Source of the DNA: Balneolales bacterium
Lineage (GTDB): Bacteria > Bacteroidota > Rhodothermia > Balneolales > Natronogracilivirgulaceae
Length of the DNA stretch: 35,371 nt
Reading direction: 5' to 3'
Assembly (NCBI GenBank): GCA_007128855.1
Contig: SKWQ01000222.1
Location: 1-35,371, forward strand
Under the pieces are notes generated by a model. It was not told the origin of the DNA, did no database searches, and was given only the letters and a program-made list of their open reading frames with translations. The translations under genes and the position numbers were made by a program. The stretch's first letter is position 1. Each line of letters opens with the position of its first letter. Below are positions 1-35,371 of the stretch, in pieces.

Positions 1-614
1 CATTTCACATCTCCCGGCTGGCGGCCGATATCAGCCGCGACAGCGATTACAAATCGTATGCCGTCCAGCTTGGCTCGCATCTATCCCGCAGTGACGTGAA
101 GGCGGTGCTGAACGACGAGAATACGCATGCCACGCTGGACGGACTGGTCATGGTCAACGGGGACCAGCTCTCCGACACCCACAGTGTCATGGATCACACC
201 ATGCCCAACTGCACCAGCCACCAGCTGCACAAATGCATCATTGACGGTAACGGCACATCGGTGTTCAACGGCAAGATCTTCGTCCGCCAGGACGCCCAAA
301 AGACCGATGCATTCCAGGAGAACCGGAATTTAATGCTCTCCAACGCCGGTATGGCCTATACCAAGCCGCAGCTGGAGATCTTTGCCGACGACGTCTCCTG
401 CAGTCACGGAGCCACCATCGGCCAGCTAAACGAGGACGAGGTATTCTACCTGAAGACCAGGGGCCTGCGTGAATCCCAGACCCGTGAAATACTCACTTAT
501 GGATTTGCCCTGGACGTGATCGAGTCCATTCCCGTGCCTTCCATCCAGAAGCGGTTGAGCAAGGAAGTGGAAGCGTACACCCGCGAAAGCAAATCCATCA
601 AAGAACCCGCCTGA
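1..614 (+). CDS. sufD: Fe-S cluster assembly protein SufD, C-terminal part (5' end outside window)
   Basis: The reading frame is open from base 3, before the ORF-track ATG at 96, so this is the 3' part of a gene entering from the left. The visible ~203 residues are the end of the SufB/SufD beta-helix family: a KTDAFQENRNLMLS stretch, then TKPQLEIFADDVSCSHGATIG and an EVFYLKTRGL block near the C-terminus. These are hallmarks of SufD, the partner of SufB and the SufC ATPase in the cytosolic SufBCD scaffold that builds Fe-S clusters. SufD rather than SufB is favoured by the short C-terminal tail and by sufS following directly. Its TGA overlaps the sufS ATG by one base (TGATG), implying translational coupling. 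sufB and sufC are presumably just upstream, outside the window. Confidence 0.93.
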   Translation, partial: FHISRLAADISRDSDYKSYAVQLGSHLSRSDVKAVLNDENTHATLDGLVMVNGDQLSDTHSVMDHTMPNCTSHQLHKCIIDGNGTSVFNGKIFVRQDAQKTDAFQENRNLMLSNAGMAYTKPQLEIFADDVSCSHGATIGQLNEDEVFYLKTRGLRESQTREILTYGFALDVIESIPVPSIQKRLSKEVEAYTRESKSIKEPA

Positions 615-1885
615 TGGCAGAAAGCAACGTATCACTGAAAGAAGCCGCTTCTGTGGAAGCGGCGGGAACCATCGATATCGATCGGTGTCGCGACGACTTC
701 CCGGTCCTGCGCCGGGAGGTCCACGGCAAGCCGCTCGCGTTCCTGGACAACGCCGCATCCAGTCAGATGCCGGAGCAGGTGATACGTGCATACACGGAGT
801 ACCACAGCCGGAACCATGCCAATGTCCATCGCGGGGTGCACCTGCTCAGCCAGGAAGCAACCGAAGCCATGGAGGGCGCGCGCGAGACGCTCCGTGAGCT
901 GATCAACGCCCGCAGCAGCAAGGAGATCATCTTCACATCGGGCGCCACCGACGCCATCAACCTGGTGATGCAGTCGTGGGGCCGGACCAATGTCGGCGAG
1001 GGGGATGAGATCCTGATCAGCACGATGGAGCACCATTCCAACATCGTGCCCTGGCGGATGCTCTGTGATGAGAAAGGGGCGGTGTTGAAAGTGATCCCGG
1101 TAAGCGACGATGGCATTCTTGACATGGAGGCCTTTGCTTCCATGATCACCGACCGTACGCGGCTGGTGGGGATTGTCCATGTGTCCAACACCCTCGGCAC
1201 GATCAATCCGGTCGCCGGGATCACCCGGATCGCCCATGACCACGGGGTGCCCGTCCTGGTGGATGGGGCGCAGGCCGTATCCCACATGAAAGTGGATGTT
1301 CAGCAAATCGGTTGTGACTTTTTCGTGACATCGGGTCACAAGATGTACGGTCCTACGGGTATCGGAATCCTCTATGGCAAACAGGAGATGCTGGAGAAGA
1401 TGCCCCCATGGCGGGGCGGCGGGGACATGATCCTCAGTGTGTCGTTTGACGAGGTGCTGTACAATGATCTGCCCTACAAGTTTGAAGCCGGTACCCCGAA
1501 CATCTCCGGTGCGATCGGCATGGGCAAGGCGGCAGAGTACATCAAGGCGGTCGGCTACGATGCGATCCACAATAAGGAGCAGGAGCTGCTCCGGTATGCC
1601 ACCGGGCAGTTGCAATCCATTGAAGGATTGCGGATCATCGGGACGGCCCCGGAGAAGTCCTCGGTCGTCTCGTTCGTGATCGATGGGATCCATCCGCATG
1701 ACATCGGGACCATCCTGGATCTTGAAGGGGTTGCGGTCCGCACCGGCCACCACTGTACGCAGCCGCTGATGGAACGCCTTGGGCTCGTGGCCACCACGCG
1801 TGCATCCATGGCGATGTACAATCGCAGGGAAGAGATCGACCAGCTGGTTGCGGCGTTGCGTAAAACCATTGAAATGTTCAGATAG
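614..1885 (+). CDS. sufS: Cysteine desulfurase SufS (type II, PLP-dependent)
   Basis: This 423-residue protein is a full-length class V aminotransferase-fold enzyme. It takes sulfur from L-cysteine as an enzyme persulfide, releasing alanine, for Fe-S cluster assembly in the cytosol. Visible signatures are the N-terminal LDNAASSQMP block (about 44-53), the TSGATDAIN region, the VDGAQAVSHM block (about 216-225), the PLP Schiff-base lysine in TSGHKMYGPTG (K243), and the catalytic cysteine in RTGHHCTQPL (C381). Type II (SufS) is indicated by the short active-site loop around this cysteine. The gene overlaps sufD by one base and is followed after 12 bases by sufU. SufU is the usual zinc-dependent acceptor of SufS persulfide in organisms without SufE. 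Confidence 0.96.
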   Translation: MAESNVSLKEAASVEAAGTIDIDRCRDDFPVLRREVHGKPLAFLDNAASSQMPEQVIRAYTEYHSRNHANVHRGVHLLSQEATEAMEGARETLRELINARSSKEIIFTSGATDAINLVMQSWGRTNVGEGDEILISTMEHHSNIVPWRMLCDEKGAVLKVIPVSDDGILDMEAFASMITDRTRLVGIVHVSNTLGTINPVAGITRIAHDHGVPVLVDGAQAVSHMKVDVQQIGCDFFVTSGHKMYGPTGIGILYGKQEMLEKMPPWRGGGDMILSVSFDEVLYNDLPYKFEAGTPNISGAIGMGKAAEYIKAVGYDAIHNKEQELLRYATGQLQSIEGLRIIGTAPEKSSVVSFVIDGIHPHDIGTILDLEGVAVRTGHHCTQPLMERLGLVATTRASMAMYNRREEIDQLVAALRKTIEMFR

Positions 1886-1897
1886 CACCGTGAAGGA

Positions 1898-2353
1898 ATG
1901 AACGACAAACTGAGCCAACTGTATCAGCAGGTCCTGCTGGACCACAACAAGACACCGAGGAATTACCGTGTCCTGGATCCCGCAGATTTTGAGTCATTGG
2001 GTTACAATCCCCTGTGCGGCGACAAATACAAGGTTTTTGTGAACATTGATGAAAATGACATTGTGACGGACATCTCTTTTGTCGGTGACGGATGTGCCAT
2101 TTCCAAGGCGTCGGCATCCATGATGACCACGTTCGTGAAGGGCAGGCACATCGATGAAATAGAGAAGCTGTTCCACCAGTTCCATGACATGGCGCAGGGC
2201 AAGCTGGATCCCGAAAAAGATCCCAACGACCTGGGCCGCCTGAAGATCTTCTACGGTGTCAGGAACCTGCCGGCGCGTGTGAAATGTGCCACATTGTGCT
2301 GGCACACACTGCATGCCGCCGTCAAGGGCAAGGAGAAAGTCACAACGGAATGA
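1898..2353 (+). CDS. sufU: SufU-type sulfur transfer / Fe-S assembly protein
   Basis: A 151-residue NifU/IscU-fold protein. It has NPLCGD (C40, D42), GDGCAISKAS (C66) and RVKCATLCW (C130), the ligand set that in SufU binds zinc and receives persulfide from SufS. The insertion between the second and third ligand motifs (about residues 88-120) is characteristic of SufU rather than IscU, and no IscU-type LPPVK motif is present. An extra cysteine (C134) lies four residues after the third ligand. The ATG at 1898 sits next to GAAGGA. The only nearby alternative, GTG at 1890, runs straight into a stop. The position right after sufS supports the SufS-SufU pairing known from Firmicutes. Confidence 0.93.
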   Translation: MNDKLSQLYQQVLLDHNKTPRNYRVLDPADFESLGYNPLCGDKYKVFVNIDENDIVTDISFVGDGCAISKASASMMTTFVKGRHIDEIEKLFHQFHDMAQGKLDPEKDPNDLGRLKIFYGVRNLPARVKCATLCWHTLHAAVKGKEKVTTE

Positions 2354-2420
2354 TCGTTGCACTACATGGCAACACAGCACGTTTAGCAACCTGAACAGAA
2401 TACAGAAAAAAAAAGAAGTT

Positions 2421-2975
2421 ATGCCGAAAATTGCTGAAATCGAAAGAACACCCAATCCCGATGCCATGCGTTTTGTGCTCAGGGAGCCCATTTCCAATGG
2501 CGTGACACGGTCCTACGAATCACCGGAAGAGGCCACGGCCGATCCTTTCGCGTCCGAGCTCTTCAATATCCCGCATGTGATTTCGGTGTACTATGTCGAC
2601 AGGTACATAACCATCACACAGGACGGTGGCATCGACTGGAACACCCTGCTGCGGCAGCTGGCGCCACCCATCAGGGAAGCGGAGGCGGTGGATCATCTGG
2701 CGACGGACGACCCCAACGTGAACGTGAGCGAAGAGGCCCTGCAGTCTGATGACCCTCGCCTGATCGAGATCAACAAGATGCTGGATGAGCAGGTGCGTCC
2801 CTATTTGCTGGCTGATGGCGGGGGACTGAAAGTGATCAGTCTTAAGAACGATGTGCTGAAAGTGCATTACCAGGGTGCCTGCGGCACGTGTCCCACTGCA
2901 ACTACCGGTACGCTTTATGCCATCGAGAGCATGGCCAAACGCATCGATCCCAACATCCGGATCGAATCCGTGTGA
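2421..2975 (+). CDS. Nfu-type Fe-S scaffold/carrier (Nfu_N + NifU C-terminal domain)
   Basis: The ORF track starts at 2286, inside sufU. Homology begins at the ATG at 2421 (IERTPNPDAMRF), preceded by an AAAGAAG purine stretch, giving 184 residues. Residues ~1-85 are the Nfu N-terminal domain, with the typical TPNPDAMKF-like opening and a PHVISVYYVDRYITI strand. Residues ~110-184 are the NifU C-terminal domain, with LADGGGLK and the cluster-binding CxxC (ACGTCPTA, C154/C157). Such proteins carry [4Fe-4S] clusters from the Suf machinery to apo-targets. It lies 67 bases after sufU in the same direction, so it is likely part of the suf operon. Confidence 0.93.
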   Translation: MPKIAEIERTPNPDAMRFVLREPISNGVTRSYESPEEATADPFASELFNIPHVISVYYVDRYITITQDGGIDWNTLLRQLAPPIREAEAVDHLATDDPNVNVSEEALQSDDPRLIEINKMLDEQVRPYLLADGGGLKVISLKNDVLKVHYQGACGTCPTATTGTLYAIESMAKRIDPNIRIESV

Positions 2976-3054
2976 CACGCTGCAGCCAGCGGTACCCGTC
3001 ATCGTTTGAAAAATCACAAAGCATCCCGGTTCACGAATATTCCATCAGTAAGAA

Positions 3055-3396
3055 ATGTCAGCAATCACTATTTCCGAGAAGGCACTGAAACGTATCTGCG
3101 AAATTCGAGAAAGCGAAAAAGCTGATGAGCAGGCCGTTCTGCGCATCGGTGTCGTAGGGGGCGGGTGCTCCGGCCTGTCCTACAAACTGGATTTTGCCGA
3201 GCAGGGTGCATCGACTGAGAAAAATGACCAGGAGTTCGAGGTGAACGGAATCAGGGTGGTCATTGATATGCGCAGTTTCCTCTATCTGGCGGGAACGCGC
3301 CTGGACTATTCGGGCGGTCTGCAGGGCAAGGGATTTCATTTCATCAACCCGAATGCCAGTCGGACGTGTTCCTGCGGGGAATCGTTCTCCGTATGA
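3055..3396 (+). CDS. A-type iron-sulfur carrier (HesB/IscA/SufA/ErpA family)
   Basis: This 113-residue protein has the complete A-type carrier signature: GVVGGGCSGLSY (C38) and the C-terminal CSCGESF (C105, C107). These three cysteines bind a [2Fe-2S] or [4Fe-4S] cluster for delivery to client enzymes. Length and the KALKRICEIR opening match the family. It is placed 79 bases after the Nfu gene within the suf locus, which suggests a SufA role, but sequence alone does not separate SufA from ErpA or IscA. I therefore leave the symbol blank. Confidence 0.94.
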   Translation: MSAITISEKALKRICEIRESEKADEQAVLRIGVVGGGCSGLSYKLDFAEQGASTEKNDQEFEVNGIRVVIDMRSFLYLAGTRLDYSGGLQGKGFHFINPNASRTCSCGESFSV

Positions 3397-3435
3397 TCGG
3401 CCAGATATCCTGCCGGACACAAATCAGGTCAATCC

Positions 3436-3969
3436 ATGACTGAACCCCATACTCCCGTTGAAAACAAGGTTGCCAAATCGGGGCTGATCACCTTGGACCT
3501 GCAGAAGTGGTATTCCGAAGGTGATATTGTGCCGTTCGACCTGAAAGACTTTCTCCACATGGAGCTGATCCTCCGCGAAAAGGAATTCCGCCAGGCACTG
3601 GAGGAGTACGACTGGAGCACCTGCTCAGGCAAAACCGTGGCCGTTTTCTGCTCTTCCGATGCCATCATTGCCTCCTGGGCGTACATGCTTGTGGCGGCGC
3701 ATGCCCACGATCACGCGGCAGACATTGTTTTTGGGGTTCCGGAGGAGGTCGCGTTTGAGCGGTTCCGAAAGGGTCTCGATGCCGAGGACTGGTCCAGGTA
3801 CAAAGGCAGCCGTGTGCTGCTGAAGGGCTGCGCTGATGTGGAGGTGCCGCCGTCCGCCTATTTATATGCAACACAAAAACTGCTACCTTATGTTGAGCGC
3901 CTGATGTACGGGGAAGCATGCTCTTTTGTGCCGGTTTACCGCGCTTCACGAAAGGCGCAGAAAGCATGA
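3436..3969 (+). CDS. DUF2480 family protein
   Basis: A 177-residue soluble protein that I recognise as the DUF2480 family, which is largely confined to Bacteroidota and relatives and commonly sits at the end of suf clusters. Characteristic segments are VAKSGLITLDLQ near the N-terminus, PFDLKDFLHMELILREKEFR, AVFCSSDAIIASWAYML (about residues 70-86), VLLKGCADVEVPPSAYLYAT and the C-terminal YGEACSFVPVY. There is no signal peptide or membrane segment. No biochemical function is known to me. Three cysteines lie in or near conserved blocks (CSSDA, KGCADV, EACSF), and the Suf context makes a role in Fe-S metabolism plausible but unproven. Confidence 0.88.
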   Translation: MTEPHTPVENKVAKSGLITLDLQKWYSEGDIVPFDLKDFLHMELILREKEFRQALEEYDWSTCSGKTVAVFCSSDAIIASWAYMLVAAHAHDHAADIVFGVPEEVAFERFRKGLDAEDWSRYKGSRVLLKGCADVEVPPSAYLYATQKLLPYVERLMYGEACSFVPVYRASRKAQKA

Positions 3970-4087
3970 AACCGGTTCGGGTACACCACACTAGGCCTGC
4001 AACCGGATGGAACGGGCTGCCTCACGGACCCAGAACGCACCGGATCCAGGCGCAACACTTACTGCAACAAATGAGTTACCGATCGGA

Positions 4088-5113
4088 ATGGATGAGATAG
4101 GCAAACGGAAAAAGGATCACCTCGATATCACCACTACGGGTGATGCCGGTTACGGGAAGACCACCGGATTCGAACGCTACGACTTCATCCACGACGCCCT
4201 GCCCGAGGTTGATTTCGATCAGGTCACATGTGAGTCCAGGCTCCTGAACCGCTGGTTCGGATTCCCGCTTTTCATCTCTTCCATGACGGGGGGGCACCGC
4301 GAAGCCACCCCTGTCAACGCTATCATCGCCGCTTTTTGCGAGCGTTACAACCTGCCCTTTGGTGTCGGAAGCCAGCGTATCATGCTTGAGGACCCATCCA
4401 CCAGAAGCAGCTTTTCCATTGTGCGGAAAGAGGCGCCGTCCGCCTTTATCGCGGCCAATATCGGAGGGGCCCAGCTGGCAGGCGGGATGGACAACGGACA
4501 GGTGGATATGCTCACCGAGTCCATCCGTGCCGACGCGATCATTGTCCACCTGAATCCGCTGCAAGAGCTGAGGCAAAAGGATGGCGACCGCCGTTTCAGC
4601 GGAATCCGTGAGGGCATCCGCTCACTTGTCAGCGATGTGCAGGTTCCGGTCATCGTCAAGGAAACGGGTGCCGGCCTTTCAGAGAGTGTCATATCCCAGC
4701 TGATCGACTGCGGGGTGTCGGCCTTCGATGTGGCAGGGGCCGGCGGCACCAGTTGGGGCAGGGTCGAGAACATACGCAACGGCGCCGGTGACAGGCATTT
4801 TACCGATGACTGGGGGATCCCTACGGTGGATTGCCTTCTGGCTTCACGGGAACTGGTGAAGGACCGGTGCGAGCTCATAGCCTCCGGCGGAATCCGGGAC
4901 AGTGTCGACGTTGCTAAAAGTCTTTGCCTGGGCGCCGTGATGGCAGCAACCGCCCAGCCGGTGATCAAGGCCATCCATGAGGGTGGCTACGATGGCCTCG
5001 AAGCCATGTTCTTGCAGTGGGAGGATGATTTCCGCACCATTTTATGCCTTTTAGGCTGCGAACGTCCCTCCGATCTGGATATGATCCATCTTCGCAGGGT
5101 ACAGGGTCGATGA
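4088..5113 (+). CDS. fni: Isopentenyl-diphosphate delta-isomerase, type 2 (FMN-dependent)
   Basis: The ORF track begins at 4007, but family similarity begins at the ATG at 4088 (GKRKKDHLDI). That gives 341 residues, the usual length. The enzyme interconverts IPP and DMAPP using reduced FMN in the cytosol. Typical blocks are LFISSMTGG, FGVGSQRIMLED, ANIGGAQL, VHLNPLQELRQKDGDR, VIVKETGAGLS, FDVAGAGGTSW and a C-terminal IASGGIRDSVDVAKSLCLGA phosphate/FMN-binding loop. The next gene downstream makes prenyl diphosphates, so the two form an isoprenoid module: IPP/DMAPP balancing followed by chain elongation. The 118 bases upstream of 4088 show no conserved coding signal. Confidence 0.94.
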   Translation: MDEIGKRKKDHLDITTTGDAGYGKTTGFERYDFIHDALPEVDFDQVTCESRLLNRWFGFPLFISSMTGGHREATPVNAIIAAFCERYNLPFGVGSQRIMLEDPSTRSSFSIVRKEAPSAFIAANIGGAQLAGGMDNGQVDMLTESIRADAIIVHLNPLQELRQKDGDRRFSGIREGIRSLVSDVQVPVIVKETGAGLSESVISQLIDCGVSAFDVAGAGGTSWGRVENIRNGAGDRHFTDDWGIPTVDCLLASRELVKDRCELIASGGIRDSVDVAKSLCLGAVMAATAQPVIKAIHEGGYDGLEAMFLQWEDDFRTILCLLGCERPSDLDMIHLRRVQGR

Positions 5114-5129
5114 TCGCCATTCTTTTTCG

Positions 5130-5138
5130 TATATTTGC
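5130..5138 (+). promoter_or_regulatory. Candidate Bacteroidota -7 promoter element
   Basis: TATATTTGC matches the Bacteroidota -7 consensus TAnnTTTG(Y) exactly. It lies in the 57-base gap between fni and the prenyl synthase and overlaps the TTG that the ORF track uses as a start. No clear TTTG -33 partner is seen at the usual spacing, so the call rests on one box only. Confidence 0.33.
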
Positions 5139-5170
5139 TCCCCGAAACCCTCACCCTGAACGGAACCGCG

Positions 5171-6160
5171 TTGCAAGACATCCGAAATAAACTGGACGAT
5201 ATTCTCGAATCCGCCTTCGGCTCTTTGCCCGTTCCGGAAAAACCGGCGTCCCTCTATGACCCGGTTCGCTACTTCATGGGAATGGGTGGAAAGCGGCTGC
5301 GTCCGCGGCTGCTGCTGCTCACTGCCGGACTTTGCGGCGGGAATCCCGAAGATGCCATCCCGGCTGCCCGGGCCGTGGAAATGCTGCACAATTTCACGCT
5401 GATCCACGACGATATCATGGACAATGCGGAAACCAGGCGCGGTATGCCGACGGTCCATACAAAGTGGGACCATGCCACGGCCATTCTTTCCGGCGACGTG
5501 CTTTTTGTGCTGGCCATGCAGCAATTGTCCGACCAGGGCCGCCATGCAGGTCTTTCGGATTCCTTCAATACCCGCATGATGCAGGGATTCCTGGAAGCGG
5601 TCAGGATTGTGTGCGACGGTCAGGCCATGGATATGGATTTCGAACATCAGGATGCGGTACCGTTGCCTGAATACCTGGCGATGATCGGAGCCAAGACCGC
5701 GGCGCTTCTTCGCTGTTCGATGGAACTGGGAGCCCTGGCTGCCGGTGCCGGGGAAGAAATGGTCTCCGATTGCGGTGATATCGGCGAGCATGCCGGACTG
5801 GCTTTTCAGATTCAGGACGATCTGCTGGATGCGGTCGGTGATGTGTCGAGATTCGGCAAGAAGGTGGGGGGTGACATCATCGAAGGCAAAAAGACCTGGC
5901 TCACCATCCGGGCGCTCGAACGGGCTGATGACACCGACCGGATGCTGCTCCGTCAGGTCCTGGGCAACCCAAAAGCCGGCGAATCCGAAATCCTGAGGGT
6001 CATACGGATATATCACGACCTTGGCGTCATTGATGATGCCGTAAAGGTCATTAAAGAACACTACAACAACGCCCTTGAAAAACTGGCCCTGTTCGAAGAA
6101 TCCCCGTATCATGAGGAAATAAAATCACTCCTGGATAAGTTAAAGGTACGTGACTACTGA
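5171..6160 (+). CDS. Polyprenyl diphosphate synthase (short-chain, GGPP/FPP-type)
   Basis: A trans-isoprenyl diphosphate synthase that condenses IPP onto allylic diphosphates. It has YFMGMGGKRLRPRLLL near the N-terminus, the first aspartate-rich motif LIHDDIMDNAETRRG (DDxxD) and the second motif FQIQDDLLD. The first motif is the short DDxxD form with a Phe five residues upstream. That pattern is known from archaeal-type GGPP synthases, so a C20 product is a reasonable inference, but FPP cannot be excluded. No ATG start exists. The ORF track uses TTG at 5135, giving 341 residues. I prefer TTG at 5171 (329 residues) because the 5135 codon lies inside a promoter-like box and CGGAACC precedes 5171. 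The GTG-initiated ORF track entry downstream overlaps the end, but the true next gene starts at 6189. Confidence 0.92.
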   Translation: MQDIRNKLDDILESAFGSLPVPEKPASLYDPVRYFMGMGGKRLRPRLLLLTAGLCGGNPEDAIPAARAVEMLHNFTLIHDDIMDNAETRRGMPTVHTKWDHATAILSGDVLFVLAMQQLSDQGRHAGLSDSFNTRMMQGFLEAVRIVCDGQAMDMDFEHQDAVPLPEYLAMIGAKTAALLRCSMELGALAAGAGEEMVSDCGDIGEHAGLAFQIQDDLLDAVGDVSRFGKKVGGDIIEGKKTWLTIRALERADDTDRMLLRQVLGNPKAGESEILRVIRIYHDLGVIDDAVKVIKEHYNNALEKLALFEESPYHEEIKSLLDKLKVRDY

Positions 6161-6188
6161 GGGTGCAACAAGCGAAACACATAATCTG

Positions 6189-7010
6189 ATGCTGAAAACA
6201 TATAAAAGTATTGCCGTTCTTCTCTTTCTCGTTCTTTTGGCTGCCGGTTGCCGGTCCAGTCAGCACATCCGTCCCGGTGACACCATTGAAGTGGCCTTTG
6301 AAAAGGCCATGAGCCAGTACGAACGGGAGCGTTATTCCCATGCCGTCCGTTCGTTCGAAACGGTTCTATCCATGGGTCGTGGCACGGAATATGCGGCCGA
6401 TGCACAGTTTTATCTGGCCATGAGCCATTTCCACAACCGTGCCTTCCTTTCTGCGGCCAGTGAGTTCCGGCGTTTTGCCAGGAACTACAGCCGGGATGAG
6501 CGGCGTGAAGAAGCTGAATACATGGAGGCGTTTGCCCATTACAGACTGAGTCCGCGTTACAATCTGGACCAGACGGAAACCTACAATGCACTCGACCGGT
6601 TCCAGCTTTTCGTGACGCGATACCCCGGCACGGAACGTGCACGGGATGCGCAGGTATATATGGATGAACTTCGCGACAAGCTGGCTAAGAAGAAATTCCA
6701 TGCTGCCGAGATGTACATGAGGATCCGGCAATTCGACTCAGCTGCCATTTATTACGGGTTGACCGTAGAGCGTTATCCGGGAAGCGCCTGGGCTGAGATT
6801 GCTCTGGTCAACCAGATCCTTGCGTATGTCAACTACGCGGAGAACAGTGTTCGGGAGCGACAGCAGGAGCGGTTTGAAAAGGCGGTTGAGAGCTATCAGC
6901 AGTATCTGCAGATATTCCCGCGAGGTGAAAACAGGGAGTTGGCTGAAGGGTATCATGACCGTGCCCTTGATGGTTTGTCACAGGTTTCCGCTGTTACGGC
7001 CGAACGATAG
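6189..7010 (+). CDS. bamD: Outer membrane protein assembly factor BamD (lipoprotein)
   Basis: The ORF track uses a GTG at 6150. The ATG at 6189 gives a clean lipoprotein signal: basic MLKTYK, a hydrophobic stretch, then the lipobox LAAGC (C21). The mature ~250 residues are tetratricopeptide-like helical repeats, with the BamD pattern AADAQFYLAMSHF, FARNYSRDERREEAEYMEA and DRFQLFVTRYPGTERARDAQ. BamD is the inner-leaflet lipoprotein of the BAM complex that folds beta-barrels into the outer membrane. The presence of bamD confirms a diderm envelope. nadD follows after three bases, suggesting one transcript. Confidence 0.92.
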   Translation: MLKTYKSIAVLLFLVLLAAGCRSSQHIRPGDTIEVAFEKAMSQYERERYSHAVRSFETVLSMGRGTEYAADAQFYLAMSHFHNRAFLSAASEFRRFARNYSRDERREEAEYMEAFAHYRLSPRYNLDQTETYNALDRFQLFVTRYPGTERARDAQVYMDELRDKLAKKKFHAAEMYMRIRQFDSAAIYYGLTVERYPGSAWAEIALVNQILAYVNYAENSVRERQQERFEKAVESYQQYLQIFPRGENRELAEGYHDRALDGLSQVSAVTAER

Positions 7011-7013
7011 GGC

Positions 7014-7610
7014 ATGCGAACGGGACTGTTCTTCGGCTCGTTCAATCCGGTTCATAGCGGACATGAAGGGATGGTCTCATCCTTTCTGCGCAATGAGTTG
7101 ATAGAGGACCTGTGGATCACCCTCACCCCGTCACCGCCTCACAAGCACACTGCGGACCTGGCTTCGTTTACAGATCGCTGGAACATGCTGGAGCGGGTCT
7201 TTTCAGAAGAGGACAGGGTACTCCTATCTGATGTTGAACAGCGCCTTCCACCGCCCCATTACACCGTCCGCACGCTCAACTATCTCAACAACTGCTACCC
7301 CGACCGCTCCTTTTATCTCTGCATAGGCGGGGATACCTTGCAGACTCTTTCCACATGGTTTGCATTCGAAAAAATTGCACATAAAACCGAGCTGCTTGTT
7401 GCCGAACGTCCGGGCGTTCCGTTGAGTATCCCGCCTGACCTCAGGTCTTTTGTCGTGCATTTTTGTGAGCATGACCCGCAGGGGGTCTCTTCTACAGCTA
7501 TAAGGAAAAAACTGTCCTCCGGTATCGCACCCGGGCCGGATGAACTGGCTCCTTCGGTGTTTCGATATATTCAGCAGGAAGGGCTTTATGGCTGGCGACG
7601 GACAGATTGA
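7014..7610 (+). CDS. nadD: Nicotinate-nucleotide adenylyltransferase NadD
   Basis: A 198-residue nucleotidyltransferase that makes deamido-NAD from nicotinate mononucleotide and ATP in NAD biosynthesis. The ATP-binding GLFFGSFNPVHSGH opens the protein at residues 4-17. TPSPPHK follows at the substrate loop, then GGDTLQTLSTW, and the C-terminal VSSTAIRKKL carries the second ATP-binding ISSTxIR-type motif. Length is normal. It starts three bases after the bamD stop and ends 31 bases from the convergent tadA stop; I see no hairpin terminator in that short gap. Confidence 0.95.
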   Translation: MRTGLFFGSFNPVHSGHEGMVSSFLRNELIEDLWITLTPSPPHKHTADLASFTDRWNMLERVFSEEDRVLLSDVEQRLPPPHYTVRTLNYLNNCYPDRSFYLCIGGDTLQTLSTWFAFEKIAHKTELLVAERPGVPLSIPPDLRSFVVHFCEHDPQGVSSTAIRKKLSSGIAPGPDELAPSVFRYIQQEGLYGWRRTD

Positions 7611-7640
7611 CGGGGTGTCCGTACTTGAAATGAGTCAGGT

Positions 7641-8144
7641 TCAGTTGGTATCCCGGTCATCCTTTTTTCTCAAATTTTCGAAAAAACGACGTATCAGGGA
7701 TTCACAATCCTGTTCCATGATGCCCTGAACAACCTCTATCCTGTGGTTGAGTTTTGGGTGCTGAACGATGTTGAAGATACTTCCACACGCACCGGCCTTT
7801 TCATCCTGCGCACCGAAAACAAGCCGTCCGGTCTTGGCCCATACCAGTGCACCCGCGCACATCGGACACGGTTCGAGCGTTACATACATGGTACAATCCG
7901 GCAGGTACTTTTCGCCGAGATGCTGGAAAGCTGCTGATAGTGCGATCATTTCAGCATGTGCGGTGGGATCTGACAACAATTCCACCTGATTGTGCCCCCG
8001 CGCAATGATGCGGTTTTTATGGACAATTACGGCCCCAACGGGTACTTCACCCGCGTCCGATGCCCTATCTGCTTCCAGAAATGCCTGGCGCATGAACCTG
8101 TGATGCGGGTTGTCGGGAAAGAAATCCGGGGATGGGATAGTCAT
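7641..8144 (-). CDS. tadA: tRNA-specific adenosine deaminase TadA
   Basis: A 167-residue zinc deaminase of the cytidine deaminase superfamily that converts A34 to inosine in tRNA-Arg(ACG). The catalytic zinc site is complete: TAHAEMIAL (H63 ligand, E65 proton shuttle) and EPCPMCAGAL (C93, C96). The residues GEVPVGAVIV and ARGHNQVE are typical TadA substrate-pocket segments. The C-terminal tail ends in a charged RRFFENLRKKDD helix, as in other TadA enzymes. It is transcribed divergently from apt and convergently with nadD. A related guanine deaminase is less likely because the PCPMCAGAL block and the small size fit TadA. Confidence 0.94.
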   Translation of the reverse strand: MTIPSPDFFPDNPHHRFMRQAFLEADRASDAGEVPVGAVIVHKNRIIARGHNQVELLSDPTAHAEMIALSAAFQHLGEKYLPDCTMYVTLEPCPMCAGALVWAKTGRLVFGAQDEKAGACGSIFNIVQHPKLNHRIEVVQGIMEQDCESLIRRFFENLRKKDDRDTN

Positions 8145-8177
8145 GACGGGTTAGTCCGTTGTAAAAGTGTTAGGTCC

Positions 8178-8209
8178 TTTGAAAAAGATTTCAGTCGGGC
8201 TTATTTTTA
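8178..8209 (+). promoter_or_regulatory. Candidate Bacteroidota promoter for apt
   Basis: TTTG at 8178-8181 is followed after 20 bases by TATTTTTA at 8202-8209, a 7/8 match to TAnnTTTG. This is the expected -33/-7 arrangement. It lies about 50 bases upstream of the apt ATG in the divergent tadA-apt gap. Confidence 0.42.
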
Positions 8210-8261
8210 AAGTGCATCATTATTTTTATTATGAGCACTTTATTTGGAAGAGTCACTGCAT

Positions 8262-8810
8262 ATGAACACAACAACCCAAGATGTGGAAGATATCGAACTG
8301 ATCCGTAAGAAGATCAGGGATATTCCTGATTTTCCCAAAAAGGGGATCATATTCAAGGATATCACACCTATCCTGCAGGATCCTCAGACCCTGATGCTGA
8401 CTTCACGGCTTCTTTTGGAGCCGTTTTCCGGTCAGCAAGTGGATCTTGTTGCCGGAATCGAATCGCGGGGGTTCATCTTCGGCACACTGATGGCAACGGA
8501 CATGAACGCCGGGTTCATCCCGATACGGAAACCGAACAAGCTCCCTGCAGACAAGATTTCGATGGAGTATGAACTGGAATACGGTGTCGACCGGTTGGAG
8601 ATGCATTCCGATGCCATCAGCAAAGGAGACCGTGTGATCATCCATGATGATCTCATGGCCACCGGCGGATCGGCACGTGCCGCTTCGGAGCTGATAAGGT
8701 CTCTTGGAGGCATTGTAATCGGCTATTCCTTTGTTCTGGAGTTGTCTTTCCTGAACGGGAAGGAAAAGCTTGAACCCGGGATTCCTGTACATTCACTATT
8801 GAAAATATGA
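8262..8810 (+). CDS. apt: Adenine phosphoribosyltransferase
   Basis: A 182-residue type I phosphoribosyltransferase that salvages adenine to AMP with PRPP. It opens with IRKKIRDIPDFPKKGIIFKDITP, the classic Apt N-terminus. GIESRGFIFG is the base-binding region. The PRPP loop is VIIHDDLMATGGSARA (about 125-140), with His-Asp-Asp where many homologues have Val-Asp-Asp. The ORF track extends to a TTG at 8244; the ATG at 8262 is preferred because it is preceded by GGAAGAG and begins closer to the conserved domain. It is monocistronic as far as can be seen. Confidence 0.95.
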   Translation: MNTTTQDVEDIELIRKKIRDIPDFPKKGIIFKDITPILQDPQTLMLTSRLLLEPFSGQQVDLVAGIESRGFIFGTLMATDMNAGFIPIRKPNKLPADKISMEYELEYGVDRLEMHSDAISKGDRVIIHDDLMATGGSARAASELIRSLGGIVIGYSFVLELSFLNGKEKLEPGIPVHSLLKI

Positions 8811-8933
8811 CGAGAATATAACAGATAACGCATTGATTAACGTGTTGATAGTTATGATGCGATAATTGGATAATTGATCAAATGGATGAGAATCTTTGAA
8901 TTGGTTATTTTATTGCGTTGTTTTTTTTGATAT

Positions 8934-8969
8934 TTTGACCGGTAATGTTCATGCTCTCAATTATTTTGC
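8934..8969 (+). promoter_or_regulatory. Weak candidate promoter upstream of the lipoprotein gene
   Basis: The 236-base gap after apt is AT-rich, unlike the flanking genes. TTTG (8934-8937) is followed after 23 bases by TTATTTTGC (8961-8969), which has one mismatch to TAnnTTTGY. The spacing is at the long end for Bacteroidota promoters. An imperfect hairpin (CGCAT...ATGCG, 8829-8861) without a T-run lies nearer apt. Confidence 0.27.
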
Positions 8970-9046
8970 ACAATTGCCCGACGGTTTTACAGAAATAACT
9001 TCAGCATAACGTAAACAAGATCAATCAAAATTTAACGCTTAAAAAA

Positions 9047-9511
9047 ATGGTCTCAATGAAACATCTCAGATTACTGGGGAACATCTCAGCGGCAATGCTG
9101 CTTGTTTTTGCAGTTGCCTGTGGCCCCTCGTTAACCCTAACCGATGTTGACTACGCTCAGCCGATGGAATCTGTGGCATCGCCCGATCAGAACGGTAATG
9201 TGCAGGATATCCGTTTGGGTATCAGCTTTAACGTCACTGACCTGAACGTCAAAGAACGTGGTGAAGGTGCATCTCTCCCCGAGGAAGTGCGCTTTATACG
9301 TAGCAGAGACGGGTACTACTTTGTGACGGCTCCGGGATTCAATAATGTGTACGTCTTTGAAGTTGAAGAACGTGCCCTGGACCTGAAAAAAGTTATCCGT
9401 GTTTCGGGAGCAGGTCTGGCCAACCCGGCTTTCAATCAGCGTTCTCCCTACATTCAGCTTGTAGATGGAGATGTTGAGTATCGCCTGACCAAAGACGGCC
9501 TTGCAAATTAA
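9047..9511 (+). CDS. Small putative lipoprotein of unknown function
   Basis: I do not recognise this 154-residue protein. It has a basic N-terminus, a hydrophobic segment (AAMLLVFAVA) and a cysteine followed by Gly-Pro-Ser (VACGPS), which reads as a slightly atypical lipobox (AVAC instead of LxxC). A second in-frame ATG at 9056 (MKHLRLL) would give a more compact signal peptide and may be the true start. The mature ~130 residues contain many short beta-prone stretches, for example VRFIRSRDGYYFVTAPGFNNVYVFEVE, with no known catalytic motif and no further cysteines. It is 32 bases upstream of the coiled-coil membrane protein and likely co-transcribed with it, suggesting a shared envelope role. 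Confidence 0.68.
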   Translation: MVSMKHLRLLGNISAAMLLVFAVACGPSLTLTDVDYAQPMESVASPDQNGNVQDIRLGISFNVTDLNVKERGEGASLPEEVRFIRSRDGYYFVTAPGFNNVYVFEVEERALDLKKVIRVSGAGLANPAFNQRSPYIQLVDGDVEYRLTKDGLAN

Positions 9512-9543
9512 ACCGAAATTTTAAGCTACAAGTATAAAGAACA

Positions 9544-10815
9544 ATGGAAAAGCTAACTATTAAAACTGTACTGGCAACCCTCCTCTTACTTGCTGTGGGA
9601 TTCTCCGGTCAGGTTCAGGCACAATTTCAGTCTGATTTCCAGATCAAGCAAAATTTTGATCGTGACCATGCCGAGGTGCTTCAGGAATTGAAGACCGTTC
9701 GGACCACCGATGAGGTGGACGAGCTCATGGAGAAGCTTGATGAAATGGACAGCAGATACCGCGACAACGCATCCATGCTCAACAGGGTACTTTATCCGGA
9801 AACACTTGAGATGCGCGTGACCAATCTGCGTGAACTTGCACAAGCCACCAGTTCCCATATTTCCCGGCTCGGAGAGCAGGGCGACACCATAGTGGTCCTC
9901 GAGGAACGTATCACGGAACTGACCGCCGATGCGGACCGCTACCAGCAGCGTGCCGATTCCCTCAACAACCAACTCGCAGCCATGCGCCGCTCGCGGGATG
10001 CGAATGCCGCTCAGGCACGCCGTCTGCGCCAGGAGCTTGAGAAACGCGACGAATTCATCATCAAAATGGTCGATTCCATCTTCGTTGCATATGAGAATGT
10101 CGACCTGCAGTCGCTTTCACCGGGAGAACGCCGTGGACTCGCGCTTGAAATCGATGCCCAGAATGTCCTGGGATACATCGAGTCTGTTGTCGACAACAAC
10201 ATCTCATTCCTCAATACGCATACCGAACTCAGCACACAGGATTTCCTCAAGCTTTACAGTGTGCAGGTAGAGTTCAACCGCATGTGGGAAAACATGGGCT
10301 ATGACCTTGCGCAGATCTATGTGGCGGAAACCCGTCGCGGCGATCGCATCGGCTCCATAGTTGAGAAGGTTGACGAATGGCAGATGCTCGTCGATGATGC
10401 CGCATGGACCACCTTGTCCGATGCATTCGCTCAGAACAACATCGAACTGGCACCGTTCAGAAACTCCCTCGAGTTCTACACTTCGCTCAACACCTACGTC
10501 GACGAGGCAATTGCCCGCGCCGAAGAGGGTGGAAGCGATGAAGAAGTTGAGAGATATCAGAATTTTGCTGATTTCTGGTTCGGAAGTGTGAAGCCCCGCT
10601 GGCAAGAATACCTCGTTGAAGCGAACCTCATGACCTATGAGAATTTCAATACCATCGATGAGAAACTGGCCGATTGGAAGCTTCAGGCACAGCCGACCTC
10701 CTACACGATGATGATCCTTCTTGGCCTTGCCATCGTCCTCATCATCATACTGCTTGTCCTGTGGCTCATGGCACGTGGCACGCCCGCTACAGAAAGCAGA
10801 GGACGAACTCGCTAA
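9544..10815 (+). CDS. Coiled-coil protein with signal peptide and C-terminal membrane anchor, unknown function
   Basis: A 423-residue protein I cannot assign to a family. Residues ~1-26 form a signal peptide ending AQA-Q. Residues ~40-175 are strongly charged and helical, with a coiled-coil section (VLEERITELTADADRYQQRAD, then RRLRQELEKRDE). Residues ~185-370 form a helical, acidic domain rich in Trp and aromatic residues. A single membrane helix near 390-410 (MMILLGLAIVLIIILLVLWLM) is followed by a short basic tail (ATESRGRTR). The topology is periplasmic with an inner-membrane C-terminal anchor, tail inside. It follows the small lipoprotein gene in the same direction, and a strong terminator ends the unit just downstream. 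It may be a structural or tethering envelope component; that is inference only. Confidence 0.72.
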   Translation: MEKLTIKTVLATLLLLAVGFSGQVQAQFQSDFQIKQNFDRDHAEVLQELKTVRTTDEVDELMEKLDEMDSRYRDNASMLNRVLYPETLEMRVTNLRELAQATSSHISRLGEQGDTIVVLEERITELTADADRYQQRADSLNNQLAAMRRSRDANAAQARRLRQELEKRDEFIIKMVDSIFVAYENVDLQSLSPGERRGLALEIDAQNVLGYIESVVDNNISFLNTHTELSTQDFLKLYSVQVEFNRMWENMGYDLAQIYVAETRRGDRIGSIVEKVDEWQMLVDDAAWTTLSDAFAQNNIELAPFRNSLEFYTSLNTYVDEAIARAEEGGSDEEVERYQNFADFWFGSVKPRWQEYLVEANLMTYENFNTIDEKLADWKLQAQPTSYTMMILLGLAIVLIIILLVLWLMARGTPATESRGRTR

Positions 10816-10855
10816 CGGAATGCGAATGAATTGATCGCATCCTGAGAAGATTAAC

Positions 10856-10901
10856 AGCCGGTACCGGACTCATTGACCAGTCCTGTACCGGCTTTTTTTT
10901 T
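10856..10901 (+). terminator. Strong rho-independent terminator
   Basis: AGCCGGTACCGGACT and AGTCCTGTACCGGCT form a 15-base stem with one mismatch and an 8-base loop. The stem runs directly into nine Ts (10893-10901). It closes the lipoprotein/coiled-coil unit 41 bases after its stop. Confidence 0.92.
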
Positions 10902-10986
10902 ACACTTCTTCTGAAAGGCCTTGGGAGAGGTATCAGCAACAGCAATCAGAGTGGGGATGCGCATGCCGGTTGGCATAACGCATGTA

Positions 10987-13125
10987 TCAATGAAGCGAAC
11001 GGTACTTCCTGAGTCCCCATTCCAGCGTCAGGAGCAATATCACCAGGATGAACCAGAACGGATTGCGGTGAAGGGCCAGTGACATCGTAATGGTTTCAAC
11101 TCGCTGTTCAAAGCTGATATCAGATCTCAACAATTCAAGCAGATCACCTGCCTGTTCGTGGGGCAGGAACCGGCCACCTGAAGTTTGTGCCATGTACCGG
11201 AGCAGATCATCGTCGCGAATGGTATTCATTAATTCGCGGTTTACACCTCCCACAGAAAAACCACCGCTTCTGGTATCGATATCCCGATCACCCCGCGCAG
11301 CCGTACCGGTAAACTGGTAGGTGCCCTCCGGCAGATTGCCGATCTCGAGCTGATAACGTCCACCCCCTTCGTTGCTCATTACATATCTGCGCATGTCAAT
11401 ATCATCGTTTTCCACAACCATTTCTATGGCCGCATTCTCTTCGGGCTCACCGGCTTCATTGCGGAGGAAACCGTTGAAAATGACCGGTTCCCCGATCTGG
11501 AAGACGGGTTCGGCAGGGGTGAGGTCGAGCAGTTGCTCGTCCGGCTGGGCAGCTGTCCACTTGATGATGTTGTTCAAAAGTCCGTGCCAAAAGCTGCGGT
11601 TCTCCTCACGTGTGCTCAATGACCATAGGTAGGTGTTATAAGCATTCAGGTGGGAAATGTTCCGGTTTCCGGTGGTCCTGACAGCCAGCAGTGGGATTTG
11701 GGTCTGGTTGCCGCGGTAAGCAGTTTGAAGGAGGACGGTTGCATTGGCCGAAGCACCTGCGTCCCGGATCCCGCCGCGCACCAGGGGCATCCTCAGCTCC
11801 TCAGGAATATCAAAATCCAGCACGGCATGACTGCTTCGATCCGATGGCAGATGGATCTGCACATCCTGCCAGCGAAACCCGGGTTGGAAACGGATCGGCA
11901 GCTGACCGGAAAAAAGTGTGGAAAGCCGTGACAGATCCTGTCCGGCAGAACCGATGAAGAAAAGCGCGTTTTCAGAAAAACGTTCCGCCACTTCCCTCGC
12001 ATGGCCTTCCTCCAGATCGATGTGCGGGAAACCGTGCAAAATGACCAGGTCGAGCGTATCCGGCCGGTCGGGGAGCTCGCCCTCCACATAGCGGTCTCCC
12101 GAAATCCAGGTTCGGCTTTCAAGGTCAACCTGCCTGTCCTCCCGGAGGAACCCCCGGACATCCCTGACATCCGGATGGATTTCAAAGGACAGGTGAAGGA
12201 TGCGCAGCCGGTCGTCACGAACATCGATCGAGAACCAGCGCGTGTTGTTCTCTGTCGTCCACTCTCCCGGGACTTCCGGTACGTGTATCTGGAATTGCTG
12301 AAGTCCTTCTTCCTCAAGCAGTATCTCAAAACCCACCTGCTGAACGGAGCGCGATTCGGTGGATCGGATCACCTGCTCGCTCAACACGTCACCGTCCTGA
12401 CGCAGCTGTACCTGTATGTCACGATCCGGGAAGCCATCGTTCAGGATGGATGCCTCCACTGTCACCGAGCTGTTTAGGGAAGCGGTTGGATTGTGTGTGA
12501 CCCTTTGGACGACAACATCCTGTTGTCGCGAAGTGTCCCCAATGGCGATGGTGTATATGGGGACAGGCATCCGCGATGCCGTGGCGGAGGGATCACGGCC
12601 GGTTGTTACGATGCCATCGGTCACAAGTATCACCGCCTCATGCTGCTCCAGTATATCCATGAACCCGGTCAGCGCCCGGTCGATATTGGTGCGGGTTCCG
12701 TCGAGGAACAGCTCATCGGGCGAGTCGACTGATAAAAGCTCCGAATCAAATCCGTACGTTTCCAGTACCAGATGCTCAAGATCTCCGACCGGATCGGGTG
12801 AAAGCATGTCCATTACTTCCCGGTAACGTTCCTCACCCGAATAGGACCCCTTTTCGATGGTCGTGCTCTGACTGTTGTCAAACAGAAGGGCAAGGCGGAC
12901 CGGCGAGGTGACTTGTTCATTGACAGAGATCACCGGATTCAGGAGGATGAGCAGCAGTAGCAGGAAGGCCAGGGACCGGATACCGGTGAACATCCAGCGC
13001 CATGCTGCGGATAGTCCATCTGCCCGATGGTAGGTCCAGATGGACAGTGCCAGTGCCGATGCAATCAGGACTACAACCCAGATTGCCGGGATGGCATGTT
13101 GGAAACCGTCAAATTGGATGTCCAT
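10987..13125 (-). CDS. Large VWA-domain membrane protein with GATase1-like domain
   Basis: A 712-residue protein with two N-terminal membrane helices (about 13-31 and 50-66) and a C-terminal one (about 690-706). Between them, residues ~76-200 form a von Willebrand factor A domain with an intact metal site: DNSQST (D83, S85, S87) and VTDG (D170). An Ig-like stretch follows, then a Rossmann-like section (LRILHLSFEIHPDVRDVRGFL, then LDLVILHGFPHID) resembling the glutamine-amidotransferase-like domain often fused to such proteins. A second Ig-like domain (PVIFNGFLRNEAGEP) leads to the last helix. MoxR ATPases commonly act on VWA proteins encoded next door, and moxR lies 57 bases upstream. The role is probably envelope stress or assembly of a membrane complex; substrates are unknown. 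Confidence 0.82.
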   Translation of the reverse strand: MDIQFDGFQHAIPAIWVVVLIASALALSIWTYHRADGLSAAWRWMFTGIRSLAFLLLLLILLNPVISVNEQVTSPVRLALLFDNSQSTTIEKGSYSGEERYREVMDMLSPDPVGDLEHLVLETYGFDSELLSVDSPDELFLDGTRTNIDRALTGFMDILEQHEAVILVTDGIVTTGRDPSATASRMPVPIYTIAIGDTSRQQDVVVQRVTHNPTASLNSSVTVEASILNDGFPDRDIQVQLRQDGDVLSEQVIRSTESRSVQQVGFEILLEEEGLQQFQIHVPEVPGEWTTENNTRWFSIDVRDDRLRILHLSFEIHPDVRDVRGFLREDRQVDLESRTWISGDRYVEGELPDRPDTLDLVILHGFPHIDLEEGHAREVAERFSENALFFIGSAGQDLSRLSTLFSGQLPIRFQPGFRWQDVQIHLPSDRSSHAVLDFDIPEELRMPLVRGGIRDAGASANATVLLQTAYRGNQTQIPLLAVRTTGNRNISHLNAYNTYLWSLSTREENRSFWHGLLNNIIKWTAAQPDEQLLDLTPAEPVFQIGEPVIFNGFLRNEAGEPEENAAIEMVVENDDIDMRRYVMSNEGGGRYQLEIGNLPEGTYQFTGTAARGDRDIDTRSGGFSVGGVNRELMNTIRDDDLLRYMAQTSGGRFLPHEQAGDLLELLRSDISFEQRVETITMSLALHRNPFWFILVILLLTLEWGLRKYRSLH

Positions 13126-13182
13126 ATATACCGGGATTGTTGCCGGATCGTGACTTTCCAGGTGTGCGTTTTACATGGCCTT

Positions 13183-14181
13183 TCAGCCCATTTCATCGAG
13201 GAGCTGCCGGATCAGTGACACCGTGTTGAGGCCTTCGGCCTCGGCAGCATAGTTGTTCACGATGCGGTGGCGCAGGACAGGAATTGCCAGACTGCGGATG
13301 TCATCTTCCGTTACATTGTACCTTCCCTGAGCGAGGGCACGGGCTTTTCCTCCGATGATCAGAAACTGAGAGGCGCGGGGACCGGCACCCCAACTCATGT
13401 ATTTGTTGACAAATTCGGGTGCATGGCTGGTTTTTGGTCGCGTCATGGAGACCAGGCGCACGGCAAATTCAAGCACACTGTCAGGAACGGGCACTTCCCG
13501 CACCAGATCCTGATATGCCATGATCTGCTCGCCGTTGAGTATCGGCTCAATTTCTACCTGACTCGGGGCAGTAGTCTGGCTTACGATATCCATTTCCTCC
13601 TGAAAAGCGGGATAATCCAGCCAGAGATTGAACATGAACCGGTCAAGCTGCGCCTCAGGCAGGGGATATGTCCCCTCCTGCTCGATGGGGTTCTGGGTTG
13701 CAAGGACAAAAAACGGCTTCTCCAGATCATGTCGCACACCGCCTGCCGTGACGTGATACTCCTGCATCGATTCCAGCAGGGCCGCCTGGGTTTTGGGTGG
13801 GGTCCGGTTGATCTCATCGGCCAGAATGATGTTAGCGAAGAGCGGTCCGTGGATAAAGCGGAAGACTTTTTTGCCCGTAGCGGCATCTTCTTCGATGATC
13901 TCTGTTCCGGTTATGTCCCCGGGCATGAGATCGGGCGTGAACTGTATGCGGTTGAATGACAGGTTCAGACTCTTTGACAAGGTGCGGATGAGCAGCGTTT
14001 TTGCAAGTCCGGGTACGCCGACCAGGATGCAGTGCCCGCGGGAAAACAGGCTGATCAGCAGCTGCTCAACAATATCATCCTGCCCGACCACGATTTTCGC
14101 AATTTCCTTTCGCAATGCCGAAAAGTCCCTTGTGAAGGCTTCAGCTTTTTCTGTTTTGCTGAATTCTTTGGTGTCAGGCAT
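13183..14181 (-). CDS. MoxR family AAA+ ATPase
   Basis: A 332-residue MoxR-type AAA+ chaperone. Walker A is GVPGLAKT (55-62). Walker B is ILADEINRTPPK (D122, E123). The sensor 1 stretch is VLATQNPIEQEGTYPLPEAQLDRFMF, which is diagnostic for MoxR. The C-terminal lid ends with a domain containing DIRSLAIPVLRHRI. MoxR proteins form hexamers in the cytosol and remodel or load metal into VWA-domain partners. The adjacent VWA membrane gene is the obvious partner. A DUF58 gene, which commonly follows moxR, is absent here. The gene is on the same strand as three upstream PpiC/SurA genes and is probably co-transcribed with them. Confidence 0.95.
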   Translation of the reverse strand: MPDTKEFSKTEKAEAFTRDFSALRKEIAKIVVGQDDIVEQLLISLFSRGHCILVGVPGLAKTLLIRTLSKSLNLSFNRIQFTPDLMPGDITGTEIIEEDAATGKKVFRFIHGPLFANIILADEINRTPPKTQAALLESMQEYHVTAGGVRHDLEKPFFVLATQNPIEQEGTYPLPEAQLDRFMFNLWLDYPAFQEEMDIVSQTTAPSQVEIEPILNGEQIMAYQDLVREVPVPDSVLEFAVRLVSMTRPKTSHAPEFVNKYMSWGAGPRASQFLIIGGKARALAQGRYNVTEDDIRSLAIPVLRHRIVNNYAAEAEGLNTVSLIRQLLDEMG

Positions 14182-14294
14182 GGGTGCTCATTTTCATATG
14201 TTAATGTAAATCAGTGGCAGGGCCGTCGGCTTTTTGAGCCAACAGTCGTAAAAGCAGATAAATCCGTGGAAGGTCGCGCCGACCGCCAACCGCG

Positions 14295-15710
14295 TCAGTT
14301 GGTGCCGGGATAAGGCTCCGGTTCGCCCGGAACCCCGGTTTCAGCCGGGATTTCAGGTGCCAGGGGGCCCGGCATCTCCATCGGATCATAATCAGGAACC
14401 GGTATCCGGTACTCGACAAACATCTCATCGCGCAGGTCCATGATCCATTCCGAAAGGATCCGCTGGCTTTTCTGCTGAAGCGCAAAATTTCGGATGAGCT
14501 GGTAGTCCTGTTCGAGATTGGCCCGGTGCTCTTCCATACGCTCGTTCAACTTGACGATCCGGAATGCCCGTTTGTTGTCCTCGCCGTACTGATAGGACCG
14601 GGGCGGAGTGATTTCGCCGGGTTCTTCCAGGAGAAGTACGGTCCGGTAGAGCGAAGGATCCAGATCGCTTACGGGAAGAAAACGCTGACCGGATTGCGGA
14701 TCGATGAGCCGGCCACCGGCCGGACCGGTGTTGCGGTCGTCAGAGTGCCGGCGCGCCATGTCGGCAAAGTTTTTTCCCTGATGCAGGACACTGTCCCGGA
14801 TTGCGGTCAGTTTGTCGATGGCATAATCTTCATCCAGCTCTTCTTCGGATACGGAGATCAGGATGTGATGGGTGGAAATTCTCTGACCCTGGCGCTCGTT
14901 CAGGCGGATGATGTGAAATCCCTGGGTGGTACTTACCACTTCCGAAATCTCTCCCGGATCGAGAGCCGCCGCCGCCGCCGCATATTCAGGCAACAGATCG
15001 GTGGCACTGAGCATGGGCAGGCCGCCGCCCTGGGAAGCGGTCGGGCCGTCGCTGTGTCTGCGCGCAAGGTCTTCCAGGGATGTTCCGTGATGCAGGATGG
15101 AGTCACGCAACTGGACCGCCAGATTGCGGGCATTCTCCCTGGCTTCCGCTCTTGGCGGTGGAATGACGGTGATCTGGGACAGCGAGACCGATTCCGGTAT
15201 GATGGGCAGCGAATCCGTTGGAATCGAATGGAAAAACTCCATCACTTCCGGACGCGTGATGTTGATCCTGGATATTTTTTGCTGGCGGACCCGCTGGACC
15301 ACAAGATCCTGACGGAACTGTTCGGAGTATTCGGCCTTGATCTCCACGATGGACTGACCGAACGCCCGCTCCAGCTCCCGTTCGCTGCCGAGTTGCCGGA
15401 CCAGCTCGTCGATCCGCTGATTCAGGATGCGGTCCACCTCGGAGTCGCTTACGATGATCGAGTCGATTTTGGCCTTCTCCACCATCACGAAATTGTCGAT
15501 CATGGATTCCAGCACATAGTACCACATCCGTTCATCGAAGGTCTCGCCACCCGACTGCTGCATGAACTCGAAAACCCTCTGGTCGACTTCGGACTTTAGG
15601 ATGATATGGTCGTTCACCACGGCTACGATCTGATCGGCTACCTGCCGCTGCTGACCCATCGCACTGACGGTGAGAAATAAAATGAAAACAGATGTGAAAA
15701 ATATGCGCAT
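14295..15710 (-). CDS. surA: SurA-like periplasmic peptidylprolyl isomerase with two parvulin domains
   Basis: A 471-residue secreted chaperone. Residues 1-19 are a signal peptide (cleavage after SAMG). DQIVAVVNDHIILKSEVDQRV is the typical SurA N-terminal domain start. Two parvulin domains follow: the first ~174-275 (SVSLSQITVIPPP through GFHIIRLNERQGQ) and the second ~278-390 (STHHILISV, then HSDDRNTGPAGGRL). A C-terminal helix closes the chaperone core, and a proline-rich tail (PDYDPMEMPGPLAPEIPAE) ends the protein. SurA escorts unfolded outer-membrane proteins to BAM, so it connects to the BamD encoded in this window. It is the third of three tandem PpiC-family genes and precedes moxR by 113 bases. 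Confidence 0.9.
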   Translation of the reverse strand: MRIFFTSVFILFLTVSAMGQQRQVADQIVAVVNDHIILKSEVDQRVFEFMQQSGGETFDERMWYYVLESMIDNFVMVEKAKIDSIIVSDSEVDRILNQRIDELVRQLGSERELERAFGQSIVEIKAEYSEQFRQDLVVQRVRQQKISRINITRPEVMEFFHSIPTDSLPIIPESVSLSQITVIPPPRAEARENARNLAVQLRDSILHHGTSLEDLARRHSDGPTASQGGGLPMLSATDLLPEYAAAAAALDPGEISEVVSTTQGFHIIRLNERQGQRISTHHILISVSEEELDEDYAIDKLTAIRDSVLHQGKNFADMARRHSDDRNTGPAGGRLIDPQSGQRFLPVSDLDPSLYRTVLLLEEPGEITPPRSYQYGEDNKRAFRIVKLNERMEEHRANLEQDYQLIRNFALQQKSQRILSEWIMDLRDEMFVEYRIPVPDYDPMEMPGPLAPEIPAETGVPGEPEPYPGTN

Positions 15711-15752
15711 AATGTTTGGTTGCCGATGTCAGGAACTTGCTCTGGATTCAGA

Positions 15753-16646
15753 TCACAGGCTGTCCTCTACGATTTCTATTTGTTGTTCTGGTATGGTTAC
15801 GTCGAATATCCTCAGTTCATTGTTGGCCTGGGCCTTCAGGAAAAGACTTTGTTCCATCGAACGGAGGTGCTTCCTGCGCCGCTCCAGCATAAGCCATTCG
15901 GTGATTTGGTCTATCACCCAGTCTACCTGGGGGTGGTCGCCGGACTCCCTGGAGTCGATCAGCTGAACGAAGTGAAAATGGTCGCCGATCCGCCTGATGG
16001 GCGAAATCTCAGTCACGCCGATCACCTGAAGGAACGTGTTCATCTCTTCAAAATGCATGGCAGCGGTGGACGCGGGAATGAACTGCCGGGATGTGCGGAT
16101 GGCCTTTTGTGGGTTAACAGAGTACTCTTCGGCCACATTGACCCAACTTCTGCCCCTAAGCAGGGCATTTCGTGCATTTTGTGCGTCGGTTAGAGATGCT
16201 GCCATGATGTGCCTGTAACGGACATGGCGCTCCGCCAGTATGAACTTGTCCTTGTTGCTTTCGTAATAGGACTGGGCTTCACTTCGGGTCACAGGGTCGC
16301 CCGTCACATCAAGGTACACCGCTTCGTTGAATGCATCGACCAGGATAGACTCAGTGGCCTGATGGATCCTGCGTTGCACCTCCTTCTGCTGATCGAGCCG
16401 CAATCTTTTGGCCTCCATTACTTTCAGTTTACGGTTGACCCAACTGTTCTGATAGTTCGTGATTACACGGAGACTGTCGGCAGCGAACACCTCGGCAGGA
16501 ACATCATTCCTGACATCACTCAGGTAGAGCACGTGGGTACCAACCTCCGCAAGCACTACATCGTCCCTGTCACGCATCCTGTGTTCGCAGGATATCAGTG
16601 TCAGCAAGAACGGCAGTAGTAAGAGAACGCGAAACGTATCAGTCAT
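15753..16646 (-). CDS. PpiC/SurA-like lipoprotein with divergent isomerase domain
   Basis: The ORF track begins at 16694. The ATG at 16646 gives a good lipoprotein signal (MTDTFRVLLLLPFLLTLISC, C20), so the mature 278 residues are probably lipid-anchored. Its start overlaps the stop of the upstream gene by eight bases. A SurA-like N-terminal helical region (VVLAEVGTHVLYLSDVRNDVP) is followed by a section laid out like a parvulin domain (RHVRYRHIMAAS, then SWVNVAEEYSV, then DHFHFVQLIDS). The glycine-rich GGDLGFF-type strand of active parvulins is missing, so it may be a chaperone without isomerase activity. The C-terminal LMLERRRKHLRSMEQSLF helix resembles the SurA C-terminal segment. Confidence 0.78.
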   Translation of the reverse strand: MTDTFRVLLLLPFLLTLISCEHRMRDRDDVVLAEVGTHVLYLSDVRNDVPAEVFAADSLRVITNYQNSWVNRKLKVMEAKRLRLDQQKEVQRRIHQATESILVDAFNEAVYLDVTGDPVTRSEAQSYYESNKDKFILAERHVRYRHIMAASLTDAQNARNALLRGRSWVNVAEEYSVNPQKAIRTSRQFIPASTAAMHFEEMNTFLQVIGVTEISPIRRIGDHFHFVQLIDSRESGDHPQVDWVIDQITEWLMLERRRKHLRSMEQSLFLKAQANNELRIFDVTIPEQQIEIVEDSL

Positions 16647-18597
16647 CTTGTTTTTGCTGTAACGCCTGGACAACCTCGGGTTTGAACGAAACACGGTACT
16701 TTTGGCGCATTTGCTCCAGCCATTCCGTTTCCCGGATGGACTGGTAATCGGTGACGAGTTTGTTGTACGCCTCGTCGAAGGTCATGGGGCGTGCTTCCAG
16801 AATTTCCTCCAGATACATGGTGGTCTGCCTGCGCCGGTATTCGAAATAGGGAGAAAACTCGCGCTCATCCAACCCTTTTAGCATGTTGTAGGGCTCATTG
16901 TCGATCCGGTTGATCACATCGCGCCGCATGACGACGTTGGTGAATTCACCCCGGATGCTGTCGACCGGTTCACCCGCTTCCACGAGGGAGCGGACACGGT
17001 CCAGGGTCGTGTCGGCCCGTGCCGAGACGCGCACGTAACGGTACCGGGTGTCATAGTGGTAGTCATCCGGATTGGCTTCGAACAGCTCCCTGAGCCGTGC
17101 GGTATCCTGCTGGGCGTAGGTCCAGATGGAATCTTCGTTGACGCGGAAGACCGCCAGTCCTGTCAGGTAATCCTGGCTCAGCTCGGCAAATTCGGGGAAC
17201 TGGCTGCGGGTGAGTGTGACCAGTTCGGAATCGATGACATGATCGCGGAACTGATCGGCGAAACGGTGGTGATATTGTGGATTGGATTCATCCTCCATGA
17301 CCGGCGTGAGCCACTCAAGGTAGTCACCGGCGGACCAGTTATTGCCATGGAAAGAGAACACGGTCTTGTTCAGAAGCGAGGCAGGATATTCAATCTGGGC
17401 GATATTACCGCGGAAGTGTTCCCTGGTGTGATCTTCGAAAGCCGTCAGGTTTTCCCGGTGGAAGCGTGCCTGTCCGATGCGAGCGGCATTGTCAAGTACG
17501 GCCCGCTCGTTGTCCTGCAACCTGGGCAGCTGGTTCAGGGTCTGGCTGAGCTCTTCCCGGGTCTCTTCCGGAGTGGGCTGGTAGATGGAGTCAAGCTTCA
17601 TGATGTGGATGCCGTATACGCTTTGGAAGGGCTCGGAGTATTCACCGACCTCATCAATCTCCATGAGTTTACGGGTAAAATCCTGCTCATACATGCCGTA
17701 GCTGACCCATCCGATGGTCCCGCCGCTGAGCCGTGACTGTTCATCCTGCGAGTACTGTTCCACGACATCGAACCATTCGGCACCGCTTTCCAGTTCCTGG
17801 TGGGCCTTCCATGCACGGGCAAGGATGCTGTCCACCGGTTCGGATACTCCGCGGGTCATGAGGAAAATATGCGAAAAACGCTTGTTAGGTCCGGTTTCAA
17901 CCCGATCGGTGACGTGGATGAGATGATAGCCGAACTGCGAGCGCACCGGCTTGCTGACTTCCCCCGGCTCCAGTGCGTATGCCGCATCCTCAAAGGGCTT
18001 GACAGCCCAGCCGGCGCTGAAGAAACCGAGGTCGCCGCCCATGCTCTGTCCGCGCTGCTGGGTGGAGTATTCATTGGACAGTGTCATGAAGTCCTCTTCG
18101 CCGCTCAGGAAGCGTTCCCGCGCTTCCATCAGCCGGTTGTAGGCATCGGCCGTATCGGCGGGCGATGCGTTCTCGGAAACTGCGATGAGGATGTGCTTGG
18201 CGTGGATCAGTTCGCCGGAGCGTTCATGGAGTTCATCGAGAAGATGGTCGCGGATATGACGTTCCAGCCAGTATGGATATGCCGATTGGCGTTCGTACTG
18301 CTTGAGTTCGGAGAGGATTTCGGGATCCTGCATGTAACCGGCATCGCGGGCAACTGCAAGCTTGAGCCGGTAATCCATGTACAGGTCAGCAAACCCGATG
18401 AGTCCCTGGTCGTCTTCGCCGGCAAGCGTATGCGATTTGTGGTACTGGTGTTGCAGTTCTCCGAAGGTGACCGGTTCCCCGGCTATGTTGCCTATGATCG
18501 TTTCATCGGGTGATGGGGCTTGTGATGATTGGAAAAGGGTGCAACCGGAAACGAGGAGCAGCGCCGTCAGGACGCTCAGGCCAGTGGAGCGGTTCAT
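16639..18597 (-). CDS. PpiC/SurA-type peptidylprolyl isomerase lipoprotein, two parvulin domains
   Basis: A 652-residue lipoprotein (LLLVSGCTL, C19). An N-terminal segment (NIAGEPVTFGELQHQYHKS) is SurA-like. The first parvulin domain spans ~132-236, with HAKHILIAV, SMGGDLGFFSAGWAVKPFE and FGYHLIHVTDR. The second spans ~242-340, with RFSHIFLMTRG, LSGGTIGWVSYG and VYGIHIMKLDSI. The remaining ~300 residues form a long helical C-terminal extension without a motif I recognise. It probably acts at the periplasmic face of the outer membrane, folding or escorting secreted proteins. It is the first gene of the envelope operon, and its stop overlaps the next gene's start. Confidence 0.87.
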   Translation of the reverse strand: MNRSTGLSVLTALLLVSGCTLFQSSQAPSPDETIIGNIAGEPVTFGELQHQYHKSHTLAGEDDQGLIGFADLYMDYRLKLAVARDAGYMQDPEILSELKQYERQSAYPYWLERHIRDHLLDELHERSGELIHAKHILIAVSENASPADTADAYNRLMEARERFLSGEEDFMTLSNEYSTQQRGQSMGGDLGFFSAGWAVKPFEDAAYALEPGEVSKPVRSQFGYHLIHVTDRVETGPNKRFSHIFLMTRGVSEPVDSILARAWKAHQELESGAEWFDVVEQYSQDEQSRLSGGTIGWVSYGMYEQDFTRKLMEIDEVGEYSEPFQSVYGIHIMKLDSIYQPTPEETREELSQTLNQLPRLQDNERAVLDNAARIGQARFHRENLTAFEDHTREHFRGNIAQIEYPASLLNKTVFSFHGNNWSAGDYLEWLTPVMEDESNPQYHHRFADQFRDHVIDSELVTLTRSQFPEFAELSQDYLTGLAVFRVNEDSIWTYAQQDTARLRELFEANPDDYHYDTRYRYVRVSARADTTLDRVRSLVEAGEPVDSIRGEFTNVVMRRDVINRIDNEPYNMLKGLDEREFSPYFEYRRRQTTMYLEEILEARPMTFDEAYNKLVTDYQSIRETEWLEQMRQKYRVSFKPEVVQALQQKQDD

Positions 18598-18656
18598 AGA
18601 TACTATCAGGGTTACGTTGATTCGTGAGAATTTACAGAAATAGTTGTCACAATCTT

Positions 18657-18696
18657 CAAAGATAGGGTTTTTTGAAGACTCTTACGTAGCAAAAAA
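18657..18696 (-). promoter_or_regulatory. Candidate promoter of the PpiC-SurA-MoxR-VWA operon
   Basis: On the minus strand TATCTTTG (18664-18657) matches TAnnTTTG exactly. A TTTTTTG (18696-18690) lies 25 bases upstream as a possible -33 element, slightly farther than usual. The first gene of the operon starts 59 bases downstream. Confidence 0.43.
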
Positions 18697-18708
18697 CGGA
18701 TGCGTCCG
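18691..18708 (-). terminator. Weak candidate terminator after nupC
   Basis: On the minus strand CGGA-CGCA-TCCG is followed by six Ts. The stem is only four base pairs, so termination would be weak. It lies 46 bases past the nupC stop, and its T-run overlaps the possible -33 element of the next operon. Confidence 0.35.
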
Positions 18709-18753
18709 CCTGTTAGTATGAACAGGTCTGTGCCGGCCCTTTTGTCCCGCGGA

Positions 18754-20094
18754 TCAGTAAAGCACCCCGGCGATGGTGGCTGACATGAGGTTTGCCATGG
18801 TACCTGCGATGACCGCCCTGATGCCAAATTCGGCCAGTTCCGATTTACGCGATGGGGCCAGGCCCCCGATGCCCCCGATCTGGATGGCGATGGAGGCAAA
18901 ATTGGCGAAACCGCACAGGGCGAATGTGGCCATGGCGATGGTTTTCGGGGTGATGGCTTCCAGACGGATCAACTCGGACAGGTCGGAGTAAGCGATGAAT
19001 TCGGTCAGTACGATCTTGGTGCCGAGCATGGATCCGGCGGTGACCGCATCCACCCAGGGAACCCCGATGAGGAACATGAGCGGGGCAAAGATGACCCCCA
19101 GGAGCGACTGCATGGTGAGCTGGAAGCCGGGGAAGAGGCGTTCCAGGCCGATAGTGTCGCCGAACCAGAGGAACATGGAGTTGATCATGGCCAGCAGTGC
19201 GATGAAGGCCAGGAGCATGCCACCGACGTTGAGCGCCAGGCGCAGGCCCTCGGCGGCGCCGGAAGAGGCGGCATCGATGCCGTTGGCATCGGTTTTGTCG
19301 ACCTTGATCTCAACGTCGCCCATGGTGGCGGGGGTGTCGGTCTCCGGATAGATGATCTTGGCGATGACGATGGCGGCGGGTGCGGCCATGATGCTGGCCC
19401 CGAGCAGCTGCTCGGCAAAGAGCTGGCGTCCCACGGTCAGGGTCACCTCGTTGGCCACGGCGTAGGCGTCGCCCAGCATCTGGATGTAGGCGGCCATGAT
19501 CCCGCCGGCGATGGTGGCCATACCGCCGGTCATGACGGTGAGCAGCTCCGACCGAGTCATTTTTTCAATATACGGTTTGATGAGCAGGGGGGACTCGGTC
19601 TGGCCGATGAAGATATTGGCGGTGACGCTGAGCGTCTCGGCCCCGGAAGTGCCCAGCAGTTTGCGCATGGCGGTGGCCATGCCGCGGACGATCGCCTGCA
19701 GGATGCCGTAGTGATACAGAATGGTGGTGATGGATGCGAAGAAGACGATGGTGGGAAGCACCTGGAAGGCGAAGAAATGTCCCAGGCTGCCCTCCATACC
19801 GGGACTCAGGGCCAGATCACCGAAGATGAACTGCGCGCCTTCGGTGGTGAAATCCAAAATCACGACGAAGAAGGATGAGATGATACGGAAAAGCTCTTTG
19901 GGCCATCCCAGCGGTGAGAAGAAGGTGGCCATCTGTTCCCCCTTGAGGATGAAGACACCGAGCGTGATCTGGAGGCCGACTCCGATACCGACCAACCGCC
20001 AGTTGATGTTCCGGCGGTTGTTGCTCATCAGCGTTGCCAGCGCGATGAGAAAAGCCATACCGATGATGCCTCTGATAAGATCTGTTAAATCCAT
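18754..20094 (-). CDS. Concentrative nucleoside transporter, CNT/NupC family
   Basis: A 446-residue, strongly hydrophobic inner-membrane permease. It carries the CNT core signatures: NIFIGQTESPLLIKPYIEKMT in the nucleoside-binding hairpin and ATFALCGFANFASIAIQIGGIGGLAPSR in the second hairpin and helix region. These transporters import nucleosides with Na+ or H+. A long loop near residues 255-285 (KIIYPETDTPATMGDVEIKVDK) is polar and probably faces the periplasm or cytosol between helices. The next gene upstream on the same strand is thymidine kinase, so uptake plus phosphorylation of thymidine is a coherent salvage unit. Cation specificity cannot be read from the sequence with certainty. Confidence 0.93.
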   Translation of the reverse strand: MDLTDLIRGIIGMAFLIALATLMSNNRRNINWRLVGIGVGLQITLGVFILKGEQMATFFSPLGWPKELFRIISSFFVVILDFTTEGAQFIFGDLALSPGMEGSLGHFFAFQVLPTIVFFASITTILYHYGILQAIVRGMATAMRKLLGTSGAETLSVTANIFIGQTESPLLIKPYIEKMTRSELLTVMTGGMATIAGGIMAAYIQMLGDAYAVANEVTLTVGRQLFAEQLLGASIMAAPAAIVIAKIIYPETDTPATMGDVEIKVDKTDANGIDAASSGAAEGLRLALNVGGMLLAFIALLAMINSMFLWFGDTIGLERLFPGFQLTMQSLLGVIFAPLMFLIGVPWVDAVTAGSMLGTKIVLTEFIAYSDLSELIRLEAITPKTIAMATFALCGFANFASIAIQIGGIGGLAPSRKSELAEFGIRAVIAGTMANLMSATIAGVLY

Positions 20095-20163
20095 AGTGTT
20101 TGGTCTTGTCCGTTGCCTTAGGCCGGTGCCGCTGTGGGTCCCGGCGTCAGATTGCGTTCCTGG

Positions 20164-20817
20164 TTACTTTTTTTTGTCCGTTTGCTCCGGCTGGTCCTCC
20201 CCGGCGGAGGTCTGATTGAAAGCGATGGTCTTCTTGCGTTTCGGGGCGTCGACAGGCGGGCGGAAACAGTGCCGTGCCCGGGGCTCGTATGCCTCGGCTT
20301 CACCCACGAGGATCCGCTGGTCGCTCTGAACCACCCGCTGCGAATAATTGGCGGGCATGCCGCTTTCCGCGCAGATGGCATGCAGTTTGGTGACATATTC
20401 CGCTATGGCGAGCAATTCCGGCATCGGCTCGAACGGCTTCCCCTCGAAATCCATATCCAACCCGGCGATGATGACACGCTTTCCGCTGTTGGCCAGGGTG
20501 TTGGCCACCTCCACAAGCCGGTTGTCAAAAAACTGCGCCTCATCAATGCAGACCACTTCGGCGTTGCCGGTCAAAAGTACGATCTGGTCTGCGGTCGATG
20601 CCACCACACCGGGAAGGGCCGTGGCATTGTGTGAGACCACGTTGATCTCATCATACCGTTTGTCGATTTCCGGCTTGACGATGATCACCCGCTGTCCGGC
20701 AAACTGTCCCCTCCGGGCCCTGCGGATCAACTCCTCTGTCTTGCCACTGAACATGCCACCACAAATCACCTCAATCCATCCTATGTTTTTTGATAATATG
20801 GTGGGTTCGCTGATCAT
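20164..20817 (-). CDS. tdk: Thymidine kinase, type II (TK1-like)
   Basis: A 217-residue cytosolic enzyme that phosphorylates thymidine to dTMP with ATP. The P-loop is ICGGMFSGKTEELIRR (about 18-33), the Walker B-like motif is VVCIDEAQFFD, and IIAGLDMDFEGKPFEPMPEL is the lasso/active-site segment. Two of the four structural-zinc cysteines are not where expected: the first pair reads CAES rather than CxxC, and the second reads RARHC rather than RCRxC, so the zinc ribbon may be lost. The C-terminus is a charged tail ending DKKK. It is followed after 69 bases by the nucleoside transporter on the same strand. Confidence 0.94.
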   Translation of the reverse strand: MISEPTILSKNIGWIEVICGGMFSGKTEELIRRARRGQFAGQRVIIVKPEIDKRYDEINVVSHNATALPGVVASTADQIVLLTGNAEVVCIDEAQFFDNRLVEVANTLANSGKRVIIAGLDMDFEGKPFEPMPELLAIAEYVTKLHAICAESGMPANYSQRVVQSDQRILVGEAEAYEPRARHCFRPPVDAPKRKKTIAFNQTSAGEDQPEQTDKKK

Positions 20818-21110
20818 ATTCGTAACATGCGATATTTCGGGTGCCGGTACACAGACCTCCCGGCAATTAAAAACAATGTGGGATTATCCCTGAAAAGCGT
20901 GAAATGCGCTCCGGGCATGACCGGGTTTTCGCATATGGTGCGCAATATATCTGCCCGGCCAGAAAAAGAAAAATGGAAAGTATAAAAAGATGGGACTCCG
21001 GAGGGCATGGATTAATGCAGTTCATCTATGTCGCGCTTTGCCTTATATTTAAGGCCTTGAATCGTATCTTATGACAAAACGGGTTGGTGCCCATTAGACG
21101 AGTAGCGCCC
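20818..21110. other. Divergent tdk-ppc intergenic region
   Basis: This 293-base gap between the tdk start (-) and the ppc start (+) contains no convincing gene. A TATATTTA box (21044-21051), 7/8 to the Bacteroidota -7 consensus, lies 59 bases upstream of the ppc ATG. Its -33 position reads TTCA, so the ppc promoter call is weak. I see no clear promoter for tdk. Confidence 0.4.
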
Positions 21111-23906
21111 ATGTCGGAAACTAAAGGATTTCAAACGGAACGTGGCAGGAACGGCATTTCCAGGCCGCTCAGTGAAAATGTCACCATGCTGGGAAGCCTG
21201 CTTGGCCAGGCGGTGCAATCCATTGCCGGCGAGGAGATGTTCGAACTGGTGGAATCCCTGCGCGTGCGCTGCAAGGAGGCCTACGGGCAGGGAAAGGATA
21301 CCGAAACACTGCGCAACGATGTGCAGGAGACCATGAAAGGCCTGAGTCCCAACCAGATGGACTGGCTGCTGCGTGCGTTCACCTCGTTCTTCCACCTTGT
21401 CAACCGGGCCGAACAGATCGAGATCACCCGCATCAACCGCGAAAGGGAGCTGAAATCCGACGATGACCATCCGCGTGATGAGTCCGTCATGCAGGCGGTG
21501 CATGCACTTAAAACCGGTGGTGTGGACTATGAGAAGTTCACGGACATCCTTATGGAGCTCAACATCGAGCCCACACTCACGGCACATCCTACCGAGGCGC
21601 GCCGCCGGACCATCCTGCACATCCAGCAGAGTATCTCGGAGCTGGTGCTGCGCATCAGCAATGAGTCGCTGATACCCTCGGAAAAGGAGGAGCTTCTCAC
21701 GGAGCTGTATTCCCTGATAAGTATCCTGATTTCCGCAGACGATGTGCGTCCATCCAGTCTCAGCGTGATCGATGAGGTCAAGAACGGGCTTTTTTTCCTG
21801 ACCAATTCCATTTGGGAAACGGTCCCGAGAATCATGACAGACCTTGAGGATGCCACCGAGTGCCAATACGGTCGGCGACCCGAACTGCCGGTGTTCCTGC
21901 GCTACCGGAGCTGGATCGGGGGCGACCGCGACGGCAATCCCAAGGTGACGGCACAGATGACCCGTGAGACGCTCCGGCTCCACTATCACTCCGCCTTCCA
22001 GAAATATGAGCAGATACTGGAAAACCTCCGGCACGAGCTGTGCATCTCATCGCGGCACATCCGGGTGCCCCGACCCCTGGCCGATTCCATCCACAAGGAC
22101 AATGAAGCCCATGATATTGGCCTGAACATCATGGACCACTGGCAGGAACCCTACCGGCTCAAAGCGCGCTTCATGCAGGTCAAGCTCCGGAAGCAGAAGG
22201 AGGCGCTGCTGGATACTGCCGGAAGCGGCCCCGGTCCCTATCCGGTTTCGGATTTCCTGAAAGATCTCACGCTCATGGCAGACTCCCTGGACGCGTCCGG
22301 TTTTCATGGACCGGCTCGGCGCGGACTCCTGCGGCGGTTGCGTTATCAGGTCAAGGCGTTCGGTTACCATCTGGCGGCACTTGACATACGCCAGCACAGC
22401 GATGTCTTCGGAAGCTGCGTCTCGGAGATGCTGGATGCGGCCGCCGTGGTGTCCGGTTATGAACAGCTTCCGGAGGCGGAAAAAGCGGAGGTTTTACTTG
22501 AGGAACTCAGGAGCTCCCGTCCGCTGGTACCGCGTCACGCACGGCTCAGCAGCAACGCGCTCGAACTGCTTGAGACATTTGATGTGGTCAGCCAGGCCGT
22601 GTCGCGGAATCAGGATGCCATCGGCAGCATCATCGTCAGTATGACGCATGATGTCAGCGACATGCTGGAGGTGCTTTTGCTGGCCAGGGAGTCCGGCCTA
22701 TGGTATTACGAAGAGGACAATGTGGTGAGCAGGGTGGATGTGGTCCCGCTCTTCGAAACGGTCGAAGATCTGACGGAATGCCGGACCGTGATGGACCATC
22801 TTTTCTCCAATGAAATCTACGGACAGCATCTCGTTTCCAGAGGCAGATTCCAGGAGGTGATGCTGGGGTATTCCGACAGCAACAAGGACGGCGGGTACTG
22901 GATGGCCAACTGGGCGCTGCACAAGGCGCAGGAAGCCCTTGCCCTGGTCTGCCGTGAGCATGATGTCACGTGCCGGTTGTTCCACGGCCGGGGCGGTACG
23001 GTGGGACGGGGCGGCGGGCGCTCCAACCAGGCGGTACTGGGCCTGCCAAGGGTCTGTCACAACGGGAAAATCCGCTTTACGGAACAGGGGGAGGTGATCT
23101 CTTTCCGTTATGCCCTGCCAACCATCGCACGCAGGCATCTGGAGCAGATGGTCAACGCCATGATACGCACTGCCGGTGGTTCTTCGGACAGCCAGGATGA
23201 GTCACATTTCGATCCGGAGGGAAGCGATTACGCCCTGATGGAAGAGATATCGAGGCGGTCGATGAAGGTCTACCAGGAGTTCACCCGAAGGGACGATGTC
23301 TGGAGCTGGTATGCCAGGATCACCCCGATCGAATACATCAGCGCCCTGCCGATCGCTTCCCGGCCCGTATCAAGGAAAACCGGTAAGGAAGTGGATTTTG
23401 AAAGTCTGCGCGCCATTCCCTGGGTGTTTGCCTGGACCCAGACACGCTACAATCTGCCCGGATGGTTCGGCACCGGATCGGCTTTGGAGGCCTGTCTGGA
23501 AGAGAATCCGAAGGCCCTTGAGCGCATGCAGCAACTCTATCGGGAGTCCCGTTTTTTCCGGTCCGTCATCGACAATGCCCGGAGGGAACTGGCCAGGGCG
23601 CATCTGGATATTGCCGAAAGGTATTCCATGCAGGCCGATGAGGGCTTTCATGACCTCGTTGCCGGGGAATTTGACAAGACCAGCAAAAATCTGTTGAAAA
23701 TTGCACAGGAAAAACAGCTGCTGTCCAACAACCTGGTCATCCAGCGCTCCATCTCACTACGCAATCCCTATACCGATGTCCTGAACCTGCTTCAGATAGA
23801 GTTGATGCGGCGCTACCGGGATCCCGAACTGACCTCCACGAAAGTGCGGCACGCCCTGTTTTCAAGTATCAACGGAATTGCAGCGGCAATGCAGAGTACG
23901 GGGTAG
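21111..23906 (+). CDS. ppc: Phosphoenolpyruvate carboxylase
   Basis: A 931-residue enzyme (from ATG 21111; the ORF-track TTG at 21084 is not needed) that carboxylates PEP with bicarbonate to oxaloacetate, replenishing the TCA cycle. Family signatures are complete: LTAHPTEARRRT with the catalytic His, WIGGDRDGNPKVTAQ, LGYSDSNKDGGYWMANW, FHGRGGTVGRGGGRSN and the C-terminal TRYNLPGWFGTGSAL block. The protein ends in QSTG where most PEPCs end QNTG; the terminal glycine needed for activity is kept. A DUF2721 gene follows after 94 bases on the same strand. Confidence 0.97.
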   Translation: MSETKGFQTERGRNGISRPLSENVTMLGSLLGQAVQSIAGEEMFELVESLRVRCKEAYGQGKDTETLRNDVQETMKGLSPNQMDWLLRAFTSFFHLVNRAEQIEITRINRERELKSDDDHPRDESVMQAVHALKTGGVDYEKFTDILMELNIEPTLTAHPTEARRRTILHIQQSISELVLRISNESLIPSEKEELLTELYSLISILISADDVRPSSLSVIDEVKNGLFFLTNSIWETVPRIMTDLEDATECQYGRRPELPVFLRYRSWIGGDRDGNPKVTAQMTRETLRLHYHSAFQKYEQILENLRHELCISSRHIRVPRPLADSIHKDNEAHDIGLNIMDHWQEPYRLKARFMQVKLRKQKEALLDTAGSGPGPYPVSDFLKDLTLMADSLDASGFHGPARRGLLRRLRYQVKAFGYHLAALDIRQHSDVFGSCVSEMLDAAAVVSGYEQLPEAEKAEVLLEELRSSRPLVPRHARLSSNALELLETFDVVSQAVSRNQDAIGSIIVSMTHDVSDMLEVLLLARESGLWYYEEDNVVSRVDVVPLFETVEDLTECRTVMDHLFSNEIYGQHLVSRGRFQEVMLGYSDSNKDGGYWMANWALHKAQEALALVCREHDVTCRLFHGRGGTVGRGGGRSNQAVLGLPRVCHNGKIRFTEQGEVISFRYALPTIARRHLEQMVNAMIRTAGGSSDSQDESHFDPEGSDYALMEEISRRSMKVYQEFTRRDDVWSWYARITPIEYISALPIASRPVSRKTGKEVDFESLRAIPWVFAWTQTRYNLPGWFGTGSALEACLEENPKALERMQQLYRESRFFRSVIDNARRELARAHLDIAERYSMQADEGFHDLVAGEFDKTSKNLLKIAQEKQLLSNNLVIQRSISLRNPYTDVLNLLQIELMRRYRDPELTSTKVRHALFSSINGIAAAMQSTG

Positions 23907-24000
23907 GAGTGGTGATGAACGGGCAGGCGTATCCACCCGTTCAGGCCCCAGGATTGCCAAACAAACGAATATATTACGAACTGACATACATCTACCTGAC

Positions 24001-24408
24001 ATGGAACTTGATCTTGCAACGCCGGCACTGCTGTTTCCCGCCATCTCCCTGCTGCTTCTGGCATACACCAACCGCTTCCTCACACTTGCCACACTGATCC
24101 GGTCGCTGCACGACCGGTATAAAAAGGAGAGTGATGTGATCCTGTTCTATCAGATCAAGAACCTGAGGTTGCGTACCCGGCTCATCAGGGACATGCAGGT
24201 GTTGGGTGTGATCAGCCTGTTTTTGTCGGCATTGTGCATGCTGTTGCTGTTTCAGGGACTCATGGAGGCAGCCAAGTACACCTTTGGGGCGAGTCTGCTG
24301 TTCCTGCTGGCTTCCCTGGCCCTCTCCATATGGGAAATCCAGATATCCATCAGGGCACTCAACATCCAGCTGGGGGATATGGGACTGGGGCAGGAGGACA
24401 AAAAATAA
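24001..24408 (+). CDS. DUF2721 family membrane protein
   Basis: The ORF track starts at 23878, inside ppc. Family similarity starts at the ATG at 24001, giving 135 residues. The opening TPALLFPAISLLLLAYTNRFL, the central QIKNLRLRTRLIRDMQ and the late SIWEIQISIRALNIQL are the conserved blocks of DUF2721. Three hydrophobic segments (about 8-25, 68-86 and 93-112) suggest an inner-membrane protein with a cytosolic basic loop between the first two. The function is unknown. It may be co-transcribed with ppc or have its own promoter; none is obvious in the gap. Confidence 0.88.
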   Translation: MELDLATPALLFPAISLLLLAYTNRFLTLATLIRSLHDRYKKESDVILFYQIKNLRLRTRLIRDMQVLGVISLFLSALCMLLLFQGLMEAAKYTFGASLLFLLASLALSIWEIQISIRALNIQLGDMGLGQEDKK

Positions 24409-24411
24409 CGA

Positions 24412-24440
24412 AGCCCCAGGCAGAATCACTACCCGGGGCT
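24412..24440. terminator. Hairpin after the DUF2721 gene, possible bidirectional terminator
   Basis: AGCCCCAGG and CCCGGGGCT pair over nine bases with one mismatch and an 11-base loop, starting 4 bases after the stop. There is no T-run on the + side. On the minus strand the hairpin is followed by TTATTTTTTG, so it would work better for minus-strand transcripts arriving from 24687. Confidence 0.5.
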
Positions 24441-24525
24441 GTAAACTTAGAGGTCAATGTAGTTTATTGTGTCCTGTCCATGCAGTACCTTTCGGTATCA
24501 GCACTTGTTATAAGTACGGACAAGT

Positions 24526-24551
24526 TGCAAGAATGTTGCATTTTATTTTTT
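24526..24551 (+). terminator. Weak candidate terminator
   Basis: TGCAA-GAATG-TTGCA is followed by TTTTATTTTTT. The stem is five base pairs. It lies in the convergent gap (24409-24686) between the DUF2721 gene and the YfgM-like gene; no gene is apparent in that gap. Confidence 0.4.
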
Positions 24552-24686
24552 AAAAAACAGGACCCTGGAAAAATTGCAGGATGCAGCTCTTCGTCAAGCA
24601 ACCGGGCATGGTGGATTTATGGCGTTCAGGGCCGGCTTGCGCTGCTGCAAGAATAAACTAAGCAGGTCGATGGAACCTTGTGCAGA

Positions 24687-25379
24687 TCAGTTTCCCTGGC
24701 GGACGAACAGCATTCCTTCCAGCCGTCTTGCCTGGTCGGCCACCTGCGAATCCTCGTAATCACTGAGGATGCGGCTAACAAGCTGCGTTGCCCGGGCGAC
24801 CTCATCCGCTTCCATAGCGGCCTGTGCGGCATTGAAGAGGTTCTGAGGTGTAGTGGCCTCGTTGATATCCCACTCAGCGGCCTTTACGAAAACATCAGCT
24901 GCCCGGCTGTACTCACCAAGGTTGGAGAGGACGACAGCATGGAACGAGATGGGGCCGACACCGAGAATGCCACGCGGAGGATCGAACCGCTCGATATATC
25001 TCAGGGCATCATCGTAGTTGCCAAGCTCGGCTTCCGCAACAGCGGCATAGTACCGGGCCAGGTTGCCGGCGCTGGTACGGCCATAATTGTCGATGATTTC
25101 CAGCAGTCCGACGCGAAGCTGTACGTCATCCCCCCAGAGGGCCGTCTCAAACTCCCCCTGCTGGAAGGCCTGCTCGGCATTGACAAGAAGTTCCTGTGCT
25201 TCCACTTGCCTGGCCTGTGAATAGAAATAGTAGAAGATTCCTCCGCCGAGGACAAGGATCACAAGCACGGTGGCTGCAAGGACAGCAGTCAGGTTGCGCT
25301 TGAGGAAACTTGTGAAAAGATAATAACTGGTAAGAAGGGGATCTGTTTCAAGTTGTTCTTTGGATAGTCGCTTGGCCAT
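24687..25379 (-). CDS. YfgM-like TPR membrane protein
   Basis: A 230-residue protein with one membrane helix at ~33-54 (NLTAVLAATVLVILVLGGGIFYYFY) after a basic cytosolic N-terminus. A ~170-residue periplasmic domain follows, built of tetratricopeptide-type helical pairs (ARYYAAVAEAELGNYDDALRYIE, then VVLSNLGEYSRAADVFVKAAEW). This layout matches YfgM/PpkD-like ancillary proteins of the Sec translocon, which hand secreted proteins to periplasmic chaperones. The assignment is by architecture; sequence identity to YfgM could not be tested. It has its own candidate promoter and a convergent terminator region at its end. Confidence 0.7.
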   Translation of the reverse strand: MAKRLSKEQLETDPLLTSYYLFTSFLKRNLTAVLAATVLVILVLGGGIFYYFYSQARQVEAQELLVNAEQAFQQGEFETALWGDDVQLRVGLLEIIDNYGRTSAGNLARYYAAVAEAELGNYDDALRYIERFDPPRGILGVGPISFHAVVLSNLGEYSRAADVFVKAAEWDINEATTPQNLFNAAQAAMEADEVARATQLVSRILSDYEDSQVADQARRLEGMLFVRQGN

Positions 25380-25423
25380 ATCTGAAATCTGAAACTGGAA
25401 TGAAGTGTAGGTAAAAAGTGAGC

Positions 25424-25454
25424 TAAATATATCACTGTTTTGTCAGATGACAAA
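25424..25454 (-). promoter_or_regulatory. Bacteroidota-type promoter of the YfgM-like gene
   Basis: On the minus strand TTTG (25454-25451), a 19-base spacer and TATATTTA (25431-25424; 7/8 to TAnnTTTG) form a well-spaced -33/-7 pair. It lies 45 bases upstream of the ATG at 25379. The -33 box abuts the lolD stop codon. Confidence 0.55.
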
Positions 25455-25455
25455 A
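25438..25455. repeat. Perfect inverted repeat between lolD and the YfgM-like gene
   Basis: TTTTGTCA-GA-TGACAAAA is a perfect 8-base palindrome half-site pair with a 2-base spacer. It covers the -33 box of the candidate promoter and touches the lolD stop. No T-run follows it, so an operator is as likely as a terminator. Confidence 0.5.
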
Positions 25456-26157
25456 TCAGGAGTTGCTATGTGCCGGTGCCTCCAGCCGACCGTGGTGAAG
25501 ATGATAGACGGTTGATGCGATGGCGGCGATCCGGGTGTCATGGGTGATCAGGACGATGGCTGTTTGCTCCTTCTCCCTGATATCCATCAGCAGCGAAAGC
25601 AGCTTGTCGGTATTGGCTTCATCCAGATTTCCGGTGGGCTCGTCGGCCATGATGATTTCCGGGCCGTTCATCAGCGCCCGCGCTACGGCAACACGTTGCT
25701 GTTCACCGCCCGACAACTCGGATGGACGGTGATCCATTCGGTTTTTCAGGCCGGTTTCCTCAAGGAGGTACTCCGCACGCTGACGGATTTCCGGCATGGG
25801 TCTTGCTGCGATGAGCCCGGGCATGAAGACGTTTTCAAGTGCCGTGAATTCGGGCAGCAGATGGTGGAACTGGAAGACAAACCCGATGTTCCGGTTGCGG
25901 AAATCGGCGAGGGATTCGTCGTTCATCCGGGACAGGTCCGCATCCCTGAAGCGGATGGTCCCCTTGTCGGGGCGGTCGAGGCCTCCGAGGATATGAAGCA
26001 GCGTGCTTTTCCCCGATCCGCTCGAACCGACAATGGCGGTCAGGTCATGACGGTTGACCGCGATGTCGACCCCCTTGAGCACGTGCACCGGTTCTGCTTT
26101 GCCCGTGTAGCTCTTGTGGATGTTTTCCGCTGTTAAAAGAGTGGTTGCGGTGTTCAC
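25456..26157 (-). CDS. lolD: ABC transporter ATPase, LolD-like (lipoprotein release)
   Basis: A 233-residue ABC ATPase. Walker A is GSSGSGKST (44-52), the Q-loop lies in GFVFQFHHLLPEFTALEN, the signature is LSGGEQQRVAVARAL, Walker B is IIMADEPTGNLD and the H-loop is LITHD. This combination is typical of the LolD/MacB subfamily. LolD energises the LolCE permease that extracts lipoproteins from the inner membrane for transport to the outer membrane. No permease gene is adjacent, so the partner must be elsewhere and another MacB-type partner is possible. The start is GTG, overlapping the ymdB stop in a GTGA four-base overlap, so translation is coupled to ymdB. Confidence 0.87.
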   Translation of the reverse strand: MNTATTLLTAENIHKSYTGKAEPVHVLKGVDIAVNRHDLTAIVGSSGSGKSTLLHILGGLDRPDKGTIRFRDADLSRMNDESLADFRNRNIGFVFQFHHLLPEFTALENVFMPGLIAARPMPEIRQRAEYLLEETGLKNRMDHRPSELSGGEQQRVAVARALMNGPEIIMADEPTGNLDEANTDKLLSLLMDIREKEQTAIVLITHDTRIAAIASTVYHLHHGRLEAPAHSNS

Positions 26158-26969
26158 GATGCAGATCCGGTTTCAAATGCAGGAAAAGTCACGGGGGTAA
26201 CAAACAGACATTTTCCCGTTTCCGGGTCGATTTCGGTGAACAGTCCGCAAATTCGGTTGTCTCCGTTGGCCATTTTGTACTTGTGGGGAGTCTGGAGCAG
26301 GAATCGCTTGATGGCGGTCTCCTTGTCCATGCCGATGACAGAATGATACGGGCCCGTCATTCCCACATCGGTGATATAGCCGGTTCCCATGGGCAGCAGC
26401 CGGGCGTCCGCTGTGGGGATGTGGGTATGGGTGCCGGCAACAACGGATACCTTGCCGTCCACATACCATGCGAACGCCATTTTCTCGGCGGTGGCTTCGG
26501 CATGAAAATCCACAAACACGACAGGGGTCTCTTCCCGGATTTTTTCGATGACCCATTCGCCGGCGCGGAAGGGATCGTCTATGGGCTGCATGTAGGTGCG
26601 ACCCTGAAGATTGACCACTCCGATCTTGTGAGGTGTTCCCGGCACCTCATAGACCCCGTAGCCGAATCCGTGAGCTCCCTTCGGATAGTTCATCGGTCGC
26701 AGCAGTTTGGGATCGGTTTTCATGTAGGGATAGATCTTCCACTTGGCGAAACTGTGGTTTCCGCCCGTGATCACATGGACGCCCAGGCCGTACAGCGAGC
26801 GGATGATCTCCTCGTTGATGCCCATCCCTTCATGGGAGTTTTCGGCATTGGCTATCACAAAATCCGCTTCATACTTACTGATGAGGGAGGGAAGCAGTGT
26901 TTCCAGAAGGGAGAGCCCCGGTGATCCGACGATATCGCCGATGAACAGAACCTTTAATGGTTTAGACAT
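26154..26969 (-). CDS. YmdB/TIGR00282 family metallophosphoesterase
   Basis: The ORF track starts at 27068, but family similarity starts at the ATG at 26969 (MSKPLKVLFIGDIVGSPG), giving 271 residues. Metal-binding motifs are in order: GDIVG, NAENSHEG, GGNHSF, FVDFHAEATAEK and GTHTHIPTADAR. These match the YmdB family, whose characterised members hydrolyse 2',3'-cyclic nucleotides or phosphodiesters and affect motile/sessile and RNA-related regulation. Family members often have GNHTW where this one has GNHSF. Its TGA overlaps the lolD GTG. Upstream is the candidate 6S RNA and then zapA. In many Bacteroidota a ribonuclease Y gene sits near zapA; it is not seen here. Confidence 0.9.
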   Translation of the reverse strand: MSKPLKVLFIGDIVGSPGLSLLETLLPSLISKYEADFVIANAENSHEGMGINEEIIRSLYGLGVHVITGGNHSFAKWKIYPYMKTDPKLLRPMNYPKGAHGFGYGVYEVPGTPHKIGVVNLQGRTYMQPIDDPFRAGEWVIEKIREETPVVFVDFHAEATAEKMAFAWYVDGKVSVVAGTHTHIPTADARLLPMGTGYITDVGMTGPYHSVIGMDKETAIKRFLLQTPHKYKMANGDNRICGLFTEIDPETGKCLFVTPVTFPAFETGSAS

Positions 26970-27006
26970 AAAAACTGGTGGAACGATCTGCGGCTTAAGT
27001 GGAAAT

Positions 27007-27142
27007 AAAAAAACGCTGATGAAGCAGGCACAAGACAAGCTACCGTCATTGACAGTGCGGGAATCCACTCGAACCGGGTCTGCCTTCCACTATTCACCGG
27101 AGTGACATGAGGCCTGGCATTGTCGGACGAAGTTGAACACCC
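27007..27142 (-). ncRNA. Probable 6S RNA (ssrS-like)
   Basis: The ~250-base gap between zapA and ymdB holds a structured, non-coding segment on the same strand. On the minus strand a closing stem pairs CAACTTCGTC (27135-27126) with GACGGTAGCTTG (27047-27036) with small bulges. Next, GACAATGC (27124-27117) pairs with GCACTGTC (27058-27051) with one mismatch. Inside lies an open region with a small hairpin, TCAC-TCCG-GTGA (27105-27094), and an apical GGAA/TTCC stem. This is the 6S layout: a long duplex with a central bubble that mimics an open promoter and binds RNA polymerase. The core is about 110 nt. A run of seven Ts (27013-27007) follows. The position next to zapA matches 6S in many bacteria. 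The exact ends are estimates. Confidence 0.6.
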
Positions 27143-27220
27143 TTTTTTTTAAGTGTTGTGCTTGTTTATGTTAACCCTGCTTCAAAAGCGTTTTAAAGAA
27201 ACGATCTTTAATCGGGCCAC

Positions 27221-27532
27221 TTAAATATCGGAATTTTCCTGTTCAATTTCATCCAAAATCTTGCGAAGTGAATCATTAATATCGGTAAACGCATTCAGTT
27301 GCTCAGATGAGCCACCCGGCCTTTCCCCTTCGTTTGCCATGAACAGTTCCTCCGCGATGCTCAGGCAGGCCAGGACCATGATGGTGGGCTCGGACTGGTT
27401 GATGAGTGCCTTTCGGAAATCATGGAACCGCCTGTCCACATAGTCGGCAATCCTGTACATGAGTTCCTCATCGCCCTCGTTTATCTTGAGGGGATATTGC
27501 TTGCCCAGTATGGTAACCTTGATTGATTTCAT
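27221..27532 (-). CDS. zapA: Cell division protein ZapA
   Basis: A 103-residue ZapA-family protein that promotes FtsZ bundling at the division ring. The N-terminal beta-hairpin KSIKVTILGKQYPLKINEGDEE is typical. A helix with RIADYVDRRFHDFRKA follows, then a short IMVLACLSIAEELF helix that forms the tetramer interface, and a C-terminal coiled coil (TDINDSLRKILDEIEQEN). Length is normal. It lies downstream of pheST and a small coiled-coil gene and upstream of the 6S RNA candidate, an order common in Bacteroidota. Confidence 0.9.
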   Translation of the reverse strand: MKSIKVTILGKQYPLKINEGDEELMYRIADYVDRRFHDFRKALINQSEPTIMVLACLSIAEELFMANEGERPGGSSEQLNAFTDINDSLRKILDEIEQENSDI

Positions 27533-27680
27533 CGGCAGGTTATTTCAGAGAAAAGATCGTATTTCATTTGGATCACTTGAGATTCCCGTGTTTCCGGAGC
27601 GGCCGGCGTTCCGATCATCACCGGTGAGCGGACGGATATGAACCGGATGATCCTGATCCGCGATCGTTGCTGCAAATCAT

Positions 27681-28079
27681 TCACGATTCAGCCGCTGCTG
27701 ATGATCCGGCCCGATCCAGATGTTTGTCTATGCGTGAGATCAGATCGATGATCTGCTGTCTCAGTATTCGCCTTTCGTTTTCGTCCAGTGTGTCGAACAG
27801 CGAAGGGGATGATGGCCCGGATTCTCCGGAGACGGCACCTGGCGTATCGAGGGGATCGATTCCCTGATCCGCCGTCTTTCCGGGCTGCTCCTTTTTGAGA
27901 CGGTCCATTTCCCTGCTGGCTTCGGCGAGTTGTCCGCGTACATCCTTCAACTGGCTGCTGAACTCCAGGTTTTCATCTTTCAAACGTTGGTTTTCCTCTT
28001 TCAGGTCGTTTACGCCAGACTGGATCCTGGTCAACAGATCACGAAACTCCTTATAGTATGGCTGGTCATGGTATGTCAC
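27681..28079 (-). CDS. Small coiled-coil protein upstream of zapA, unknown function
   Basis: The ORF has no ATG. The track uses a GTG at 28139, but a second GTG at 28079 is preceded by GGAG at 8 bases spacing, so 28079 (132 residues) is preferred. Residues ~12-65 form a strong coiled coil (IQSGVNDLKEENQRLKDENLEF, then LAEASREMDRLKKEQ). A Gly/Ser/Pro-rich linker (GAVSGESGPSSPSL) leads to a C-terminal helix (LRQQIIDLISRIDKHLDR). There is no signal peptide or membrane segment. I do not recognise a family. The coiled-coil nature and the place before zapA suggest a ZapB-like division-ring partner, but this is inference from context. Confidence 0.7.
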   Translation of the reverse strand: MTYHDQPYYKEFRDLLTRIQSGVNDLKEENQRLKDENLEFSSQLKDVRGQLAEASREMDRLKKEQPGKTADQGIDPLDTPGAVSGESGPSSPSLFDTLDENERRILRQQIIDLISRIDKHLDRAGSSAAAES

Positions 28080-28190
28080 TGTACATGCTCCGTTTTTGGT
28101 AAGAGACAAGTTGCTGACTGCATACTGCCGGTATTGCACAGAACTGCTATTGTATTACTGCTGTTGAAACGCTGGATGGAAACCCTGATT

Positions 28191-30620
28191 TCAGGAGCGC
28201 AACTCCGCCGAATGATCAGAACCAAGCTGCTTCAAAATTTTCTGAATGACAGGTTCCACATCCTTAATGGTCAACGTCTTGGCATTATCCTGAAACGTCA
28301 GACGAAAAGCAATGCTTTTTTGATGTTTTTCAAGTGTGCCGCCTTCAAAGACGTCAAATACCCCGACACGTACGAGCTGGGGTCCGGCCGCCCGCTGCAT
28401 CCCGGACACAAGGTCTCCGGCGGCAACCTGTTTTTCGACCACCAGTGCAAGGTCAAATTCAAAGGATGGGAAGCGGGAGACAGGGCGATATACCTTGTCT
28501 GAGGCACTGCGGGCAAGTTTTTCCAGCTGTCCAATGCTGAGTTCGGCCGACCAGGCGTCCACCTCGACCTCGGTGTGCTTTTTCCACTCTTCGCCGACCC
28601 GGAACAGGGTGCCTATCACATCATCGGTGCTGTCGCTGCCGGCGGCCACAAGTGCAAGCTGTTCTCCCGATTCCTTCCACCGTGTCTGGTCCATGATTCC
28701 CAGCCGGATCAGTACGGATTCCACCATGGCCTTTATGTCAAAGAGGTCGAAACCCCTGGCCGGCACTTTCCAGTGGTCCGTGTGGGTGTTTCCGGCGATG
28801 CCAAGATGCAGGTGCGTGTCTTCATGGATGCCTTCGATCCATGAACCGCCCTCTTTCTGCCGGCGGAATATATTACCGATCTCGAAAAAACGGACCCCGG
28901 CCGCTCCCCGGTTGAAGTTGTAGGCAGCGGACCGCAGGAATCCATAGAGCAACTGAGTGCGCAGCAAGGCCTGGTCCCTGGTGATGGGGTTGAGCGTGGG
29001 GACGACCACGGAGGGGCCTCCAAGGGCGTCAAGGAACCGCTCTGGCAGAAGACTGTTCGTATAGATTTCCTTCAGACCGGCTCCAACGGCTGCCTGACGC
29101 ACCTTTTCGCGGAACTGCTCGCCGAAGGGCACTGGCTCCGGATTGGCGATGGAAATGCGTTCGGGATCCGGGATGTTGTTGTAATCGTAGATGCGCGCCA
29201 CTTCCTCGATCAGATCGATTTCGGTAGTGACATCCGGACGGAATGTGGGAACCGTGCAGTTCCAGGTCAGCGGGTCGGCTGACTCCGTTTCCGTTGCAAA
29301 TTCAAGCCGGTTGAGGATGCCCGTGACCGTATCCGGACCGATTTTTGTTCCCAGTACGGTGTTCAGCCGATCATACCTCAGCGGAACGGAAAGAGGCGCG
29401 GTTTTAACGGGATGGACATCGGATATCCCTCCAATGGTGCCGCCACAGAGTTCCAGGATGAGCTCCGCACAACGCAAAGCAGCATCCCTGGTCATGGAGG
29501 GATCCACCCCCCGCTCAAAACGGTAGGAGGAATCGGTCTGGAGTGCCAGGTTGCGGGAGGTTTTCCGGATGCCAACCGGTTCGAACCAGGCCGACTCGAT
29601 AAGCAGATCGGTGGTCTCCTCGGAGATCTCCGAGTTCAAACCGCCCATGACACCCGCCAGGGCGACCGGTTTCTCCCCGTCGCAGATGAAGAGTGATCCG
29701 GCCGGAACGGTGCGTCCGACCTCGTCGAGCGTGGTGAACTTCCTGTCCTCCGGGTAGGATCGCACGTCAATGCGGCCGTTAGCCAGTTTGTGCAGGTCAA
29801 AGGCGTGCAGGGGCTGCCCGAGTTCGTGGAGCACAAAGTTGGTGATATCGACCACGTTGTTCAATGGACGCAGTCCTATGGCTGTCAGCAGCTGCTTGAG
29901 CCATTGGGGGGATTCTCCAACGGTCACGCCCTGCACGACAATGCCCACATAACGGTGGCACTTGTCGGGATCGGTAATGCGGATGGTGCCCTCGTCCAGT
30001 TTCCCGGCAACCTCAGGCAGGTTATCAAGCGGCTTCATCAGTGCCGCGCCTGTCACGGCGGCCAGGTCGCGCGCCACACCGAGGTGGCACGTGGCATCGG
30101 GACGGTTGGGGGTCAGTCCGATTTCAAAGACGAAGTCACGGGAAGTGCCCGCCACATCCCCGAAAGGAGTGCCGGGAGCATGCCGTCCATCCAGCACCAT
30201 GATGCCGCTGTGGTCGTCACTGAGTCCCAGCTCATCTTCGGCACAGATCATCCCTGCAGATTTTTGCCCGCGGATCTTGGCTTTCCGGATCTTGAACGGG
30301 GAACCGTCCGGACCCGGCACGGGAAGCACCGATCCGACCGTGGCAACCGGCACCTTCTGTCCGGCGGCAACGTTGGGCGCGCCACAAACGATCTGTGACG
30401 GCTCGTCCTGACCGATATCCACCAGGCAAACGACCAGCCGGTCGGCGTCCGGATGCGGCTGCACGTCCAACACATCACCTACGACAATACCGTCGAATTG
30501 TGAGCCGGTCTGCCCGACCTCCTCGACTTCCAGTCCGGTGAGTGTAAGCTTGTCGGCCGCATCCTGCGGAGAGGGCATTTCTGAGAGATATCGTGATAAC
30601 CAGTTGTAGGATACTTTCAT
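28191..30620 (-). CDS. pheT: Phenylalanyl-tRNA synthetase, beta subunit
   Basis: An 809-residue subunit of the alpha2-beta2 enzyme that charges tRNA-Phe. It opens with MKVSYNWLSRYL and contains a tRNA-binding OB domain at ~40-150 (VGDVLDVQPHPDADRLVVC, then IVCGAPNVAAGQKVPVA). A B3/4 editing domain (about 210-390) and B5 domain (about 400-475) follow. The core catalytic-like domain contains NPITRDQALLRTQLLYGFL. The C-terminal ferredoxin-like anticodon-binding domain runs from ~715 (VYRPVSRFPSFEFDLALVV) to the end. It lies 89 bases downstream of pheS on the same strand, forming the pheST pair. Confidence 0.97.
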   Translation of the reverse strand: MKVSYNWLSRYLSEMPSPQDAADKLTLTGLEVEEVGQTGSQFDGIVVGDVLDVQPHPDADRLVVCLVDIGQDEPSQIVCGAPNVAAGQKVPVATVGSVLPVPGPDGSPFKIRKAKIRGQKSAGMICAEDELGLSDDHSGIMVLDGRHAPGTPFGDVAGTSRDFVFEIGLTPNRPDATCHLGVARDLAAVTGAALMKPLDNLPEVAGKLDEGTIRITDPDKCHRYVGIVVQGVTVGESPQWLKQLLTAIGLRPLNNVVDITNFVLHELGQPLHAFDLHKLANGRIDVRSYPEDRKFTTLDEVGRTVPAGSLFICDGEKPVALAGVMGGLNSEISEETTDLLIESAWFEPVGIRKTSRNLALQTDSSYRFERGVDPSMTRDAALRCAELILELCGGTIGGISDVHPVKTAPLSVPLRYDRLNTVLGTKIGPDTVTGILNRLEFATETESADPLTWNCTVPTFRPDVTTEIDLIEEVARIYDYNNIPDPERISIANPEPVPFGEQFREKVRQAAVGAGLKEIYTNSLLPERFLDALGGPSVVVPTLNPITRDQALLRTQLLYGFLRSAAYNFNRGAAGVRFFEIGNIFRRQKEGGSWIEGIHEDTHLHLGIAGNTHTDHWKVPARGFDLFDIKAMVESVLIRLGIMDQTRWKESGEQLALVAAGSDSTDDVIGTLFRVGEEWKKHTEVEVDAWSAELSIGQLEKLARSASDKVYRPVSRFPSFEFDLALVVEKQVAAGDLVSGMQRAAGPQLVRVGVFDVFEGGTLEKHQKSIAFRLTFQDNAKTLTIKDVEPVIQKILKQLGSDHSAELRS

Positions 30621-30709
30621 CGGAGTGAAGACAGGTTAATGCTCGTTAACGGCTTGCAGCGCGATCCGTCGCCATGCGGCTTGCCGTGCCGTGTTGGTGG
30701 AAATAGTGT

Positions 30710-31729
30710 TTATGAGGGAAACTGATCCAGGAAGCGTACGTCATTGTCGTAAAGCAGGCGGATGTCGTCGATTTCGTACCGTGACATGGTGATGCGCTCT
30801 ACCCCCATCCCGAATGCGAACCCGGTCCAGATTTCCGGATCGATGTCTACGGCTTTGAGGACGTTGGGGTGAACCATGCCCGCACCCAGGATCTCCATCC
30901 ACTGGCCGGGACGGTTTCGGGTCTCCCACCAGATATCCATCTCCAGGCTGGGTTCGGTGAAGGGGAAAAAGGAGGGCCGGATGCGGTATTTCAGGTCCTT
31001 GCCAAAAAGATGTCCCGCAAAGGTGATCAGGGTGTGCTTCAGGTCGGCCAGACTGACGTTTTTGTCCACGTACAGACCTTCGACCTGGTGGAACAGGCAG
31101 TAGGATTTGGCGGTGATGGACTCGTTCCGGTATACGCGTCCGGGCATGATGGCGCGCAGGGGTGGTTTCTGCTCTTTCATCAGCCGGATCTGCACGGGGG
31201 AAGTGTGCGTACGCAGGACCAGGTCGCGCGCGGAATCCTGTTCGTCTTTGCGGATGAAGAAGGTGTCCTGCATATCGCGGGCGGGATGTTCCGGCGGGAA
31301 GTTCAGTGCGGTGAAGTTGTGGAAATCATCCTCCAGTTCCGGTCCGTCGGCAATGGTGAAGCCAAGACGGTAAAAGATGTTCTTGACCTCCTCCAGGGTT
31401 TGCGAGAGCGGATGGGTGGAACCGGCACCAATCGGGGCAGGGGGGAGCGTGGGATCGTCGGTGGCCGTGATGTCACCCGTTTTTCCGGCCGCCAGTTTGG
31501 AACTGGCCTCATCAAAGCGGGACTTTGCGAGCTGTTTGAGTGCATTGAGTTCCTTGCCCAGCAGTGCGCGGTCTTCGGGTGCCGCTTTGCCTATACCGGC
31601 CAGCAGTTCGGTGATGATCCCTTTTCTGGAGAGATAGGCGAGCCGGAAGGTTTCAACGGCCTCATCCGTGTCCAGATTTGCTGTGGAAATGTCGCTTTTT
31701 ACTTTTTCGATATCGGAAATATTCGGCAT
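30710..31729 (-). CDS. pheS: Phenylalanyl-tRNA synthetase, alpha subunit
   Basis: The ORF track starts at a GTG (31804) within the rplT terminator; homology and size favour the ATG at 31729, giving 339 residues. The first ~90 residues are the helical tRNA-binding arm (SRKGIITELLAGIGKA). The class II core follows: THPLSQTLEEVKNIFYRLGF, the motif 2 region GRVYRNESITAKSYCLFHQVEGLYVDKN, then PSFFPFTEPSLEMDI and the motif 3 segment GFAFGMGVERITMSRYEIDDIR. The SYCLFHQVEGLYVDKNVS form is the Bacteroidetes-type variant. A strong terminator lies between rplT and this gene, so expression may depend on read-through or a local promoter. Confidence 0.96.
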   Translation of the reverse strand: MPNISDIEKVKSDISTANLDTDEAVETFRLAYLSRKGIITELLAGIGKAAPEDRALLGKELNALKQLAKSRFDEASSKLAAGKTGDITATDDPTLPPAPIGAGSTHPLSQTLEEVKNIFYRLGFTIADGPELEDDFHNFTALNFPPEHPARDMQDTFFIRKDEQDSARDLVLRTHTSPVQIRLMKEQKPPLRAIMPGRVYRNESITAKSYCLFHQVEGLYVDKNVSLADLKHTLITFAGHLFGKDLKYRIRPSFFPFTEPSLEMDIWWETRNRPGQWMEILGAGMVHPNVLKAVDIDPEIWTGFAFGMGVERITMSRYEIDDIRLLYDNDVRFLDQFPS

Positions 31730-31775
31730 GACAGGAAAAATCGGTACATGTAACGGAAAGAACGGTTCCAAACAT

Positions 31776-31811
31776 AAAAAAACCGGCAGCATCAAGGTAG
31801 ACACTGCCGGC
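31776..31811 (-). terminator. Terminator/attenuator between rplT and pheS
   Basis: On the minus strand CCGGCAG (31810-31804) and CTGCCGG (31789-31783) form a perfect 7-bp stem with a 14-base loop. Seven Ts (31782-31776) follow. It starts 19 bases after the rplT stop and ends 46 bases before the pheS ATG. The placement matches where enterobacterial pheST has its attenuator, but a standalone Phe leader peptide is not evident. Confidence 0.88.
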
Positions 31812-31829
31812 TTTTATACAGGATCGAAA

Positions 31830-32183
31830 TCAGGATTTCTTCTGTGCGGCTTCCACAACTGCGGTGAAGGCCTGTGGATCGTGGACTGCGAGGTCTGCAA
31901 GTACCTTCCTGTTGATCTCCATCTCCTTGGCGTTCATGACGCCCATAAGTTTGGAGTAGGTTGTGCCGTTCAGACGGGCTGCAGCGTTGATACGAGTGAT
32001 CCAGAGTTTTCTGAATTCTCTTTTGCGGACTCTCCTGTCGCGGTACTGGTATTGAAGGGCCTTTTCTACTGCGTTTTTAGCGACAGAGTAGACCTTGCTT
32101 CTTGCACCCCAGTAGCCTTTCGCCTGGTCCAGGACCTTTTTGCGACGGCGACGGGAAGCCACATTGTTGGTCGATCGTGGCAT
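31830..32183 (-). CDS. rplT: 50S ribosomal protein L20
   Basis: A 117-residue, strongly basic ribosomal protein of typical length. The opening [29 protein letters not shown] and the later [21 protein letters not shown] are diagnostic. L20 is an early 23S rRNA-binding assembly protein and, in several bacteria, represses its own operon by binding an mRNA site before rpmI or infC. It follows rpmI by 32 bases and ends just before a strong terminator. Confidence 0.98.
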
Positions 32184-32215
32184 TTGTTCAGTAAGTTAAT
32201 GGTTCGAAAAAAAAA

Positions 32216-32413
32216 TCAGGAATTGGGCAGCAGGCTTCGCATACGCGGCAAGTCGACCTTAGCGACCAGAGTCGCAGTACGCAGATTACGCTTCCTTTTG
32301 GGTGATTTTTTGGTAAGTATGTGACTGGCGTACGCTTTCTTGCGCTTCAATTTACCGGTCCCGGTAGTCTTGAAACGCTTCTTGGCGCCGCTCACGGTTT
32401 TCATTTTAGGCAT
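32216..32413 (-). CDS. rpmI: 50S ribosomal protein L35
   Basis: The ORF track extends to 32569, but the protein begins at the ATG at 32413 ([20 protein letters not shown]), giving the standard 65 residues. [23 protein letters not shown] is the conserved L35 core, basic throughout for rRNA binding. The upstream in-frame extension is not conserved and lies in a structured intergenic region that probably controls translation or transcription of rpmI-rplT. Confidence 0.97.
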
Positions 32414-32457
32414 AATTAACCTGAAAAATTGGTTAAAACTTAGCAAGCCTCTAAGGT

Positions 32458-32520
32458 AAAAAAAATGCAACTCACCAGCAACTTTTAAGTGGTGCCAATA
32501 CGTGGCAACGGCAGGTGAGT
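32458..32520 (-). promoter_or_regulatory. Structured element with T8 between infC and rpmI, candidate L20-type attenuator
   Basis: On the minus strand ACTCACC (32520-32514) pairs with GGTGAGT (32476-32470). Inside is a TGCCA-CGTAT-TGGCA hairpin. Four bases after the outer stem come eight Ts (32465-32458). CACC next to the inner hairpin can alternatively pair with the GGTG of the outer stem, so two competing folds are possible. It sits 45 bases before rpmI in the 175-base infC-rpmI gap, where ribosomal protein autoregulation of this operon is known in other bacteria. Confidence 0.5.
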
Positions 32521-32588
32521 GGCATGGGCCATGATGCAAGAAGCCGGAAGCAACCGGGCCGCCGGCCAATCCGGGGTCATTCCGGAAG

Positions 32589-33143
32589 TCAGGAGCCGGG
32601 ACCCTTGGCCGGTGTGACTACCATCGACATTCTTTTGCCTTCCAGCTTGGCCGGTGTTTCGATCTTCCCCAGGTCTTCCAGGTCCTTTGCCAGGCGATCC
32701 AGAAGTTTTTTGCCCTGGTCGCTGTAGATGATGTCCCGGCCCTTGAACTGGACGGTGGCCTTCACCTTGTTGCCATCCTTCAGGAATCCTTCGGCATGAC
32801 GCTTCTTGAATTCATAGTCATGATCATCGGTCTGCGGACGGAACCGCAACTCCTTCAGGACTATGACATGCTGCTTCTTTTTGGCTTCCTTTTCCTTCTT
32901 CTTTTTCTCGAAAAGGTATTTGCCGTGATCCATGATCTTGCATACAGGGGGATCGGCATTGGCTGCAATCTCGACAAGATCAAGATTCAGGCTGTATGCC
33001 ATTTCAACGGCCTGTGCGACCGGCAGTATGGCGTGCTCATTATCTGGCTTTATCACACGTACGATATCAGCCCGGATAGCCTCGTTCACTCGCTCTTTCG
33101 GGACTGATCTGCGAACGGGATGACTTTTGAATCGTTTTCCGAT
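32589..33143 (-). CDS. infC: Translation initiation factor IF-3, probably starting at ATC
   Basis: The ORF track begins at GTG 33089 (166 residues), but the frame stays open upstream and encodes [17 protein letters not shown], which matches the N-terminal extension of IF-3. Between the upstream in-frame TAA and GTG 33089 there is no ATG, GTG or TTG. An ATC at 33143 lies 8 bases after a perfect AAGGAG, giving 184 residues. IF-3 genes commonly use rare starts (AUU in E. coli) so that IF-3 represses its own synthesis. The rest is standard: [31 protein letters not shown] (N-domain), a basic linker [13 protein letters not shown], and the C-domain with [26 protein letters not shown]. Confidence 0.95.
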
Positions 33144-33157
33144 GGTTGTTTCTCCTT
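33141..33157 (-). promoter_or_regulatory. infC ribosome binding site and ATC start
   Basis: On the minus strand AAGGAG (33157-33152) is followed by AAACAACC and ATC (33143-33141). This is the strongest Shine-Dalgarno sequence I noticed in the window, which supports the non-standard start. Confidence 0.75.
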
Positions 33158-33180
33158 ATTTGTTGTTAGTTGACGTCGTA

Positions 33181-33225
33181 TCGCAAGTGCGACCGACAGC
33201 GGTTGCGCAGTAGTCGGCGCAACCG
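33181..33225. other. Two hairpins in the thrS-infC gap
   Basis: A 9-bp perfect stem CGGTTGCGC-AGTAGTCG-GCGCAACCG (33200-33225) and a 5-bp stem TCGCA-AG-TGCGA (33181-33192) lie between the thrS stop and the infC ribosome binding site. Neither is followed by a T-run on the minus strand. They may stabilise or process the transcript, or regulate infC. Confidence 0.55.
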
Positions 33226-33244
33226 GGAAGCGTTGCTATAAGTG

Positions 33245-35203
33245 TCAATCTTCATCCGGCAACGCCCTTTCAGCAACTTCCTTCTTTATTATCGAAAGAA
33301 ATTCGGAAAAATTAAAGCTTCCGATGTCACCTTTTTTGTGCTTTCGCACAGAAACGGTATCATTTTGCTTCTCTTTTTCACCTACAATCAACATGTACGG
33401 GATCTTTGACGTTTCCGCATTACGGATTTTTGCACCGATCTGTTCGCCCCTGAGGTCGCACTTCACCCGGATCCCGGCATCGGCCAGCTGCTTCCGGCAG
33501 GATTCGGCCACATCGTTGAACTGATCTGATACCGGTATGATGACCGCCTGCTGTGGGCTAAGCCATACCGGGAAATTCCCGGCAAAATGCTCAATCAGGA
33601 TGCTGGTGAAACGCTCCATGGATCCGAAAGGCGCCCTGTGGATGATGACCGGACGGTGTTTCTGGTTGTCCGAACCCACATAGGTCAGATTGAAGCGCTC
33701 GGGCATGACATAGTCCACCTGGACCGTTCCGAGCTGCCATTTCCTGCCGAGTGCATCGTGGATGATGAAATCGATTTTGGGACCGTAAAAACTGGCTTCG
33801 CCTTCGGCTATGCGGTATTGCAACCCCATTTCATCGGCGGCCTCCCTGATCTCGCGCTGCGCGCGGTCCCAGAGCCCGCGCTCCCCGCCGAATTTCTCAT
33901 CGTTGTCGTCCCGGAAGGACAGGCGGATGTCGACAGGCATATTGAATGTCGAGAATACAAATTGCGTAAGGTCGATGCAGTTTTTTATCTCATCCTTCAG
34001 CTGGTCATTGGTGCAATAGATATGCGCATCGTCCTGGGTGAAACCGCGCACCCGTGACAGCCCATTGAGTTCGCCGGACTGTTCGTAACGGTAGACTGTG
34101 CCGAATTCCGCAAGCCGGACGGGAAGGTCGCGGTAGCTGTGCATCTCATTATCGTAGATGCGATGGTGGTGCGGACAGTTCATGGGCTTGAGCAGGTACC
34201 CTTCGTCATCTACCTGCATGGGCGCGAACTGCGAATCCTTGTAGTAGGGGTAGTGCCCGGATGTGCGGTAGAGTTCCAGGTTTCCGATATGCGGGGTGAT
34301 CACCTCCTGGTAGCCGCGCCGCAGCTGCTCATCACGCAGGAACGCCTCAAGCGTACGCCGAAGGGTGGTTCCCCTGGGCAGCCACATGGGCAGGCCGCTT
34401 CCCACCATGCGGTCGATCATGTAGATACCGAGCTGCGGCCCCAGTTTCTTGTGATCCCGTTTTTTTGCCTCTTCCATCTGATGGAGGAAGGTGTCCAGCA
34501 TGCTTTTTTTCGGAAAGCTGATGCCGTAGATCCGGGTGAGCTGCTTGCTCTTGACATCGCCGCGCCAGTAGGCCCCGGCCGTGTTGAGCAGCTTGATGGC
34601 CTTGATGGATCCGGTGTCCGGTATGTGCGGACCCCGGCAAAGATCGGTGAAGTTGCCCTGTTTATAGAAGCTGATGGTGCCGTCCTCAAGTCCGGCCAGC
34701 AGATCCAGCTTGTAGGGATCGTCTTTTTCCCTGTAATGGGAAATTGCCTCATCCTTGGGGATCTCAAACCGTTCGAACCGGTTTTTCTGGCGTGCCAGCT
34801 CCTGCGTTTTCTGTTCGATGGCGGGAAGGTCCTCGCTGCTTATCGTCCGGTCCCCGAAATCGATGTCATAGTAGAATCCCTGTTCGATGGGCGGACCGAT
34901 CCCGAGCTTCACACCAGGGTAAAGCGCTTCTACGGCTTCGGCCATCACGTGTGCCGATGAGTGCCAGAACGCCATCCTCCCATCCTCGTCGTCCCAGGTG
35001 TTGATGGCGATCTTTCCACCGGTCGTGAGTGGACGGTGAAGGTCGAGCACGGTGTTGTCCACAGTGATGCTCAGTGCTTCGCGTGCCAGGCGTCCGGAGA
35101 TGGACTGTGCGATCTCGTGGCCGGTCACTCCGTGGTCGAAGGACTTTTGGCTGCCGTCGGGGAAGGTGAAGGTGAGTTTCTGGTTCTTGTTCTGATCTGA
35201 CAT
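33245..35203 (-). CDS. thrS: Threonyl-tRNA synthetase
   Basis: The ORF track starts at 35296; the ATG at 35203 begins the conserved TGS domain (LTFTFPDGSQKSFDHGVTGHEIA), giving 652 residues. The editing domain (about 70-230) has HSSAHVMAEAV (HxxxH), then DLCRGPHIPDTG. The class II catalytic core carries LKPMNCPHHHRIY with zinc-binding Cys, the motif 2 region RLAEFGTVYRYEQSGEL, RGFTQDDAHIYC, and the motif 3 segment HRAPFGSMERFTSILIEH. The anticodon-binding domain is the last ~110 residues (AVIIPVSDQFND, then DLRGEQIGAKIRNAE). thrS-infC-rpmI-rplT-pheST is the classical bacterial gene order. Confidence 0.97.
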   Translation of the reverse strand: MSDQNKNQKLTFTFPDGSQKSFDHGVTGHEIAQSISGRLAREALSITVDNTVLDLHRPLTTGGKIAINTWDDEDGRMAFWHSSAHVMAEAVEALYPGVKLGIGPPIEQGFYYDIDFGDRTISSEDLPAIEQKTQELARQKNRFERFEIPKDEAISHYREKDDPYKLDLLAGLEDGTISFYKQGNFTDLCRGPHIPDTGSIKAIKLLNTAGAYWRGDVKSKQLTRIYGISFPKKSMLDTFLHQMEEAKKRDHKKLGPQLGIYMIDRMVGSGLPMWLPRGTTLRRTLEAFLRDEQLRRGYQEVITPHIGNLELYRTSGHYPYYKDSQFAPMQVDDEGYLLKPMNCPHHHRIYDNEMHSYRDLPVRLAEFGTVYRYEQSGELNGLSRVRGFTQDDAHIYCTNDQLKDEIKNCIDLTQFVFSTFNMPVDIRLSFRDDNDEKFGGERGLWDRAQREIREAADEMGLQYRIAEGEASFYGPKIDFIIHDALGRKWQLGTVQVDYVMPERFNLTYVGSDNQKHRPVIIHRAPFGSMERFTSILIEHFAGNFPVWLSPQQAVIIPVSDQFNDVAESCRKQLADAGIRVKCDLRGEQIGAKIRNAETSKIPYMLIVGEKEKQNDTVSVRKHKKGDIGSFNFSEFLSIIKKEVAERALPDED

Positions 35204-35371
35204 GAATTCGGTTACGGTTTGTCGCTGGCTTTTTCGAAAATGGAAAATCGTAATAATATACGGTTTGATGCAACGAATATCCGGTCGGTAACGCAACCGG
35301 GTGGATATGCGTATGCGCGTGCTTCTGTTGGGGTGTCATTCTGTGCAGAAGCGGGGATTGCTGCGGCGGCC

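Follow-up and report, generated by a model that had tools for sequence, protein, structure and literature searches.

Does the gap of about 250 bases between zapA and ymdB in a Balneolales bacterium encode a 6S RNA, as a first-pass annotation proposed, and if so, how far does the gene extend and from which strand is it read? The question matters beyond this locus, given that 6S RNA regulates transcription globally and that a missing Rfam annotation can pass for biological absence. We analysed the stretch of DNA in which the gap lies (35,371 nt, referred to here as the window) together with related genomes. The proposed identity is supported by reciprocal covariance-model matches, by full-length Rfam 6S matches below the cut-off at six homologous loci and by gene order, and for these reasons we regard the RNA following zapA, with a probability of roughly 95%, as a 6S RNA (ssrS-type) gene on the minus strand with its own stem and T-run terminator.

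Extent, fold and strand of the RNA

The gap, which lies in the order pheT-ORF-zapA-RNA-ymdB (pheT named from its translation), is non-coding and holds no plausible gene, and on the minus strand it is strongly structured, both as first proposed. Its neighbours are recognised by Pfam as ZapA and YmdB (Table 1), and for the segment 27003-27196 the predicted folding energy is -69.5 kcal/mol (z = -5.5), a value reached by none of 200 shuffled sequences. The conserved unit runs on the minus strand from approximately 27194, a 5' end placed by alignment to within a few nucleotides, down to the T-run at 27013-27007. This run of seven T had been correctly noticed after the duplex, and at least six T are found in all homologues of alignment A2. 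The interval originally proposed, 27007-27142, therefore left out 52 nt at the 5' end of the RNA, including the closing-stem side 27192-27160 and the 5' strand of the bubble (27159-27143), and the short form of about 110 nt that had been expected gives way to a unit of about 188 nt.

Table 1. Coordinates of the candidate 6S RNA gene, its structural elements and its neighbours in the window
Feature	Coordinates	Strand	Remarks
6S RNA gene (very probable)	27007..27194	(-)	~188 nt; fold z -5.5, homologues between zapA and ymdB, model R1, alignments A2 and A3
zapA, upstream neighbour	27221..27532	(-)	Pfam ZapA, E 3.5e-17
ymdB, downstream neighbour	26154..26969	(-)	Pfam YmdB, E 2.8e-100
Closing stem, 5' strand	27176..27192	(-)	pairs with 27012-27028
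Inner helix below bubble, 5' strand	27160..27170	(-)	pairs with 27029-27040
Central bubble, 5' strand, A-rich	27143..27159	(-)	unpaired in consensus; aligned to RF00013 bubble via relatives
Apical arm closed by GGG/CCC	27059..27142	(-)	
Terminal hairpin UCAC-UCCG-GUGA	27094..27105	(-)	tip of apical arm
Hairpin ACUGUC-AAU-GACGGU, 3' bubble strand	27042..27056	(-)	same element in sister group
Inner helix below bubble, 3' strand	27029..27040	(-)	
Closing stem, 3' strand	27012..27028	(-)	continues into terminator
Terminator T-run, seven T	27007..27013	(-)	read from sequence

Sequences of the window's group (alignment A3) and of its sister group (A4), aligned separately, give the same layout, with a closing stem, an inner helix, a central bubble, a hairpin in the 3' strand of the bubble, an apical arm closed by GGG/CCC and the T-run. 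Both consensus folds thus form the long rod of closing stem, central bubble and apical arm expected of a 6S RNA, and the 3'-strand hairpin, a common but not universal element of the family, is also present. A small hairpin had been placed in the bubble by the first-pass annotation; a bubble hairpin does exist (27056-27042), with the form ACCGU...ACGGU in the sister group, but the TCAC-TCCG-GTGA element to which the claim referred (27105-27094) caps the apical arm instead. A local 5' hairpin seen in the single-sequence fold (AACACUU...GGGUGUU) was rejected, since it is broken by a change of U to C in five relatives (L027, L029, L031, L033 and L034); in the apical arm, by contrast, that base and its partner change together.

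Compensatory changes among relatives, which the original proposal had named as a check, are abundant and lie far above the slid controls. In the sister group, pairing holds in 96.6% of the cells and two-sided changes occur at 16 of 47 pairs, compared with at most 48% of the cells and five two-sided pairs in the controls. The window's group reaches 98.0%, with two-sided changes at 11 of 58 pairs, compared with at most 45% and three pairs. Neither of these alignments was fitted to a structure. Across the phylum, 29 sequences show two-sided changes in 37 of 47 pairs, in an alignment that was fitted to model R1 (described below) and is hence biased towards the R1 structure.

The strand is fixed by 143 G-U cells against 18 A-C cells when the RNA is read on the minus strand. 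A functional transcript from the plus strand, which also folds well (z = -3.7), can practically be dismissed in view of this excess, of the T-run sitting at the minus-strand 3' end and of the fact that every match is on the zapA strand. As no promoter was recognised in a search of the window, it is possible that the RNA is processed out of the zapA transcript. In nine of ten sister-group sequences TATATT occurs some ten or more bases upstream of the RNA. The GATATT conserved upstream in the window's group was discarded as a -10 element, since these bases close the zapA gene and lie at no constant distance from the RNA.

Relationship to the Rfam 6S families

Scanning the window with Rfam gave no 6S or 6S-Flavo match even at E 10, and the Rfam 6S search of the window's own genome was likewise negative, so the window does not itself score over the Rfam cut-off. 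This was one half of the outcome that the first-pass annotation had set down as speaking against a 6S RNA. We did not read the missing match as absence, because relatives do match, and the curated cut-off (46.4 bits for RF00013) is a detection threshold and not a biological definition. At six homologous loci RF00013 aligns over its full length (positions 1-187) with 25.9-31.5 bits, below the cut-off, and no other Rfam family recurs at homologous loci. The link to 6S-Flavo that had also been suggested did not survive, as RF01685 matches neither the window nor any genome carrying the RNA. Three weak RF01685 matches (E 0.4-0.6) in genomes of the sister family f3, at places with no detectable mutual similarity, were attributed to chance.

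The relationship was established in both directions with covariance models of our own, whose E-values are rough but whose bit scores are unaffected. Model R1, built from the sister group only and excluding the window's group, finds the window RNA over its full length (E 8.5e-17) and, in the window's genome, nothing beyond the RNA between zapA and ymdB; in the phylum sample it recovers many loci found independently by the Rfam 6S model, including the one over the cut-off. Conversely, a search with model R2, for which members of the window's group alone were used, recovers that same accepted 6S RNA, which lies in genome G152 elsewhere in the phylum and scores 47.1 bits in Rfam (cut-off 46.4). 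The R2 match has 48 bits (E 2.5e-11), spans the full length and is on the same strand. Homology to accepted 6S RNAs, for which either direct or reciprocal matches were counted, is thereby present. A third model (R3) contains the window's own sequence and was left out of the evidence for the window. The RNA could instead be some other sRNA whose likeness to 6S is confined to its shape, such as a base-pairing sRNA derived from the zapA 3' UTR, which would agree with the lack of a direct Rfam 6S match in the window and with a 6S function deduced by analogy; the strong full-length reciprocal matches to an accepted 6S RNA, together with a gene order that is constant across the phylum, make this very improbable.

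Within the phylum sample of 198 genomes only one scores over the Rfam 6S cut-off, and almost all 6S matches fall below it, even though the RNA is located after zapA. A better 6S model for Bacteroidota could be built from the alignments presented here, and the position next to zapA offers a simple way to locate the gene.

Conservation, gene order and apparent loss in a sister family

Of 60 relatives searched at the DNA level with the gap, 25 gave matches. Between genera of the family, identity of the RNA block is mostly 89 to 95% (73% in one case), even though ZapA drops to 55-75% protein identity between those genera. The named relatives carrying the RNA are nearly all Balneolales, Balneolaceae or Balneolia, mostly metagenome-assembled genomes, and the RNA is present but unrecognised in four Balneolales families. 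One contig labelled Syntrophomonadaceae (L057, SLHT01000165.1) carries a Balneolales-type RNA at its end and is probably mis-binned. Several metagenome contigs end inside or beside the RNA (L051, L057, L067, G007:C38 and G007:C69), as would be expected if near-identity between coexisting species breaks assemblies.

The RNA precedes ymdB in all 28 fetched loci, and zapA lies on its other side in all but one, where the contig ends. The Rfam 6S model or R1 pointed to 34 distinct places in Bacteroidota (35 loci, L103 and L138 being an identical place), and at every one of them zapA is directly upstream on the same strand, its end 0 to 270 nt from the RNA. An RNA lying directly upstream of ymdB on the same strand in 28 loci and ending with a terminator-like stem could also be a cis-acting leader or attenuator of ymdB. 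We consider this very improbable, however, because in G020 the RNA follows zapA while ymdB is on another contig, in G152 the order is pheT-ORF-zapA-6S-rny-coaE (pheT, rny and coaE named from translations), the ymdB of family f3 has no such element, and homology and fold are those of 6S RNA. From the gene orders of G020 and G152 it follows that the 6S RNA candidate travels with zapA and not with ymdB. In the window, a small coiled-coil-like ORF with no Pfam match over the cut-off lies between pheT and zapA (27681-28139) and is found at the same place in G152 and G020; judging by its location, it may be a zapB-like partner of zapA.

The searched genomes of f3, a large Balneolales sister family, gave no convincing match to R1, R3 or the Rfam 6S model. 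In ten of the eleven fetched f3 loci (L126-L136), all from near-complete genomes, zapA and ymdB are separated by 11 to 62 bases. The two genes are parted in one genome of the family by 910 inserted bases that carry an unrelated reading frame (L127:591-1501). It is likely that this family lost its 6S RNA; less probably, the RNA was relocated and strongly diverged. Tentatively, and with slightly less than even confidence, we propose as a whole that the zapA-6S linkage is ancient, being common to Bacteroidota and beta/gamma-proteobacteria, and that in f3 the 6S RNA was lost and zapA and ymdB closed up. If true, this loss would create a natural comparison for working out what cells need 6S RNA for.

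Presumed mechanism and comparison with known systems

By analogy with known 6S RNAs, this RNA would be transcribed, bind polymerase, serve for pRNA synthesis and be under growth-phase control. It would most likely fold as a long rod whose central bubble resembles an open promoter, binding the holoenzyme with the housekeeping sigma factor as growth slows and keeping it off genomic promoters, until nucleotides became available again, when the polymerase would transcribe a short pRNA from the 5' bubble strand and the 6S RNA would be set free. The presumed template is the 5' bubble strand (27143-27159), which reads GCACAACACU in the window; as a guess, synthesis would start near 27155 and the pRNA would begin 5'-GUUGUGCUUG. 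The sister-group strand reads GAACGAUAAU, which we take to resemble the E. coli pRNA start region GAGCCGAUAU, and the sequence of the presumed start is not conserved between the two groups. Such a mechanism is plausible here because in Bacteroides thetaiotaomicron, a member of the wider Bacteroidota, both a 6S transcript and pRNAs have been observed (PMC7366714).

A literature search that covered papers other than the main survey of 6S RNA (Wehner et al. 2014) returned neither a report of 6S RNA in Balneolales nor a description of the zapA-6S linkage in Bacteroidota. Ms1 RNA of actinobacteria also has a 6S-like fold and acts on RNA polymerase, but it binds the core enzyme and belongs to a different lineage and gene context (PMC9130861). 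The divergent 6S-Flavo form described from Bacteroidetes (RF01685; PMC2864571) has a model of 108 positions that does not match the window RNA. The closest likeness is to RF00013 6S/SsrS RNA of about 185 nt, which shares the closing stem, central bubble, 3'-bubble-strand hairpin and GGG/CCC apical arm, and to which relatives of the window RNA align over all 187 model positions. Unlike those RNAs, the window RNA is too diverged in sequence for the Rfam cut-off, is followed by ymdB instead of ygfA, and has a terminator-like T-run directly on its closing stem; as in beta/gamma-proteobacteria, where 6S RNA follows zapA (PMC7641849), its upstream neighbour is zapA.
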